Source of the DNA: Acidobacteriota bacterium
Lineage (GTDB): Bacteria > Acidobacteriota > Terriglobia > UBA7540
NCBI GenBank assembly: GCA_902812415.1
Contig: CADDZJ010000002.1
Location: 62,001 to 126,000, forward strand
Reading direction: 5' to 3'
Length of the DNA: 64,000 nt
The notes under the pieces: generated by a model
What the model was told of the DNA's origin: nothing
Seen by the model: the letters and a program-made list of their open reading frames with translations, nothing else
Databases searched by the model: none
Shown: in pieces, positions 1-64,000 of the stretch
How positions within the stretch are numbered: position 1 is the stretch's first letter
Layout: every line of letters starts with the position of its first letter
Position numbers and translations under genes: made by a program

Positions 1-5
1 TACAT

Positions 6-842
6 GTGTTGAGCAAAGCTGAAGACAGCCCTGGAACTTCCCGAGTACAATCCGAGTTGATCACAGATGAGAGTCCGTGGAGATTGACGATCTCAACGAC
101 ACGCCGAGTTTTCCGCCTCAATCTACCCCGCCCGAGCGACAGCGCAGGCGACATCACGATCTCCACCGTGGACGGGGCGACCGTGCTCAAAGAACGACCC
201 TTACCAGCAGGCATTCTGCCGCATGGGCCGGACGGCATGCGACTGCTGGAAAAATGGGATGACGCATATCGCGGCAGCACCCCTCCATCGTGGGATATCG
301 GGCGGCCTGCTCATGAGCTTCAAAGGGCGGTGAATAAGGGATTGATTCGACCGTGCCGCCTTGTGGATCTATGTTGTGGTTCCGGGACGGATGCAGTATT
401 TCTCGCCCGCCACGGATTTCACGTCACAGGAATTGATATTGCCCCAACGGCGTTGAGCCTGGCCCAGCAGAAAGCCCGGGAGGCAGGTGTCTCAGTCCAA
501 TGGCTTCTCGCGGATATCCTGGCGCTTCCCAAATTAAAACCATTTGACGTCATTTACGATCGGGGTTGCTATCACGTGGTGCGGGATCAGGGCCTTGCCG
601 CCTATCTCGAGACGGTTCGCCGCCTTTCCCATCCAGGCACGCAACTTCTTCTCTTAGCCGCCAGGCAGGACGAACTGACCCGCGATAGTGATCCCGCCGG
701 CGTTACCGAAGAAGAAATTCGTTATGACTTTCTCTCCCGGTTTGACCTTGAATGGCTCCGACCGATCAGACTTGAAAGCAACCAACCGGGCGCCGGCCCT
801 CCGGGGTGGTCGGTCCTCATGCGGAGGAAAGACAAGCCTTGA
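6..842 (+). CDS. Class I SAM-dependent methyltransferase, probably 5'-partial
   Basis: The protein transfers a methyl group from S-adenosylmethionine to an unknown small molecule, probably in the cytoplasm. The C-terminal 200 residues look like a small TehB/thiopurine-type methyltransferase: a WDIGRP lead-in (about residue 97), the SAM-binding loop LVDLCCGSGTD (about 118-128) and an acidic GIDIAP strand end. The listed start is a GTG at 6. The frame is open to the window edge, so the real start may lie outside. An internal ATG at 237 would give a 201-residue protein of normal family length. The first 77 residues match nothing I recognise and could be a linker or untranslated sequence. The next gene starts 488 bp downstream, so this is not clearly part of the following operon. 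The fold is sure; the substrate is unknown. Confidence 0.75.
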   Translation: MLSKAEDSPGTSRVQSELITDESPWRLTISTTRRVFRLNLPRPSDSAGDITISTVDGATVLKERPLPAGILPHGPDGMRLLEKWDDAYRGSTPPSWDIGRPAHELQRAVNKGLIRPCRLVDLCCGSGTDAVFLARHGFHVTGIDIAPTALSLAQQKAREAGVSVQWLLADILALPKLKPFDVIYDRGCYHVVRDQGLAAYLETVRRLSHPGTQLLLLAARQDELTRDSDPAGVTEEEIRYDFLSRFDLEWLRPIRLESNQPGAGPPGWSVLMRRKDKP

Positions 843-1329
843 ATTCAGGCCGGAATGACGTCGGCTGAAATAAAGCTGGCTGCGTAAAGGCGCTTGAAAA
901 TCGCGACGACAACAAATGGCCGCCTCCGGAGGCTGTGATTGAATATCAAGGACTCAATTTTATCGTTTAAAAAAATTCATTTCGACATTGATTTACACCT
1001 TGACTTCTGAGAAACTTTTAGTTATAGGCAAAGTATAGTTTGGTGATTGGAAGTGCTTTTTATTAATAAAACTCGTGATTTATCCTCAGGATGACCTCGT
1101 GGATGCAGGGACTAACAGCCGAGGGAAGGCAGTCCCCGGCTTGTCGGAAACACCCTCTTCCAGCTCAGGGGGCGCTTGGAGAGGGAAGCGCCAGGATGAA
1201 ATCAGACTCAGCCAGGCCGGTAGCCGCCTGTTGATCGAAAGAGGAAATCGCAACGCGGTGATTCTTGCGCGGTTCACCATGATTTAGACATTACGGCAAC
1301 CCCAGAATGCGCTGAAAGAGAGGCTCAGG
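843..1329. other. Intergenic leader region before the DUF1501 operon
   Basis: No convincing gene. The stretch at about 950-1075 is very AT-rich and holds the promoter candidate at 1000-1028. From about 1100 to 1195 the sequence has several self-complementary segments: GGGACT 1108-1113 with AGTCCC 1131-1136, AGCCG 1117-1121 with CGGCT 1137-1141 (interleaved with the first pair), and GGCGCTT 1171-1177 with AAGCGCC 1186-1192. The loop of the last hairpin could pair with CCCTCT at 1153-1158. A 70-codon reading frame at 1075-1287 has no recognisable content and is not called. Confidence 0.5.
1000..1028 (+). promoter_or_regulatory. Candidate sigma70-type promoter for the DUF1501 operon
   Basis: TTGACT at 1000-1005 is followed after 17 bases by TATAGG at 1023-1028, inside an AT-rich patch. 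If used, it would give a leader of roughly 290 nt before the DUF1501 start codon. The -10 element is imperfect, so this is a weak call. Confidence 0.3.
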
Positions 1330-2706
1330 ATGTTCAGACTCGATGCGGATAAGAGAGTACATTTCTGCGACGGAGTCACGCGGCGTGATTTTCTCCATGC
1401 CGGCGCGCTCGGCATGCTCGGTCTCACCTTGCCGCAGTTCATGGGCCTGAAGGCGCTGGGCGCCGTCAATCCTAAAAAGGACATCAACTGCATCCAGTTG
1501 ATGCTGGTTGGCGGCCCCAGCCAGTTAGACACCTGGGACCCGAAGCCGGATGCTCCCGCCTCCATTCGCGGACCTTACAAGCCTATCCGCACCAACGTCA
1601 CAGGAATTCAGATCTCCGAGATTTTTCCGCGCATGGCGAAGCACGCCGATAAATATGCTCTGATTCGCTCCGTCTATCATACTGCAGCCGCCGTTCATGA
1701 TACCGGATGCCAGATGATGCAGACAGGGCGCCTTTTCCGCGGCGGGCTTGAATCGCCCAACTATGGGAGCGTGCTAAATAAGGAAAAAGGCCCGAAGGGC
1801 GCCATCCCTGCCAACGTTCTTCTGCCCTACCCCATCGGCCAGCTTGGCGGAAACTTGCCTCACGGCGATACCGCGGGATTCCTGGGTAAAAAATATGATC
1901 CGTTCGTCCTGAACGCTGACCCTGCTGATCCTCACTTCCACGTTCCTGACATGCTGCCTCCAGACTACATTGCAGCTTTGCGCGTAGACCGGCGACGCGA
2001 CTGGCGGCGCTTAATTGACAATTCCGTTTCCTACTTTGAGTCCAGCCAGGACGCCAAGCTGATGGATTCCACGTTCAGCGAGGCCTATACGCTGATGACC
2101 TCTTCCAAAGCTCGCGCCGCTTTCGACTTGAACCAGGAGCCGGAAGATGTGCGAAAGCGATACGGGATGAACCGCTTTGGGCAGGGTTGCCTGCTGGCAA
2201 GACGCCTGATTGAGAGCGGCGTCCGCTTTGTGACTGTCAATATGTTTGAGACAGTGTTTAATGAGATCACCTGGGATATTCACGGCTCAGCCCCGTTCAG
2301 CCCGATCAGCGCCATGAACAGTCTGGTGGGGCCGATGTTTGACAACGCCTTCAGTTCCCTGATCGAGGATTTGAGCGATCGCGGTTTGCTGGATAACACG
2401 ATGGTTCTTGCAACCGGCGAATTCGGAAGGACTCCGCGCATCAATCCCGCCGGGGGCCGTGATCACTGGCCGCAATGCTGGAGCATCGTGATGGCAGGCG
2501 GAGGAATTAAAGGAGGGCAAGTCGTCGGCGCTTCCGATTCCATCGGAGCGGCACCCAAAGATCGTCCGTTGCAGCCGTCGCATGTGGCTGCAACGGTCTA
2601 TCACGCACTGGGCATTCCCATCGACCTTATCTTAACAACCCCAGAAGGCAGACAGGTACGCCTTGTAGACCACGGCTTTGATCCGATTATGGAATTGTTT
2701 TCTTAA
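1330..2706 (+). CDS. DUF1501 domain protein, Tat-exported
   Basis: An exported member of the DUF1501 family, which belongs to the alkaline phosphatase/sulfatase fold group; no reaction is established for it. The N-terminus has a twin-arginine motif (TRRDFL, about residues 17-22) followed by a short hydrophobic stretch, so export by Tat is likely. Typical family segments are visible: LVGGPSQLDTWDPKP (about 58-72) and a C-terminal ATGEFGRTPRIN...GRDHWP segment (about 362-382), which carries likely metal-binding residues. Length (458 residues) is normal for the family. The ATG at 1330 follows GAGAGG at good spacing. It is the first of four genes for exported proteins on this strand; the next starts 37 bp downstream. 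DUF1501 and DUF1549/DUF1553 genes are habitually paired, so a joint function is likely. Confidence 0.88.
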   Translation: MFRLDADKRVHFCDGVTRRDFLHAGALGMLGLTLPQFMGLKALGAVNPKKDINCIQLMLVGGPSQLDTWDPKPDAPASIRGPYKPIRTNVTGIQISEIFPRMAKHADKYALIRSVYHTAAAVHDTGCQMMQTGRLFRGGLESPNYGSVLNKEKGPKGAIPANVLLPYPIGQLGGNLPHGDTAGFLGKKYDPFVLNADPADPHFHVPDMLPPDYIAALRVDRRRDWRRLIDNSVSYFESSQDAKLMDSTFSEAYTLMTSSKARAAFDLNQEPEDVRKRYGMNRFGQGCLLARRLIESGVRFVTVNMFETVFNEITWDIHGSAPFSPISAMNSLVGPMFDNAFSSLIEDLSDRGLLDNTMVLATGEFGRTPRINPAGGRDHWPQCWSIVMAGGGIKGGQVVGASDSIGAAPKDRPLQPSHVAATVYHALGIPIDLILTTPEGRQVRLVDHGFDPIMELFS

Positions 2707-2743
2707 TGCCAATGGGAGAGTTACTTCGGAAGTGAGGAGATCC

Positions 2744-5416
2744 ATGGAGCTATTCTCGCGTAAGAGGTTGGTTCTAATCGTGGCGGTCGCCCTGGGGGTG
2801 AACACTTTAAGCGCTGTCTCTTCATGGGCGCAATCATCCCCATCCGGGGGCGCGAGGAAGGGAGCCAGCTCTGAATCGGCCCCCTATCATTCCTTCGACC
2901 GTTCGGAGGCTGCGCAGCGCAACTGGGACAACTCGGCTTCAACCAAGGCGGTCAAAATCCAGCCGGTTGCAGCTCACGCGGCTTATAATTCTGCTCCGCT
3001 AACGGAAATCAGATTTCTGCCCTCCTCAGTTTCTCTCGCCATCCCCCGCCTCAATCAAAGAATTGTCGTCGAAGGCGTATATGCAGACGGTCATGAAGCG
3101 GATCTTACTTCGCAAGCGCAGATTCAGACCTCAAATTCCAGTGTTGCGTTAATAGATAAGGAGGGATTTGTCCATCCAGAAGGCGATGGCCACGCTACTC
3201 TGACGGCTTCCTATCACGGACTTCGGGCTACAGCGCCCGTGGAAGTCAAAAACTTTACAGTTCCTTTTGTGTGGAGTTTTCGTAATCACGTTCTGCCCGT
3301 CATGACCAAAATGGGCTGCAACTCCGGCCCGTGTCATGGTGCCGCCGCCGGCAAGAACGGATTCAAGCTGACCTTGCGCGGCTACGATCCCGTCATCGAT
3401 TACTATACGCTCACCCATCAGGCTATCGGCCGCCGAACGAACCGCCTGGAACCGGCCAAGAGTCTCATTCTGCTCAAGCCGACTCTCACCATCCCGCATG
3501 GCGGAGGCCAGCGATTCCCAGTCGGGTCGCCGGAATACAAGGTGATTTCGGGATGGATTGCGGCAGGCATGCCGCCCCCGAAGCCCACAGATCCTCGCAT
3601 TGTGAACCTCCAGGTATATCCTCATGAAGCTTCGCTGGTTCCTGGGGCTCAACAGCAGCTAGTGGTGATGGCCAAATTCTCCGATGGCCACTACGAGGAT
3701 GTAACTCGCTGGGCGAAGTATTCCAGCGGGGATGAAGGGGTGGCGACTGTGGTTCCCTCCGGCCTGGTGACGATGCATGGCTACGGGGAGGCTCCAGTCA
3801 CAGTCTGGTATCTAAGCCACGTCACCTTTGCACGCATGCGCATCCCCTATCCCTATAACATCAATGAAGCTGTCTATCGTCGGGCGCCTCGGCACAATTA
3901 TATTGACAACTATATTCTGGCCCATCTCCAGCAATTGCATATCCCGCCCTCACGCCCGGCTACGGACGCGGAGTTCATTCGCCGCGCCTATCTGGATGCA
4001 GCGGGGATTCTCCCTACTCCAAAAGAGGTCGAAGCATTCCTGAAAGACAAGTCTCCGAATAAGCGCGATCGCTTGATCGAGAACCTGATGAAACGGCCCG
4101 AGTTTGTCGATTACTGGGCTTATAAATGGTCCGATCTGCTCCTGGTCACCAGCAACCGCCTCTCTTACCCGGAGATGTGGAGCTACTATGACTGGATTCG
4201 GCAAAGTGTGGCCGAGAATAAGCCTTGGAACCAGTTCGTTTGGGATATCATCACCGCCAGCGGAAACACACTACGGAACGGGGCGGCGAATTACTGGGTG
4301 ATTCACCGCGATCCGATCGACATCTCAGAAAACATGACCGAAGCCTTCCTCGGAGTGAATATTACCTGCGCGCATTGCCACAACCATCCTTTAGCCAAGT
4401 GGACTCAGAAAGATTATTACGGCATGGCGAACCTGTTCGCTCGTGTCCGGCTGAAGATGGGCGAGCCGGCAGGCAACCGTCCGGGATTCGGTCCGATTTT
4501 CCGTGATGTCACCGTCTATTCCGGCGTGGCAGGCCAGTACACCGATGATCGCTTCAGTCATCCTTTACCGCCCAAGCCGCTGGGCGCTCCAGCTTTGCCG
4601 CTTAACACCAACGAGAACCTGCGGGCCTACTTTGCAAAATGGGTTACATCCCGGGATAATCCCTTTTTTGCGCGCGCCATCGTGAATCGCGTCTGGAGGA
4701 GCCTCATGGGTGAGGGACTGGTTGAACCGGTTGACGATATGCGTGCAACGAACCCTCCCACCAATGAAGCCCTCTTGAATGCTTTAGTCAAAGACTTCGT
4801 GGCGCACAACTTCGACGTCGATTACCTGATTCGCACGATCATGGAGTCGGCTACCTATCAGACAGCTTCTGAACCCACCAAGGAAAATATTGTGGATGAG
4901 AAGTTTTATTCGCATTACCTCATCCGCCGTCTGCCCGCCGAAGTGCTTCTGGATGCTCTCTCGCAGATTACCAAGGAGCCTGAGAAATTCGACGGCTACC
5001 CCCTTGGCACCCGAGCCCTGCAATTGCCGGATACCGCCGTCCAATCGTACTTCCTTACTGCATTTGGCCGGCCTGTGCGAGAACAAACACAGGAAAGCGA
5101 GCGCAGTTCGGTACCGACCATTACTCAGGCGCTGCATATTATTAATGGGAATACGCTGAATAACAAGCTGCGCGCCAAGGGCAACGTCATCGATCAACTC
5201 ATGAAGGCGGGAGATTCCGATGCGCAGATCGTCCAGTATCTTTATCTGGCTGCGCTCAGCCGTTATCCCACGCCCATCGAACAACAGACGCTGGTGAACC
5301 ACTTGCGCACTGCGGAAACACAAAAGGTGAAGGATGACGTAAGCCCGCGCCGCGCCGCACTCTCAGATTTGGCGTGGGCCATGCTGACCAGCAAGGAATT
5401 TATGTTCGATCACTAA
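2744..5416 (+). CDS. DUF1549/DUF1553 exported protein with Ig-like domains and a heme-like motif
   Basis: The order of parts is: signal peptide (hydrophobic segment at about residues 8-30), a bacterial Ig-like (BIG2-type) domain at about 80-170, a C-x4-CH heme-like motif (CNSGPCH, about 192-198), a second Ig-like domain at about 290-370, DUF1549 (about 390-590) ending in the family hallmark CAHCHNHP, and DUF1553 (about 620-880) with IVNRVW and the GRPVREQ segment. This is the standard architecture of the planctomycete/acidobacterial family, whose reaction is not known. The cysteine-histidine motifs suggest heme or metal binding outside the cytoplasm. I chose the ATG at 2744, which follows GAGGAG and gives a signal peptide. 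An upstream in-frame ATG at 2678 would overlap the DUF1501 gene and spoil the signal. It lies 37 bp after DUF1501 and 89 bp before the PSCyt1 gene. Confidence 0.88.
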   Translation: MELFSRKRLVLIVAVALGVNTLSAVSSWAQSSPSGGARKGASSESAPYHSFDRSEAAQRNWDNSASTKAVKIQPVAAHAAYNSAPLTEIRFLPSSVSLAIPRLNQRIVVEGVYADGHEADLTSQAQIQTSNSSVALIDKEGFVHPEGDGHATLTASYHGLRATAPVEVKNFTVPFVWSFRNHVLPVMTKMGCNSGPCHGAAAGKNGFKLTLRGYDPVIDYYTLTHQAIGRRTNRLEPAKSLILLKPTLTIPHGGGQRFPVGSPEYKVISGWIAAGMPPPKPTDPRIVNLQVYPHEASLVPGAQQQLVVMAKFSDGHYEDVTRWAKYSSGDEGVATVVPSGLVTMHGYGEAPVTVWYLSHVTFARMRIPYPYNINEAVYRRAPRHNYIDNYILAHLQQLHIPPSRPATDAEFIRRAYLDAAGILPTPKEVEAFLKDKSPNKRDRLIENLMKRPEFVDYWAYKWSDLLLVTSNRLSYPEMWSYYDWIRQSVAENKPWNQFVWDIITASGNTLRNGAANYWVIHRDPIDISENMTEAFLGVNITCAHCHNHPLAKWTQKDYYGMANLFARVRLKMGEPAGNRPGFGPIFRDVTVYSGVAGQYTDDRFSHPLPPKPLGAPALPLNTNENLRAYFAKWVTSRDNPFFARAIVNRVWRSLMGEGLVEPVDDMRATNPPTNEALLNALVKDFVAHNFDVDYLIRTIMESATYQTASEPTKENIVDEKFYSHYLIRRLPAEVLLDALSQITKEPEKFDGYPLGTRALQLPDTAVQSYFLTAFGRPVREQTQESERSSVPTITQALHIINGNTLNNKLRAKGNVIDQLMKAGDSDAQIVQYLYLAALSRYPTPIEQQTLVNHLRTAETQKVKDDVSPRRAALSDLAWAMLTSKEFMFDH

Positions 5417-5419
5417 GGA

Positions 5420-5449
5420 TGGCGCGCTGCCTTGGCGGGCAGCGCGCCA
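5420..5449 (+). terminator. Stable GC-rich hairpin after the DUF1553 gene
   Basis: A perfect 12-bp stem (TGGCGCGCTGCC at 5420-5431 with its complement at 5438-5449) and a 6-base loop start four bases after the stop codon. No T-run follows, so it may protect the 3' end or attenuate transcription rather than fully terminate it. Confidence 0.45.
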
Positions 5450-5505
5450 GACGTAAAGTCATAGTCGTGTCAATACCTCACTAAACTAATTTCGGAAAAC
5501 AGAAA

Positions 5506-7023
5506 GTGAAGACTCGCAATTTCAAATTCCAAATTTCAGATTTCAAATCTCAAATTTTAAGCCTTCTCGTCATTGCAGCACTGGCAATAGACTTCGGAAT
5601 GGTTCTAAAGGCTCGCGTCGGCAATGCCACTCCAAGTCCGACCCCCAAAGGAAACGAGGCGCAGTCTGCCAGCGCTGTCGCGCCATCAAATTCGGGTTCG
5701 TATCAAGCTGTCGTCACCATCTTGCAGCAGAAATGTTTTGCCTGCCACAGCAGCGCTGCAAAAATGGGTGGCTTCGTCATGGAGTCGTATCAAACGCTCA
5801 TGAAGGGCGGTAAGCACGGGGCGGAAATTGTTCCTGGGAATAGCGCCAAAAGCCGGTTGGTCTTGATGGTGGAAGGAACGGTGCAACCGCGGATGCCGTT
5901 TGGCGGCAATCCACTCTCGACGGCGGAAATCGCCACCATTAAGCGCTGGATTGATGCGGGCGCAAAAGGCCCAACACCCGGTGAGGCGGCTACGTTAAAA
6001 CCCAAGCTTAATATTCCAGATATCAAACCCCAGGTTCCGGAAAATTCTCCGGTCGGTTCCGTGGCGTTTTCGCCGGATGGAAAGCTGCTCGCGGTTGGAG
6101 GATACAAAGAAATTCGCCTCATGGACCCCGCCAGCGGCAAAGTTTTGAAAACATTAACTGGGGCTGCGGGCATGGTCCGGTCCGTGGCTTTCAGCCCCGA
6201 TGGAAAGGAACTTGCCGCTGGCGGCGGGCTTTGCCAACGCTGGGGTGAAATCAAACTTTGGAATTTGCAGACGGATAAGCTGCTCCAGACCATGCAGGGA
6301 CATCACGACTGCATTTATTCGGTGGCTTTCAGCCCGGATGGAAAGCTTCTGGCCTCCGGAAGTTACGATAAGCTGATCAAGCTTTGGAACCCAGCCACCG
6401 GCAAAGAAGTGCGTACCTTGAAGGATCATATCGATGCTGTCTTTGCGGTTGCCTTCAGCCCGGATGGGAAATGGCTGGCCTCAGGATCGCAGGATCGAAC
6501 GGTGAAAATCTGGGACGTTGCTTCCGGCGAACGGCTCTATACATTGAGCGATCCGTTGGATGGCATCAACAGCATCGCCTTTTCGCCTTCCGGAAATCAG
6601 ATTGCCGCCGCTGGCTACGATAAGCTCATTTATGTGTGGAACTTAACCTCTAGGGGCGGCACGCTCGCACAATCTCTGATTGCCGACGAAGACAGCATCC
6701 TGCAAATTGCCTGGTCGCCGGACGGGAAGGAAATTATTACCAGCTCGGCAGACGGGTCGATCCGCATTCGCGATGCGGCGACCCTGAATCCGCTGGGCAT
6801 GATCGGCAATCAGTCCGACTGGGTGGAAGCCTTGAGCATCAGCCGAGACGGCAAGTGGCTGGCGGCAGGACGCTATGATGGAACGCTCAGCATCTACCGC
6901 ATGGGATCTCTGCAACAGGTGGTCGGCCCGCTACTTGCGTTTCAGCCCTATTTGCCGCTGCAGAAGACGGGCCGTGTGACCACGGCGCAAGCCACAACCC
7001 ATCCGCGACGAACGGAAAATTGA
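5506..7023 (+). CDS. PSCyt1 cytochrome c-like domain fused to WD40 repeats, exported
   Basis: A predicted secreted or membrane-anchored protein. A hydrophobic segment at about residues 17-33 is followed by a planctomycete-type cytochrome domain with the heme motif CFACH (Cys77, Cys80, His81) and the conserved ending TIKRWIDAGAKG (about 145-156). From about residue 180 to the end there are about seven WD40 blades with repeated VAFSPDGK segments and WD/WN endings, enough for one beta-propeller. The start is a GTG at 5506 with only a weak ribosome site. The first 17 residues (FKFQISDFKSQI) come from a low-complexity AATTTCAAATT repeat, so a later start is possible. It sits between the DUF1553 gene and the PPC-domain gene. 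Its partner and electron acceptor are unknown. Confidence 0.85.
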   Translation: MKTRNFKFQISDFKSQILSLLVIAALAIDFGMVLKARVGNATPSPTPKGNEAQSASAVAPSNSGSYQAVVTILQQKCFACHSSAAKMGGFVMESYQTLMKGGKHGAEIVPGNSAKSRLVLMVEGTVQPRMPFGGNPLSTAEIATIKRWIDAGAKGPTPGEAATLKPKLNIPDIKPQVPENSPVGSVAFSPDGKLLAVGGYKEIRLMDPASGKVLKTLTGAAGMVRSVAFSPDGKELAAGGGLCQRWGEIKLWNLQTDKLLQTMQGHHDCIYSVAFSPDGKLLASGSYDKLIKLWNPATGKEVRTLKDHIDAVFAVAFSPDGKWLASGSQDRTVKIWDVASGERLYTLSDPLDGINSIAFSPSGNQIAAAGYDKLIYVWNLTSRGGTLAQSLIADEDSILQIAWSPDGKEIITSSADGSIRIRDAATLNPLGMIGNQSDWVEALSISRDGKWLAAGRYDGTLSIYRMGSLQQVVGPLLAFQPYLPLQKTGRVTTAQATTHPRRTEN

Positions 7024-7040
7024 GGAGGAGGGCCTCCAAC

Positions 7041-9581
7041 ATGAAAATGAAATTCTGGATATGCCTCCTGGCCGTTGCCTCCCTGTTGGGAATCATCCTG
7101 ATGCCGGGGCAAATGGAGTCGAAAGGGGCTGCTGCCGCCCAACAGCAACCCTCCTCTGACTCTCTACCTCAGCAGCCCGCGGCCCTTGCCGGCGCTCAGG
7201 CGCCCACAATTCCGCCATCGATTTCGACCATCTGGCCTGTGGGAATGAAGCTGGGCGCAAGCCAAATCTTTACGGTGGAAGGACGCAATCTGGAAGGCGC
7301 GAGGGAAGTTCTGTTTGACACGCCGGGGTTCCAGGCCAACATTCTCTCCGTCAAGACGCTTCCTGAAAAGGCTCGCAAGATTCGGATCAACGTCGACCTG
7401 GGGGCCGAAGTGCCCCAGGGGAAGAAGCAGGAAGCCCGGATTCAAGTCACCGCTTCTTCAACAGTTACGCCCGGCATTCACTGGTTCCGCATTCAGACGC
7501 CTCTGGGAACGTCGAACACGGCGACGTTGGATGTGGGCGCGCTGCCTGAAATTCAGGAAAGGAAGTCGAATCAGCCCCCGGCACAGGCTCAACCGTTTGT
7601 CCTGCCCGCCACACTGGTGGGTATGCTCGACAAACCCGGCGACGTGGATACTTTCCAATTCAGGGGGCGGGCAGGCGAAGAAGTTGTTTTTCGCGTCGTA
7701 GCCTCACAGTTGGGCTCAAAACTGCGTTCGGTGCTCACGCTCAAGGATTCCTCCGGTAAAGAACTAGCGCAGGCTGGCAAATTCTCCGATAAACCGGATG
7801 CCGTTCTCACTTACAAACTTCCGGCAGACGGTCAATATGAGATCACCCTTTCCGACCAGGAAAAACAGGGTGATAAAGATCACTTTTATCGCCTCTATGC
7901 CGGAGCGCTGCCCTACATTTCGAGCGTTTTTCCTCTGGGCGTCAGAGCAGGACATCCTGCGATGGTGGAAGTGAAAGGCGTTAATCTGGGCGGAATTCAC
8001 GAGGTGAAGGTGAATCCCCCTCAATGGGCAGATGGCTGGACGACGGTCCCGGTAAGAGTCAAGACGGTCCGTGGCATGTCGCTCAACACAGCCTACGTAA
8101 CGGTAGACGATGAGCCGGAGCTAACCGAAAGAGAACCGAATAACACGATTGCGCAAGCCCAGCCGATACCTGTCCCAGCGGCGATCAATGGCTACATCAA
8201 TAGCCGCGAGAAAAACGGCTCCCCCGATGAAGACTACTTCCGGTTTAGAGCGCAAAAGGGCGAACATCTGACCATTGAAGTGGCTGCGGCGCGGCTGGGA
8301 TCGCCGCTTGATTCCGTCATCGAAGTGCTCGATAGCCAGGGCCATTCCATTCCCCGGGCCATTGTGCGCTGCCTGAATGAAACTTCGCTCACGCTCGCTG
8401 ACCGGGATTCTCGCACGCGGGGCTACCGGCTGGTCTCGCGGACGGGCTTTCATGATAATGACTACCTGATGGTTGGCGAAGAACTCGATCAGATCCAGTT
8501 TATCCCTGACCAGCCGGATGCGGATATTCTTTTGAAAGGTTACGGGGACCAGCGCGTGGCGCTCCTCGGAACATCGCCTCAAGCGCATTATGTGACCGAG
8601 CCGGCGTACCGGGCGGAAATCCTGCCACCGGGCGCTAAGTTTCCTTCCAATGGCCTTCCCGTGTTCCGCATTACCTATCGGAATGACGACGGAGGGCCGG
8701 GATTCGGCTCTGATTCACGGCTTGACTTCGTGGCGCCCCAGGATGGCGAATACATCCTTCACATCAAGGATGTTCGCGGCCTTCAAGGCCCTGACTTCGC
8801 CTATCAATTGATCGTTCGGAATGCCGCTCCAGACTTCACGCTGACGGCCTCGACGGAGAATCCGAATATCCCTCGCGGCGGGCGGCTGCCGGTTGAAGTT
8901 ACTGCCAATCGGATGCTGGGATATCAAGGACCTATTAAGATCAAGGTCGTGGGTCTTCCTAAATGGATCACTGCTCAGGCTATCACCATTCCGGCAGGGC
9001 AGGATTCCGCCACCCTCATCCTCCAGTCGTCTTCGGATGCCCCCTCCTGGGAAAATGCCGTTCCGTTTAAAATTGAAGGGAGCGCCTGGGCAGGCGGACA
9101 TCAACTGGTCCGCATTGCCGATCCTGAGACGCCTATTCGGGTTGCGGCTTTGATGCCGGCTCCCGACCTTCTAATCGCCGCCGAGCCTCGGGAAATCACT
9201 CTGAGGCCGGGACAGACAACCACTGTAACCCTCAGTGTCAGCCGCGAAAACGGCTTTAAGGGCCGCGTTCCTTGCCAGATTGATAATCTTCCCCCCGGTG
9301 TGCGCGTGGTGAATGTCGGACTTAATGGCATTCTTGTCCATTCCAACGAAACCATGCACAAGTTTACCCTGCGTGCCGAGGATTGGGCTCAGCCTGTGAA
9401 CCAGCCTATTTATGCCGTAGGCGAAGTTGAATCAAACTCGCCAACACTTCATGCCTCGGCCCCAATTCTTTTGAAAGTGGAAGGGAAACAGGAAGTGGCC
9501 TCCGCCGAGGCAAGGCAATCAGACTTCAATGGCCAGTCGGAGACTACCGAGAGCGCTCAACCCGGTTCCCCGGCGCATTAG
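7041..9581 (+). CDS. Exported PPC-domain / IPT-like multidomain protein
   Basis: A secreted protein of 846 residues with a signal peptide (MKMKFWICLLAVASLLG). Visible parts are an IPT/TIG-like beta domain (about 55-150), a first PPC (bacterial pre-peptidase C-terminal) domain (about 175-285) with the GDVDTFQF signature, a second IPT-like domain (about 290-360), a second PPC domain (about 370-470, DEDYFRFRAQKGE) and further beta-rich segments to the end. No catalytic domain is evident, so a binding or scaffold role is likely. The ATG at 7041 follows GAGGAGGAG at 7022-7030, which overlaps the stop of the previous gene, so translational coupling is likely. It is the last gene of the four-gene cassette and ends 2 bp from the convergent treY gene. 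Confidence 0.82.
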   Translation: MKMKFWICLLAVASLLGIILMPGQMESKGAAAAQQQPSSDSLPQQPAALAGAQAPTIPPSISTIWPVGMKLGASQIFTVEGRNLEGAREVLFDTPGFQANILSVKTLPEKARKIRINVDLGAEVPQGKKQEARIQVTASSTVTPGIHWFRIQTPLGTSNTATLDVGALPEIQERKSNQPPAQAQPFVLPATLVGMLDKPGDVDTFQFRGRAGEEVVFRVVASQLGSKLRSVLTLKDSSGKELAQAGKFSDKPDAVLTYKLPADGQYEITLSDQEKQGDKDHFYRLYAGALPYISSVFPLGVRAGHPAMVEVKGVNLGGIHEVKVNPPQWADGWTTVPVRVKTVRGMSLNTAYVTVDDEPELTEREPNNTIAQAQPIPVPAAINGYINSREKNGSPDEDYFRFRAQKGEHLTIEVAAARLGSPLDSVIEVLDSQGHSIPRAIVRCLNETSLTLADRDSRTRGYRLVSRTGFHDNDYLMVGEELDQIQFIPDQPDADILLKGYGDQRVALLGTSPQAHYVTEPAYRAEILPPGAKFPSNGLPVFRITYRNDDGGPGFGSDSRLDFVAPQDGEYILHIKDVRGLQGPDFAYQLIVRNAAPDFTLTASTENPNIPRGGRLPVEVTANRMLGYQGPIKIKVVGLPKWITAQAITIPAGQDSATLILQSSSDAPSWENAVPFKIEGSAWAGGHQLVRIADPETPIRVAALMPAPDLLIAAEPREITLRPGQTTTVTLSVSRENGFKGRVPCQIDNLPPGVRVVNVGLNGILVHSNETMHKFTLRAEDWAQPVNQPIYAVGEVESNSPTLHASAPILLKVEGKQEVASAEARQSDFNGQSETTESAQPGSPAH

Positions 9582-9583
9582 CG

Positions 9584-12469
9584 TCAGAGATCGGTGGCTG
9601 TGCTTTGTTCAGCCACAAGCAATGCCGCTGGGAACCTTTTCAGCGCATCTGCCAATTGCAGCACCCTTCTGCCTTCCTGATTAGCGGCGCTGCACTCTTC
9701 CTGTGTCAGGATATTGCGCCAGTTCTGCGGTGATTTCTGGGACAAGGCGATTGCTGTTCTTCCCCACACTTTTTGACCAATCGGCGGTTTGAGACTCTTC
9801 ACCAATCTTGTGAGGAATCTGGGGACAATCACCAGGATGCGAACATTCTTGCTGCTTCGTGTAAACGCAATGGCGCATTCCTTTTTCGCGCCGATCACTT
9901 CTCCAGGCAAATAATCTCCCTCGGAAAACAGTTGCGGATGAGCGCGGCGGAAGTTTAGCGCTTTGCGCATTACATAGAGCTTGATGCGCCCATCTTCCCA
10001 CCGCTCGAGCAGCTTTTCGAAAGGCGCAGCGGAGTTTTCTTCTTCCTCTCTTTCAAGCTCCTTGAGCCCCTGGATTCTCTTGCTAAAATCCACCGGCCCG
10101 CGATTGTCCGGATCAACCAATCGAAGATCCCAAAACTCGGAACCCTGGTAGAAATCCGGCACTCCGGGAACCGCGATTTTTATGAGCAATTGCGAAAGAG
10201 CGTTGAATGCGCCGTAGAAAGCAATTTGGCGCTGAAAGGCAAGGAAGTCCTTAAAAAATAAATTGTCCTCTGAGGCATCCGTAACCGCTTTGATGAATTC
10301 AGCGAGGGCTTTTTCATGAGCGACGTTAGGACGAGTCCATCGGGTGTGAATTCTCGCTTCGCGGATCGCCTTGATCATATAATCCCGAAGCCGCTTTTTG
10401 AATTCCGGGATTTCAGATTCCTCGAGCGGCCATGCTCCCAGCATGGTTTGATAAAGGAGAATCTCTTCATTGCGATCAGGAATCTCTCGCTCCCCGTTCA
10501 GGAGCTTCTTCTTGGCGCGATTCCAGCCCATCCAACGGTTAAGGCGTTTTCCCCACTCCGCGGGCATTTCAGAAAGTATATTGATGCGAGCCCGAACATC
10601 CTCTGATCTTTTCGTATCATGCGTCGTGGTGGCGTTCAAGGAATGCGGCCACCCGCTCAGCCTCCTCTGCAAAAATTCGTGGAACGTTGCCAACGAGACT
10701 CCCGAAGAGGCCGGATTTCCCCCCACCTCATTGAGCGAAACGAGTGGATTGTAAATATAAAGCACTGTGTCTTCAAATCCCTTCGCCATGATCGGACCCG
10801 TGAACTGTTGCCACCGCATCACGAATGCGAGGCGAGCCTCCCGCTGCGCAGGCGAGAGATGCACTTTCTCCCGCAATAAAAGAACATCACCCAGAAAATC
10901 GAAATAGGCAGAGTTCAAATTCGGGTTTCTTCGGCGGGCCGCTTCGAGAGCATGAAGAATGTAGCCGCGATCGGCGGGAGCCACCGTCAGGTCTCGCGTG
11001 TAAGTTCGATAGACGCGAAGACATGCGGTTACCTCAATCAGCGCCTGTGTCAGCCCCGTAACAGGGAGATCACGAGCATAGCGGTCCTGCTCCGCCACCA
11101 GGCCCAGATGGTGACCCAGACTCCGCATCTCCACAGCCAGCAACGAGTCCATGATTTCCTTCTTCTTTTCGTAGACCAGGTCTTCAAACCGAATATCCAT
11201 TCCCAGCATGTCGCGATAAACGCCCTTCAAAACTCCGGTTCCACGTTCACGGACAAAGATTCCGTTCAGGACATTCAAAAAATCGTACCCTGTAGTCCCA
11301 CAGACAGGCCAATTCTCTGGCAGGGCCTCGCCTTCTGAAAGAATCTTTTCAACAATCGTGTAAAAGCGCTCAGGGCGATCTTCGGAACTCGAAAACCCCA
11401 ATCGCTCTTGCAGGCGCCGCAGGTAGCCAAGAGGATCACGCAAGCCGTCAATGTGATCAATTCTTAACCCCGTGACCAGACCCTTCTCAATGAGACGAAA
11501 GATAGTCGCATGAGTGGCATCAAAGACCAGGGGATCCTCAACTCGAACGCCTACTAAATCAGTAATGGTAAAAAAGCGCCGGTAGTTAATCTCTTCGTTC
11601 GCGGTTCGCCAGAACGACAGAATGTAAGCCTGATCAGCCAGCAATTCATCCAGAAGACTGAAGCTCTCTGGATCGCCTTTCTTGCCGTTGAAAGCCTTCA
11701 AATTCCCATTAATGAAATCGTGAATCTCCGGCGACGTCTGGTAAAGCTTCCAAAGCCGTTCCTTAATGCCCTCCCTTTGCATGCGTCTTTCACCGACAAC
11801 TTCGGATGGGAGTGAGACGCGCTCCGGCAAATCCGTCACCGCCGCCAGAATCCCTTCCAACTCCCGAAACAATGGAGAATCTGACCCCGCTTTCTGTTTT
11901 AATTCTTCCAACCTGTGCCTCAGAATGTGCAAATACGATTTAGGCGCCACCGGCAACTTCAGGTCTGCATACTGGAGAAAGAAACCCGACTCCTCATAAG
12001 CCAACTTGAGCTCCCGATTTTCGAGAACCTCCGCATAAGGGCGGCCTAGAAGAGGCAAAAGCACTTTGTTCTCAAGCGTCCGGCGCGGCGGATGCCAATC
12101 GATATCAAAATAGGTGGCATAAGCCGAACTCGGGCCGTTCTCCAGCACATCCATCCACCAGGGGCTCTCGCTGCTTGCAGCCATATGATTGGGGACGATA
12201 TCCAAAATCAGCCCCATTTGATGTTGATGCAACTCCTGCACCAAGTCCTCAAATTCCTCTTCGGTCCCAATTTCAGGATTAAGTCGTGACAGGTCCGTAA
12301 CATCGTAACCATGGGAGCTTCCACGGCGGGCTTGCAGCAAAGGCGAGGCATAGAGGTCGGTAATGCCGAGAGAATGCAGATAGGAGACTAAGGCGCAGGC
12401 ATCTCGAAATCGAAACTGTGCGTTGAACTGAATCCGGTAGGTGGCAGCAGGAATTCGACAAGTGAGCAT
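9584..12469 (-). CDS. treY: Malto-oligosyltrehalose synthase
   Basis: TreY (EC 5.4.99.15) isomerises the reducing-end alpha-1,4 bond of malto-oligosaccharides to an alpha-1,1 bond, which is the first step of the TreY-TreZ trehalose route in the cytoplasm. It belongs to GH13. The four GH13 regions can be followed: DIVPNH (90-95), GLRIDHIDG (334-342) with Asp338 as likely nucleophile, and the late THDTKRSEDVRAR segment carrying the transition-state Asp. Length (961 residues) is normal. No treZ lies in the window. The gene follows the GH57/DUF3536 gene by 54 bp on the same strand and is convergent with the PPC-domain gene. The identification is firm. Confidence 0.93.
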   Translation of the reverse strand: MLTCRIPAATYRIQFNAQFRFRDACALVSYLHSLGITDLYASPLLQARRGSSHGYDVTDLSRLNPEIGTEEEFEDLVQELHQHQMGLILDIVPNHMAASSESPWWMDVLENGPSSAYATYFDIDWHPPRRTLENKVLLPLLGRPYAEVLENRELKLAYEESGFFLQYADLKLPVAPKSYLHILRHRLEELKQKAGSDSPLFRELEGILAAVTDLPERVSLPSEVVGERRMQREGIKERLWKLYQTSPEIHDFINGNLKAFNGKKGDPESFSLLDELLADQAYILSFWRTANEEINYRRFFTITDLVGVRVEDPLVFDATHATIFRLIEKGLVTGLRIDHIDGLRDPLGYLRRLQERLGFSSSEDRPERFYTIVEKILSEGEALPENWPVCGTTGYDFLNVLNGIFVRERGTGVLKGVYRDMLGMDIRFEDLVYEKKKEIMDSLLAVEMRSLGHHLGLVAEQDRYARDLPVTGLTQALIEVTACLRVYRTYTRDLTVAPADRGYILHALEAARRRNPNLNSAYFDFLGDVLLLREKVHLSPAQREARLAFVMRWQQFTGPIMAKGFEDTVLYIYNPLVSLNEVGGNPASSGVSLATFHEFLQRRLSGWPHSLNATTTHDTKRSEDVRARINILSEMPAEWGKRLNRWMGWNRAKKKLLNGEREIPDRNEEILLYQTMLGAWPLEESEIPEFKKRLRDYMIKAIREARIHTRWTRPNVAHEKALAEFIKAVTDASEDNLFFKDFLAFQRQIAFYGAFNALSQLLIKIAVPGVPDFYQGSEFWDLRLVDPDNRGPVDFSKRIQGLKELEREEEENSAAPFEKLLERWEDGRIKLYVMRKALNFRRAHPQLFSEGDYLPGEVIGAKKECAIAFTRSSKNVRILVIVPRFLTRLVKSLKPPIGQKVWGRTAIALSQKSPQNWRNILTQEECSAANQEGRRVLQLADALKRFPAALLVAEQSTATDL

Positions 12470-12523
12470 CAGAATATCAGACCCGCATATTGAGAAATGT
12501 CTTGCTCGATGAAACTCGAATCC

Positions 12524-14950
12524 TTAACCGATGCGGAGAGACAATTTCTCGGCTACTCCCCTGAAGCGCTCCACCCATGCCTTGGCAGATTCGTCTCCCT
12601 GATCAGCTTTTGATCGCATAGCTGGAAAGACATCCCGCAGCAGTCCGAAGCAGAGATTCTGAGCTTCCCAAAGATTAATCTCAAAAGGCGCTGTGCGAGC
12701 CAGACCTACGGCAGCCTCCAATCTCTCGAGAGCTGACAAATCATCGGGTTGTGCTGCGAAAGCGCTTGCAATCTCTTCTACACGCTTCCGCAGCCCATAT
12801 TCCAGGGTCGGCGCATCGAATTCCACCTTCACCGACTTTGCTTCTTCAAACAACCTTGTGATGCGCTCAAGATCAAAATCCTTAGCTAAAAACGCCTGGC
12901 GCAACTCGCTGTTCAACGCGAATTCAGCCACAGCGCGAAACGCCTTTGGCAGTGGAGTGCCGATATCCGCCAGGAAGCGCATCAACGAAGCATGCTGCTC
13001 GTAAAGGCGGCGAAAGTTTTCTTCGGCTTCTGAAAGAGTGGATTCCAGAATGATGTTCATAATTCTGCGTTGCTCATCCTTAAACAGCGATTTCAGAGAA
13101 TAGGTTCCGCCCTCAAAGTCCCGGTCGAGAAGCCGGATAATCGCCGGGATATCCGCCCGCGTGAAAGCTTCGGCCGCTTCCTGGGCGGCGGCCCGGTATT
13201 CTTCAAGTGGGCGGGAAATTCGAACGCCACAGGTCACGTTGTGATCGCCGAAGTAGAGCCCGCATAAGCTGAGCATGGCAGCCTCAAGAGTAATCTCCGA
13301 GGTAAGCCGCACGCGCCCCACCACCAGCTTCGTGTTGCCGGCTTCCATGATCCGGAAATCCTCCCGATCGACGGTATAGCAATAGATCCGGGCCTTCTCA
13401 GGGTACGAGTCAAATAGAGAGCTGACTGCGTAATGGGCGGCAACCTTGGGAAGGTCCACCGCGGCCGGCTTGACGAATCGTTCATAAATTCGAGCGCCAT
13501 CTCCATAGTCAGGAATATTGCTCTTGGCGCGCGCCAGCCGTTCGAGAAAAGGCGACTCATCAAACTCGCCGAAGACTTCCTTCGCCAGTTGAATGGCCCG
13601 GCCGGCATATTGAATCACTTGCACGGTCTCAATGCCCGAGAGTTCGTCAAAAAACCACCCGCAGCTTGTATACATCAGCATGGCGTGCCGTTGAAGCTCC
13701 AGCAGCTTTAACGTGGTGATTTTTTCCGAATCACTCGGCGGATGCAGAGCGGTTTTCTTCCAGAATTTCTCCAGGCTTTCCGGAGAGCGATCCAGAATGA
13801 CGTCAATATAATCATTTCGCGCTTCCCATGGATCTCTCAGAGTTTCCCGAGCCTTCGCTTCGTACCTGGGAACCAGATCGTCCCTGAGCCAGTCCAGAGC
13901 CTCGCGCAGCGGAGCTCTCCACTCCTGATTCCACCCCGGACGCCCGGCATTGCATCCGCAATTGCTCTTCCAGCGTTCGACGCCATGCATGCAGCTCCAG
14001 GAGCTGTTCTCAAAGATCTCAACCTGATGGGTGGCCGGATGTTTTTCGAGATACTCCCCATAGTTGGTAATTTGCGCGAGTTGGTTGGACTGAATGTAAT
14101 GCAGGGCGTAGGTCAGAGCCATCTCACCGTGATGAAAGTGATGACCATAAGTTTCTCCATCGGTGGCAATATGCACAAGCTGTGGCCAGGGCCGGACACT
14201 TTTATCGGTAAAGCCGCTCATCAAACGGTTGGCGAAGGTCTCGCCATTGTTCAGCAACCCTTCAAATGCGACCGCGCGTGAAATGGGCCCATCATAAAAG
14301 AAGACGTGAATCCTGCGACGCGAAGGCAAACGGATCAGATAGGCGCGGGTCGGATCAATCTGGCCGCCGCTGACATCGTGCCATGAGCGCCCGCCGATCT
14401 TCCTCACTCTCGCGGCCTGATGCGGGGCGAGAATCGTGAAGTGAATCCCTTTTTCGGCCATGATTTCAAGCGTCGCAAGATCGACAGCCGCCTCGGGCAG
14501 CCACATCCCTTCCGGCCTCCGCCCAAATCGATGCTCGAAGTCGCGGATGCCCCACACGACCTGGGTGTATTTATCCGCGCCATTCCCAAGGGGCATAATC
14601 ATGTGGTTGTAGCATTGCGCCAGCGCTGAGCCGTGTCCGGAAAACGTTTCGCGGCTGATTCGGTCGGCATCCAGGATCGCCTGATAGACCCTGGGGGCTT
14701 TGTCCTCCATCCAGGACAGGAGAGTCGGCCCGAAGTTAAAGCTGATCCGGGCGTAATTGTTCACGATGTCGACAATCCGGTTTTCCCCATCGAGAATCCG
14801 CGACGACGCATTGGGGCCGTAACATTCAGCAGTGATCCTCTCGTTCCAATCGTGGTATGGATAGGCTGAATCCTGAAGCTCAATCGATTCAAGAGACGGA
14901 TTTTCACGGGGAGGTTGATAGAAATGACCATGGATGCACACGTATCTCAT
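12524..14950 (-). CDS. GH57 family protein with DUF3536 domain
   Basis: A cytoplasmic glycoside hydrolase family 57-type protein; GH57 members act on alpha-glucans such as amylose or glycogen. The N-terminus carries the GH57 hallmark HGHFYQPPRENP (about residues 6-17), followed by the barrel and a long C-terminal DUF3536 region of helices. The segment THGETYGHHFHHGEMAL-like (IATDGETYGHHFHHG, near residue 260) is well preserved. I chose the ATG at 14950, which follows AAGGAG at proper spacing and puts the catalytic motif at the usual distance. A start 78 bp upstream is possible but has no family support. Placed 54 bp ahead of treY, it fits an alpha-glucan/trehalose module. The exact substrate is not proven. 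Confidence 0.87.
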   Translation of the reverse strand: MRYVCIHGHFYQPPRENPSLESIELQDSAYPYHDWNERITAECYGPNASSRILDGENRIVDIVNNYARISFNFGPTLLSWMEDKAPRVYQAILDADRISRETFSGHGSALAQCYNHMIMPLGNGADKYTQVVWGIRDFEHRFGRRPEGMWLPEAAVDLATLEIMAEKGIHFTILAPHQAARVRKIGGRSWHDVSGGQIDPTRAYLIRLPSRRRIHVFFYDGPISRAVAFEGLLNNGETFANRLMSGFTDKSVRPWPQLVHIATDGETYGHHFHHGEMALTYALHYIQSNQLAQITNYGEYLEKHPATHQVEIFENSSWSCMHGVERWKSNCGCNAGRPGWNQEWRAPLREALDWLRDDLVPRYEAKARETLRDPWEARNDYIDVILDRSPESLEKFWKKTALHPPSDSEKITTLKLLELQRHAMLMYTSCGWFFDELSGIETVQVIQYAGRAIQLAKEVFGEFDESPFLERLARAKSNIPDYGDGARIYERFVKPAAVDLPKVAAHYAVSSLFDSYPEKARIYCYTVDREDFRIMEAGNTKLVVGRVRLTSEITLEAAMLSLCGLYFGDHNVTCGVRISRPLEEYRAAAQEAAEAFTRADIPAIIRLLDRDFEGGTYSLKSLFKDEQRRIMNIILESTLSEAEENFRRLYEQHASLMRFLADIGTPLPKAFRAVAEFALNSELRQAFLAKDFDLERITRLFEEAKSVKVEFDAPTLEYGLRKRVEEIASAFAAQPDDLSALERLEAAVGLARTAPFEINLWEAQNLCFGLLRDVFPAMRSKADQGDESAKAWVERFRGVAEKLSLRIG

Positions 14951-15333
14951 GAGATTCTCCTTGAAACTCTGCAAAGCATTTTCAGCCTGGTCTTTCTTCG
15001 TTGATCGTTCATTGCCCAACATCGCCATCGATCCCGCTTATGAGCGACGATCCGCAAAAATACAACGTCCATTTTTATTGATCCATCGATCAGCCTAACA
15101 GATTCCAGGAACTTGGAGGGGGTGAATGTGAGGGATGATTCGATCGGAAAAATAAAAGGAAGCGAGAAGGCGCTGCGAAGGCGTGGAAAGATCGAACAGG
15201 TCATGCTGAACGCCGTGAAGCATGCCGGTATTTTCGTGGAAGCAAAATGCCGGGCTCCTTCGCGATCGCTCAGGATGACAGCCCCCCTGATTCATTCACA
15301 TCTTCTTCACTTCTTGAGCTGCAAGAACGCACG
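14951..15333. other. Intergenic region between the GH57 and glycosidase genes
   Basis: No gene seen. It contains the ribosome binding site of the GH57 gene on the minus strand (rc of CTCCTT near 14957) and a REP-like repeat at 15199-15283. Short reading frames here translate the repeat as CHPERSRRS and similar strings, a sign of repeat-derived spurious ORFs. Confidence 0.5.
15199..15283. repeat. REP-like dispersed repeat, copy 1
   Basis: The ends are GTCATGCTGAAC at the left and GCTCAGGATGACAG at the right, which are imperfect inverted copies. Copies with the same style of ends occur at 17885-17975 and 23557-23651. Translated, such repeats give CHPERSRR-type peptides that are widespread in acidobacterial genome annotations. 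Confidence 0.6.
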
Positions 15334-17760
15334 TCAGATTTCAATCTGATAGAGCGCGTGATTTTGCGCTTGAAAGCGCCAGCCGCGCGCAGTAGACGAA
15401 ACAGGCAGGGATGTTCCGCCTTCATTCTTCACGCGAATTTTCTGACCTTCGTTCTTGAGAAAAGCGATCTCTACGGAGAGATGGTCTCCAGGTAATCGCT
15501 CGTAATGAAGGTCAAAAGCTTGGCCACGATAATGGACGTTGCGCAGGCCGAAAGCCTTTCCCTTCCTGAGAATGAGAAGAGCATCCGGCAGATTGGGGCC
15601 CAGCGTGAACTGACGCCCATCGGCCTTATCACCCTCGCGAAATCCGAAAATGCTGCGAACGATATGGGCAGGGAGCGTGGCTCCCCAGCCATAACCTTCG
15701 CCGCCACGCGCTCCGTTCAATCCCCACATTTCGCAACTGACACCCGGCCAGCCCAGTTTCTTTTCCGGCTCGATCTGGCGTCTGTCCATCGATTGATACA
15801 CGCGCTCGATAATCTGATAGAGAATGCGGGCGAGGAACGGCCGCTCGCCGGCCCGCCATAAGGATTCGGCATAGGGGAGCACATGAGAAGGCCATTCCAG
15901 CCAGAACTCCTGATGATGTTCATAAGCGCGCATTTCAGGAATCATCTGCCGAATCTGATCAGCCGTTGCGACTCCGCACATGACGGGGCCAACCTGAGTG
16001 ATTTCGCGATGGCCTGGAATCATGATGGGACGCCCCGTGCGCGCATCCACATCATAAAACCATCCCTCATACCAGAGCTGTTGTGTCTTCTGAGCGTACG
16101 CCATAGCCAGGCGATCCCAATGCTCAATATCTCCGGATTTCCCCAGAAGGCTCGCATATTGTTTCATCGAGCGCGCCGCCTGCGACATGGCCGCCTGCAA
16201 CTCCGCAACGCGGATAAAATTGATCAGTTCGCCGCCGGTCGGCTGATTGATTAGAAACCGCCGGGAACTATCCATGCCGGTTTCCCAACTGCATTTTCCC
16301 ACAATGAAGCCTTCCGAATCCCGGCGATTCTTCAGCGTCCATTCAAGATATTTCGCCAGATAGGGATAAAGGCTGGTCAGCCATTCGCGGTCGAGAGTCC
16401 GCAAAAATACTGATTGCAGGCAGTAAAAGGGATAACACCACTGCAAGGCGGTTCCGCAGGCGCTCCCATCCACCGCCACCATGTTCATGGTTCCGTCTTC
16501 CCGCATGCAGGGAACGTTCGGATCGAGCGCATCCTCAAACTGTCCCAATAAGACCGACTTAGCGGTTGATTCATCCGCGTAGGCCAGCGTCCACATGTCG
16601 ATGGATGTTTCGGCCAGCACGTTGCGCGGAGCCTGAATCTGCATGGCGTCCCACCGGTGCTTATAGACGCCCCGGGGATGACGGACCATCATCCGCAAGG
16701 TCTCAAAATCATAGACCCAGGAATGTTTCCAATGCGCCGGGAAATCTCCCTCAAGCTGCGGCGCCCGGCTCCAGAAATGACCGTCTTCCCGGCGTTTTTC
16801 ATCCAGCGCCATGGCAGCTTGGGATCGCGCCGAACGAAGCGTCCGATCCACCGCCTGCCGGTCTTCGCCGCGACTCAGGATGAAAGTAAACGTGGAAGTA
16901 TTCCGCGCCGGCACTTTGAGGTCCCAGCCGAGGCCGGCGTTCATGCCCTGCGGAAAGTAGCAGAAGCTCGAATCACCGGGCGGAGTTTGCTCTTCCATCC
17001 ACTTCCTCAACGCCGAGTCGTTTCCCGAAACAAAATGGGTTGCGCTGCTTGTCGAGGCATGAAGCCCAAACACGGGCCCGGCGGCAAATGACCGCAGCGT
17101 TGCCTGATCACGGTCATGATCGTAACAGCCCGCGATGCCATCGCGCCCCCACCATTCCGCCGCGCCGAGTTCGAGCCGCGAGACTGCATAAACCCTGGCC
17201 TCCTGATCCGTCTGCGCTAGGTTTCTGAGGCTCAATTGGCCAGCGAGTGAATTTTCATCGACCTGATAAAAACTTGCGGTGGCGGTGAAGGGCTTTGCAC
17301 TGAATTGAAAGGACAGTATGTTTTTGGAATGATATGGGGAAATCAGCTCAATTCCGGCGCTCTCGAAGTCTTCCTCTTCAAAGTAGATTCGACCATTTAA
17401 CTTGAAACCCAGACGGAGAAAAATACGATAGATCGAATTGCGTCCATAATCAAAATACCCTCCCGGGCCAGCCGGATAATAAAGACCCATTCCAATCGGC
17501 GGGACCGATCGCAGCACGCCGCTGCGGTGAAGCGCCCAGTAGTGATACGGATTATCCAGGTATCCGAAAGGCGTGTAAGGCCCGAAGGGAACAGCGGAGG
17601 ATCGATCGGTTTGTTCAGCGGCCGCTTCTCCGCCTGACCCACTGGCCCGCGTCCCTGAAAAGAACGATCCGCCCCATAATTTCTCCACTCCGGGACTCAA
17701 CGCCGCCAGAAGCTTCCCAAATGCGCGACGCGTGATGTATCTCGATTCATCCTGATTCAT
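15334..17760 (-). CDS. Tat-exported (alpha/alpha)6-barrel glycosidase-like protein
   Basis: A predicted exported glycoside hydrolase. The N-terminus has a twin-arginine motif (TRRAFGKLL, about residues 10-18). A beta-sandwich of roughly 330 residues is followed by an (alpha/alpha)6 six-hairpin region with segments seen in GH63/GH78-type enzymes: IDMWTLAYADES (about 390), CSWETGMDSSRRF (about 480) with likely acidic catalytic residues, and EGYGWGATLPAHIV near residue 710. Substrate cannot be read from the sequence; alpha-glucosides or rhamnosides are possible. It lies downstream of the TPR-receptor operon, separated by an intrinsic terminator and 451 bp, so it probably has its own promoter. 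The family-level fold is likely; the family number is uncertain. Confidence 0.7.
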   Translation of the reverse strand: MNQDESRYITRRAFGKLLAALSPGVEKLWGGSFFSGTRASGSGGEAAAEQTDRSSAVPFGPYTPFGYLDNPYHYWALHRSGVLRSVPPIGMGLYYPAGPGGYFDYGRNSIYRIFLRLGFKLNGRIYFEEEDFESAGIELISPYHSKNILSFQFSAKPFTATASFYQVDENSLAGQLSLRNLAQTDQEARVYAVSRLELGAAEWWGRDGIAGCYDHDRDQATLRSFAAGPVFGLHASTSSATHFVSGNDSALRKWMEEQTPPGDSSFCYFPQGMNAGLGWDLKVPARNTSTFTFILSRGEDRQAVDRTLRSARSQAAMALDEKRREDGHFWSRAPQLEGDFPAHWKHSWVYDFETLRMMVRHPRGVYKHRWDAMQIQAPRNVLAETSIDMWTLAYADESTAKSVLLGQFEDALDPNVPCMREDGTMNMVAVDGSACGTALQWCYPFYCLQSVFLRTLDREWLTSLYPYLAKYLEWTLKNRRDSEGFIVGKCSWETGMDSSRRFLINQPTGGELINFIRVAELQAAMSQAARSMKQYASLLGKSGDIEHWDRLAMAYAQKTQQLWYEGWFYDVDARTGRPIMIPGHREITQVGPVMCGVATADQIRQMIPEMRAYEHHQEFWLEWPSHVLPYAESLWRAGERPFLARILYQIIERVYQSMDRRQIEPEKKLGWPGVSCEMWGLNGARGGEGYGWGATLPAHIVRSIFGFREGDKADGRQFTLGPNLPDALLILRKGKAFGLRNVHYRGQAFDLHYERLPGDHLSVEIAFLKNEGQKIRVKNEGGTSLPVSSTARGWRFQAQNHALYQIEI

Positions 17761-17884
17761 GATGGACCCGCTTCAATCCCCTCCGTATCGACAGCTTGTG
17801 ATGAGGAAGTTCACTCGCAATCGTTGGCGCGAAAACACGCGCAGCGCATGAATAGTTTGCTGAAAAACATCTCCGAAGCGTCTT

Positions 17885-17975
17885 ATACCGACCCAGAGCG
17901 AAGCGATGGGGAGGAATCTCGTCTCGGAAACAGAGCGCAATTCCTCGTCGCCTCCGGCTCCTCGGAATGCCAGGC
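17885..17975. repeat. REP-like dispersed repeat, copy 2
   Basis: It has the same build as the copy at 23557-23651: a GAGCGAAGCGA...GAGGAATCTCGT left half and a TCGTCGCCTCCGGCTCCTC right half. The ends are more degenerate than in the other copies. Confidence 0.5.
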
Positions 17976-18105
17976 CGCGAGAGTAGAGGCGGCTTTACGC
18001 CGCCATTTGGGGTGGCAGTGTAAACCCGCCGCGACTCAACACGAACGATCTGAGGTTTTGAAACAGCTTCTACACGCTTCGAGCGCCGGTCCAAAATTAA
18101 AAGAT

Positions 18106-18136
18106 TGTGGGGGCTTGCCACGGGCAAGCCCCCACA
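18106..18136 (-). terminator. Intrinsic terminator of the TPR-receptor operon
   Basis: A perfect 14-bp stem (TGTGGGGGCTTGCC at 18106-18119 with its complement at 18123-18136) has a 3-base loop. On the minus strand it is followed by ATCTTTTAATTTT, the classical T-rich tail. It lies 75 bp after the receptor stop codon. Confidence 0.8.
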
Positions 18137-18211
18137 GCTTCCCCTCCCGGGGAGGGGGAAACGGGAGGGGAAATGGGGAGGAAGATTTTCGATTCCGCCT
18201 CGTTGCTTGCG

Positions 18212-21200
18212 CTAAAAGAAAAACTTAGCCACAAGCTGAATCGTACGCGGATTGCCCGCCACTCCCGTCGATTGGCCGAAGGTGGCATCGGTCATGCTTC
18301 CGTCCACCTGGCCCAGATTCACCCGATTGAACAGATTGAAGAACTGCCCGCCGATTTCCAGCCGGTAAGGCTCATGAATCACAAAGCTGCGGTTGATGCC
18401 AAAATCCACATCGGCTACGCCCGGCCCGGTAAAGGTATTGCGCCCGAGGTTGCCTTCCTGCCCCGGAGGCGGAGCAAAGAACTGCGTGCCGAATTGGCCG
18501 TTGCCGGGAAGAAAGATGCCGCTGATATATTGCGAAGTTGAAGGGGAGCCATTGCCCACAATCTTCACCGGCCCCTGAATGCTGGGGCGGTCATAATTGT
18601 ATCCATCCAGGTTGTAGTCGCAGGTGGGGTATCCAGCCGTGCAAACGACTGAAAACGGCAATCCGGATTGCAGCGTGACGACTCCGTTCAGTTGCCAATG
18701 GTTCAACACATGACCCACCAGACTGCTTTCCTGGAAGTGAGTTGGAGGGTTCCATGTGACATAAGCGGAGAAGTGGCGGGCGGCATTAAAATCCGAAAGG
18801 CCGTGATTTCCGCGAATATTGCTGATGTCAGGAATTGCGCAAGCGCCCTCGGAAAGCGCCGAACATAAGTCAAAGGATTTTGACCACGTGAACATGGTGG
18901 CAAAGGTGAGACCGTGCCCGGCCGTCTGGCGAACGCCCACAGAGAGGCCGTTGTAGCTGGCGTTTGCGATGGGCATGGCAAGCTCAACATCCGCGAAGTT
19001 GGGATTGGGGCGATTGAGCAACCCGCCGACATTGTCGCCATTCACACGATTGAAGTCTGTGCTTAAATAAAACCGCCTGCCCACATCGCCGATATAGTCC
19101 GCTTCAGCAATCAAGGTATTGGTGATCGCATACTGAACTCCCAGGTTCCAGTTTTCACTGTAAGCGGTAGGAAACTGGCGTGTTGTGCCGTAAAGCGTGA
19201 CAGGAACCAGAGTTTCGACACCATTAATCGGAGCGACCAGGCCATTGGCGCTATTCAACTTGACTTGATTGAGCACCGGATTAACCGGACAGTTCAGGTT
19301 GAACGTGGACGTGGGAGTGCAAAGCCCATAAGCAATGGGCGTGCCTGTCGGGATGCCAAACGTGGGAACCGCAAAAAGCGGAGGGTTGGTTCGATTATCC
19401 GTATAAATCTGATTCTCCGGCCGGTCATAGAACAAGCCGAAGCCGCCGCGAAGAACGAATCGTTTTACAAAATGCGGATTCCAGGCGAAACCAAAGCGAG
19501 GAGCAAAGTTATTCCAGCGGCTCGAACTATACAGATAAGGAACCACGGCCGCGTTGCCATTGGCCAGCCGCTCCTGGAAGGTTGAGCCGGAGCCGAAAAG
19601 AAAATTGGTCTGCTGATAGTGCGCTTCGGAGGGGTTCCCGAAGTACTCCCATCGCAGCCCCAGATTCAAGGTGAAATTGGGCGTGGTCTTCCAGGTGTCG
19701 CTCAGGAACAGGTCGCTTTCCGTGCCGCGATAGCCTCGCACCTGGCTGGTGGGTTTTCCCGTGCGCGGATCAACAGCCTGGAAAGTGGAAGAGAACGGCA
19801 TATCCTGCGAGAAATCGATCAGGTTATTGAAGTTGTAGTCGCCGCGCTGGTAGATGCCGGTGAAGTTGGCATTGTCCTCCCAGCGCCGGAATCCACCGCC
19901 CATTTTGAGCGTGTGCGCGCCTTTGATCATCGTCACCATGTCATTCCACTCGTAGGTGTTCTGGACAAAGTCGCCGGGCGAGAATTCAAATCCTCCATTT
20001 CCGCCCCACCCGTAAACGCCCGTCACACCGATGCCGGGAATGGCCAGCGCGGAGGGCGGATTCGTGGTCAACCCGTAAGGACGAACATAAGCGGCGCTGA
20101 ATTCGTTAATGGTGCTGCCGCTGAAGGTATGGACTTCGTCCAGGTTCATCGTCAGGCCGTTGCTATCCGACGTCCCGTTAAAGCCCGGCCGAGGATCTTC
20201 AATCGGAGAGGTGGACGTGGTTCGATTCACGTAATAGAAGGCGTGGTCTTTCTGCTGGTTGAAATAGCCATCCACGCGCGCGGTCCATTGCCTTCCATTG
20301 CGCTCGCCTGTCGGCGTGAAAACTCCCGTGCCGATGATCGGCATATCGGGAGTAAAGCCCAACTGTTCCGCCGACTGCAGCGTTGGGAAAAAGAATCCCG
20401 GCGTGGAATTGTAGTATTGAGCCAGCGCCTCGATGTTAGAGAGAGACGAACTGATGCGGGGCTGCGGCCCAAACTGCGAAAGGATTTTGGCCGCGATGGA
20501 ATTGGGGAACTTCGTCTCAACAAAATTCGCAAATTGAGGCGTCTCAAAAGTATCGACTGAGGAGGAAGCTCCGGAAGAGCGAAGCTCATCCAGCGAGCCA
20601 AAGGCGAAAAGCCGGTTCTTGAGAATGGGCCCGCCCACCGTGCCGCCGAATTCATTGCGGCGAAATGGGATGAATGACCCCGGAGCATTCTGGAAGACGT
20701 TGCGCGATGATATTCCGCTGTCGGTATGGTACTCGAAGAGGTTCCCATGCACCTGGTTTGTCCCGCTTTTGGTCGTGACGTTTACCACCATGCCGGCATT
20801 TCCGCCATATTGAGCGTCATAGTTGTTGGTCGAAATTTTCATTTCCGAAACGGAATCCGGCAAGGGCATGGCTTCAGCGAAACCGCCCACGGGCGTCGCC
20901 GTAATATTGTTTCCATTCAGGTTGAAGAGATTGGATTCGGTGCTGCGGCCTCCGGCATTCACCGAAGGGTTCACATTGTTGCTGAAGACATCCACGCCCG
21001 TATTCGGACTGCTCTGAAGCGTTCCGGTTCCGGTCACGCCCGGAGCGATCGTCACCAGCGAGTAGATCGCCTGACCCATGATCGGCAGGGAAGTGAGCGC
21101 ATTCGTCGGGATGGTCTGCTCCAGACTGCCCTGCTCCAAGGCCAGCTCCGGCGGTGTCGCACGCACGGTGACCGTCTGGGCGACAGCGCCCACCTGCAAC

Positions 21201-21562
21201 GTTACGGAAAGCTGTTGCGTGATCTCGGCGTGGAGAATAACGTTCTGGTGCACCACCGTCCGAAATCCCTGCGCGGTGACGGTGACGGTGTAGTCGCCAG
21301 GCAGCAGCGACGGGAAGGAATAGAAGCCGCGGCTGTTGGTTTTTGTGGCGATCGTGACGCCGGTCGCCACATTCGTGGCGGAAACCTTCGCATTCGCAAC
21401 CGCGGCGCCGCTTGGATCGGTAATAACCCCGGAAAGCGTCGCTCCGGCGGTCGCCTGAGCATGGGCTGGCGCAACAGGAATGAGCAAACCGAAAAGCGCC
21501 AGCATGAGCAGCCCCAGGCTGAAACGTAAACTGAACCTGAGCGAGTCTCGGTGATTTTCCAT
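18212..21562 (-). CDS. TonB-dependent receptor with carboxypeptidase-regulatory-like domain (Oar-like)
   Basis: An outer-membrane receptor/porin for large substrates, most likely glycans or glycan fragments. The order of parts is: signal peptide (about residues 10-35, ending AHA), a CarboxypepD_reg/CnaB-like domain (about 38-125, GVITDPSGAAVANAKV), a plug region rich in Asn/Gly (about 140-260) and a long beta-barrel ending in the outer-membrane C-terminal aromatic signature KFFF. At 1116 residues it is typical of the acidobacterial Oar-like group. I chose the ATG at 21562 because a full AAAGGAGGT site lies at 21571-21579; the TTG three codons upstream is too close to that site. The site overlaps the stop of the TPR gene, so the two are co-transcribed. 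Substrate is unknown. Confidence 0.9.
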   Translation of the reverse strand: MENHRDSLRFSLRFSLGLLMLALFGLLIPVAPAHAQATAGATLSGVITDPSGAAVANAKVSATNVATGVTIATKTNSRGFYSFPSLLPGDYTVTVTAQGFRTVVHQNVILHAEITQQLSVTLQVGAVAQTVTVRATPPELALEQGSLEQTIPTNALTSLPIMGQAIYSLVTIAPGVTGTGTLQSSPNTGVDVFSNNVNPSVNAGGRSTESNLFNLNGNNITATPVGGFAEAMPLPDSVSEMKISTNNYDAQYGGNAGMVVNVTTKSGTNQVHGNLFEYHTDSGISSRNVFQNAPGSFIPFRRNEFGGTVGGPILKNRLFAFGSLDELRSSGASSSVDTFETPQFANFVETKFPNSIAAKILSQFGPQPRISSSLSNIEALAQYYNSTPGFFFPTLQSAEQLGFTPDMPIIGTGVFTPTGERNGRQWTARVDGYFNQQKDHAFYYVNRTTSTSPIEDPRPGFNGTSDSNGLTMNLDEVHTFSGSTINEFSAAYVRPYGLTTNPPSALAIPGIGVTGVYGWGGNGGFEFSPGDFVQNTYEWNDMVTMIKGAHTLKMGGGFRRWEDNANFTGIYQRGDYNFNNLIDFSQDMPFSSTFQAVDPRTGKPTSQVRGYRGTESDLFLSDTWKTTPNFTLNLGLRWEYFGNPSEAHYQQTNFLFGSGSTFQERLANGNAAVVPYLYSSSRWNNFAPRFGFAWNPHFVKRFVLRGGFGLFYDRPENQIYTDNRTNPPLFAVPTFGIPTGTPIAYGLCTPTSTFNLNCPVNPVLNQVKLNSANGLVAPINGVETLVPVTLYGTTRQFPTAYSENWNLGVQYAITNTLIAEADYIGDVGRRFYLSTDFNRVNGDNVGGLLNRPNPNFADVELAMPIANASYNGLSVGVRQTAGHGLTFATMFTWSKSFDLCSALSEGACAIPDISNIRGNHGLSDFNAARHFSAYVTWNPPTHFQESSLVGHVLNHWQLNGVVTLQSGLPFSVVCTAGYPTCDYNLDGYNYDRPSIQGPVKIVGNGSPSTSQYISGIFLPGNGQFGTQFFAPPPGQEGNLGRNTFTGPGVADVDFGINRSFVIHEPYRLEIGGQFFNLFNRVNLGQVDGSMTDATFGQSTGVAGNPRTIQLVAKFFF

Positions 21563-21577
21563 AAGAAACAACCTCCT

Positions 21578-23275
21578 TTACCTTCCGTCGTTCATGGCAT
21601 GAAGGCCTGCCGCTGAGGGTTGATTGACGAATATTTTGATGAAGTACTTCTTCATCCTCGCCGGATTATTGACGGCTTCGAGATCACGAAATTTCTGAAA
21701 ATCCCGGGCTGCAGCTTCGGAATCGCCTTGCATTCGCCGGGCCACCGCCAGTTCATAGACGTAGTGCGAATTCTCAGGATCGAGCCGGCGAGCAGCCTCA
21801 AGAAATCCCACCGCCTGCTTCGGCTTTCCGGATTTAAGCCAAACGTGCCCCGCAAGGCCGTAAGCCTCAGCGAAGTCCGGATTCAGTTGGATCGCTTCCT
21901 GAAGCGCGGCGCGGATGCGAGTTTCCATCTCCGGCGTCTGATGTCCTTGCTTGTAGAGCGCCCTCGCCAGCAGGTAATAAAGCCAGGCATTGGCCGGATG
22001 AGCGCAATCGATTCCCTGCTGAAGAGCCGCAGCCGCCTGAGTATTGTGGCCTTCCTGAATCGCCAGAATTCCCGCTGCCATGTAAGGCATCGGATCATCC
22101 GGCGCCAGCCTGCGCGCATTCTCGAAATCCACCGCAGCCTCACGCGTGTGGCTGCTGAAGGCATAGGCGATGCCCCGTTCAAGCATCAGTTGATACGCCT
22201 GAGGGTTTTGCGCCAGCCCCTGGCTGAGCAACTCTTCACCCAAATCGTAATTGCCCAGCTTCAACGCCAGCCTGCCGATGTCAATAAAATTGGCCAGGTT
22301 GTGTGGGTCCGCGTAAATCCCCTTGCGATAAGCCTCATACGCCTGCCTGATCGCATCAGGCTGTTTGTGAGCAATGCCCTGATCTTCAAGCGCGTTTCCC
22401 AGCAGGTCGTAAAGCTCTGCATTCCCTAATCCGCGGGAAAGCATCCCGCGGATTAGGGCGACGGATGCCGTGTCATCCCCGCTTTCATAGGCCGTCAGCG
22501 CTTCGTCGTAGCCGTGAGTGTACGGGTCGGGATAATCGTCGGGCAGCAGCTTCAGGGCTGCCAGCGCCACCGGAAAGCTCCGCTGCTTGCCGGCCTCCAG
22601 CGCGAAGCGAAACACCGCCGCATGCGGAATGGCGGGATTCTTGCCCATCTTCCCGAGCAGCGTCGCCGCCGCCTGCGACTGACCCAATTGGAAATGGCAA
22701 ACCGCATCCATGAACGCCGCAACCGGCATGGAGAAAAGCGCCTTTCCGCTTCGATTAAAAGATTGCGCCGCCGCTGCGCAATTGTGGCGGGCAAAGGCAA
22801 TCTGCCCTTCGTAGAGATTTGCGATAGGGTCTTTCGGGTCCAGGCGGAGCGCCTCCGTGAAAGCCTGCTGCGCATCCGCCACCCTGTGCTCGTGCCAGAA
22901 GGTTATGCCCAGATTGCGATAGGCCAGCAGAAAGCGCGGATTCAACCGGAGCGATTGATGGAAAAACACCTCGGCCTTCGCAGGGTTTCCCCCCAGAAGG
23001 AAAGTCACGCCCTCCAGGTTCGCCACCGACGCATCCTGAGGGCTCTTTGCTGCGAGCGCCTGAGCCTCTTCCTGGGCCTCTGCAAAGCGGCGCCTCTGGA
23101 GAGGCTTCATGATGGAAGCAGGAGCTTCGGGGCCGGTAAAGACAGTGAGGTTAAACGATGTTGACGCGGAGCTTTGCGCAGACAAACAGGTTGAGACCCA
23201 CAAAAGAGTCCCCGCAAGGGAAAAAAAGAGCGCGAGGGCGCGCCTTACCGTTCGATATCGTTGCGCCATCATCAC
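21578..23275 (-). CDS. Exported tetratricopeptide repeat protein
   Basis: A periplasmic or membrane-anchored TPR protein of 565 residues. The N-terminus has a signal-like hydrophobic stretch (ALALFFSLAGTLLWVS, about 13-28). Many 34-residue TPR units cover about residues 60-540; clear ones include the segment with NPRFLLAYRNLGITFWHEHR and one near the end with NPDFAEAYGLAGHVWLKSGK. The first codon used is a GTG at 23275; ATGs follow directly at 23272 and 23269. It precedes the TonB-dependent receptor, with the receptor ribosome site overlapping its stop codon. TPR proteins next to acidobacterial receptors may act as assembly or docking partners, but that is inference. A LacI-type palindrome lies 26 bp upstream of the start. 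Confidence 0.82.
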   Translation of the reverse strand: MMMAQRYRTVRRALALFFSLAGTLLWVSTCLSAQSSASTSFNLTVFTGPEAPASIMKPLQRRRFAEAQEEAQALAAKSPQDASVANLEGVTFLLGGNPAKAEVFFHQSLRLNPRFLLAYRNLGITFWHEHRVADAQQAFTEALRLDPKDPIANLYEGQIAFARHNCAAAAQSFNRSGKALFSMPVAAFMDAVCHFQLGQSQAAATLLGKMGKNPAIPHAAVFRFALEAGKQRSFPVALAALKLLPDDYPDPYTHGYDEALTAYESGDDTASVALIRGMLSRGLGNAELYDLLGNALEDQGIAHKQPDAIRQAYEAYRKGIYADPHNLANFIDIGRLALKLGNYDLGEELLSQGLAQNPQAYQLMLERGIAYAFSSHTREAAVDFENARRLAPDDPMPYMAAGILAIQEGHNTQAAAALQQGIDCAHPANAWLYYLLARALYKQGHQTPEMETRIRAALQEAIQLNPDFAEAYGLAGHVWLKSGKPKQAVGFLEAARRLDPENSHYVYELAVARRMQGDSEAAARDFQKFRDLEAVNNPARMKKYFIKIFVNQPSAAGLHAMNDGR

Positions 23276-23300
23276 AACATCAGGCCCACACCAATAATGT

Positions 23301-23314
23301 TCTAAGCGCTTAGA
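23301..23314. promoter_or_regulatory. LacI-type operator candidate before the TPR-receptor operon
   Basis: A perfect 14-bp palindrome, TCTAAGCGCTTAGA, has the central CG and AAGCGCTT core typical of LacI-family operators. It lies between the TTGACA element at 23352-23357 and the TPR start codon, a position that would allow repression. The same core occurs before the LacI gene at 24354-24369. Confidence 0.6.
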
Positions 23315-23327
23315 TTCTTGAGGGGCT

Positions 23328-23357
23328 AGTGTCCTACGGAGTATCGACTTTTGTCAA
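23328..23357 (-). promoter_or_regulatory. Candidate promoter of the TPR-receptor operon
   Basis: On the minus strand a perfect TTGACA (23357 down to 23352) is followed after 18 bases by GACACT. The -10 match is poor (3 of 6). The call rests mainly on the -35 element and the operator lying just downstream. Confidence 0.35.
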
Positions 23358-23402
23358 GCCCCTCTATCGCTTTCGTACCGACTTGCCTCTTCCTACTGAG
23401 GT

Positions 23403-23509
23403 TTACAAATTATAGTGACAACGTCGACTGTAGCGGCGCTGTCCTCAGCGCCGAAGAACGCCGGTGAGGACACCGGCGCTACAGAAAATGCTGTCACTAT
23501 AATTTGTAA
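23403..23509. repeat. Palindromic dispersed element, copy A
   Basis: An 18-bp perfect inverted repeat forms the ends (TTACAAATTATAGTGACA at 23403-23420; complement at 23492-23509). Inside is a second 16-bp inverted repeat with two mismatches (23429-23444 and 23468-23483), so the whole can fold into one long hairpin. A diverged copy lies at 47690-47855. Confidence 0.7.
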
Positions 23510-23556
23510 TTCTCAATAGTTTCAAATCTGTCGCCCATCAGCGCAACTTTGGATAC

Positions 23557-23651
23557 TGTCATTCTGAGCAAGCGCAACGAGCGAAGAATCCCCGTATTTC
23601 GCTTTACAGGTACGGGGATTCTTCGTCGCCTGCGGCTCCTCAGAGTGACAG
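23557..23651. repeat. REP-like dispersed repeat, copy 3
   Basis: It begins with GTCATTCTGAGC and ends with GCTCCTCAGAGTGACAG. The inner arms GAAGAATCCCCGTA and TACGGGGATTCTTC are perfect inverted copies, so the repeat forms a strong hairpin. This is the best preserved of the three copies in the window. Confidence 0.7.
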
Positions 23652-23829
23652 GCTGGCCAACTTTTACAGCGCGGAGCGCTGTTGTTCAGGCCGCGCTTTG
23701 TCGCATAACAGTTGTACTGGCCGCAGACCCGAAAGCTCGTGTGTGCTTCCCTGCTTTCCACCCCATGTAGGGGCGAATACCGTCCGTCCCCAAGGCGATA
23801 CCATCCGCCCACACGCACCAATTTCACGT

Positions 23830-24023
23830 CACCGGATGACGAACAATTTCCCCATTTTTGACCTAAGTCCCGTCTTTTCTTTAGGATCTTAAGCAACGAA
23901 CAAATTCAATTCATAAGCCTTTTAGATTCTTTAAGATACAAGGAATTTGGAAAATTGTTCGTAAAGGGTGACTGAACAAGAAGCCAACAACATCCCTGCT
24001 TTCAATAAGGTGGCTTCTTTTTT
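23830..24023 (+). ncRNA. Possible small non-coding RNA ending in an intrinsic terminator
   Basis: No coding frame precedes the terminator at 23978-24023, yet that terminator faces the + strand. The stretch before it has long-range complementarity: ACGAACAATTT near 23839-23849 with AAATTGTTCGT near 23953-23963. It is AT-rich compared with the surroundings. No known RNA family was recognised and the 5' end is a guess. Confidence 0.3.
23978..24023 (+). terminator. Intrinsic terminator with no upstream CDS
   Basis: A 9-bp perfect stem AAGAAGCCA (23978-23986) with TGGCTTCTT (24011-24019) is followed by a T-run (24017-24023). The loop of 24 bases is long. No gene on the + strand lies upstream before the window's left part, so it probably ends a non-coding transcript. 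Confidence 0.55.
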
Positions 24024-24310
24024 GCGCTCATCAGACCTAAACATTCTCTTTTTTTTGCGCGTCCGGCGCCCAACCCGCGTCTCGTTTGGCGCGGTCTCGC
24101 TGGCTCAAAATGTTTTTAAAGTCTGTTAAGTGCATGATTCTCCTTGCCAGGAAAAGGGATTCTGTCTTCTGTCGAGGGGAACATTACGCCAGGGTGCGCA
24201 TTGCGAGAGTAAGGCCGCGCACCGCGATCTGCCAAAAGATTATCATCGCCGCCGCTCCCCGTCAAGCAAGAGTTCTAGCCTATAATCCTGCAATAAGGCT
24301 CTCGCATGGC

Positions 24311-24340
24311 TTGACACGGCTCTGCAATTTATCCTAAGTT
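24311..24340 (+). promoter_or_regulatory. Candidate promoter of the LacI-family gene
   Basis: TTGACA at 24311-24316 is followed after 18 bases by TAAGTT (24335-24340). The palindromic operator begins 14 bases further on, the usual place for a repressor to block initiation. Confidence 0.45.
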
Positions 24341-24353
24341 TAGACGCTTATCA

Positions 24354-24369
24354 TTCAAAGCGCTTTGAA
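24354..24369. promoter_or_regulatory. LacI-type operator candidate before the LacI gene
   Basis: A perfect 16-bp palindrome, TTCAAAGCGCTTTGAA, has the LacI-family central CG. It lies between the promoter candidate and the regulator start and is most simply an autoregulatory site. It shares the AAGCGCTT core with the site at 23301-23314. Confidence 0.65.
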
Positions 24370-24456
24370 ATACGTTGCTTCGGAAGACCCCCATCAAGCC
24401 TGATGTTGCAGCCGCAAGCGCAGGCTTTGGATTCATAAAGGGAGAATCGCAAGAGC

Positions 24457-25512
24457 GTGGCAAATATTTATCAGGTGGCGAAGCTGGCGAAGGTCTCTAC
24501 AGCGACTGTTTCGGCGGTGGTGAACAATCAGGACGTTGTGGAGGCAAAAACTCGGAAGCGGGTTCTGGCGGCGATCAAACAGCTTCACTACCAGCCAAAC
24601 CTCTATGCCAGCAACCTGGCCCGCGGCCGGACGCGCCTGCTGGGCCTGGTAGTCTCTGACATTGCCAATCCGTTCTTCGGGGAACTGGCCCACGTCATCC
24701 AGCAGGAAGCTCTGGCGCGCGGATACGAGGTGCTTCTTGCGACAACCGATTTTTCCAGCAAGCGATTGATCGCTTCGCTCAAACAGATGATCGGAATGAG
24801 AGCGGCCGGCGTCGCCATCATGACGTCCGAAATGCAAAAACAGGCGCTCGAACTTCTCCGATCTCATCATGCGCCCGCCGTCTTCGAAGATGTCGGCACG
24901 GCAGATCGCCACATCAGCAATCTGCGCATTGACTACGAGGGCGGCATTCTGAAAGCCGTTCGTTATCTGGTGGATTTAGGCCATCGGAACATTCTTTTCG
25001 TGAAGACTTACCCGGTGGGAGACGAACGCGGGATCAATTTCTTTTCCATCCGCCAGCGTTTTGAGGCTTTCCAGGCAGCAATCAAAAGCTTCAAAGCCCT
25101 CGGAGTTTCGCCCCAAATCGTGACTTACGGCGGACCAGGCCCCCTAGCGGGCCTGGGGGCGATTCGAAAGGCCTTATCGCAGTCGCGATTTACCGCCGCC
25201 GTAGCCATTGCCGATCCGCCCGCCCTGGGAATTCTCCGCGGGCTGCGCGAGGCGGGATTGTCTGTCCCCCGCGATGTCTCCGTGATCGGCTTTGACAACA
25301 CTTATCTCTGCGAGTATTTGAATCCTCCCCTCACCAGCGTGAATATCCCGCGCGCTCTCGTGGGGCATCTGGTGGTCGAAACGCTGCTGCGGATGATTGA
25401 AAACAACGAGCCTGGCCGCGAATTGCACGTCGAAACCGAATTGATCGTGCGCGAATCCACCGCCCCGCCGCCCAACAAGCGCGCAAACAGAGGAACCCGG
25501 CGCCATTCGTGA
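24457..25512 (+). CDS. LacI-family transcriptional regulator
   Basis: A sugar-responsive DNA-binding repressor or activator. The helix-turn-helix is at the extreme N-terminus (IYQVAKLAKVSTATVSAVVN, residues 4-23) and the hinge helix follows at about 48-58 (YASNLARGRT). A periplasmic-binding-protein-like effector domain fills residues 60-335, with the common GFDNTYLCEYLNPPLTSV segment near 270-290. Length (351) is normal. The start is a GTG at 24457, fixed by the position of the HTH. The gene is divergent from the TPR-receptor operon and convergent with the RhaT-like gene (54 bp between stops). The two palindromes in the upstream region make it the likely regulator of itself and of the leftward operon. 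The effector sugar is unknown. Confidence 0.9.
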   Translation: MANIYQVAKLAKVSTATVSAVVNNQDVVEAKTRKRVLAAIKQLHYQPNLYASNLARGRTRLLGLVVSDIANPFFGELAHVIQQEALARGYEVLLATTDFSSKRLIASLKQMIGMRAAGVAIMTSEMQKQALELLRSHHAPAVFEDVGTADRHISNLRIDYEGGILKAVRYLVDLGHRNILFVKTYPVGDERGINFFSIRQRFEAFQAAIKSFKALGVSPQIVTYGGPGPLAGLGAIRKALSQSRFTAAVAIADPPALGILRGLREAGLSVPRDVSVIGFDNTYLCEYLNPPLTSVNIPRALVGHLVVETLLRMIENNEPGRELHVETELIVRESTAPPPNKRANRGTRRHS

Positions 25513-25565
25513 CAGGCTTATTGATTGGGGCAACCGCCTGCCCGTTCTGCGCAGATTGGCTCACT

Positions 25566-26648
25566 TCACATGCAGGACGCCAGGGAAACCACGGCTCCAA
25601 GCAGCGCGCCAATGCCGCCTCCCAAAAGGACACGCGTCCGCCGCGAGCAATTTTGCCACTCGCCGGTAAAGAAGCCCAGCGCATTTCCCATCAGGATGAA
25701 CGCACACATGTAAAGTCCCCAGGCAACCCCTTTGGACGGATGATGACGCCCGCTGGCCCCCAATCCATACAAGAGCATGCCTCCGAAACCCAGGATGCCC
25801 ATGCCTGCGGTCAGCAGCCAGTTTCGCGCTGCGAATTTTCGCCAGAAAAAAGGGATGGAATGAAAGCGCAACCCACAACCCATACCATAAGCCAACGCAA
25901 TGAATCCGGCGCCCAAAGAAAGCGGAATCCAAACCACCAGCGGCGCGATGAGCGGGGTTGCGCCGAGCCGCATCGCGCCTTTAACCAGATCGTCGTTGAA
26001 ACTGAGCGCCAGCCCCATGCTGGCCGAAAACAAACCCGCAAAGATGGCAATGATCAAAGCCGCTGAAAAACTCAGGCGGGGGACAGGCATCACAAGGTCC
26101 AACGTTTGGGCATGCAGCAATTGCCGCTCCCGCTGCCGTCGCTCCCCGGCGCGGGAAAAGGCGATGCTGCCTGCAATGCACAGTGTTAAGCCCGCAACAA
26201 AGAGGATGGGATCCCTGGGATGACTGAGGCCCGGCCAGAATAACGGGAGCAACGCTCCGGCCAGGGTGGTAATCCCAAAGACCAGCGAGTAGGTGAATGA
26301 AAGTCCGAGGCTGGTGAGGCTGATGCCGTAGCCGATCCCTCCGATGCCCCAAAGGACGCCGAACAGAAAGAGCGCCGCCCATTGCCCGAAAGAAACACCG
26401 GCAAATGCATCTCGAAGCTTCGGCCAGTTCAAAGCCAGAAACGCGATCGGAAATATCAGATTGGCAGTTAATGCTTGCCCAACCCAGACGTGCTCCCAGC
26501 GCCAGCCGCGAAAATATCTCATGGGCCAGGCGAAGGATGCCTGCGTTATTCCCGCAAGCGCCAGAATGGCGATGCTGGCCTCGCCCCCGCTTCCCAGAGA
26601 AGGCATTTCCCCACCCCGCTTCCACAGCGAATGACGCCGCGCCGACAC
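25566..26648 (-). CDS. RhaT-like L-rhamnose/proton symporter family protein
   Basis: An inner-membrane sugar transporter of the drug/metabolite superfamily, with about ten hydrophobic segments over 360 residues. Segments match the RhaT pattern: FLFGVLWGIGGIGYGISLTSLGLS-type region (about 94-117), IFAGLFSASMGLALSFN (about 200-216) and a C-terminal EWQNCSRRTRVLLGGG. L-rhamnose is the substrate of the founding member; specificity here is inferred. Start at 26648 or the ATG at 26606 are both possible; the later one matches the usual RhaT N-terminus better. Downstream of a secreted GH38/PL4-like gene (49 bp gap), it may import sugars released by that enzyme. Confidence 0.8.
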   Translation of the reverse strand: MSARRHSLWKRGGEMPSLGSGGEASIAILALAGITQASFAWPMRYFRGWRWEHVWVGQALTANLIFPIAFLALNWPKLRDAFAGVSFGQWAALFLFGVLWGIGGIGYGISLTSLGLSFTYSLVFGITTLAGALLPLFWPGLSHPRDPILFVAGLTLCIAGSIAFSRAGERRQRERQLLHAQTLDLVMPVPRLSFSAALIIAIFAGLFSASMGLALSFNDDLVKGAMRLGATPLIAPLVVWIPLSLGAGFIALAYGMGCGLRFHSIPFFWRKFAARNWLLTAGMGILGFGGMLLYGLGASGRHHPSKGVAWGLYMCAFILMGNALGFFTGEWQNCSRRTRVLLGGGIGALLGAVVSLASCM

Positions 26649-26697
26649 GCCGGCGCGCGCATGCGAATCTTCGCTTCCGTCATCAAACTATCGGAGA

Positions 26698-29600
26698 TTA
26701 TAGCTTGGGAACGCCTTCTACGCGGAGAGTCAGGATTTGGAAAGGCCTTACTGAGAAGTGGACGCTGTCGGACGATACTGACAGCGCCTGCTGATTTTGC
26801 TCAACGGCATTCGACTGCCAGGCAGAGGTGATTTCCAGGTGCGGAATCTGAACGCTTACCGCGCTTTCTTTCCCGGCCGTCTCGACAAAGCGCAGGATAG
26901 TTCCCTGGTTGTTTTCAGCGCGTTTCCAGTCAACCAGCACCACGTCGGGCTGGTTAGTCTCCAGGAAACTGCCTTCCACTCCGCTGAGAGGCGCAGGGCG
27001 GCTCACCGCCTTATCATTCGGAATGATTTCATTCACTTCCAGCGGCGTCATTTCCGCCCATCCCAACCGGCTCAGCGCAGCGGGGCTGATATTTTGGCCG
27101 CTGGTCACAACGTAACGGAAAGTAAAGTCTCCGCCCTGGTCAGCCCGATAGTTAGTGAACCAATAGTTGTTCATGGCATAAGAGAAAATCGCGCCCTTGC
27201 GTGGGCCAAAAGATAAGGGCCACGTGCCGCGCACAATATCGCCCAGCGTCACCAGGGGAGCGTCCACCGGAACGATTGCGACGGTGGTCCCATCCTGTTG
27301 CGCCTCAATCCAGTGTTGCACTGAAAACCACTCCTTCCCCGCCCCAGGCAACTGATCGTGAGCGGGATCGACATACCCGTTTTGAATCTCGTAACGGAAT
27401 TGCGGATGGTCCATCGAGAATGGGAACGCGAAATAGACGCCTTCTTTCGCATCCACAGCGTTTTTATGAACGCGGTTGATAAACCCGATCTTCTTCTGGC
27501 CATCGAAAAGAATGATCTCAGTATCAATGCGGGGCGTATTGGTTGCCGAGCTTTCGAGCCGCGCGACCGCCCCGAAAGGCTCGCGCGTTACCGAGACGAG
27601 ACGCCCTGCCGCCGCTCCACGAATGGTAAGTTGCGGAACGGGCAATCCGGGATAGTTATAGATCAGGCTATTCATGGAAGGCTGGTCGCCACCCGTCACA
27701 TAAAGATACTGGTCAAAGCGGTAGGCGCTCGACGCGTCAACCAAATCTTTTTGCAACGCTTTGTCGTAAATGCTCTTCACGGCGCCACTGTCGGGGTCGA
27801 GCGCGATGCGATAGTATTCGTTTTCCATGACCTCTGCCGCACTCGTTTGCGGAGCGGGGGGCTTGGAAGCGGCTTTCTTCAAGGCATAGCATCGATAACC
27901 CACCGAGGGGATATCGCTCGCCATAAAGCGCACACGCTGATAGGCATCGCCGGTTGAGAGGACTTCATACGGTACGGCCTGCTGGGTTGAGAGATCCACG
28001 ATTTCGTCACCTTTGGGAAGGTCCATCTCAACCAGACCGCTTCGTCGCCAATTGAGCGGATTAAACACCACCCAGGTGCCGCTTGGATCGTGAATCGATG
28101 CCGCAATCACCGCCATGTTGCGATCCAGAATATATTCCAGATCGTGGCGGGCGCGAATTGCGAACGCATCTTTCACCGCCAGTTGGCGAATGGATTCCTG
28201 GCTGCGCGGATTGGATACGCTGCCCGCGGCTCCCCAGGTGTGCTCATCAAAAAGAATCAGGTTGCGCCACATCTGGCGAAGGATCCCCTCCTCCGGCTTC
28301 ACGTGAGGGTTCAAAAGAGAACTTAACGTGGCAATCTTCTCAGCGGAGAGCGCCCGCTGCTCGCTTTCGCGGTTCATCGCCGCAAAGTAGGCGTCGGAGA
28401 CGATGCCGTCTTCCCAGTAAGGCCCGCCATCACCACGAATCACAGGAATGGAATTGCCCTCTTCCTGGGCAATCGCCTGGAGCGCGCTGCTGAAATCGGT
28501 ATAGACCAGCTTGGGATAAGCATAGATTTTATTCCACGCGCCCACGAAGGTCGCTTGCTGAGGAAAGAGATCTGAGTTTTCCCACTGTGCGCCGAAAAGT
28601 AATACTGAACTGGGCTTGTACTCCTTCGTGGAATACACCTGCAGGAATCTCGGCAGGGCGTCATGCCCGATCATCACGCGGGGCGGCAATCCGAAAAATT
28701 GTCCCACCTGTCCGTAGCTGTCCGAATACCACATCAGAACTTTGCCGCCGTCGGGGCCTTCCCACCAGAAGGGCGACCCTTCCTGCAGATGGCTCTGATT
28801 CAAAATCGGCCCGCGAATCTGGTCGCATCCGGCCAGGAAATATTTCAGTCCCGCCGCTGCCAATACCGATGCGTAAGACCAACTATACGAAGGCACATCG
28901 GTGATGTTGGCGTAATCAAACTCCTTCCCGTGTTGCTGATCGAACCTGAAACTCGGATAAAGCGAGCGAATCAAGGTCTCAACCGTCGGGAAGCCGGTGA
29001 GGAGATTGGCATATTGTGCCGGGATGAAGATCTTCTTTTCCTGAATCGCCTGCAAAAGCCTCTGCCGGTCGCTCGCGCTCCTTCCGGCGAAAAATTGCTG
29101 AAGCACCCAATATCCATCGGGGCTGTAGCGGAAATTCGGATTCTTCTGGATCATCTCCATCGCTTCATCCAGAACGCGGCTCTGCACCTCAGCCACCTTC
29201 GCTTGATAATCGGTATAGCCCACGTCCAGATGCTCGTGGGGAACCACCAGCACGGTCCACTTCCTGGCAGGATTCAAGGTTTCTCTGAAATGGCGCGAGC
29301 GCCCGCGGAGAGCCACGGTTAATTCCGCGGAGGTTGAAGAGGAAAATTCGGGCACGGCAAATTCCACTCGTTGCTCGCCAAAATCGCGGTCAGGCAAGAG
29401 ACTCTGTGTGAATTTCTGATGGCCTACCGTCAATACGACACGCCCCTGATTGGAGGATGCATTGTGGTCTACGAATACATCCACAATCTCCGTAAGCTGG
29501 TTATCCTTGTTTTGGTAAAAAATTGTAGGCTGAATTTGAGCCCTGATTTTGCCAGGGTCAAATTTCTCTTGAGGGTCCTGATCCAACTCCAGAGCGTCGT

Positions 29601-30174
29601 AGACGATCCCCGGATTGCTGGCATCATCACGCTGGTTGGGTTCATCGATGGCGGTCAGCACCAGGCGGTTGGTTCCAGTTCGGAGAAAGCGCAAGGGAAG
29701 TTCTACCTCCGCCGTATCGTTCCAATATTTAGACCCCGGCACGTCGTTCCATTGTGGACGCTGATACGCCCAACCCCGATGGCCGTTGATATCAATTTGC
29801 AGCATCGAAAGGCGCTGGGTCTGAATCACCATCCCCACTTTCAGACGATAGACGCCCCTGGGAGTCTCCTTTAGATCAAACTGAATGGTGTAGGGATGAG
29901 GATGGTATCCCGCCTTGCCGTTTGACGTTCCAGGCTGAAACGCGGGCCAGTCTTTTTTAGGATTGCTCTGGCCTACAATATAGACGATCGGATTTTTGGG
30001 ATAGCTCAGCCCGAACAGAGGCGGCCCGACACTGCCTTGATTGAACTCCATCGATGAGTGGTCGAATTTCCCAATCTGCCAAAGCGTTCTCGGCGCCGCG
30101 CTGATCCACACGCACGAACCCAGGATCACCGTTAGAAGGAATAAAAGCCAAAGAACCCGACTTGTTACTTTCAT
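26698..30174 (-). CDS. Secreted GH38-type alpha-mannosidase-like protein with PL4-like N-terminal module
   Basis: The protein has a signal peptide (about residues 5-27), then a PL4 domain III-like beta module (about 30-200; for example WQIGKFDH and VYDALELD) as found in rhamnogalacturonan lyases. After a linker comes a GH38 domain starting at KWTVLVVPHEHLDVGYTD (305-322). His313/His315/Asp317 are the likely zinc ligands and Asp426 in NITDVPSYSW is the likely nucleophile. The C-terminal GH38 beta domains follow, with NNYWFTNYRADQGG conserved near residue 1025. GH38 enzymes cleave alpha-mannosides; the actual substrate here is unknown and the lyase-like module probably only binds. It is followed 49 bp later by the RhaT-like symporter. 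The catalytic machinery appears complete, unlike that of the related gene at 40640. Confidence 0.85.
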   Translation of the reverse strand: MKVTSRVLWLLFLLTVILGSCVWISAAPRTLWQIGKFDHSSMEFNQGSVGPPLFGLSYPKNPIVYIVGQSNPKKDWPAFQPGTSNGKAGYHPHPYTIQFDLKETPRGVYRLKVGMVIQTQRLSMLQIDINGHRGWAYQRPQWNDVPGSKYWNDTAEVELPLRFLRTGTNRLVLTAIDEPNQRDDASNPGIVYDALELDQDPQEKFDPGKIRAQIQPTIFYQNKDNQLTEIVDVFVDHNASSNQGRVVLTVGHQKFTQSLLPDRDFGEQRVEFAVPEFSSSTSAELTVALRGRSRHFRETLNPARKWTVLVVPHEHLDVGYTDYQAKVAEVQSRVLDEAMEMIQKNPNFRYSPDGYWVLQQFFAGRSASDRQRLLQAIQEKKIFIPAQYANLLTGFPTVETLIRSLYPSFRFDQQHGKEFDYANITDVPSYSWSYASVLAAAGLKYFLAGCDQIRGPILNQSHLQEGSPFWWEGPDGGKVLMWYSDSYGQVGQFFGLPPRVMIGHDALPRFLQVYSTKEYKPSSVLLFGAQWENSDLFPQQATFVGAWNKIYAYPKLVYTDFSSALQAIAQEEGNSIPVIRGDGGPYWEDGIVSDAYFAAMNRESEQRALSAEKIATLSSLLNPHVKPEEGILRQMWRNLILFDEHTWGAAGSVSNPRSQESIRQLAVKDAFAIRARHDLEYILDRNMAVIAASIHDPSGTWVVFNPLNWRRSGLVEMDLPKGDEIVDLSTQQAVPYEVLSTGDAYQRVRFMASDIPSVGYRCYALKKAASKPPAPQTSAAEVMENEYYRIALDPDSGAVKSIYDKALQKDLVDASSAYRFDQYLYVTGGDQPSMNSLIYNYPGLPVPQLTIRGAAAGRLVSVTREPFGAVARLESSATNTPRIDTEIILFDGQKKIGFINRVHKNAVDAKEGVYFAFPFSMDHPQFRYEIQNGYVDPAHDQLPGAGKEWFSVQHWIEAQQDGTTVAIVPVDAPLVTLGDIVRGTWPLSFGPRKGAIFSYAMNNYWFTNYRADQGGDFTFRYVVTSGQNISPAALSRLGWAEMTPLEVNEIIPNDKAVSRPAPLSGVEGSFLETNQPDVVLVDWKRAENNQGTILRFVETAGKESAVSVQIPHLEITSAWQSNAVEQNQQALSVSSDSVHFSVRPFQILTLRVEGVPKL

Positions 30175-30239
30175 CTCCGCTGCCTCAACTCCTTCTAAGC
30201 TTGGTTTGCTTCATTGTCTTGAACAAAAGAGGCGGGAAT

Positions 30240-30318
30240 TCAACCCCGCCGAAGTCTTCCCCCTTTCGAGAGAAGCGCGGAAGGCCGGGGAGGGGTTGGG
30301 CCTTCTCGGCGGGGTTGA
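30240..30318. repeat. 13-bp inverted repeat with GC-rich centre
   Basis: TCAACCCCGCCGA at 30240-30252 and TCGGCGGGGTTGA at 30306-30318 are exact complements, 53 bases apart. It may be a REP-type hairpin between two transcription units. Confidence 0.5.
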
Positions 30319-30394
30319 GATCACGCCCCTTCAGTCGAGTGAAACGTCTAAGGTTCGCCTGCACAACGGAGCCACAACGGCTGCCCTTACGCAG

Positions 30395-30422
30395 TCTTTA
30401 TAAAATAATGCCCGCCGGGCAT
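30395..30422 (-). terminator. Terminator after the CoA-transferase run
   Basis: The hairpin ATGCCC-GCC-GGGCAT (30408-30422) is followed on the minus strand by TTATTTTAT (30407-30399). It lies about 60 bp after the stop codon of the type III CoA-transferase gene. The stem is short (6-7 bp), so strength is moderate. Confidence 0.55.
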
Positions 30423-30480
30423 CGCTTTCAACCTGAATCTTTATCTAATTTACTCGATAAAGCTCCGCGCGGGCAGGTTC

Positions 30481-31656
30481 CTATATCACTTTATCTTTGC
30501 GAAACTCCGCAATCGTTTCTTTGCTGTAACCCAATTCCCTCAAAATCTCCTCCGTGTGCTCGCCCAACAGAGGCGGCCTTCGGATGGCGGTTGGGGTACG
30601 GCTGAACTTGATGGGAGGCGCGATGGTGCGAAATTTTTCCGCGCGCGGATGATCAAAGCCAATAATAGTTTGATTGTGCCGCACCTGAGGATCGATTTCC
30701 ACTTCGGAAAAGCGATGAACGGGCGCCGCCCAGATATCCGCCACCATAAATATTTCCATTAACTCGGCAGTCGTTCGTCGCTCGAACGCCGGATCAAGCT
30801 TCAGCTTTACCTCGTCGCGATTTTCGATCACGTTGCGGGAATCGTTTCCGGCAAAACCTTCCACTCCCACGAGTTCCGCAATCTTGCCGATGGGCATCAT
30901 GGCCACCGCGATGTACCCATCGCGCGTCTTATAAATCCCCATCGGCGCGCCCACATAAGGATGCCCGATGCCTGCCGCGCTGCGCTGAGGCTCAATGCCC
31001 GAATTGAGATATAAAGTCAATTCCTGGGTTGCAAGGCTCATAATAGAACTCAATAGATTGACGTCTATCCGCTGTCCCAAGCCCGTCTTCTGCCTTTCCG
31101 CAAGCGCTGCAAGCACGCCGATGACGATATGAAGCGCGGCGGTCAAGTCGGCGATCCCAATCCCCGTCGGCATTGGCGGATCGGAAGCCGAGCCGTTCAG
31201 CATCAAGACGCCTGCAACAGATTGCGCCAGCATATCCTGGCCTGGACGTGCGCGATACGGGCCGTCCTGCCCCCATCCGCAACTGGCGCAATAGATCAAC
31301 TGAGGGTGAATTTGAGAGAGCGCCTCATAACCCAGCCCCAATCGTTCCATCACGCCGGGCCGGAAGTTTTCAACCAGAATGTCGCTCGATTGAATAATGC
31401 GCAGAGCAATCTCTTTTCCTCGCGGGTCCTTCAAATTCAGCGTGATGCTTCGTTTGGCGCGGTTGAACGTCAGAAAAGACACGCTTTCGCCATTGATATA
31501 GCGGTCATAAATCGACCAATTGCGCTGCCAATCTCCGCCCAGAGGCTCGATCTTGATAATGTCAGCGCCCATGTCCCCGAGCATCTGGGTTGCGCTTGGC
31601 CCCTGCACGAGTTGACTGAAATCGGCTACCCGAATGCCTTCCAGCGGTCCACCCAA
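30481..31656 (-). CDS. Type III CoA-transferase (CaiB/BaiF family)
   Basis: It moves CoA between carboxylic acids in the cytoplasm by the type III mechanism. The family opening IRVADFSQLVQGPSATQMLGD (about residues 8-28) and NRAKRSITLNLKDPRG (65-80) are clear, and the catalytic aspartate is Asp141 in PGQDMLAQ. Length (391) is typical. It follows the type I CoA-transferase gene by 39 bp and the SDR gene before it, so the three probably form one operon that activates and oxidises an organic acid. The donor and acceptor acids cannot be told from sequence. A terminator follows at 30408. Confidence 0.88.
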   Translation of the reverse strand: MGGPLEGIRVADFSQLVQGPSATQMLGDMGADIIKIEPLGGDWQRNWSIYDRYINGESVSFLTFNRAKRSITLNLKDPRGKEIALRIIQSSDILVENFRPGVMERLGLGYEALSQIHPQLIYCASCGWGQDGPYRARPGQDMLAQSVAGVLMLNGSASDPPMPTGIGIADLTAALHIVIGVLAALAERQKTGLGQRIDVNLLSSIMSLATQELTLYLNSGIEPQRSAAGIGHPYVGAPMGIYKTRDGYIAVAMMPIGKIAELVGVEGFAGNDSRNVIENRDEVKLKLDPAFERRTTAELMEIFMVADIWAAPVHRFSEVEIDPQVRHNQTIIGFDHPRAEKFRTIAPPIKFSRTPTAIRRPPLLGEHTEEILRELGYSKETIAEFRKDKVI

Positions 31657-31695
31657 TTCCTTTCCTCCTCGTCGATTCGTCCGGACGGGCCTGGC

Positions 31696-33510
31696 TTAAA
31701 CAGCAGCTCGCTTTCCGGTCAACTCATTCACCATCGCCTCTTCAGCTTGCAGAATGCGCTCGATCAGGGTGAGGCGTTCCCTGCCGGAAATGAATTCCAA
31801 TTTGCGTATCCCCAGAGGGTCCACCTCATTGCGAATCAGGCGCAACTCTTCCAAAGAGGGCGGCAAGGTTACGGGAAGCGGCGCCGCAACCAGAAATTGG
31901 CCCGCGGATTGCTTCCGAACTTCTTCCAAACTTACTTGCGGATGAATGCTCACCAGCCGGAATCGCCGCTCGTCAGAATTCAACTCAAAAATGCCCAGAT
32001 CGGAAATCAGGCGCACCTTTCCGGGCTGCAATCCGGCGGCAAGACGCTCACTATCGCTCACTAGGCCGCGCGCCGCTGTGCAAAATGTGACTTTCTCGAC
32101 GAAGCGCTCCGGTGAGTGTCGGGCAAGATAAAGCACAAAATTCTGATGCAGGTTGGCGACATCGGCCATGCCGCCCTGCCCCGGCAAGCGCAACCGTTTC
32201 CCTTGCCCTTCAATCCAGGCATTATTCGTGCGGCCTTGAGCGTCAATCTGAGCCACGGTAATCACTTCATGCGTGATTCGCCCGGACTGATAATACCAAT
32301 GATAAGTCTCATCACCGCCCCAGCAAGCCTTCGCCGTTTCATACTCCAGCGGCTCCGCCAGGGTGAGAGTCATGGGATGAGGCGCAATATCAATAAAGCC
32401 GCCATTCAATGCGATCAGCGTCAACCCCGGCGCGTGAGTTCGCTTGGCAAGCAGATAAGAAACCATCGCCAAAGGCGAAACTGATCCAACCGAACAAATG
32501 CTCGTATTTTCATATTCACGGGCCAAACACACCGCCAGAAGTTCATCCGGGGTGTACGGCGCATTTTCCTCAATCTTCAACCCGGGGCGACTTAATCGCG
32601 ATGGTGTTAAATCCCGACATGAGGCCCGCGCAGCCTGCGCCAGAAACTTCTGCCTTGGCTCATCGCACACGAAGATTCGATCTCTGCGGGAAGTGATCAA
32701 GCCTTTGCACTCAGAATTCTTTTCCGCACGCGAGGATGCCGTGGACTTTCGGCGAGCCTGCTCCGCGCGAACATAGCTCAGGAGCCGGGAATAATCAGTG
32801 GTGTAATAGGGCAGGCAGGAGGCGGGGTAAGCTCCATAGGGAGCGCGAGCCACCGCCGAAACAAAAGTCCGTGGCAAGACAAATGAGCGCGGAACGCGCC
32901 CGATTTCACCCGCTTCCACGATCTCTTCCACCGTAACCAGCGTTTTTTTCGCCGCGCCGATCAGGCTCAGATCAAGTCCCCGCGCTCCCTGAATTTCCAC
33001 GTTGCCCTCTCGGTCGGCCCGCTGCGCGTGCAATAGCAGCACATCCACATCCAATCGCCGCGCCTGGCCTAACGGCTCACCTGTAAAGGGAGATTTCGTG
33101 GCTCGCCAAAAATCACCCTTTCGCATTAAATCCGATCCGAACGGCAGTTGAAACGGCATCTCCGGCAGGTTGAATTGAGCCGCCTTCAACCCTTCAATCA
33201 TGGCCAAGGCTGACCATTCCTCAACTTCGATAGTTTCCTTTTCCAAGGCTTCTCGAAAACGCGGCGCGAGCCCGAAAATATCGAGGCTCGAAAAGCAGAA
33301 GATCAATTTCTTGATGGCCTGCGCCTCAAGAAACATTTCCAAAGCCAGCCCACCGCCCCAACTGACAAAGGTGAAATCGCGCTGACCGGAGTTCAGCACT
33401 TCCTCAATCAAAGCAACAGGCAGCCGAGCGAAATGGACTCCGCCAATGCCCAGACGTATTCCACTCGGAACACTCGAAGCCAACTCATTCAAACTTACAA
33501 TTTCCGCCAT
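31696..33510 (-). CDS. Fused alpha-beta type I CoA-transferase-like protein (IpdAB-like)
   Basis: A 604-residue protein with two CoA-transferase family I halves in one chain. The alpha-like half (about 1-240) has the RLGIGGVHFARLPVALIEE opening and EVEEWSALAMIEGLKAA. The beta-like half (about 330-590) begins with YTPDELLAVCLAREYENTS and contains GQGGMADVANLH and FCTAARGLV. A linker of about 80 residues joins them. The usual beta-subunit catalytic E-N-G motif is not evident; the matching place reads ALNGGFID. IpdAB-type enzymes lack that glutamate and act as CoA-dependent hydrolases, so a ring-opening hydrolase role is as likely as transfer. It lies between the SDR and type III transferase genes, with gaps of 61 and 39 bp. 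Confidence 0.75.
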   Translation of the reverse strand: MAEIVSLNELASSVPSGIRLGIGGVHFARLPVALIEEVLNSGQRDFTFVSWGGGLALEMFLEAQAIKKLIFCFSSLDIFGLAPRFREALEKETIEVEEWSALAMIEGLKAAQFNLPEMPFQLPFGSDLMRKGDFWRATKSPFTGEPLGQARRLDVDVLLLHAQRADREGNVEIQGARGLDLSLIGAAKKTLVTVEEIVEAGEIGRVPRSFVLPRTFVSAVARAPYGAYPASCLPYYTTDYSRLLSYVRAEQARRKSTASSRAEKNSECKGLITSRRDRIFVCDEPRQKFLAQAARASCRDLTPSRLSRPGLKIEENAPYTPDELLAVCLAREYENTSICSVGSVSPLAMVSYLLAKRTHAPGLTLIALNGGFIDIAPHPMTLTLAEPLEYETAKACWGGDETYHWYYQSGRITHEVITVAQIDAQGRTNNAWIEGQGKRLRLPGQGGMADVANLHQNFVLYLARHSPERFVEKVTFCTAARGLVSDSERLAAGLQPGKVRLISDLGIFELNSDERRFRLVSIHPQVSLEEVRKQSAGQFLVAAPLPVTLPPSLEELRLIRNEVDPLGIRKLEFISGRERLTLIERILQAEEAMVNELTGKRAAV

Positions 33511-33571
33511 AGAAACTCGTTCAGACCATGCAACAGGACGAATCCGATCCCGCGCTTAACCCACAAGACAT

Positions 33572-34342
33572 TCAAATTGGCCCGCTCGCTGAAAGTCCTC
33601 CATCAATCACCAGGCAATGCCCCGTTACCCAGGAACTTTCATCGCTGGCGAGATAGAGCGCACCATAAGCAATATCAATAGGCTTGCCGATGCGGCCGAT
33701 GGGATGCATCTTTAACCAGGCGGTGCGCAGCTTTTCAGGATCAGGTGAGCGGGCGAGCACTTGCAGATTCAGCGGGGTCTCAACCGTGCCCGGAGCAATA
33801 CAATTCACACGAACGCCTTTTGCCGCATACTCCCGAGCCATCTGCCGTGTCAGGCTGATGATGCCTCCCTTGCTCGCTGCATAATGTGGATAGCCTGCAA
33901 AGCCCATCAGCCCCTGTACCGAAGTGATGTGCACGATGGAGCCGCGCCCTTGCGTCAGCATTCCAGGCAAGACATACTTTGACGTCAAGAACATACTCGT
34001 CAGATTGACGCGAAGAATGCGCTCCCATTCGGCAGTTTCCATCTCGTGGACTGCGCCTTCCGAAGCGATGCCGACCACATTCACCAGGATGTCAAAGCGA
34101 CCGAATTCGTCCAACCCCGCTCGCACAGCCTTTTTAACCGCTTCTTCCGAGCCCACATCGGTCACCTGAAACAGGCATTGGCCTCCCTGGGCGCGAATCC
34201 GTTTTTGAATTTCAGCGCCCTGCTTCTCATTGATATCCAAGCCCACAATCGCGGCGCCCTCCGCGGCGAACAACTCCGCAGTAGCCTCGCCAATGCCCAT
34301 TGCCATTCCGGTCACCAGCGCTACTCGATCTTTTAAACGCAT
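33572..34342 (-). CDS. Short-chain dehydrogenase/reductase (classical SDR)
   Basis: An NAD(P)-dependent oxidoreductase for an alcohol or ketone, cytoplasmic, 256 residues as usual. The nucleotide loop TGMAMGIG (11-18), Asp36 after the second strand (favouring NAD), NVVG in place of NNAG (88-91) and the catalytic Ser141, Tyr154 and Lys158 are all present. The C-terminus has the common VTGHCLVIDGG. It heads a tight run with the two CoA-transferase genes and may reduce or oxidise the same acyl intermediate or an upstream sugar. The tail of the Tat glycosidase gene is 93 bp away. Confidence 0.9.
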   Translation of the reverse strand: MRLKDRVALVTGMAMGIGEATAELFAAEGAAIVGLDINEKQGAEIQKRIRAQGGQCLFQVTDVGSEEAVKKAVRAGLDEFGRFDILVNVVGIASEGAVHEMETAEWERILRVNLTSMFLTSKYVLPGMLTQGRGSIVHITSVQGLMGFAGYPHYAASKGGIISLTRQMAREYAAKGVRVNCIAPGTVETPLNLQVLARSPDPEKLRTAWLKMHPIGRIGKPIDIAYGALYLASDESSWVTGHCLVIDGGLSASGPI

Positions 34343-34435
34343 GCGGAATCCTTGAGAGACAAGCTGTCAGCCATCAGCGGTCAGCTCTCAGCGAAAAAAT
34401 TGAGAATAGCGTCAACCGGCGACTCACCGAAGCTT

Positions 34436-36724
34436 CTACGTCCCCCGCGAGCCTTCGCGTGTAAGGGTATAGCTTTGACCCTGATAGTTGACGTTTCGCA
34501 ACTCAGCTTCGGGATCGAAATCGGCAAGGCGAGAATGAACCTGAATTCCATGGCTTAGGCTCAGATCAGCCCCGAAAATCGAGTCAATGACCAGATCCGT
34601 GAAACTGCCTCCCGAAACAATTGCCCAATCGTTTCCATAGGGTTGGTCTAGCGGGCTTTTCATAGCGCCCCCTTTTTCCGGTGAGAAAATATTCTCCACA
34701 ATATGGGCTTGCGCATAAGGCCCCTGATTTCCCGAGCGGGCAAGCCCTTTCACCCATTCGGCGACGCGCGCGGGGGGATCCGTCTTATACAATCCCTTGG
34801 CAGTCATGGAAGGCCATGCCGCATAAGCGCCCAGCCAGCTATGATCGGCGCGCACATTCCAGGTGGCATCCGGATCACCCGGTGAAAGCGCGTGCATCCA
34901 TAAGGGCGTGTGAAGCTGGCTCCAGAAGAAATGGCTCATCTCTCTTTTTTGTTCATCGCTCAGATCCTCAAACATGGTATCAAGGATGGTCAGCAAATCG
35001 TAACAATGGCGGACTTCATTAAACGTTCCGTCAGGCTGGCCGCACCGCCACCAGCCTTTGCCCCTTACGTACAACAGGCGATTGATGCGTTCGGCCAGTT
35101 CCCTGGCTTCCATTCGCAAGTGCGATGCGCGGCTTCGGTCGCCGCGATGATCAAGCAGCGCCGCCACAAACCGCATTCCATAAACATTTCCGGCATTCAT
35201 TGCCGGAACCTCATGAATCCAAGTGCTGACCACTTCCAGCAGATTTTGTATCTCGCCGTAATCCGCCAGGCCCGTGGAGCTTTTCACCAGCTTCTTCCAA
35301 TAAAGAGCATAATCCACCAAATGCTCCATAACGGGCTTTCCCTCCAGCTTCTTGTCCAGCCAGCCAAAATTGCCCGTCACGCGCAGGTAATGATCCGTAC
35401 AACGCAGAATGCCCATATCGTTCACGGCGTACCAGGGTCCCACGCCCTGACCGGTCAGGAAATCTGTCGCCAGGTGCTGGTGCATGTCGCGTGTAAGCCA
35501 GACCTCGATCAGAGAACGAAGCGCCTTGGGGTCCAACAGCGAAAGGCTGAGCGAGGTCAACATGGTGTCCCAGACGAAACTGAGCGTGGGTATGACGCGC
35601 CCGATGGTGACGTAAGTAGGCCCATAAACCGAATTGGGAGAAACTCTCCGGCAGAAGAGCAAACCTGCGATTCCGTTGTAATAAAGTTTCCACAGCGCCG
35701 GATTGTGGGTGTGAAGTTGAGGCAAATGTCCGGAGAACTCTGAATTGCCGGGAGTAAACGCTGCCTGGAGAAGGTTGGCGGCGGAGCGCTCGTTTTCCTG
35801 TTGCAATTCGTCAAAGCCAGCCTGACGCCGCTTGTAGGTTTCAAGCGCGGCGTCACCAGCTTCATCGATGACGTTCAAGTAATGAAGGGCGCGACTTTCG
35901 CCTGGTCCCAGGGAAAATTCATAGACCAGCATCCGCTTCTGTTCGATGCGATCAGGCTGAGGTGAAATCCCTTGTACGGAAACGGCCCGACTATGCCGCG
36001 CCTCAAAGACGACGCACCCATTGGACTCATTGGGAGTAACGCGATTATCGGCTTCGGCGGGGGTGTTCACAAACCATGGTTTTCCGCTTGTCGCCGTGAC
36101 TCCGGCGCGCAGGTCGAAGCCCAAGGTCAACTTGCGGCGCTCGCTGCTTTCATTTTTAACAGTAATGGACTCGGCAACGACGCGTTGATAGGGAGGCAAG
36201 AAAGTCTCTGTCCGAAACAGAAGCCCCACGACACGAGTTTCGCGCAGGATTTTATGAGGATACCAGGTATAGGCTATGCGCCCTGCGGGCGCCGGATAGT
36301 CCGCCAAAATCTGATCGTCAAGAAACAGCTCACAGGTCACAAGATTCCCAGGACTGAAAGCGATCTCCGGAACGCCGCAACAGCCGAAAGGAGGAAAGGC
36401 CATGGCGGTAATCGCTGAGACGGATTTATGGCTGGCAATGGAGCCCAATTCGTTCTGCGCCTGAGGCGGATTGAAATAGTCCCTGAAATGATGGATAAGC
36501 TGGTCGCTTGCCAAATCGGAGGGCCGGGGAATCAAGGGAAGCGGTTCTCTTCCCCGCCCAGCTTCTTGCTCCACCCGCAAAAGCGGCGGCGCGCCAGCCG
36601 CATGATCCGCCGATGAAGGCGTCAGCGGCAAAGCGCTTCCAAGGGCTCCCAGTTTCAGGAATGACCTTCGGTCCAAAGACGATGCCAGGGATCGCGCAGA
36701 ATCAGGATGGTCAGGAACGCTCAT
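34436..36724 (-). CDS. Tat-exported six-hairpin glycosidase-like protein
   Basis: A predicted exported enzyme of 762 residues. The twin-arginine motif is DRRSFLKLG (about 18-26). The N-terminal half is a beta-sandwich with FPPFGCCGVPEIAFSPG (about 112-128). From about 350 on there are helical hairpins of an (alpha/alpha)6 barrel with SFVWDTMLTSLSL (about 378-390) and a late DHSWLGAYAAWPSMTAKGLY. This resembles GH63-like and related clan members, but the family number is uncertain. Its C-terminal end is similar in style to the glycosidase at 15334, each with a C-terminal beta strand containing NVxYxGQ. It follows the receptor gene by 88 bp on the same strand, so uptake and cleavage of one glycan are likely linked. 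Confidence 0.7.
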   Translation of the reverse strand: MSVPDHPDSARSLASSLDRRSFLKLGALGSALPLTPSSADHAAGAPPLLRVEQEAGRGREPLPLIPRPSDLASDQLIHHFRDYFNPPQAQNELGSIASHKSVSAITAMAFPPFGCCGVPEIAFSPGNLVTCELFLDDQILADYPAPAGRIAYTWYPHKILRETRVVGLLFRTETFLPPYQRVVAESITVKNESSERRKLTLGFDLRAGVTATSGKPWFVNTPAEADNRVTPNESNGCVVFEARHSRAVSVQGISPQPDRIEQKRMLVYEFSLGPGESRALHYLNVIDEAGDAALETYKRRQAGFDELQQENERSAANLLQAAFTPGNSEFSGHLPQLHTHNPALWKLYYNGIAGLLFCRRVSPNSVYGPTYVTIGRVIPTLSFVWDTMLTSLSLSLLDPKALRSLIEVWLTRDMHQHLATDFLTGQGVGPWYAVNDMGILRCTDHYLRVTGNFGWLDKKLEGKPVMEHLVDYALYWKKLVKSSTGLADYGEIQNLLEVVSTWIHEVPAMNAGNVYGMRFVAALLDHRGDRSRASHLRMEARELAERINRLLYVRGKGWWRCGQPDGTFNEVRHCYDLLTILDTMFEDLSDEQKREMSHFFWSQLHTPLWMHALSPGDPDATWNVRADHSWLGAYAAWPSMTAKGLYKTDPPARVAEWVKGLARSGNQGPYAQAHIVENIFSPEKGGAMKSPLDQPYGNDWAIVSGGSFTDLVIDSIFGADLSLSHGIQVHSRLADFDPEAELRNVNYQGQSYTLTREGSRGT

Positions 36725-36812
36725 GGGTCAACTGAAGATCATAACAGCGAAAGCTGCGGGTGGCCGTTCAGAAGCTGTTTTCTTACGGAACTGCAGAGAG
36801 TGAGTTCATCCC

Positions 36813-39800
36813 TCACCAGAGCAACTTTAACCCGAACTGAATCTGCCGGGCGGGTCCAGCGCCGAAAATTTTCATAAACGTCGGAGTATCCACGGCCGTG
36901 TTCGCGCTGCCGGCTAAAGCGGAAAATCCTGCGCTGGCTCCAAGCCCTGGCGGGCTGAAGTTGGCAAGGTTCGGCAGATTGAAGAATTCTCCTCGAAACT
37001 GCAATCGCAACGATTCTCGAAGTTGAAAGTCCTTGGCGAGTGCCACATCCACCACATCCTGGCTCGGGCCGCGCAAAGTGTTGCGACCAAGATTCCCGAA
37101 GGTGTAGGGGACAGGCAGAGCAAAGGCGGCTGGATTGTACCAGGCGTTGATTGTTTGCTTGAACCCCGGAGGCAGAGGATTGCCTACCAGTTGAGCCCGC
37201 TGGAAGCCGCCATTGACGTTGGCCACATCGAAAGGTAGAGAGACGCTAAACGGCGAGCCGCTTTGCAAGCTCCAAATCCCGCTTAAAGTCCACCCACCCA
37301 GCAACGCATCGGTCGCCCCGCCCCAATTGCTTCCAAAGTGCTTGCCTCGACCAACTGGCAATAGATAAGCCGAACTGAAGACAAACATATGGGTTATGTC
37401 AAAGTCGCAATTGGCATAATCTCGTCCCATATCATAAATGGTCTGCGGGGCGCTGTCCGTGCCGCCAGAGGAAATATCGAGACAGTGGGACCATGTGTAG
37501 GAGCCTAGAAACGTCAGCCCTTTCGAAAACCGTCTTTCGACTTTCACCTGCAAGGCGTCGTAATTAGAAGTTCCGTTATCTTCGGTGTAATTGAATTGCC
37601 CAAACTGGGGATAGGGCGCTCCTCCCGGAATGGCGTTCGGTCCCATTTTACTGGGCAGCGGAGTGTTGGCAATGGGAGTGACGTACAAATGCCGATCGCC
37701 GGAACCCACATAGTCGACCGAAGCAGTCAGATTGGGAGTTATCGATTTCTCAATGCCGAAATTCCACTCTATCGCGTATGGGATGCGAAGCACCGGATCA
37801 GAACTGAAATCAAACTGCGGGCTCGACGACTGCCCTGCGACAGGCAGAAAAGATGCGGCAGAGGGCGAGGGACTGAAAGTAAGGCTGGAAACTACTGAAG
37901 GAGTGTTCTGGCCCGGAATGCCCCGATTGAGTGCGCCGAAGGAAACACCTGCCGCCCAGGGCCAGCCAATCCGAACCGCCTGGGTTGCCTGGATCAGATT
38001 ATTGTTGTGATCGTCAAATACTGCAAAAGCCCCTCGGATCACCGTTTTGGGCGTAGCGCTGTAAGCAAACCCGAAGCGCGGCTGCCACCCGTTATACTGC
38101 GGGTCGTAATAGGTGTCCCGCACGTTTGGAAATGGGAACGAAGGCGGGAATGCAACAGGAAGCAAAAAACACCCGCAGGTCAGAGAGAAACCCGAAACCT
38201 TGTTATTCTTCCAATGCATGGGCGGAACATAGTCATAGCGCAGGCCAAATTGGAGATTCAGCTTTTTGGAAACCTGCCACTTGTCCTGCAAGTAATATCC
38301 CTGCCAAAGGTCCGTCATATCCGCCTGCGTGGCGCCCAGGAATCCGAAGAGACTTGAAGGTAGGTTGAGCAATGCGCTGGCGAGGCCGTCTCCAGTGCTT
38401 CCCACGTTCGCTCCGGACGCTGCAATGGCGCTCGAAGGAAACTGGTCAAAGCCGTAGAGCATTCCCCAGCCATCGTCAAAGCTGTGGATGTGATAGAACA
38501 TGAATCCCGCGCTGAAAGTATGAGAGCCGCGGATTTTCTGAAAGTCCCCGCTGAAAAGATGGGATCGGATAGGCCCCAGAGGGATCGCAAACTGATTGGT
38601 GGCTCCGAGCCTTGGCGAGAGGGTAATTTCCGGGAGGAGCGGAACGCCATTTCGCTCTGGCAAGATGTTCAATTGGTTGGTAGCTTGCAACAACACCGGA
38701 CTTGCGCCCGCATTATTGCTGAAGAAGTTGGTATACGTGTAGCCGTAGTGGAACGTGCCGAGGAAAGTTGGGCTGAAGAGATGCGTGTAGCCCAGCGCGA
38801 TCTGACGAGCTTTATTGGAGAGCTCGCCGGCCCCGAGCAGGAGCGCTGAAGGTGAAGTCTGGAGCGGTTGCGAATAATAGAATCCGCCATAAAGCGTGTC
38901 GTTGTTGTGAAAGGAATGGTCAATCTTCACTCCAAACTGATCGCTGGTAATAACCTGGTTGCTCGAACCCGTCCAGTTGGGGAAGGAGTTCCCGCCTGGC
39001 CCAAAATTCGCGCCTGGGTAGAAGGCGTGAAGATAGGTGAGCATCTGCGCGTTCAGCAGATTGCCTGGAACGATATTTCCACCGAAGGGATCGCGCACCA
39101 ATCCGCTACTCCGCGCCACCAGTCCCGTGACCGGATCCACCTGTCCCGCCGTCACCTGGCGCGTGCTGTAAGGGTTATAAATCTGACCTGACATAATGGG
39201 GCGCCCGAGCGCATCAAACAAGAGCACGGGCTGGCCGTTCGGGCCTGGCGTCGTGGCCTGCTTTCCAGTCAGCAAATCTGAGAAATTGCCGCCGAGTTCC
39301 TGCGAGGTCGGCACATTGTTGAGCAGCGTGAAGCCCTGTTGCGAACGAAACCCTTCATAGTACCCAAAAAAATAAGTTTTCTTCTGACGCCCGTCATAAT
39401 GAGGCAGCATGACAGGGCCGCCCGCTGTGAATCCAAACTGATTCTGACGGTAAGGGGGTTTGGCTTCCCTAAAATAATTGTCAAAGAAGTTTGCTGCATC
39501 CAGAGAATCATTTCTCAAGAATTCCCAGACATCGCCGTGGAATTGATTTCCACCCGACTTGGTGGCCACGTTCACATTCGCGCCCGACGAGATGGAGAAC
39601 TGGGCGTCCGTGATGTGCGATTGCACTTTGAATTCCTGAATGGCGTCCGGAGGCGGACTGATGGCCCACGTGTTCTCAAAAAGATAGTTGTTGAGAGCGC
39701 CGTCCAACGTGTAGTTATTCTCCTGGCCCCTCTGACCGTTCACGGAGGGGCTAATGCCGCCTCCGCCAATTGAAATCGTAAAGGCGCCTTGCTGGCCGTT

Positions 39801-40322
39801 TTCCTTGGGAGCAGCGCCGGGAGTCAGTAGAATCAGTTGGGTGAATTGCCGGCCATTTAAAGGAAGATCGACGATTTGCCGCGAGCCCACCACTTGACCG
39901 ATGGTCGCATTGGCGGTTTCAAGCGGCGGCGGGGCGGCTGTGACCTGTACCTGCTGGCTGACCTGCCCTACCCGCAACGTGAAGTTGACTTCCAGATCCT
40001 GGTTCACCAGCAACTGAACGTTGGCTTGCCGCACCGTGGTGAATCCTGACTTCGAGACATCGAAGGTGTAAACTCCTGGCGGTATCTGCGTCATCACATA
40101 AAATCCCGTCGAGTTTGTAGCGACCTCGCGCGCGACGTTGGTCGCCTGATTGGAAATTTTCACGGTCACGCCGGGCATCACCGCTCCGGAAGTGTCTGTC
40201 ACCGTTCCGTGAAAAGCTCCGTTAACAGTCTGCGCTGCCGCCGATGCACCGATCGATAACGACACCACGACCAGGGCCGCCAACTGACCTGCTAAGGAGT
40301 GAAGCCATCGACGATGCTTCAT
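36813..40322 (-). CDS. TonB-dependent receptor with carboxypeptidase-regulatory-like domain (Oar-like), second copy
   Basis: An outer-membrane receptor of 1169 residues. The signal peptide (about 1-33, ending SAAAQT) is followed by a CarboxypepD_reg domain (GTVTDTSGAVMPGVTVKI, about 40-57), a plug (about 130-260; the segment with GGNQFHGDVWEFLRND is typical) and a beta-barrel ending in FGLKLLW. I chose the ATG at 40322, which follows GAGAGGAGAAGG; the first in-frame ATG 75 bp upstream would spoil the signal peptide. It is distinct from the receptor at 18212 but shares its layout. It leads a leftward run with a glycosidase, SDR and CoA transferases. The divergent neighbour is the interrupted GH38 gene, sharing the AT-rich region 40398-40639. 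Confidence 0.9.
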   Translation of the reverse strand: MKHRRWLHSLAGQLAALVVVSLSIGASAAAQTVNGAFHGTVTDTSGAVMPGVTVKISNQATNVAREVATNSTGFYVMTQIPPGVYTFDVSKSGFTTVRQANVQLLVNQDLEVNFTLRVGQVSQQVQVTAAPPPLETANATIGQVVGSRQIVDLPLNGRQFTQLILLTPGAAPKENGQQGAFTISIGGGGISPSVNGQRGQENNYTLDGALNNYLFENTWAISPPPDAIQEFKVQSHITDAQFSISSGANVNVATKSGGNQFHGDVWEFLRNDSLDAANFFDNYFREAKPPYRQNQFGFTAGGPVMLPHYDGRQKKTYFFGYYEGFRSQQGFTLLNNVPTSQELGGNFSDLLTGKQATTPGPNGQPVLLFDALGRPIMSGQIYNPYSTRQVTAGQVDPVTGLVARSSGLVRDPFGGNIVPGNLLNAQMLTYLHAFYPGANFGPGGNSFPNWTGSSNQVITSDQFGVKIDHSFHNNDTLYGGFYYSQPLQTSPSALLLGAGELSNKARQIALGYTHLFSPTFLGTFHYGYTYTNFFSNNAGASPVLLQATNQLNILPERNGVPLLPEITLSPRLGATNQFAIPLGPIRSHLFSGDFQKIRGSHTFSAGFMFYHIHSFDDGWGMLYGFDQFPSSAIAASGANVGSTGDGLASALLNLPSSLFGFLGATQADMTDLWQGYYLQDKWQVSKKLNLQFGLRYDYVPPMHWKNNKVSGFSLTCGCFLLPVAFPPSFPFPNVRDTYYDPQYNGWQPRFGFAYSATPKTVIRGAFAVFDDHNNNLIQATQAVRIGWPWAAGVSFGALNRGIPGQNTPSVVSSLTFSPSPSAASFLPVAGQSSSPQFDFSSDPVLRIPYAIEWNFGIEKSITPNLTASVDYVGSGDRHLYVTPIANTPLPSKMGPNAIPGGAPYPQFGQFNYTEDNGTSNYDALQVKVERRFSKGLTFLGSYTWSHCLDISSGGTDSAPQTIYDMGRDYANCDFDITHMFVFSSAYLLPVGRGKHFGSNWGGATDALLGGWTLSGIWSLQSGSPFSVSLPFDVANVNGGFQRAQLVGNPLPPGFKQTINAWYNPAAFALPVPYTFGNLGRNTLRGPSQDVVDVALAKDFQLRESLRLQFRGEFFNLPNLANFSPPGLGASAGFSALAGSANTAVDTPTFMKIFGAGPARQIQFGLKLLW

Positions 40323-40472
40323 AACCCTTCTCCTCTCACCGATGAAATTTACTTCGTTCATCGAATGATTCAAAAAATTGCTGCTGACCCGGAACATTTC
40401 TCGGCGCTCGTCATGCCGTCGGCGATTTGTTCATAATTATGATTATCTTTAATATATATAACTTTTCATGAT

Positions 40473-40501
40473 TTATTACTATTGATAATCGAAAATGTCA
40501 A
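40473..40501 (-). promoter_or_regulatory. Candidate promoter of the second receptor gene
   Basis: On the minus strand a perfect TTGACA (40501 down to 40496) is followed after 17 bases by TAATAA (40478 to 40473), inside an unusually AT-rich stretch. The -10 match is weak. It would start transcription about 140 bp ahead of the receptor gene. Confidence 0.3.
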
Positions 40502-40639
40502 TTAGATTTTTTTCGATCACCGAATGAATCATTTGAAATGTGAAATATAAAGAAGTTATTGATTTGCGCTGCTTTTCCTAGGAGGGAAGTTTAAAGTCAT
40601 TTTTCCAGCCACAGTTTTACGAAAAACCGGAGGACCCTC

Positions 40640-43600
40640 ATGAAAACACGCCGAGACTTTTTGCGCGCTTTGCTGGCGGCATGCGTTTCCACATTTCCCT
40701 ACTCATCCGCGGCAGGCCAGCAACTGCTGTCGGACAATGCCTTTCAAGCCAAACTCAGCCATCTTTATACGCGCGACGGCGGTCAACTGCGACAGATTCT
40801 GATCGTTGATGCGCCAGGTTCCCTGCCCGACGCCAGTATCGGGATCAGTATTGGCAAGCGGTTTGAGCGAGTCAACTTGCGACAAGTCCGAAAGATTTAT
40901 GACCAATACTACGTGCCCATAACTCCGGTGGAACAAAAAGAGACCGCCAATCTGGCTCTAAGGAATGCCGGCCGCACACTGGAAACTTCGCTCGAAGTCA
41001 GACCCATCCGCCGCTAGCAGGTTTATGTAGTCCATAACTCTCATCAGGATCCCGGATTTCTTGATCTCCCGTCAAAACTCCGCGCCCGCTTCGTTCCCTT
41101 TATCGATGAAGCCATGAAGTATTGCGAAGAAACTTCTGCGTGGCCTGCGGACTCGCAATTCAAATGGAACATCGAGGTCAGTTACCTCGTTGAAAACTAG
41201 CTGAAAGCGCGGGGGCCGGAAAAGCTGCGAGAAGTGATGGATTGGGTGAAGAAGGGGCGAATGACGACTGGCGGACTATATTGCAGCACGCAGACAGATT
41301 TCATGAGCCTGGAATCTCTGCATCGATCTGTCCACTATGCGACGAACCGACTGGAGCGGCAGTTCGGCGTGAATCTGGAAGGTGTCATCCTGGATGATGT
41401 GAATGGATTCACCTGGCGTCTGGTTGAAGTGATGGCCAAATCCGGACTGAAGTATTTCATCATGGGATCGAACGGCTACCGGGACAGCATGCAAAACGGC
41501 AACGCGCCCACGCTCTTTTATCTGGAGGGACCGGATGGCAGCGAGGTGCTGATTTGGCGGTCCATCTCCTACACTGAAGGGTTTGATCTGATCACTTTCG
41601 TCGATCCCTACTCTCTGCGCGGCATCAAGGGCATCGATCTTCACGGCGGGGAGAAAACTATTGCTCCTTACTTTGAGCGGCACGAACTGGCCGGCTATCC
41701 TTTTGATGCAATCCTCCTGCAAGCAGCCTACGATTTCACGCCGCCTTACAAAGAATTTTCCGGGATGGTTCGAACCTGGAACTCACTCTGGGCCTTTCCA
41801 CAGCTCCGCCTTTCAACCATCTCCGAATTTTTTCGCGATATCGAAAGCCGTCATCGGGATCAAATCCCTCGTCTGCGCGGGGGAACGCCGGACGGCTGGG
41901 TTGACCTCCACAACACGCAGGCGCAAGCGGCGGCGCTGGCTCGTCGCACGGAAGACCGCTTGCCCGACGCGGAAAGGCTTTCAACGCTCGCGTACCTGCT
42001 CACCAATGGCAAACCCCGACAGGAGGAATTCTTTGACGCCTACAACGAGCTCATTCTGTTTGAGGAGCATACGATCGAGTGGTATCAGCATGCGGATATC
42101 TACGTGGATGAGAGCCAAGGCGTCGGCAAGAAACATTGGGAAGAAAAGGTCGCTCACGTCGAGTTTGCGCATCGCGCGGCTGAACAGATTGAGCAGGAAA
42201 GCCTGAAAGATCTCTGCGCCAACATCCGCCGTTCGGCGCCTCTTTCAATAGCCGTCTGGAATCCGCTTTCCTGGTCACGAAGCGAGATCGCCCGCATGCC
42301 GGCGCCCCAAACGGCAAAATCACCTTTCCGACTCGTCGATATCGAAACTGGCAGCGAGGTTCCATACCAGATTGAAAACCCCGGAACGGCATCCGCAACG
42401 CTTGTGTTCTACGCCGCTCAAGTCCCCTCTCTGGGTTACCGCGCTTATGCGTTGGAATCAGGCCAGCCTTCTGCAAGTTCTGACCACGCAACTATTACCG
42501 CAAGAAGCATGGAGAATGCATATTACCGGGTAGAGCTTTCAGAAAAGGATGGGACGGTAGCAAGCCTTATTGACAAGAAGTTGCAACGCGAATTTATCGA
42601 CCCCAGGGCAGAGCACGGGCTCAACTCTTTGGTCTATCGCGTGAATCAGAGGATCAGCCCTCGTGAGTATAAAACTCTTGCAGAGCTTCCTGTGGAGGGT
42701 GTCACCATCCAAAAAGGGTCGCAAGGCCCCGTCTTCTACAGCCTGAAGGTGACCGGATCCATCGGCTACATCTGCGAGTTCGGGCATCAGATCATCCTCT
42801 ATCCTCATATCAAGCGCATCGACTTATAGAACCATCTCAAAAAGAAACCGGTCTACACCAAGGAGTCGGTCTATTATGCCTTCCCCTTTGATGTCCCAAG
42901 CGATCTAGGCGCTCCGGTCACTTACCTGGAGCATTTCAACACTTACAGGATTGATATGCCGGGTTCCATCATGCAGCCGGACATCGATCAAATTCCCGGC
43001 TCCATTCGTGACAATTACGTTTCGCAGCACTGGGTCTCAATTTCTCGCCAAGACTACGGTGTGCTATGGGCTTCTGCCGACGTCCCCCTGGTTGAACTGG
43101 GTGGGATTCAAACGGAAAAATACTTGCCTTATCTCACGATGGTAGACGGCAACTGGCTGGTGCAAGCCCGCCTTTATTCCTTCCTGATGCACAACCACTG
43201 AATCGTCGATTGTCCCATTGCACAAAGCTGTGATGACACATTCCGATACGCAATCACCACGCATGGACCGAACTGGACTTATGACACGGCCCACCACTTT
43301 GGCTGGGGTTTTGTGAGCCCCTTGCGCGCTTTCGTGTTAAAGGGTGAACGACAGAGCGGCTGGTCCGAGCCAGCTCGAAGTTTTGTCGAAATCCGTCCGG
43401 AGAACGTGTACCTCGCGGGGTTCAAAGCAGCCGAGGATGGCGATGGAGTGATCTTGCGGCTCTATGAGGGGGCGGGAATACAATCTTCAGCAACCGTTCT
43501 TTTCAATTTGCCGGGACAAAGAATCGCCGAGGCGCAGGGTTGCGATGCTCGCGAAAAAAATCTCTCAAGCTTGGAATCGAATTCCGATTCAGCAGAAGTG

Positions 43601-43648
43601 TCTTTTAAACCTTTCGAAACCCGCACTATCAGAATCCGGTTTCGCTGA
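40640..43648 (+). pseudogene. GH38-type glycosidase gene with four in-frame stop codons and no frameshift
   Basis: A single reading frame of 1002 codons runs from ATG 40640 (after GGAGGA) to TGA 43646. It is broken by TAG 41015-41017, TAG 41198-41200, TAG 42827-42829 and TGA 43199-43201. Translated through the stops it is a complete Tat-exported GH38 protein: TRRDFLRALL at the N-terminus, VVHNSHQD with the zinc ligands His135 and Asp137, the nucleophile segment VILDDVNGFTW and the C-terminal beta domains. Aligned by eye to the intact GH38 protein at 26698, the first stop matches Trp306 (KWTV) and the last matches the Trp of NNYWFTNY. The second falls on an aromatic position and the third on a variable one. 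Three stops are therefore explainable as TGG changed by one G-to-A step. A recent pseudogene is most likely; read-through or sequence error are alternatives. Confidence 0.85.
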
Positions 43649-43899
43649 ATTTGGGGGCGTGCTGTGTAGGAATACCATCCTGCTAATACTCAAAACAATC
43701 TCGCCTATGCGACTGCAATTTTGCTAAATTTTCCTACATATATTTAAACAAGTGCGGTATGTTTTTATAAAATGACCACAATTTGTGGGTATTTTTTGCC
43801 ACTCATTGCAAAATTTACATAATTTTTTAGAAAAACCACCGGAATCTATCTTTAAATTGTAATCATTTATTAGCAATCAACTAGTCCTATAGGTGGCAC

Positions 43900-44913
43900 A
43901 TGGCTTGCAAGGGGATTCTAGCTTACAACGCGTCTTTCAGAAAGTTGCACCGGGTTATAAAGGTCGTTGCGGGTTTAATAGCCGCACTCACGGTCATGGG
44001 GTGCGGAGGCGGTGACACTAATTCCAATTTCAGTCAAATCCGCATTGCTGAGCTTCAAGCTGTACCCGCAGACATCGAATTTGGTAACGTCAGTGTGGGC
44101 GGCAAGAGCTCACAAACACTTAACTTGACCAATATCGGAGAGGCAGAGCTGACAATCACTCAGGCGCAGGTTACCGGAACCGGCTTCAGCATCAGCGCGC
44201 CCTCTTTGCCGCTGGCGATACCCGCTGGGGGAAGCGTCGCGATCAACGCAGTCTTTTCCCCGAAATCCAGCGGCGACGCCAAAGGCAGCATCTCATTTAT
44301 AAGTAACGGCGTCAATTCGCCCACGACCGTCTCGCTTTCAGGCACAGGCCTCGAATCTATGCTGAGCGTCAGTCCGGCCAGCATTGACTTTGGAACAGTC
44401 ACAGTCGGGAATTCTGCTACACTGGCAGGCAGTCTGACAAACACAGGCAACACATCGCTCACCGTTTCGGAGATGTCGGCGACGGGAACCGGCTTCGGTG
44501 TTAGCGGGCCGGGCTTACCGCTGACTTTGGCGGCAAGTCAGAGCGCATCCTTCAATGTAACCTTTTCTCCGCAGGCGGCGGGCAAGGCCTCAGGCGGCGT
44601 CACCATTACGAGCAACGCGGCTAACTCTCCTGCAGTCGAAACCCTTTCCGGGACAGGCGCCGATCCTCATTCAGTCAGTTTGTCTTGGAAGGCCAGTTCT
44701 TCCGCTGACGTTATGGGCTACAACGTGTATCGCAGCAGCGTGTCAGGCGGACCCTATACGGCGCTCAATGGATCGATCGTCACGGGCACAACCTATACAG
44801 ATACCGCGGTTCAAGCTGGACAAACTTACTATTACGTTGCCACCGCTGTGAACTCGAGTTACGCCGAAAGCGCGTATTCCAATGAAGTTGAGGCGATCGT
44901 GCCTTCGCCTTGA
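43900..44913 (+). CDS. Lipoprotein-like surface protein with ASH domains and FN3 domain
   Basis: An exported protein of 337 residues. The hydrophobic N-terminal segment (about 19-35) ends in a lipobox-like VMGC, with Cys36 as the likely lipid anchor. Two ASH/choice-of-anchor-D type beta-sandwiches follow (about 57-150 and 155-255; repeats of IDFGTVTVG and TGTGFxVSGP), then a fibronectin type III domain (about 258-335) with GYNVYRSSVSGGPY. No enzyme domain is seen, so a surface structural or binding role is likely. The ATG at 43900 follows AGGTGG. The last 80 residues are closely similar to the end of the next gene product. No PEP-CTERM sorting tail is present; the protein ends in VPSP. Confidence 0.8.
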   Translation: MACKGILAYNASFRKLHRVIKVVAGLIAALTVMGCGGGDTNSNFSQIRIAELQAVPADIEFGNVSVGGKSSQTLNLTNIGEAELTITQAQVTGTGFSISAPSLPLAIPAGGSVAINAVFSPKSSGDAKGSISFISNGVNSPTTVSLSGTGLESMLSVSPASIDFGTVTVGNSATLAGSLTNTGNTSLTVSEMSATGTGFGVSGPGLPLTLAASQSASFNVTFSPQAAGKASGGVTITSNAANSPAVETLSGTGADPHSVSLSWKASSSADVMGYNVYRSSVSGGPYTALNGSIVTGTTYTDTAVQAGQTYYYVATAVNSSYAESAYSNEVEAIVPSP

Positions 44914-45716
44914 AGAATACGCTTGCTTCCTTAAGACGGTATTCGTGTTTTAGATTCCACTAGAAAAGCGGCTCCTCTTTATGAAGCAATGGGGTACTTA
45001 TTGAGTTTTTTAATAAACTTAACAATTATCTTAAATTGAAGAGATATAAAGTTTATAGTTAATAAAATATATATTGACTAATACATAAATAAGCGCTATC
45101 ATGCCCCTGTTGCTAGAAGTTCTAAATGACTCGCAGTGGAACTTCTGGCATGTGTGGATCGCTACTGACGTTACAGTGCACATCGACACGATCTGAACTC
45201 TCATAGCTCCCTTTTCCCGTGCTCCTTCGCAGCGATCCGCTAGAAAGATCCAAAAAAGCAAGCTGTTTGTTGACGAACGCAAGGAACGTTTTGGGTTGGT
45301 CAGGCAAGCCCTAATCGAACGTTTCACGACGTTGAGTTTGATGAAGACCCTGAAGAGTGTTGGTGTACCGTCAGCAAAGCGCAGCGGAATCAGAAGCCGG
45401 TCGTATGTCAGATAAATACCTGGACTGAACCCACGGATGCGACGCCCCTGCCACGGTTGTGGCATGGCCATCCTGGCCACGAGTGCACATGGTCCAGAAA
45501 CGTTCGTGGCACACGACTAGCGATCAAGAGGCGACAAGGTTTTGTTATCTCAGGCGTCGCTCGCCTCTATTGCTGGATATCCGCGATGCTCCGGTGCAAC
45601 AAGCCCATCAATCTCTAATCTTGCCAGGCACGGCTTACGAGTCAGCAAACTGCACACGGCGCTGTTTTCAGCAAGTCTTAAGGCAGGACCATTCTCAACC
45701 AAGCGGAGAAAACGCG
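44914..45716. other. 803-bp intergenic region with an orphan promoter
   Basis: No protein gene is supported. A weak hairpin with GAATAC (44915-44920) and GTATTC (44939-44944) followed by GTGTTTT may end the previous transcript. Positions 44990-45100 are very AT-rich and hold the promoter at 45074. The following 600 bases are of normal composition, with short inverted segments such as GCCAC-GGTT-GTGGC near 45451. They may be a long leader or a separate RNA. Reading frames on both strands here lack any recognised motif. Confidence 0.5.
45074..45102 (+). promoter_or_regulatory. Good sigma70-type promoter far upstream of the ASH-repeat gene
   Basis: TTGACT (45074-45079), a 17-base spacer and TATCAT (45097-45102) lie in an AT-rich patch. 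It is one of the better promoter matches in the window, yet the next start codon is 615 bp further on. This implies a long leader or an unannotated RNA. Confidence 0.5.
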
Positions 45717-47603
45717 ATGCCAAATCATGCATTCATCCTCATCGAGCCATCCGGCTCGGCTGCCCCCAGCGCAAATAAGACTTTTCGGCTGAGGAATCGC
45801 CTATTGAGGCAGGCAAGACTAGGATGGGCCAGCGCTTGTGTCCTGTGTCTCTGTCTTTCGGCCCTTGGAAACGGCCAGGCCGCCACAGGCACAGCCGTGA
45901 CGGTAACGTTTGATAATCCGGCGCCCTCCGGTTCTCCAGGCAGCCTGCTGAACGGCATCTTCCAGGGCATTAATTTCGGAACGGGAAATTGGGATTGGGA
46001 AGGATCGTGGGAATCCGATCCCACCAATAACATTTATTTCTCGGCGCAGGTTAACTCGCGGCAGTTCACTTTTTCACCGGCCCCCATGCTGTTAATCAGC
46101 TTACACGCTCTCACCGATGTTAATGGAACCCTGACTCTGACCGACAACCTGGGCCAGACCAAGACTCAGACCATCACCACCGGCTCCATGCAATTGGTGA
46201 CGACCGGGTGGACGAAGGCTTCCACAACCGTCACGGTTTCATTCACCGCCGGAATGGAACTTGCCATCGATGACATTACTTATAGCGATCCTTCCAGCAA
46301 AGTATCTACTCTTTCCGCAAACCCAACCAGCATCAGTTTTGGAAATGTAACAGTCGGCAGCAGCAGTACGCAAAAAGTTACACTCACCAACACAGGGACT
46401 TCGAACATCAGCATTTCCAATGCTTCATTGACGGGAACGGGATTCAGCCTCAGCGGACCTAAATTCCCCGTCCCTTTGTCCGCAAACCAGAGCGCTTCCT
46501 TTAATGTAACGTTTGCTCCAAAATCCACCGGATCGGTCACAGGAAGTTTGACCTTCACGAGCAATGCTTCCAATTCCCCACTGACGATCCCTCTTTCCGC
46601 AACTGGAGCCACGGCCACGACGACAACGACCGTGACATTTGATAATCCGGCGCCCTCCGGTTCTCCAGGCAGCCTGCTGAACGGCATCTTCCAGGGCATT
46701 AATTTCGGAACGGGAAATTGGGATTGGGAAGGATCGTGGGAATCCGATCCCACCAATAACATTTATTTCTCGGCGCAGGTTAACTCGCGGCAGTTCACTT
46801 TTTCACCGGCCCCCATGCTGTTAATCAGCTTACACGCTCTCACCGATGTTAATGGAACCCTGACTCTGACCGACAACCTGGGCCAGACCAAGACTCAGAC
46901 CATCACCACCGGCTCCATGCAATTGGTGACGACCGGGTGGACGAAGGCTTCCACAACCGTCACGGTTTCATTCACCGCCGGAATGGAACTTGCCATCGAT
47001 GATATTACGTATAGCAGTCCTTCTGGATCATCAACAACGCAATCAGCGATGCTGGTCGAGACCCCGACGAGCACGAGTTTTGGAAATGTTTTGGTTGGCA
47101 GCAGCAGCACCCTTCCGGTGCTGGTTAAGAACACTGGAACGGCCAGCGCAAACCTCTCTGCAATGACTGAGACGGGAACCGGCTTCAGCGTAAGCGGGCT
47201 AAGTTTGCCTTATACTCTGGCGGCAGGCCAGAGTATGTCTTTCAGCGTCACCTTTGCTCCCAAGACGGCGGGCAGCGTCTCCGGCAGCGTCACGATCACC
47301 AGCAACGCCGCTGACTCCCCCACCGTCGAAACTCTTTCCGGGACCGGAACCAACGCGCACTCCGTCAGCCTGTCCTGGACGGCGAGCACGTCAACGAACA
47401 TTTCAGGCTACAACGTGTATCGCAGCAGCGCTTCGGGCGGACCTTATACCAAGGTCAACGGCTCGCTGATTACCGGCACGAGCTATACCGATACAACGGT
47501 TCAGGCGGGCCAGACGTATTACTACGTGGCAACCGCTGTCAATTCAAGCAGCGTTGAAAGCTCATACTCCAATCAGGCCCAGGCTACGGTGCCTTCTCCG
47601 TAG
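45717..47603 (+). CDS. Exported modular protein with duplicated beta domain, ASH domains and FN3 domain
   Basis: A secreted protein of 628 residues. The signal segment (about 36-58, WASACVLCLCLSALGNGQA) is followed by a beta-rich domain of about 125 residues (VTFDNPAPSGSPGSLLNG), an ASH domain, an almost identical second copy of the beta domain, a second ASH domain and a C-terminal fibronectin type III domain (GYNVYRSSASGGPY). The two beta domains are encoded by a 365-bp exact repeat (45909-46273 and 46638-47002). No catalytic residues are obvious; carbohydrate or surface binding is a guess. I chose the ATG at 45717, preceded by GGAGAA; the reading frame stays open for 86 codons upstream but those lack a signal peptide and a site. 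The C-terminal 80 residues are close to those of the 43900 gene product. Confidence 0.82.
   Translation: MPNHAFILIEPSGSAAPSANKTFRLRNRLLRQARLGWASACVLCLCLSALGNGQAATGTAVTVTFDNPAPSGSPGSLLNGIFQGINFGTGNWDWEGSWESDPTNNIYFSAQVNSRQFTFSPAPMLLISLHALTDVNGTLTLTDNLGQTKTQTITTGSMQLVTTGWTKASTTVTVSFTAGMELAIDDITYSDPSSKVSTLSANPTSISFGNVTVGSSSTQKVTLTNTGTSNISISNASLTGTGFSLSGPKFPVPLSANQSASFNVTFAPKSTGSVTGSLTFTSNASNSPLTIPLSATGATATTTTTVTFDNPAPSGSPGSLLNGIFQGINFGTGNWDWEGSWESDPTNNIYFSAQVNSRQFTFSPAPMLLISLHALTDVNGTLTLTDNLGQTKTQTITTGSMQLVTTGWTKASTTVTVSFTAGMELAIDDITYSSPSGSSTTQSAMLVETPTSTSFGNVLVGSSSTLPVLVKNTGTASANLSAMTETGTGFSVSGLSLPYTLAAGQSMSFSVTFAPKTAGSVSGSVTITSNAADSPTVETLSGTGTNAHSVSLSWTASTSTNISGYNVYRSSASGGPYTKVNGSLITGTSYTDTTVQAGQTYYYVATAVNSSSVESSYSNQAQATVPSP
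45909..46273 (+). repeat. 365-bp perfect direct repeat, first copy
   Basis: Identical base for base, by eye, to 46638-47002 (offset 729). Flanking bases differ at once on both sides. It encodes the beta domain of the ASH/FN3 protein, so the duplication keeps the reading frame. Confidence 0.9.
46638..47002 (+). repeat. 365-bp perfect direct repeat, second copy
   Basis: The partner of 45909-46273. Absence of even synonymous differences points to a very recent duplication or continuing gene conversion. Confidence 0.9.
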
Positions 47604-47689
47604 GCTCCAGGACCTGCGTGAAAACCTTTGCAGTTATAATGAAGAGCCAAGCGCATGGAAAGGCGCTTAAACAAGCGACAAACCTGTTG

Positions 47690-47855
47690 AGGATTACAAA
47701 TTACGGTAACAACGCAGACTGGAGCGGTGCTGTCCCTTCACTTCGTTCAAGGCAGGCTCTCAGGGCCGAAAGAGGCCGGTGAGAACCTGTCCTGAGCGGA
47801 GCGAAGGAACACCGGTCCTGCAGAAAAACAACATCGCAATAATTTGTAATTCTCG
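47690..47855. repeat. Palindromic dispersed element, copy B
   Basis: It shares its left end (GAGG[A/T]TTACAAATTA..GT.ACAACG..GACTG.AGCGG) and right end (AATTTGTAATTCTC) with the element at 23403-23509. The terminal inverted repeat here is 11 bp (47693-47703 with 47840-47850). The middle is longer and contains TCCTGAGCGGAGCGAAGGA, which resembles REP sequence. It ends 40 bp ahead of the beta-helix gene. Confidence 0.65.
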
Positions 47856-47895
47856 ACAAAGAGTAATCCCACTCCGGCTGGAGGTAGCTTTGATC

Positions 47896-49692
47896 ATGAC
47901 AAAACTTAAGAAATCGCTCTTGCTCTCGCCTCTCTTTGTTGCACTCTGCGCGTTCAGCGCAATGGCGCAGGCCCCAAGGCTATTCTTTACGGACCTCGAC
48001 AGCGGACCGAATGCCGGAGGCGAGAACGTCAGCGGGTTCGCAGGAGCCTACGTCACGCTCTACGGGAATTTTTTTGGAAGTTCCCAAGGCAGTTCTACCG
48101 TCACGTGGAATGGGCTAAGTTGCCTGCGCGTTTTGCCCGCCACGGGATCGTATACCGGATGGGGCATGGCGCACTTCTGGTATCAGAAAATCATCGTACA
48201 ACTCGGTTCAGGCTGCGCGCCAGGAACTGGCAATTTTGTGGTGACGGTCAATGGGCAAGCTTCCAATGGCATTCCTTTCACGGTGCGCAGCGGGCATATT
48301 TATTTTGTTTCGACTTCGGGCAGCGATTCAAACGCTGGAACTGCTTCGTCGCCCTGGCGCACAATTACGCACTGCCGGGACTCCATCAGCGCTGGCGATA
48401 CATGCTATATCGAAAATGGGGTGAGCCAAACTGCAACCGACAACTATGACGCAGCCTTATGCATTTTAAATGGTGGTACCGCCGGCAATCCCATGGCGAT
48501 GGTAGCCTACCCCGGGGCTTCGGTAAGCATTGGAAACAGCTCCAATAGCTACGGGCTTCGAGTTCCGGAAGTCAATGTGAGCCCCGCTTATTGGACTTTT
48601 GCAGAGATTAATTTCGGACCGAACGGCGAAGCGATGAACCCCTTTCAGGCCAATAATTGGCGCATCGTCGGCGACAAGTTTCAGTGCCCAACCGCCAACG
48701 GGCAAAGCGGATGTTATGAAACTAATGAAAGCAGCTATAACAAGTTTTTTGGAAACGAAGTGACCAACGTTTCAACTTCTTTAGGCTTCGTCGCCAACAA
48801 GCAACAGCACGCTGTCTATTGGAGTTCTGATTCCAATCACGTTGAAGCTGCCTGGAACTACATCCATGACAATATGGATTGCCGCGCCATCCAAGTTCAC
48901 TCATCCCCGCTCGGTGGTGGCGGATCAGGAGATCCGACGGGCCACAACCAGTACGATATCTCCATCCACGACAATTTCATCTACGGCGACCCGTGCGACG
49001 GGATCAATCTTGCCACTGTTGATCCCTCGCAGGGTAAGGTCGAACTCTATAACAATGTCATCGCCCACACCGGCGTGGGGCCGTCGCCGCAAGGAGGAGA
49101 TTCAGGCGACTATAGCGGCATCTATTTTGCCTATATCACGAATAACGGGCCAGTGGGTGGCGGGACAATTGAAGTCTACAACAACACACTTTATGACACA
49201 GGTTCCTATGTAGGATTTGGCGGCGAGAACGGCGCCTTCATGATCAATGGCGGCGAAACCTCGCTTCTGGTAAGGCTCCGAAATAATCTGGTGTTGCAGT
49301 TGTCGAACGAGCCTTACGTGAACGGTCAAGGAGCAAATTCCACCTATGTCAGCGGGTCAAATAATGTCTGGTTCGGCGGCTCAGGATCTGCCCCAACTTT
49401 CACAAGCGGAAATATTACCAGCAACCCTCTGCTGGTCAATCCGTCCCTCCACAATTTTCAGAGCTTTGAGCTTCAGTCCGGAAGTCCCGCGGTCGACGCG
49501 GGAGTTGCCATCAGCAGCAGTAACACGTACAAGAATTATCCTCCGTGGCAGGGCGGTACCCCACTTGACCTGACCGGTGTTGTCCGGCCGCAAGGCTCAG
49601 CATTTGATATCGGAGCCTACGAATACTACAAAGGCGGAAGCACGGCGCAGAAACCAAATCCTCCAACCAGTTTAAATGCCGTAGCTCATTGA
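47896..49692 (+). CDS. Exported right-handed parallel beta-helix protein
   Basis: A secreted protein of 598 residues. The signal peptide (about 1-25) ends AMAQA, followed by an IPT/TIG-like domain (about 28-130, AYVTLYGNFFGSSQGSSTV). The main part (about 135-570) is a parallel beta-helix of the pectate-lyase type, starting with YFVSTSGSDSNAGTASSPW as in DUF1565 proteins and showing repeated N-rich turns (for example HDNFIYGDPCDGI). The end has FDIGAYEY, a common closing motif of such helices, then a short KPNPPTSLNAVAH tail that looks like the start of an FN3 domain. It could be a polysaccharide lyase or an adhesin; catalytic residues were not identified. I chose the ATG at 47896 with GGAGGT at 47880-47885. 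The frame upstream is open but runs into repeat sequence (copy B). Confidence 0.82.
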   Translation: MTKLKKSLLLSPLFVALCAFSAMAQAPRLFFTDLDSGPNAGGENVSGFAGAYVTLYGNFFGSSQGSSTVTWNGLSCLRVLPATGSYTGWGMAHFWYQKIIVQLGSGCAPGTGNFVVTVNGQASNGIPFTVRSGHIYFVSTSGSDSNAGTASSPWRTITHCRDSISAGDTCYIENGVSQTATDNYDAALCILNGGTAGNPMAMVAYPGASVSIGNSSNSYGLRVPEVNVSPAYWTFAEINFGPNGEAMNPFQANNWRIVGDKFQCPTANGQSGCYETNESSYNKFFGNEVTNVSTSLGFVANKQQHAVYWSSDSNHVEAAWNYIHDNMDCRAIQVHSSPLGGGGSGDPTGHNQYDISIHDNFIYGDPCDGINLATVDPSQGKVELYNNVIAHTGVGPSPQGGDSGDYSGIYFAYITNNGPVGGGTIEVYNNTLYDTGSYVGFGGENGAFMINGGETSLLVRLRNNLVLQLSNEPYVNGQGANSTYVSGSNNVWFGGSGSAPTFTSGNITSNPLLVNPSLHNFQSFELQSGSPAVDAGVAISSSNTYKNYPPWQGGTPLDLTGVVRPQGSAFDIGAYEYYKGGSTAQKPNPPTSLNAVAH

Positions 49693-50191
49693 TGAGTGAT
49701 TCTCCCATGCGAGGTCGCCAGCCAACGGGCGACCTCGCATGGGAGTCCCCCTCTCGCGTCGTCTCCCCTGCCTTCACAACCCAAACCTATCGACGATTGC
49801 GGAATATCGAGGCGCGCCTTGGTGGAGCATCGCCGTCTTGTCAGCGGTGGCTGAAGGCATCAGGCTCCGCGTCCGACAGCGGCAATGTGCGCCCGGCGGC
49901 AAGCAAGATGCTAGCCGAGCTTCCCGGCGCGGATGCCACTCAGCTCAGCAATCCGCGGTAATGCCTGCACAACACGGGTTCGGCAGAGCTTACGATAAAG
50001 AGGGTTTGACGTTTGAAAGGATCAGGAAGGCTGGGAAGTGAAGGTGGGATGCGTCTCAGTCGGGAGCAAATCAATCCCGACGCAGAGCTAAAACGCACAA
50101 TTCGGTGGGACGAATCAGACGAAGTGAACTCTGGAGGAAGTAATTTGACGTGCGATGAAACTCCCTGGCCTGAGCACCGCGGGAAAACAAG
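49693..50191. other. Intergenic region between convergent transcription units
   Basis: No gene is supported. It holds the long perfect hairpin at 49702-49745. The rest (49746-50191) has only short reading frames without recognisable content. Confidence 0.5.
49702..49745. terminator. 18-bp perfect hairpin between convergent genes
   Basis: CTCCCATGCGAGGTCGCC (49702-49719) and its exact complement (49728-49745) have an 8-base loop. It begins 10 bp after the beta-helix gene and faces the end of the glycosyltransferase gene at 50192. No T-run follows on either side, so it may act with Rho or protect the mRNA end. Confidence 0.5.
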
Positions 50192-51271
50192 CTATGCCTT
50201 CTCCCCGAATGCAAGTTGCTTGTCACGCTGGGATGCGCGAGGCTTTTTTCCGCCCGTCCAGGTCCGATAATTCAGCAGGCACAGAGCACGCGCAACTCCG
50301 TATGTCAGATGCAACAAGGTAAGGGGGAAAAAGTTGATCCATCGGCCGCGGCTGAACGCCACCTGAAGACTAAGCGCCACCGGTGTCAGCAGCAAGGCCA
50401 GCAATGAAATGGCCAGCGCTTGGAATTGCCCCGAAGCCGCAAAAATGCCAAGTCCACAAGATACGCCGATCAGACAAATCAAGGTGTAAAGGGCGAAAAA
50501 AACTGCCTTCGCATTGGGTAATTTCAGGGGATCGCGCAGGAAAACCCGGAAAACATGCGTCCCATGCCATCGCTGTTGGCAATAAAAAGCAGATAGCTTT
50601 TGCGGAGTGCCCAGATGCTCCACGCCAAGCTCCGGAAAGGCCTGTATCGGCAGGCCAGCCGCGCGCGCTCGCTGGCAAAATTCGTAATCTTCATTGGTCT
50701 CAATCGTTTCATCAAATCCGCCGAGGCGCGCGAAAAGAGCCCGGCTTATAAAGAGATTTCCCGAGGCGAGGTATGACACGTCGCCAGACTCATAAGGTTT
50801 GCGGTATTCAAACCAAATTTTAGCCACCCAGGACGAGTTTCCGGGAATGTGATAAGGCCCTCCGACTACGCCTGCCCCTTTTCCTCTAAGCGCCGCAAGA
50901 GCAGAGCACATCCACTTCCTTGGCACAATCACATCCGCGTCCAGAAAAGCAAGATAATTCCCTCGCGCCGCCGCCGCTCCCAGGTTTCGCAGGCTGGAAA
51001 CGTAGACCTTCGGCCTTTGCAGAGTTCTCAGATTCAAAGCGATGGCGTATGACTTGGCGATCTCCAGCGTGCGGTCATTCGACCCATTATCCACGAGAAT
51101 GACTTCAAAACCTTCCTTGGGAAAGTCCATCCTCTTCAGCGCATCCAGGCAGCGGCCAATCGATTCCTGCTCGTTGAGGGTGGGAATGATGACCGAAACC
51201 AGAATGCGGCCTGGGGCGCGCTCAGTTTCCATGTCGCTGCCTTGCCTGCAAGGGACCTCCAGCACGTTCAT
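50192..51271 (-). CDS. Glycosyltransferase family 2
   Basis: It transfers a sugar from a nucleotide sugar to a growing glycan at the cytoplasmic side of the membrane. The GT-A fold opening VSVIIPTLNEQESIGRCLDAL (about 24-44), VDNGSNDRT (about 60-68) and a DxD-type FLDADV (about 106-111) are present; ETNEDYEFCQR (about 189-199) is the typical acceptor-side motif. The C-terminal part has two to three hydrophobic segments (about 260-330), so it is membrane-bound. I chose the ATG at 51271, which overlaps the stop of the preceding glycosyltransferase gene by ATGA and follows GGAGGAGAG. It is the last gene of the leftward exopolysaccharide run. Donor and acceptor are unknown. Confidence 0.87.
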   Translation of the reverse strand: MNVLEVPCRQGSDMETERAPGRILVSVIIPTLNEQESIGRCLDALKRMDFPKEGFEVILVDNGSNDRTLEIAKSYAIALNLRTLQRPKVYVSSLRNLGAAAARGNYLAFLDADVIVPRKWMCSALAALRGKGAGVVGGPYHIPGNSSWVAKIWFEYRKPYESGDVSYLASGNLFISRALFARLGGFDETIETNEDYEFCQRARAAGLPIQAFPELGVEHLGTPQKLSAFYCQQRWHGTHVFRVFLRDPLKLPNAKAVFFALYTLICLIGVSCGLGIFAASGQFQALAISLLALLLTPVALSLQVAFSRGRWINFFPLTLLHLTYGVARALCLLNYRTWTGGKKPRASQRDKQLAFGEKA

Positions 51272-52452
51272 AGCCTTGATCTCTCCTCCACCGGTTGCGC
51301 CCGCTGCGGAGGCGCTGTTGCATGGGAAAAGGACCCATCGATCAACTTCGCAGCCGCCTCCTGATAGATTTCCACGTACTTCCGCGCCATCGCTCCGGCC
51401 GAAAAACGCCGCATCACCCACGCTTGTCCATCCGCCCCAAGTCTGCGACGAAGATCAGGGTCAGAGATCAATCGCCCGATCGCAGCCGCCAGATTTTCAG
51501 GGTCTCTCGGATTTGCCAGTAAGCCGGTTCGTTCGGGGACGACGAGCTTCGGAACGGCGCCTACGGGCGTCGCAACAACGGGCCTTGCCGCGGCCATCGC
51601 CTCGATCAGGGTCATGGGCAAACCCTCATTGATCGAAGGGAGAACCAAGACATCCAGCGAAGAATAGACGCCCGGCATGTCTTCCCGATGTCCTGCAAAA
51701 ATCACCCGTTCTCGGATATTCAATTCTTGCGCCAACGCTTCAAGCTTTATCCGGTCAGGCCCTTCCCCAACCAGCACAAACAAAGCCTCGGGGAAACCAA
51801 CCAAAACTTTTTGGGCGGCCCGCAGAAAATATTCACATCCTTTTTGTGATGTGAGGCGGCCTACCAGGCCAATCAGCATTTTGGGCCGTTGCGGCATTTC
51901 CTCTCGCAGAGTGGGCCGAGCCTGAGCGAAAGGGGAAAGATCAATCCCATTGTCAATCGTTGTAATCCTGGCAGAAGGAATTCCTGACCGCCGCAGCGAT
52001 CTCGCAACCGCTTCTGAGACGGCCGCAATTTTGCTGAACCGTCTCACAACCAGCCGGTCAAGAAGGTGGTAGAGCCTTAAGGCGAGGCCACGATCAGGCC
52101 AGTCCAGATGATAGGTGGCGACAAGCGGCACGCCCGTCCCCCGGGCCGCCCAATAACCATAGAGATTGGCCTTGTATCCATGGGTGTGAACCAAGTCAAC
52201 GGAATGAATTCGCAGGCAACGACGGATAGCGTCGACGGCGCTGCGGTCGACCTTGCCGTCACAAGGGATAATTTCAACTTTCAGACCCTCAAGCTTCGCC
52301 GCCTCCGCAATCTCGGTATGCGGGCAATGCGAGTTGCGGAACACCCCGACGACGCTCTCATACCCTATCGGGGCGAGCGACCTCGCCAGACACAGCAGCA
52401 TGGTCTCGGCGCCATATTTCCCTTCACTGCTGATCAGTTGAAGAATTTTCAC
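51268..52452 (-). CDS. Glycosyltransferase family 4
   Basis: A GT-B fold retaining glycosyltransferase of 394 residues. The N-terminal KILQLISSEGKYGAETMLL is the donor-domain start; GLVGRLTSQKGCEYFLRA (about 200-217) and the C-terminal E-x7-E segment (PSINEGLPMTLIEAMA, about 275-290) with two conserved glutamates are clear. I chose the GTG at 52452, where homology starts. The longer frame upstream lies inside the deacetylase gene. The gene overlaps the preceding deacetylase by 29 bp and the following GT2 gene by 4 bp, so the three are translated together. It is part of the exopolysaccharide pathway. Confidence 0.88.
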   Translation of the reverse strand: MKILQLISSEGKYGAETMLLCLARSLAPIGYESVVGVFRNSHCPHTEIAEAAKLEGLKVEIIPCDGKVDRSAVDAIRRCLRIHSVDLVHTHGYKANLYGYWAARGTGVPLVATYHLDWPDRGLALRLYHLLDRLVVRRFSKIAAVSEAVARSLRRSGIPSARITTIDNGIDLSPFAQARPTLREEMPQRPKMLIGLVGRLTSQKGCEYFLRAAQKVLVGFPEALFVLVGEGPDRIKLEALAQELNIRERVIFAGHREDMPGVYSSLDVLVLPSINEGLPMTLIEAMAAARPVVATPVGAVPKLVVPERTGLLANPRDPENLAAAIGRLISDPDLRRRLGADGQAWVMRRFSAGAMARKYVEIYQEAAAKLIDGSFSHATAPPQRAQPVEERSRL

Positions 52453-53245
52453 AACGCACCCCAGCGCAGACGGAAGGCATGGAGCTGTTAACGGCCAATC
52501 CATCCATGGTTTCCTCCGGGCGCTCCCATCCCGCCAGCCGACACCAGAGCCGGTGATAGAAGCGATCGCCCACGATCCCTCGAAGCAACTCCTTCGCGCA
52601 ATATTGAACTCTGGAGAAGCTGAAAATTCTGCCATCCTCAGCCAACCACCGCGCGAGTCTCTCAACGCTGAGATGGCGTTGCACTGTGAGCCGGCCGCGC
52701 AGTTCAATCCCCTCTCGTTCTCTCGACCGCAGCCACGGATTGGATGTATAGAGGGACCGGTATCCGGCCTCCGCGCAAGCTCTCAACACGCGCATGTCCC
52801 ATCTTCCGCCAGGCGCCGAAAAGGAATCGACTGGAATACCCAAATGATCTTCAAGAGCCTGCTTTGAGCGATGCAACTCGTTCTCAAGTTCCGATGGAGA
52901 GCAGTGAGTCAGGAACCGGTGCGACCAGCCGTGCGACTGCACGCGATGACCTAATGCAGCAATCTCTCTCACCTGAGACCACGTCATATAGTCACGACGG
53001 TTCTGCGTCCAACCCGCCAGAATAAAGAACACGCCTTTGAGACCATGCTCTTCAAGCAGCGGGAACGCATGCTGGTAGGCTGAAAGATGCCCGTCATCAA
53101 AGGTGACCAGCGGCGAGGGTATACCCTTTCCAGCCGCCCTTTGGAAACCCGCGACGCACTTCAGTTGCTCTCTTAACTCGAGTCGTGAGAGGCCGTAGCG
53201 GTAGCCTGATTCTTCAGCCTCGATTTCGTGATAGGTAAGGATCAT
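52424..53245 (-). CDS. Polysaccharide deacetylase (NodB domain)
   Basis: It removes N- or O-acetyl groups from a polysaccharide (carbohydrate esterase 4). The catalytic TFDDG is at residues 48-52 and the zinc-binding H-x3-H (His105, His109, in SHGWSH) follows; SAPGGRWD (about 143-150) is the third motif. Length is 273. No signal peptide is seen, which suggests action on a cytoplasmic or lipid-linked precursor. It overlaps the downstream GT4 gene by 29 bp. The asparagine-synthase-like gene lies 100 bp upstream. Confidence 0.88.
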   Translation of the reverse strand: MILTYHEIEAEESGYRYGLSRLELREQLKCVAGFQRAAGKGIPSPLVTFDDGHLSAYQHAFPLLEEHGLKGVFFILAGWTQNRRDYMTWSQVREIAALGHRVQSHGWSHRFLTHCSPSELENELHRSKQALEDHLGIPVDSFSAPGGRWDMRVLRACAEAGYRSLYTSNPWLRSREREGIELRGRLTVQRHLSVERLARWLAEDGRIFSFSRVQYCAKELLRGIVGDRFYHRLWCRLAGWERPEETMDGLAVNSSMPSVCAGVRCENSSTDQQ

Positions 53246-53345
53246 GCTTTAGAGCGTCCAGCCGCGGATTGGTTACAGGCATTCACACGGCTTCCTCCCG
53301 CTGTGCAGCACTCATTACGGATAAACCATGTAGAAATCATTTACC

Positions 53346-55349
53346 TCAGACCACCTCCACGGCTGCTATGCGAGCCTCCCCACAGGACTTGGCCTTCCAG
53401 GCAGCCGCCATGACGTCTTCAAAAAGCGACGACTCTGACTCGTGGTCGAGATACAGCCGCTGCCAGAGCTCGAGCATGAGCAAAGCCCAAATCTTCAATG
53501 TATTGTCGCGTTTACCCTGCATGTGATCCTGAATCAATCGGCTTACGGCATCCGGGCGAAAGATACCGCGACGTTCAACGACCTTCGCAGCCAGAAGCGT
53601 AGCAACCAACGGCCTCAATTCCCGGCTGATCCACCGGGAGGCCGGAGGGTTAAAGCCCATCTTCTTTCTTTGCAGAATTTCCGGCGGAAGGATACCTTCC
53701 ATTGCTCGCTTGACGATCCACTTGATCTCGAGCCCGCGAACTTTCATCGATCCAGGCAACTGAAAGGCAAACTCGATCAACCTCTGATCTGCAAACGGAC
53801 AGCGGACTTCGAGCGAATGCGCCATCGACATCCGATCAGAGTATTCAAGGCAATTGCAGGTCAGGAATGAGCCAAGATCAACGTATCCTAGCCGATTCGT
53901 CGGATCCAGTTCGGCGCCACGGCGAAAAAGGTTGCGCAAAAATACGCCCGAATCACAACCGGCTGTTTCTCGCGCGAAGTGCGGCGTATAGAGACCTTGT
54001 TTCTCGATCTCAGAAAAATAGCCAACCCAATGCAGATACATCTCCTCTTCGGGTTGCCATCCATATTCCGCAAACTCGCGGAGACGCCGAAAGCCATGAC
54101 GCCCGTTCGTGTCATCCCGGATCAAAGCCGAAAGGCGCGGGGCTAGAGTCCTGGTTACGAAAGGGGGCAGCCTTCGGTAATGACGGGCCAGCAGCGCGCC
54201 GGCGTAACGCACATAGCCTCCAAAGACTTCGTCCCCTCCGTCTCCGGACAAGGCAACCGTCACGTGCTGGCGCATCAGTTCCGCCAGGATCGATTCCAGA
54301 ACAGCGGTGGGGTTTCCAAAAGGTTCGTCGAAATGACGGACCACCTTGGTCAGATGCCCTACACAGTCGGCGTCGGCTTGAAGAATATGGTGGCGAGTTT
54401 GAAACTTCTCGGCCACCAGCCTTGCAGCCGGCAACTCATCATAAAATTTGCTATCGGGAAAGCTGATGCTGAACGTCCGAACCGGGCCCTGACTGCGTTG
54501 AGAGGCAAACGCCGTGATCGTGCTGGAATCGATTCCGCCGCTCAGGAATACTCCGATGGGAACATCACTCACCAGCCGGATTCGCACCGCCTCATCGATA
54601 AGCGTGCGCGCACGATCTATAGCTTCCGACTCCGAAAACCGCGCTGATGAACTGACCGCTTTGAGAGGATCCCAGAAAGTCGAAACTCGCTGCTTCAACG
54701 AACCATCCGCCAGCACCAGGATCGATAAGCTGGTGGCAGGCGGCAGCTTTGAGATTCCGCGGAATGCCGTCTTGGGCGGTGGGAAATAAAGATAAGTCAG
54801 GTAGTCGTGGAGAGCGCCTGCATCCAGGCTGGCCTGGATTGCGCCGGTCTCGAGAATGGCTTTAATTTCAGAGGCAAAGATCAAGCGACGTCCATCGCAG
54901 TGATAGAAGAGGGGCTTTTTACCAACGCCATCCCGGGCGAGAAACAAGCGCTTATCGCGGCTGTCCCAAATGGCGAACGCAAACATGCCCCGCAGCCGCT
55001 TCACAACGTCTTCACCCCATTCCTCGTAGCCATGAATGATCGCTTCAGTATCCGTCTTCGAGCGGAAACTGTGTCCGCTCGCTTTGAGATCGGAACGAAG
55101 TTCCTGAAAATTATAAATTTCGCCGTTAAATACGATCCAGATGGTGGAATCCTCGTTCGACATCGGCTGATGACCAGCCGGCGAGAGATCGATCACGGCC
55201 AGGCGGCGGTGACTCAACGTCACATACTGAGGCGTTTCGGAAACAGCAAAAGTACAGGAACCTGAGTCGTCCGGACCGCGATGGCGAATCGCAGCGCTAT
55301 AGTCCGCCGCTGGAGGGGAGAGACTAATTTGTCCGAAAATGCCGCACAT
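53346..55349 (-). CDS. Asparagine synthase-like amidotransferase of the exopolysaccharide locus
   Basis: A class II glutamine amidotransferase (Cys2 is the nucleophile; MCGIFGQ) coupled to an ATP pyrophosphatase domain with SGGIDSS (270-276). It uses glutamine nitrogen to amidate a carboxylate; in exopolysaccharide loci the acceptor is thought to be a sugar acid rather than aspartate. Length (667) and context match the group called exosortase A system-associated amidotransferase 1. The gene lies between two deacetylase genes, 106 bp after the DUF3473 deacetylase. A free asparagine role cannot be excluded. Confidence 0.87.
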   Translation of the reverse strand: MCGIFGQISLSPPAADYSAAIRHRGPDDSGSCTFAVSETPQYVTLSHRRLAVIDLSPAGHQPMSNEDSTIWIVFNGEIYNFQELRSDLKASGHSFRSKTDTEAIIHGYEEWGEDVVKRLRGMFAFAIWDSRDKRLFLARDGVGKKPLFYHCDGRRLIFASEIKAILETGAIQASLDAGALHDYLTYLYFPPPKTAFRGISKLPPATSLSILVLADGSLKQRVSTFWDPLKAVSSSARFSESEAIDRARTLIDEAVRIRLVSDVPIGVFLSGGIDSSTITAFASQRSQGPVRTFSISFPDSKFYDELPAARLVAEKFQTRHHILQADADCVGHLTKVVRHFDEPFGNPTAVLESILAELMRQHVTVALSGDGGDEVFGGYVRYAGALLARHYRRLPPFVTRTLAPRLSALIRDDTNGRHGFRRLREFAEYGWQPEEEMYLHWVGYFSEIEKQGLYTPHFARETAGCDSGVFLRNLFRRGAELDPTNRLGYVDLGSFLTCNCLEYSDRMSMAHSLEVRCPFADQRLIEFAFQLPGSMKVRGLEIKWIVKRAMEGILPPEILQRKKMGFNPPASRWISRELRPLVATLLAAKVVERRGIFRPDAVSRLIQDHMQGKRDNTLKIWALLMLELWQRLYLDHESESSLFEDVMAAAWKAKSCGEARIAAVEVV

Positions 55350-55455
55350 GAGGTTTGGAACTAAAGGCGAATACGTGGTTCGCAGCTAAAGCAGGAAATC
55401 AGACCGGGATAGCTTAATGTTTTAAACCTGATCCGTACCATCCTTTGATCAGGGT

Positions 55456-56424
55456 TCACTGAAAGGCAGCCGCAGAGGGCGGACAGAGTATTGCGTGATC
55501 GTTCTCCTGCTTCTCCTTCTGCTGCTTCTCGATCCGCAATAATTCGCAGAAGGGCAGAAACGAGCGACTTTGCAGCAGTAATGACAGGCGTGACTGCATG
55601 GAATCCAGATGCGTGTAATGACGCAGGCGAGACTTGAGCTTTTCACGGATGCGAGGCTGATCGGGGTCCAGCTCCCAGGGGTGGAAATAGACCACGAGAG
55701 GGTGTGAGCGCTTCTTCTCAGCCTGCCGGAACATCCATAAGGTATAGAAGACTGGAAACACGCGCAGATAGCCTCCTCCGGCTCCGGGAAGGTTCAACCC
55801 GGCAATGCGAATTGTTGCCGGGGGGAATTCTCGAAGTTTCAAACCGCTTCGGCATTCATAAACATATGGAAGTCGCTGGGCCTCAGGGTCGCCGTACAAG
55901 TCGTGCTTGATCGGGAAGATGCTCGAATCATAGATAAACCCCATCTCAGCTAAAATATCGAGCGCCCACAAGCAACTCTTCGTAATCGACCAGGTTGGCG
56001 CCCGATAGCCGATGATGCGGCCTCCTGCAGCCTGCTCGATCACGTCTTTCGCCTCCCGCGTATCCTCCCTGAACTGGTTGGGCGTCAAGCTGTAAACCGG
56101 CCGATGCCAATAGCTGTGGCAGGCTACTTCGTGGCCGCGAGCCCCAACTTCACGCACCAGCGAGGGGAAACGATGGGCGATCCAGCCGACAAAGAAGAAC
56201 GTCGCCTTGGTGGAGTATTGGTCGAGCAGATCTAATGCCCGGTGCGTATTGGCCACAACCCGGGAAGGCCAGTTGTCCCATGATTTTCGGGTAATCGCAT
56301 CCGAAAACGCCTCAACCTGATAATAGTCCTCCACATCAACACTGATGATATGAGCCATCGGCTTATGCGCCGCAGGCTCCGACCCAACGCAAAATCCATT
56401 CGACTGATCTATAGAAGGATGCAT
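55456..56424 (-). CDS. XrtA/PEP-CTERM-locus polysaccharide deacetylase (DUF3473)
   Basis: A NodB-type deacetylase with a C-terminal DUF3473. The first motif is ISVDVEDYYQ (about 26-35), with the zinc ligands in CHSYWH (about 99-104), YRAPTWSI (about 142-149) and the typical VVYFHPWELDPDQPR (about 247-261). This subfamily is known from exosortase-linked exopolysaccharide clusters, although no exosortase gene is in the window. The ATG at 56424 is used; ATG 56358 is also possible. The gene lies 42 bp after the FAD oxidoreductase gene. Confidence 0.88.
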   Translation of the reverse strand: MHPSIDQSNGFCVGSEPAAHKPMAHIISVDVEDYYQVEAFSDAITRKSWDNWPSRVVANTHRALDLLDQYSTKATFFFVGWIAHRFPSLVREVGARGHEVACHSYWHRPVYSLTPNQFREDTREAKDVIEQAAGGRIIGYRAPTWSITKSCLWALDILAEMGFIYDSSIFPIKHDLYGDPEAQRLPYVYECRSGLKLREFPPATIRIAGLNLPGAGGGYLRVFPVFYTLWMFRQAEKKRSHPLVVYFHPWELDPDQPRIREKLKSRLRHYTHLDSMQSRLSLLLQSRSFLPFCELLRIEKQQKEKQENDHAILCPPSAAAFQ

Positions 56425-56466
56425 ACGGGGTGTGCGCCGAGAATTCGAAAATTAAAGCCGCTTATT

Positions 56467-57894
56467 TCAGCTTCCTGCCACGGATATTGGTGAGATTTGC
56501 GCCGCTTCCGTCACAGGTTGAAGAGCCTTAGCGCTCAAAGGAAAATCCTGCTCCGCTCTTTTCTCGCGGACAAGCGCCCGATCCGCCGCCTGTCGTCCGA
56601 TGCGCACCATTTCATTATTATTCAGAGTCGAGTTGATGATCTGAGTGGTGTTTGCAAGCAGGACTCCCTTCACGCCCGTCTCCATGGAAGGGGCGAGGTA
56701 CGAGTAATGGAGCACGGGTAAGGGTTGCACCCATCGTTCCCGAAAGACAAAACGGTTTTCAATTTCGCTGTCTTTCAAGTCCGGGAACACCTTGAGAAGA
56801 CCTGCGCGAAACAGATTCCAGATCTGCTCGTCACTCGAAGCGAAAAGAGGATCATTCGGAGCCGTATATTTGGGAAGGTAGACCAGGTGATAGCCACGAG
56901 TCTCGCCGAGCGAAATCAGGTTGGTCATTTCAATGATGCCGGTAAACGGCAGACTTTCATCCGTAAGGTTCGTCACATAATAGGGCGAGAGCCTGCGCCT
57001 AAGCACTAGGGCAAGACAAACAACCCCCAGGTACTTCACTCTCCTGAGGTTTTCGCCATACTCTTCAGGCAAGCCCGCAACGATGGACGAAAAAGGGCCG
57101 CTCGGAATGGTGGAAATCACCCTGTCAAATCTGATTTTTTGGGCGGCTATTGCGCACTCCACGTCGCCGTCTGGCAGAGCGCAGACTTTCTCAACCGGAA
57201 TTCCGGTCAGAATCTTGCCTCCCATCTCGACGATTCGTTCCGTCAGGACCGAAAGCACTCTTTGATAGCCGCCCTGCACGTATCCCAGGCGTTCCTTGTT
57301 TCCAGCCTTGCGGTCGCGCGTCGAGAAAAGTCGAAAGATGGTCGCCCAGATAAAGGCCGCTGAGGCCTCTTCCCGGCAGGCGCCCAGCTTGGCCTTCAGC
57401 AAGGGTCCCCACATTTTCCGGTAATTATCCTCTCCAAAAACCCGAATCAACCATTCAGCGACCGGCATGCTTTCGAGCCTTCGCGCATTGCGGATGCGTG
57501 AGGCATACAGAATCCCCAGACCCAGTCTGAACTTTTGCCACAACGATAGCGGTGGAAATTTCAAAAAGTCTCGGGTGCTGCTCATCGAATAAAGGCGATC
57601 CTCCGCGAAGAAGCCAACTTTTGTCTCAGTCCAATGAATTTCCTCAGAGAGGCCCAAATCCTCAAGAAGGGTGAGCAAGCTTTTATCAGACGTCAAAATG
57701 CAGTGGTAGAATCGATCCCAACGAAAGGGGCCGAAATCAAAGGAAGTCGAAAGCCCGCCCGGCTGCTGCCGCCCTTCGATGACAGTCACCTGCGCTCCAG
57801 CCTTGAGCAAATAAAAAGCCGCCGTCAGGCCCGTGATGCCCCCGCCCAGGATACCCACTCTCAAATCGCGCGACCTTTGATGTCGTTCATTCAT
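56467..57894 (-). CDS. FAD-dependent amine oxidase/protoporphyrinogen oxidase-like protein
   Basis: A flavoprotein of 475 residues. The dinucleotide-binding fold LRVGILGGGITGLTAAFYLL is at about 11-30 and VIEGRQQPGGLSTSF follows. Relatives recur in exopolysaccharide clusters as putative sugar or lipid-carrier oxidoreductases. The mutase-like segment with GPFRWDRFYH (about 54-63) recalls that group. Substrate is unknown. I chose the ATG at 57894: the longer frame starts inside the upstream transporter gene and lacks homology. The gap to the small transporter gene is 32 bp. Confidence 0.85.
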   Translation of the reverse strand: MNERHQRSRDLRVGILGGGITGLTAAFYLLKAGAQVTVIEGRQQPGGLSTSFDFGPFRWDRFYHCILTSDKSLLTLLEDLGLSEEIHWTETKVGFFAEDRLYSMSSTRDFLKFPPLSLWQKFRLGLGILYASRIRNARRLESMPVAEWLIRVFGEDNYRKMWGPLLKAKLGACREEASAAFIWATIFRLFSTRDRKAGNKERLGYVQGGYQRVLSVLTERIVEMGGKILTGIPVEKVCALPDGDVECAIAAQKIRFDRVISTIPSGPFSSIVAGLPEEYGENLRRVKYLGVVCLALVLRRRLSPYYVTNLTDESLPFTGIIEMTNLISLGETRGYHLVYLPKYTAPNDPLFASSDEQIWNLFRAGLLKVFPDLKDSEIENRFVFRERWVQPLPVLHYSYLAPSMETGVKGVLLANTTQIINSTLNNNEMVRIGRQAADRALVREKRAEQDFPLSAKALQPVTEAAQISPISVAGS

Positions 57895-57926
57895 AAGCCG
57901 ATTTTTTACGATCCCCCTTTTCCCGT

Positions 57927-58286
57927 TCAGGCAACGGCAATCAGAATGACGCCGGCGCAAATCACAACCATCGCCAGCCAGCGAGAGGCTGGCACCGATT
58001 CATTCAGAAGCCATTTTGAAAGCACGGCGACCAGAACGTAACTCGAACTGAGCAGAGGAAAAGCATATGAAATCTCAATGCGCGAGAGCGCAACCAGCCA
58101 TAAACCGGTCGCAATGACAAACGATATTCCCCACGCCCAAAGCCAGCCAGATCGCAACAACCCTGTCCACCAGGCAAACGAGGGAAGCTTGGAGAAGTAA
58201 GTTCTTCCGCTGACGCCTCGCTTGAGTAAAATCTGCGCGAGCCCGCCAATCGCAATGCTGGCCCACAAAGCCGCCATGGAATTCAT
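57927..58286 (-). CDS. Small EamA/SMR-family membrane protein, second of a pair
   Basis: A 119-residue inner-membrane protein with four hydrophobic helices, as in SMR/EamA half-size transporters. Segment ALSRIEISYAFPLLSSSYVLVA (about 65-86) matches the loop and helix 3 of ArnE/ArnF and EmrE-type proteins. It overlaps the preceding gene by ATGA, so the two are translated together and probably form a heterodimer, like ArnE-ArnF which flip undecaprenyl-linked aminosugars. A flippase for the locus's lipid-linked sugar is the likely role, but not proven. Confidence 0.82.
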   Translation of the reverse strand: MNSMAALWASIAIGGLAQILLKRGVSGRTYFSKLPSFAWWTGLLRSGWLWAWGISFVIATGLWLVALSRIEISYAFPLLSSSYVLVAVLSKWLLNESVPASRWLAMVVICAGVILIAVA

Positions 58287-58747
58287 TCAGCCCTTCCTTC
58301 TGAAGATCGGTTCATCAAGACCACCCCGCAGACCACCACCAGAATGCCGACCCATCGCTTCAGCGGAATGGACTCGCCAAACAGCAGGCGCCCGCCGAAT
58401 GCCACAACGACGTAGTTCAGTGCGGTCAGAGGAAAGAGATAGCTGATTTCACGCTTCGACACCGCAAAGATCCAGGCCAGCGTGCCGATCCCGTACACAC
58501 AAAGACCCAGGAATACAGACGGCTGGCTCAAATACGCTAGAATCCGCAACCCGATTGCCTCGCGCATCGTAGCCGATGCGGCCACGTTCAGGCCCTCCTT
58601 GATCAGAAGATGCCCTGATGCGGCAAAAACAATTGAGCCTAACAGGGCGACTTCCGCAAGACCTATCCTCAGTCCTGCTCGCGGTCTTGAAGAAATCTTC
58701 GTTTCGAGCATCACCGGGGCTTCCTGTAACTTTGAAATCGATGGCAT
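58283..58747 (-). CDS. Small EamA/SMR-family membrane protein, first of a pair
   Basis: A 154-residue protein with about four hydrophobic helices from residue 28 on, plus a longer cytoplasmic N-terminus. The segment VSKREISYLFPLTALNYVVVA (about 95-115) is clearly related to the same place of its partner, so the pair arose by duplication. It overlaps the partner gene by four bases. The first ATG is used; a second ATG at codon 13 is also possible. Role as in the partner: probably flipping of a lipid-linked sugar. Confidence 0.82.
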   Translation of the reverse strand: MPSISKLQEAPVMLETKISSRPRAGLRIGLAEVALLGSIVFAASGHLLIKEGLNVAASATMREAIGLRILAYLSQPSVFLGLCVYGIGTLAWIFAVSKREISYLFPLTALNYVVVAFGGRLLFGESIPLKRWVGILVVVCGVVLMNRSSEGRAE

Positions 58748-59051
58748 ATACGAACCTTGTTCTTGTTTTGCGAGTCTTCGCTGCTTTGTGATCAGGCTTC
58801 GTTTTGGAGTTTACTGGAGCCAGCTTGGACCATGCCGGAGGAAGGAGGGGAAGCAGAGGTTCCAGCCGCTAAAGAGCCTCAGTGACTAAAACCACGCCTG
58901 CTTGGACTTCTCTCTCGGCATGGTCCAAGCTATCTCCGCATATTCCTGAATTGGAACACTGACATCAGGGAGGCCCCGCCACAAAACTTCGCGCGCCGGT
59001 CAATGCTCTACTCCTGAGCGGCGGCTTCAGACACGCAGCTCGAATCCGTCA
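58748..59051. other. Intergenic region with a 16-bp inverted repeat
   Basis: No gene seen. AGCTTGGACCATGCCG at 58822-58837 and its complement at 58916-58931 form a perfect inverted repeat 78 bases apart. The region separates the sugar-nucleotide genes from the transporter-onward genes, so it is a likely break between transcription units. No good promoter was recognised. Confidence 0.5.
58822..58931. repeat. 16-bp perfect inverted repeat
   Basis: AGCTTGGACCATGCCG (58822-58837) and CGGCATGGTCCAAGCT (58916-58931) are exact complements. The 78-base centre has no obvious gene. It could be a long hairpin, a small mobile element or a REP-type unit. Confidence 0.65.
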
Positions 59052-59732
59052 TCAATATCCAGCCAGTCTTTCCATCTCAGAGCGCCCGCCATATTCCTGG
59101 GCAGGCGCCGCAGGAGGCTCAATTTCTACCACCGAGCGATTTCGGAGCTCATAGCGCAGCCCACAGGCGTTGCAGCGCACTTCCTGCTCCATATCAATCG
59201 AAGCCTCCGAAAAGCGGAGCATCGGAAACCCGCAACGGCAAACAATTCCTACCGATTTCGCCGGATGCCCAATGGCCAGATGAAAGTCCGGGATGCTTTT
59301 GGTGACCAACGATCCCATGCCCACCATGGCAAAACGGCCGATGACCAGGTCGTTGCCAATCGTCGCGCCCGCCCCGATGGTCGCGCCCTCACGCACTAAA
59401 GTCGGAAGCGTGTGCTCGTCAGGCGCCGAAGATCGAAGCCGCTTCAGATCGCTGGTCGTCGCCCGAGGGAACCGGTCGTTCGTAAAGATCGTCCCGGCGC
59501 TGATCATCACTCCGTCTTCAATGGTGACCGCCGCGCAAATATAGACAAAGGCGTTGATCTTCACCCGGTTGCCAATCTTGACGTCATAGGCGATGTAACT
59601 TTTCTCGCCGATAATGCACTCCTCCCCAATCGAAGCCGAGCGCCGGATGTGGACGTTGTCCCAAACGGAACTGCCGGCGCCGATTTTGACGTTTTCCTCG
59701 ATCAGGGCGGTCGGATGGATCATCACGCTCAT
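59052..59732 (-). CDS. Hexapeptide-repeat acyltransferase with C-terminal four-cysteine segment
   Basis: A 226-residue left-handed beta-helix acetyltransferase; hexapeptide turns run from about residue 5 to 165 (VIGxGxxI-type, such as GATIGAGATIGNDLVIG, about 116-132). It is most like the UDP-sugar N-acetyltransferases of the WbpD/WlbB group that use acetyl-CoA. The ending has Cys165, Cys167, Cys187 and Cys190, spaced like a zinc ribbon, which is not part of the basic fold. I chose the ATG at 59732; its ATGA overlaps the stop of the Gfo/Idh gene, and earlier codons lie in that gene. With the dehydrogenase, aminotransferase and epimerase upstream it fits a pathway to an acetamido sugar acid. 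Confidence 0.85.
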   Translation of the reverse strand: MSVMIHPTALIEENVKIGAGSSVWDNVHIRRSASIGEECIIGEKSYIAYDVKIGNRVKINAFVYICAAVTIEDGVMISAGTIFTNDRFPRATTSDLKRLRSSAPDEHTLPTLVREGATIGAGATIGNDLVIGRFAMVGMGSLVTKSIPDFHLAIGHPAKSVGIVCRCGFPMLRFSEASIDMEQEVRCNACGLRYELRNRSVVEIEPPAAPAQEYGGRSEMERLAGY

Positions 59733-60772
59733 ACATTCGCTCCAACCAGTTGATAGGGCTCCACGGCAGGATTCAGGCTGACCATTTCGTTGGCAACCGC
59801 CGTCCAATGGTTTTGATGAAGCTCGGCGTAGGCGGCCTCGATGGCCTCCACGGAAGCCAGCGCGTCCTCAGCCGTGATGCGAAGCATCTCTTCCCGCCGG
59901 ATAGCTTTGGAGAAGTTTTCAATCTGGCTGCGGAAAGCCTGAACCTTGTTATACCCGTTTCCGAAAACCACCCAGTCCCGGCTCGACGATTGCCGATACT
60001 TCGATTGCTTCCAGCCCACAACGACCGTTCCGTGTGACCCGTAAATATTGATGTAGCTTTCGAGTTCCTTATCAATGCTCCACGAAAGATCGATGCTTCC
60101 CATCACGCCACCCACGCTGCGGACAAACAGACGAACGGTCTCTTCCACGGGCAAGCCCTGATTCCGCTTGCCTTCCACCGCCCGCACCTCGGCCAGCGGC
60201 CCCAGAAAATATCGCATGATGTCCACGGAGTGCGTGCCATTATCAATCAACACGCCGCCTCCGCTCACGCGATAATCGGAATTCCACCGCGACGACATGT
60301 CCACGCGAGCGGTGAAGGCGTTCTCAAAAAGAACAATTTCACCCAAAATTCCCGAGAGAATGATGGACTTCGCCCGCACCACGTCCTCGGCGTACCGGAA
60401 TTTCGACGCCATGGTCAAAAGCACGTTTGATTTTCTGGCGGCCTCGATCATCATCCGCGCGCTTTTTGAGTCAATGCAAAAGGGCTTCTCGCAAAGCACA
60501 TTTAATTTACGCTCGATGAAGTGCAGGCAAACTTCCGGATGAGAGGCTGGAGGCGTGCAAACAATCGCCGCATCCAGCTTCTCAGCCTCTAACATCTTCT
60601 GGTAGGAGTCATAGCTTCGGGCGCCGGTCCGCTCCCCCAACGCTCGGGCCGCTTCAGGCCGGATATCGGCGATGGCTGCCAACTCGCCGGACTCGCAGTT
60701 CTCAAATGCCTGAGCGTAGGCCTGGGCGATTCCGCCCGCCCCCACCAGTCCAAACTTTAACTTTTGATTCAT
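59729..60772 (-). CDS. Gfo/Idh/MocA-family oxidoreductase
   Basis: An NAD(P)-dependent sugar dehydrogenase, 347 residues. The Rossmann start KFGLVGAGGIAQAYAQAFE (about 5-23) and the family motif CEKPFCID (about 93-100, containing the catalytic lysine) are clear; GGGVLIDNGTHSVDIMRYFLG (about 169-189) carries the conserved Asp and His. In the WbpB-type reaction it oxidises C3 of a UDP-sugar acid, but other sugars are possible. It is 6 bp downstream of the aminotransferase gene and overlaps the acyltransferase gene by four bases. Confidence 0.88.
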   Translation of the reverse strand: MNQKLKFGLVGAGGIAQAYAQAFENCESGELAAIADIRPEAARALGERTGARSYDSYQKMLEAEKLDAAIVCTPPASHPEVCLHFIERKLNVLCEKPFCIDSKSARMMIEAARKSNVLLTMASKFRYAEDVVRAKSIILSGILGEIVLFENAFTARVDMSSRWNSDYRVSGGGVLIDNGTHSVDIMRYFLGPLAEVRAVEGKRNQGLPVEETVRLFVRSVGGVMGSIDLSWSIDKELESYINIYGSHGTVVVGWKQSKYRQSSSRDWVVFGNGYNKVQAFRSQIENFSKAIRREEMLRITAEDALASVEAIEAAYAELHQNHWTAVANEMVSLNPAVEPYQLVGANV

Positions 60773-60778
60773 TCTCGT

Positions 60779-62011
60779 TCACCCCCTCAGTTGATGAATG
60801 GCTTGGCGGATCGAATCCGCAATGTAATCGACGTGCTCCTCCGTATAGCGCTCGTTCCACGGAAGAACCAGGATGCTCTCCAAAGCCGCGAAAGTCAGTG
60901 GAAAACGCGACAGGCTATAGTCCACCGCCTCCGGACGCGCCAGAGTGAATGGGAAACGGCTCTTGCCGAATGTCTTCTGCTCCTGAAAGACGGCGCACCG
61001 AAACGCCGGCTTTTGAATGTAGCGCGGCGCAGAAGAGATGCCCTTCTCCTTCAGCAGCTTGGCCAGCCCGACCGCGCCGCCCGGAATCTCCTCGCCGTCA
61101 ATTCGGAGGCAGTACTTCCAGTAAGTGTGTCGATCGCGAGGATTGACGTAGGGTGTTTCAAGCCCCGGCAGCCCCCTGAGCTTTTCCGTCAGCAAAGCCG
61201 CCATCGCGCGGCGCTGCTCCACCACCCCGTCGAGCTTTTCAAGCTGAGCCACAGCCACGGCGCCTTGCAGTTCGCTCATCCGGTAATTCAACGCCAGAAA
61301 ATAGTGGTCGGGGTTCGGATCGCCATATCCCCACGCCTTATTGATGAACAGGAACATGAGCCGCGCCAGGCTTTCATCCTGGGTTGAAACCAGCCCGCCT
61401 TCCCCAGTCGTCATGTGCTTGCCCTGCTGAAGGCTGAAGCATCCGATCCTGCCAATCGTTCCCACCGGGCGTCCATTCGAGAGCGCGCCAAAAGCCTGAG
61501 CGCAATCTTCAATGACGGGAATGTTCCTGCTATGGGCCAACTCCATGATCTGGTCCATCTCACACGGGTTGCCAAAAAGATGGGTGACGATAATGGCGCG
61601 CGTGCGTTCGCTCAAGCAAGGCTCAATGGTGCGCGCCGTCACATTCCAGGTCTTGGGATCCACCTCAGCAAAAACCGGAATGGCTCCCTGGTAAATGATC
61701 GGAGTCAACGCGCCCATGTCCGTAATCGAACTGGTGATAATTTCATCCCCGGGCTCTGGATCAATGGCGGCAATCGCCGTATGCACGGCTGCGGTTCCTG
61801 AGGCGCAGGCATAAACATATTTTGTCCCAAGCCTCTCGGCAAACCTCTTCTCGAGCGTTTTCACGAATGCTCCCTTGGTGCTCGTCAGAGTCCCGCTGCG
61901 GATCGCTTCGCCCAGGAGGTCAAGCTCCTCATCTCCCAAGGTCCGGCCTGATGCATCCTGATCGGACGGCAACGTCAGAATTTTTTCTTCAGAATGGGTT
62001 AAAGTGTTCAT
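60779..62011 (-). CDS. DegT/DnrJ/EryC1/StrS aminotransferase
   Basis: A PLP-dependent sugar aminotransferase of 410 residues. The PLP lysine is Lys198 in SLQQGKHMTTGEGG; GTAAVHTAI (about 72-80) and VIEDCAQAFGA (about 166-176) are the other hallmarks. The GKHMTTGEGG form is also common in scyllo-inosose-type and related aminotransferases, so the substrate is not certain. I chose the ATG at 62011, which follows GAGGAG; the ATG 69 bp upstream has no ribosome site. The previous gene (epimerase) ends 71 bp upstream of this start. Confidence 0.88.
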   Translation of the reverse strand: MNTLTHSEEKILTLPSDQDASGRTLGDEELDLLGEAIRSGTLTSTKGAFVKTLEKRFAERLGTKYVYACASGTAAVHTAIAAIDPEPGDEIITSSITDMGALTPIIYQGAIPVFAEVDPKTWNVTARTIEPCLSERTRAIIVTHLFGNPCEMDQIMELAHSRNIPVIEDCAQAFGALSNGRPVGTIGRIGCFSLQQGKHMTTGEGGLVSTQDESLARLMFLFINKAWGYGDPNPDHYFLALNYRMSELQGAVAVAQLEKLDGVVEQRRAMAALLTEKLRGLPGLETPYVNPRDRHTYWKYCLRIDGEEIPGGAVGLAKLLKEKGISSAPRYIQKPAFRCAVFQEQKTFGKSRFPFTLARPEAVDYSLSRFPLTFAALESILVLPWNERYTEEHVDYIADSIRQAIHQLRG

Positions 62012-62082
62012 GAATTCTCCTCTTGAAATATGCAAATTGAAATGTTGGGTAATCGGAACCTGCAACGTACCCATGCACAAGC

Positions 62083-63393
62083 TCAGGCAGGCAGCGCTGG
62101 GGCTGGCTCTCTTGCCTCCTCCGAAGCAAGGAATCTGCTGTCGATGCCCGCCGCCTCGGACTCCCGAGGACTTTTCTCCGCGGAAACGTGAAGCGCCCGG
62201 GCGATGGCTTGAACAATGCGAAAACCGCTGTCGCCGCGGCCGAAAGGATTCTCCACGCGTTTCACATCCTCGGTCCAGGTTCCGCCGGCATAAACTTCCT
62301 CGAGCATCAAAGTGAGATGTTCGGAGTTGCCTCCAACCAGCCGCGCAACGCCCGATTCAACCGCCTCCGGCCTTTCCGTGTTCTCGCGCAGGATCAGCAG
62401 CGGCTTGCCAAGACTCGGAGCTTCCTCCTGCACTCCGCCAGAGTCCGAAACGATCAGCCACGCATGAGAAAGTAAATGGATAAAATCATCGTAGCCCAGC
62501 GGTGAAATCAGATGGATTCTCGGATGCGATGACAAGATCTCAGAGGCCACGGCAGAGACATGAGGATTGGGATGGACAGGAAAAACAAGGGCCACATCGT
62601 TATGCCGATCTGTGAACTCGCGAAGCGCCCTCAAATTCCCTGCCATCATTTCGCCGAAGCTTTCCCGCCGATGGGTTGTCAGGACCAGGAGCTTCAGCCC
62701 TTTCGTTGCTTGAACCAATTCTTCGAGACTGGAAGAGGTCTTCCGCTCCTCGAGAATCTTCTGGAGCGAATCGACAACCGGATTCCCTGTCACAAACACT
62801 TTTCTGCTGTCGATGCCTTCCCGCAGCAGATTGTTGCGATTTCCCTGAGTTGCGGCGAAATGGTAGGTGGCCATTTGCGTAATCAAACGGCGGTTCATCT
62901 CTTCGGGGTATGGGCTTTCCGGGTTGCCAGATCGCAAACCCGCCTCGACGTGGCCCGAGGGAATGCGCCGATGAAAAGCCGCCATCGCTGCCGCCATGGC
63001 CGTCGTCGTATCCCCCTGAAAAAGGACAAGGTCGGGATTTTCGGCAGCCATGATGCAATCCAGAGAAGCCAGCGCTCGCGAGCAAACCGTATTGAGGGTC
63101 TGGTTTGGCTCCATGATTTGTAGGTCGTAATGGATTGGGATGCCAAATAGCCGGACATAGGGGGAAAGCAACTCGCGATGCTGGCCGGTATTGACGATGA
63201 CGGCCCGGAACGGCTTCCCCCACGCCTCAAGTTGCTGGATTACTGGCGCGAGCTTGATCGCTTCAGGTCGCGTACCAAAGACAATGCAAATCTTTTTCTC
63301 CGCCTGCCGGCGGCGCATCGCTCTGCGCTCCAGTTCAGAAGAGCGCAAAAAGCCCCTCGGCTTAATCAAATCGATGGCTGTCGTGGATGACAT
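62083..63393 (-). CDS. wecB: UDP-N-acetylglucosamine 2-epimerase (non-hydrolysing)
   Basis: It interconverts UDP-GlcNAc and UDP-ManNAc, or a related 2,3-diacetamido sugar if it works like WbpI. The opening is KICIVFGTRPEAIKLAPVI (about 34-52), then VFVTGNPVVDSL (about 204-215), TTHRRESFG (about 245-253) and DSGGVQEEAPSLGKP (about 316-330), all family hallmarks. I chose the ATG at 63393, about 436 residues, which needs no unusual extension; the first in-frame ATG 45 bp upstream is less likely. It is the first sugar-nucleotide gene of the run and follows the partial glycosyltransferase by 123 bp. Confidence 0.9.
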   Translation of the reverse strand: MSSTTAIDLIKPRGFLRSSELERRAMRRRQAEKKICIVFGTRPEAIKLAPVIQQLEAWGKPFRAVIVNTGQHRELLSPYVRLFGIPIHYDLQIMEPNQTLNTVCSRALASLDCIMAAENPDLVLFQGDTTTAMAAAMAAFHRRIPSGHVEAGLRSGNPESPYPEEMNRRLITQMATYHFAATQGNRNNLLREGIDSRKVFVTGNPVVDSLQKILEERKTSSSLEELVQATKGLKLLVLTTHRRESFGEMMAGNLRALREFTDRHNDVALVFPVHPNPHVSAVASEILSSHPRIHLISPLGYDDFIHLLSHAWLIVSDSGGVQEEAPSLGKPLLILRENTERPEAVESGVARLVGGNSEHLTLMLEEVYAGGTWTEDVKRVENPFGRGDSGFRIVQAIARALHVSAEKSPRESEAAGIDSRFLASEEAREPAPALPA

Positions 63394-63515
63394 AGCAAAA
63401 CCGCCTTTTTGTTGCGCCAGGCTGTAGGTGGAGCGCACCCTCGCCCATGAGTGAGAGCATTGGAATCTGTAATCAGGGAATATATGTCTTAGGAAGAGGG
63501 GATATAGGGCTCAGG

Positions 63516-64000
63516 TTAGACTTCGCTCTTGGGCCATGCGGGCCGGCTGACTGTCGTCATCTCCATCGGACCCACACTGCGCGAATTCAACTTCTGTATC
63601 ACAAGCGATCGCATCAATCTCAGATGCGAGGCTATCGTTTGAAAGATTTTCATTTTTGAGACGCCCACACTGCGCGCCCGCAACATCATGGGCGTCTCCG
63701 CGACAACAAATCCTTGCTGCACCGCCCGGATCGCAATCTCGGCTGCCGAAAGAAATCCATCCGCTTCGAACTTCAATTCCTTAGTCACTCGCGCCCGATA
63801 AGCCCGAAAAACGCTGGTAAAGGTGTGAAGGCGCGCCCCTGAAATCCATCGGTAAAACCAGGAGCAGCCCTTGCTCAAGACAATCCTCCAGCCCGCAACG
63901 CCTTCCACCCGGCCTTCGGGGTGATAGGGTGAAGCCGTAACGACGTCGGCGCCCGTCCGTTCCATGGTCTCAATCAACCGTAAAAGGCCTTCCGGCTCAT
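63516..64000 (-). CDS. Glycosyltransferase family 2, C-terminal part (cut by the window end)
   Basis: The frame is open through the window edge (reading EPEGLLRLIETMERTGADVV and on), so only the C-terminal 160 residues are present. The segment VVTASPYHPEGRVEGV (about 32-47 from the edge) and GFLSAAEIAIRAVQQG are typical of dolichol-phosphate mannosyltransferase-like GT2 enzymes, in which the DxD motif lies upstream. The GT2 subgroup call is fair; donor sugar is unknown. It likely heads or precedes the exopolysaccharide run. Confidence 0.75.
   Translation of the reverse strand, partial: EPEGLLRLIETMERTGADVVTASPYHPEGRVEGVAGWRIVLSKGCSWFYRWISGARLHTFTSVFRAYRARVTKELKFEADGFLSAAEIAIRAVQQGFVVAETPMMLRARSVGVSKMKIFQTIASHLRLMRSLVIQKLNSRSVGPMEMTTVSRPAWPKSEV

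Follow-up and report, generated by a model that had tools for sequence, protein, structure and literature searches.

The locus at 40640-43648 raises the question of how a glycoside hydrolase gene of 3 kb can contain four in-frame stop codons and no frameshift, and whether it still yields an enzyme. An earlier note listed a very young pseudogene, a base-biased mutation process, read-through and consensus errors as possible answers. Here we examine the frame, its relatives and its genome. "The window" denotes the whole 64-kb stretch of DNA analysed.

A GH38 frame interrupted by four stops

The locus (40640-43648, forward strand) consists of a single GH38 frame of 1002 codons, starting with ATG and ending with a terminal TGA at 43646-43648 (Table 1). 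The stop-interrupted frame obtains a strong coding score in the coding-potential scan. Its N-terminal region contains a Tat-like signal, read from the sequence as RRDFLRALLA. The longest open piece matches the Pfam models of both the N-terminal and the C-terminal domain of the family (Glyco_hydro_38N, PF01074, E = 4e-15; 38C, PF07748, E = 8e-6). The sole NCBIfam match is mannosylglycerate hydrolase (PRK09819), which lies far under the cut-off. The Rfam scan of the 64-kb window gave no match.

The frame shares with GH38 alpha-mannosidases the N-terminal catalytic and C-terminal domains together with the HxD, Asp and EHT motifs, and its residues H135, D137, D253 and H477 agree with the homologue columns in the alignment. 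We take these residues, from knowledge of the GH38 family, to be the probable zinc ligands and nucleophile. The frame differs from these enzymes in being interrupted by stops, and it belongs to a small subfamily found here in only three genomes. The intact GH38 gene at 26698 in the same window is only 28% identical to it.

All four probable zinc-site residues are unchanged, but they are split between two stop-free pieces (codons 127-186 and 188-729). Because the zinc ligands are divided in this way, no stop-free piece could, by the logic of the family, be an active enzyme. A split enzyme produced by internal restarts was also considered and rejected, as the HxD motif is in one piece and the Asp and EHT residues are in another. 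With four in-frame stops and no suppressor tRNA among 41 tRNA genes, the frame does not qualify as a translatable full-length enzyme.

Table 1 Features of the GH38 locus (window coordinates)
Feature	Position	Strand	Basis
GH38 alpha-mannosidase-type pseudogene (very probable)	40640..43648	+	1002-codon frame with four internal stops; Pfam matches on the longest open piece
In-frame TAG, codon 126	41015..41017	+	TGG in both orthologues; Trp in 28/32 homologues
H135 and D137, HxD motif, probable zinc ligands	41042..41050	+	Alignment; stop-free piece 127-186
In-frame TAG, codon 187	41198..41200	+	Both orthologues TAC (Tyr); homologues Tyr 15, Phe 15, Trp 2 (of 32)
D253, conserved Asp, probable nucleophile/zinc ligand	41396..41398	+	Alignment; stop-free piece 188-729
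H477, conserved EHT motif, probable fourth zinc ligand	42068..42070	+	Alignment; stop-free piece 188-729
In-frame TAG, codon 730	42827..42829	+	ATC/CAT in orthologues; homologues mostly Ile/Val
In-frame TGA, codon 854	43199..43201	+	TGG in both orthologues; Trp in 28/32 homologues

Codons replaced by the stops

The replaced codons were read from a codon alignment with two orthologues (genomes G034 and G012), and the residues from 32 more distant GH38 proteins. The homologue alignment that the earlier note had proposed agrees with its reading by eye, which placed the first and last stops at conserved tryptophans and the second at an aromatic position. In the intact GH38 at 26698, the residues opposite the four stops are W, F, I and W in order. 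The column of codon 730 contains Ile in 16 and Val in 7 of the 32 proteins, in addition to other residues, and Trp in none. The frame itself is intact over 3 kb around its TAG, TAG, TAG and TGA, as the note had described, and no frameshift separates it from the 60%-identical intact orthologue.

The further claim, a single G-to-A step from TGG for three of the four stops, fails at codon 187, where both orthologues have TAC; two such stops are left. Judged from the orthologue codons, the stops at 126 and 854 are single G-to-A changes from TGG, whereas a TAC-to-TAG transversion is the simplest origin of the stop at 187. The stop at 730 would need an intermediate, for example a Leu TTG codon.

Orthologues in related genomes

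The best matches of the read-through protein come from two genomes of the same family, G034 and G012. The G034 orthologue (contig C206) is intact, 60% identical, and aligns over its full length without frameshift; one lineage-specific 3-nt gap is located near codon 483, within a loop of variable length. The G012 orthologue (contig C347) matches in two pieces, 64% and 59% identical. This copy (G012:C347:5831-8694, L044) is broken by a frame-changing deletion of ~140 bp, and its aligned frames have no internal stop.

A search of the three congeneric genomes did not find the gene, and 396 genomes drawn across the phylum yielded nothing closer than 32%. In addition, a scan of genome contigs for relatives found none. 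The broken G012 copy and the lack of a match in the three congeneric genomes suggest that the family can do without the gene. The earlier note had also proposed looking for the same stops in related genomes; none is shared, and both G034 and G012 have sense codons at all four positions.

Genetic code of the genome

The genes for RF1 and RF2 are present and intact. All 41 tRNA genes found with the Rfam model have ordinary anticodons, and none has a CUA or UCA anticodon that would indicate a suppressor. In 415 kb of sampled genome sequence, 209 long ORFs end in TGA (98), TAA (59) or TAG (52). A coding-potential scan allowing stops, covering ~450 kb of the genome, revealed no other real multi-stop gene. 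The strongest other multi-stop frames that it flagged were rejected by eye as adjacent genes or antisense frames. These observations bear out the earlier view that global recoding is unlikely.

Constraint and age of the loss

A dN/dS analysis, likewise proposed earlier, was carried out with a three-taxon codon model. Omega is 0.05 on the branch of the interrupted gene and ~0.03 on the other branches, which is not a significant difference (2dlnL 0.57); this branch is very long and its dS is saturated, so that the value reflects the period before the stops and cannot reveal a recent loss. As the branch omega is not significantly above ~0.03, the model shows that most of the history of the gene was under purifying constraint.

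A complementary measure comes from missense changes at conserved sites, here 223 columns with conservation in at least 75% of the homologues. Six such changes are private to the interrupted gene, three to the intact orthologue and seven to the broken G012 copy. The loss looks very recent, because the first of these loads is hardly above that of the intact orthologue.

About 4.3% of the neutral single-base changes in the gene create a stop, and four stops thus imply ~93 substitutions on average. Indel-to-substitution ratios range from ~0.10 to 0.36 in tabulated bacteria (PMC4978911), and the genome-wide ratio in Acidobacterium capsulatum is ~0.35 (indels 4.35e-11 versus substitutions 1.22e-10; PMC8717266). 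Over the time needed for ~93 substitutions, the published ratios predict at least 8 frameshifts. A joint fit of the stops, frameshifts and conserved-site missense changes gives ~18-34 substitutions after the loss, and a probability of at least four stops of 0.02-0.06 at indel ratios of 0.03-0.1 and of 0.008 at a ratio of 0.2. Four stops without a frameshift are therefore mildly unlikely under neutral decay, at about 0.01-0.06, an estimate that concerns a gene picked out for its stops. These odds lend the earlier remark, that indels normally accompany neutral decay, fair quantitative support; yet receptor paralogues in the same genome show inactivation by stops only.

Broken receptor paralogues of the genome

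Two TonB-type outer-membrane receptor genes each carry a single stop in an otherwise intact frame, namely an in-frame TAG in a frame of 1186 codons (L119, G000:C154:678-3182) and an in-frame TAA in one of 1118 codons (L120, in the region G000:C16:20102-23410). Two further receptor paralogues (L120, G000:C16:29896-33544, and L045, G000:C2:47561-51195) are each split by a frameshift. Stop-only inactivation recurs in the genome, as the receptor paralogues carry single stops as well as frameshifts, and it is about as frequent as frameshift in these very small numbers. At such parity, the chance of four stops in a row is near 0.06.

A probable young unitary pseudogene

We conclude that the GH38 frame is very probably a young unitary pseudogene, the best supported of the options that had been listed. 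Relative to the intact G034 orthologue it carries four disabling stops, and it has little missense excess. Until recently, strong purifying selection would have maintained a secreted GH38 alpha-mannosidase-type gene, whose function point mutation would then have abolished in this lineage. The first stop would have truncated the protein, leaving further stops free to accumulate, and four would now be present before the first frameshift. Each internal stop would end translation in the normal way, and no active enzyme would result. The loss would be recent and neutral, with no product made.

The locus resembles other bacterial pseudogenes with several nonsense mutations in its full-length homology, its in-frame stops, the intact orthologue in a relative and the dispensable, accessory nature of the gene. 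It differs from them in having four stops before any frameshift, which places it at an unusual end of the range. As a pseudogene it is of little import, documenting the continuing loss of an accessory glycoside hydrolase in a bacterial lineage. It also serves as a warning that recoding does not follow from several stops in an intact frame.

Alternative explanations

An error in the consensus or assembly would mean that the real gene is intact and that the stops are miscalled bases or the product of a strain merge in the metagenome assembly. The genome is split into 261 contigs, assemblies are well known to contain spurious internal stops (PMC11017572), and the kept frame with its near-normal missense load is the expected trace of isolated base errors. 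This option of the earlier note is nevertheless unlikely, as it needs four errors in one 3-kb gene, which lies inside a 157-kb contig, and no comparable multi-stop gene was found in ~450 kb.

Near-cognate tRNAs can insert Trp at UGA and Tyr or Trp at UAG. Such insertion would suit three of the four sites if the stops were read through, another of the options listed. The gene would then still be selected, with low amounts of full-length, functional enzyme made by read-through of TAG as well as TGA, programmed or tolerated and dependent on conditions. The intact frame and catalytic residues, the small missense excess and the near absence of frameshift decay agree with this, as does the report that in-frame stops with dN/dS <1 are widespread in bacteria (Belinky et al. 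2021, PMC7918605). The genes in that report likewise have in-frame stops within an otherwise constrained frame. However, the argument made there relies on the same stop being common to orthologues, whereas the GH38 frame has four stops of two kinds and shares none with its G034 and G012 orthologues. Moreover, ribosomes would have to pass four stops that are targets of RF1 and RF2 on one message, and the yield would be vanishingly small, as no suppressor tRNA was found. No single reading of TAG suits codon 730, Ile or Val in homologues, and the low omega, an average over a branch that is very long and saturated in dS, is silent on the time after the stops. Read-through is therefore very unlikely; if true, the locus would offer a remarkable example of four stops suppressed in one gene.

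A G-to-A-biased process, either a mutator or damage, could have made the stops from TGG. Two stops are indeed TGG to TAG or TGA relative to both orthologues, and in an acidobacterium G:C to A:T transitions are more common than any other change (PMC8717266). The case for such a process falls with the unsupported derivation of three stops from TGG: codon 187 is a Tyr codon in both orthologues, codon 730 is Trp in none of the 32 homologues, and at least two stops are most simply other changes. In addition, TGG codons would account for 10-27% of neutral stops in any case, according to the four mutation spectra that were applied. Explaining only two of the four stops, this reading is highly improbable.

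That TAG (and TGA) has been reassigned to a sense codon in the organism is almost certainly wrong: its only supporting point is that the frame is open when the stops are read through, whereas both release factors are present and unaltered, no cognate stop tRNA occurs among the 41 tRNA genes, most sampled genes end in TAG and TGA, the TAGs align with three residue types (Trp, Tyr/Phe and Ile/Val), and the ~450 kb scanned contain no other multi-stop gene and hence no in-frame stop codon used across many genes at one residue type.

A neighbouring gene

On the reverse strand of the window, the gene at 34436-36724 encodes a protein of 762 aa that has no Pfam or NCBIfam match. A relative of this protein, 73% identical over 219 aa (L043:1-657), lies in G034, ~10 kb away from the intact orthologue of the GH38 gene. 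Because of this proximity, the gene of the 762-aa protein and the GH38 gene, which is very probably a pseudogene here, may belong to one gene cluster.
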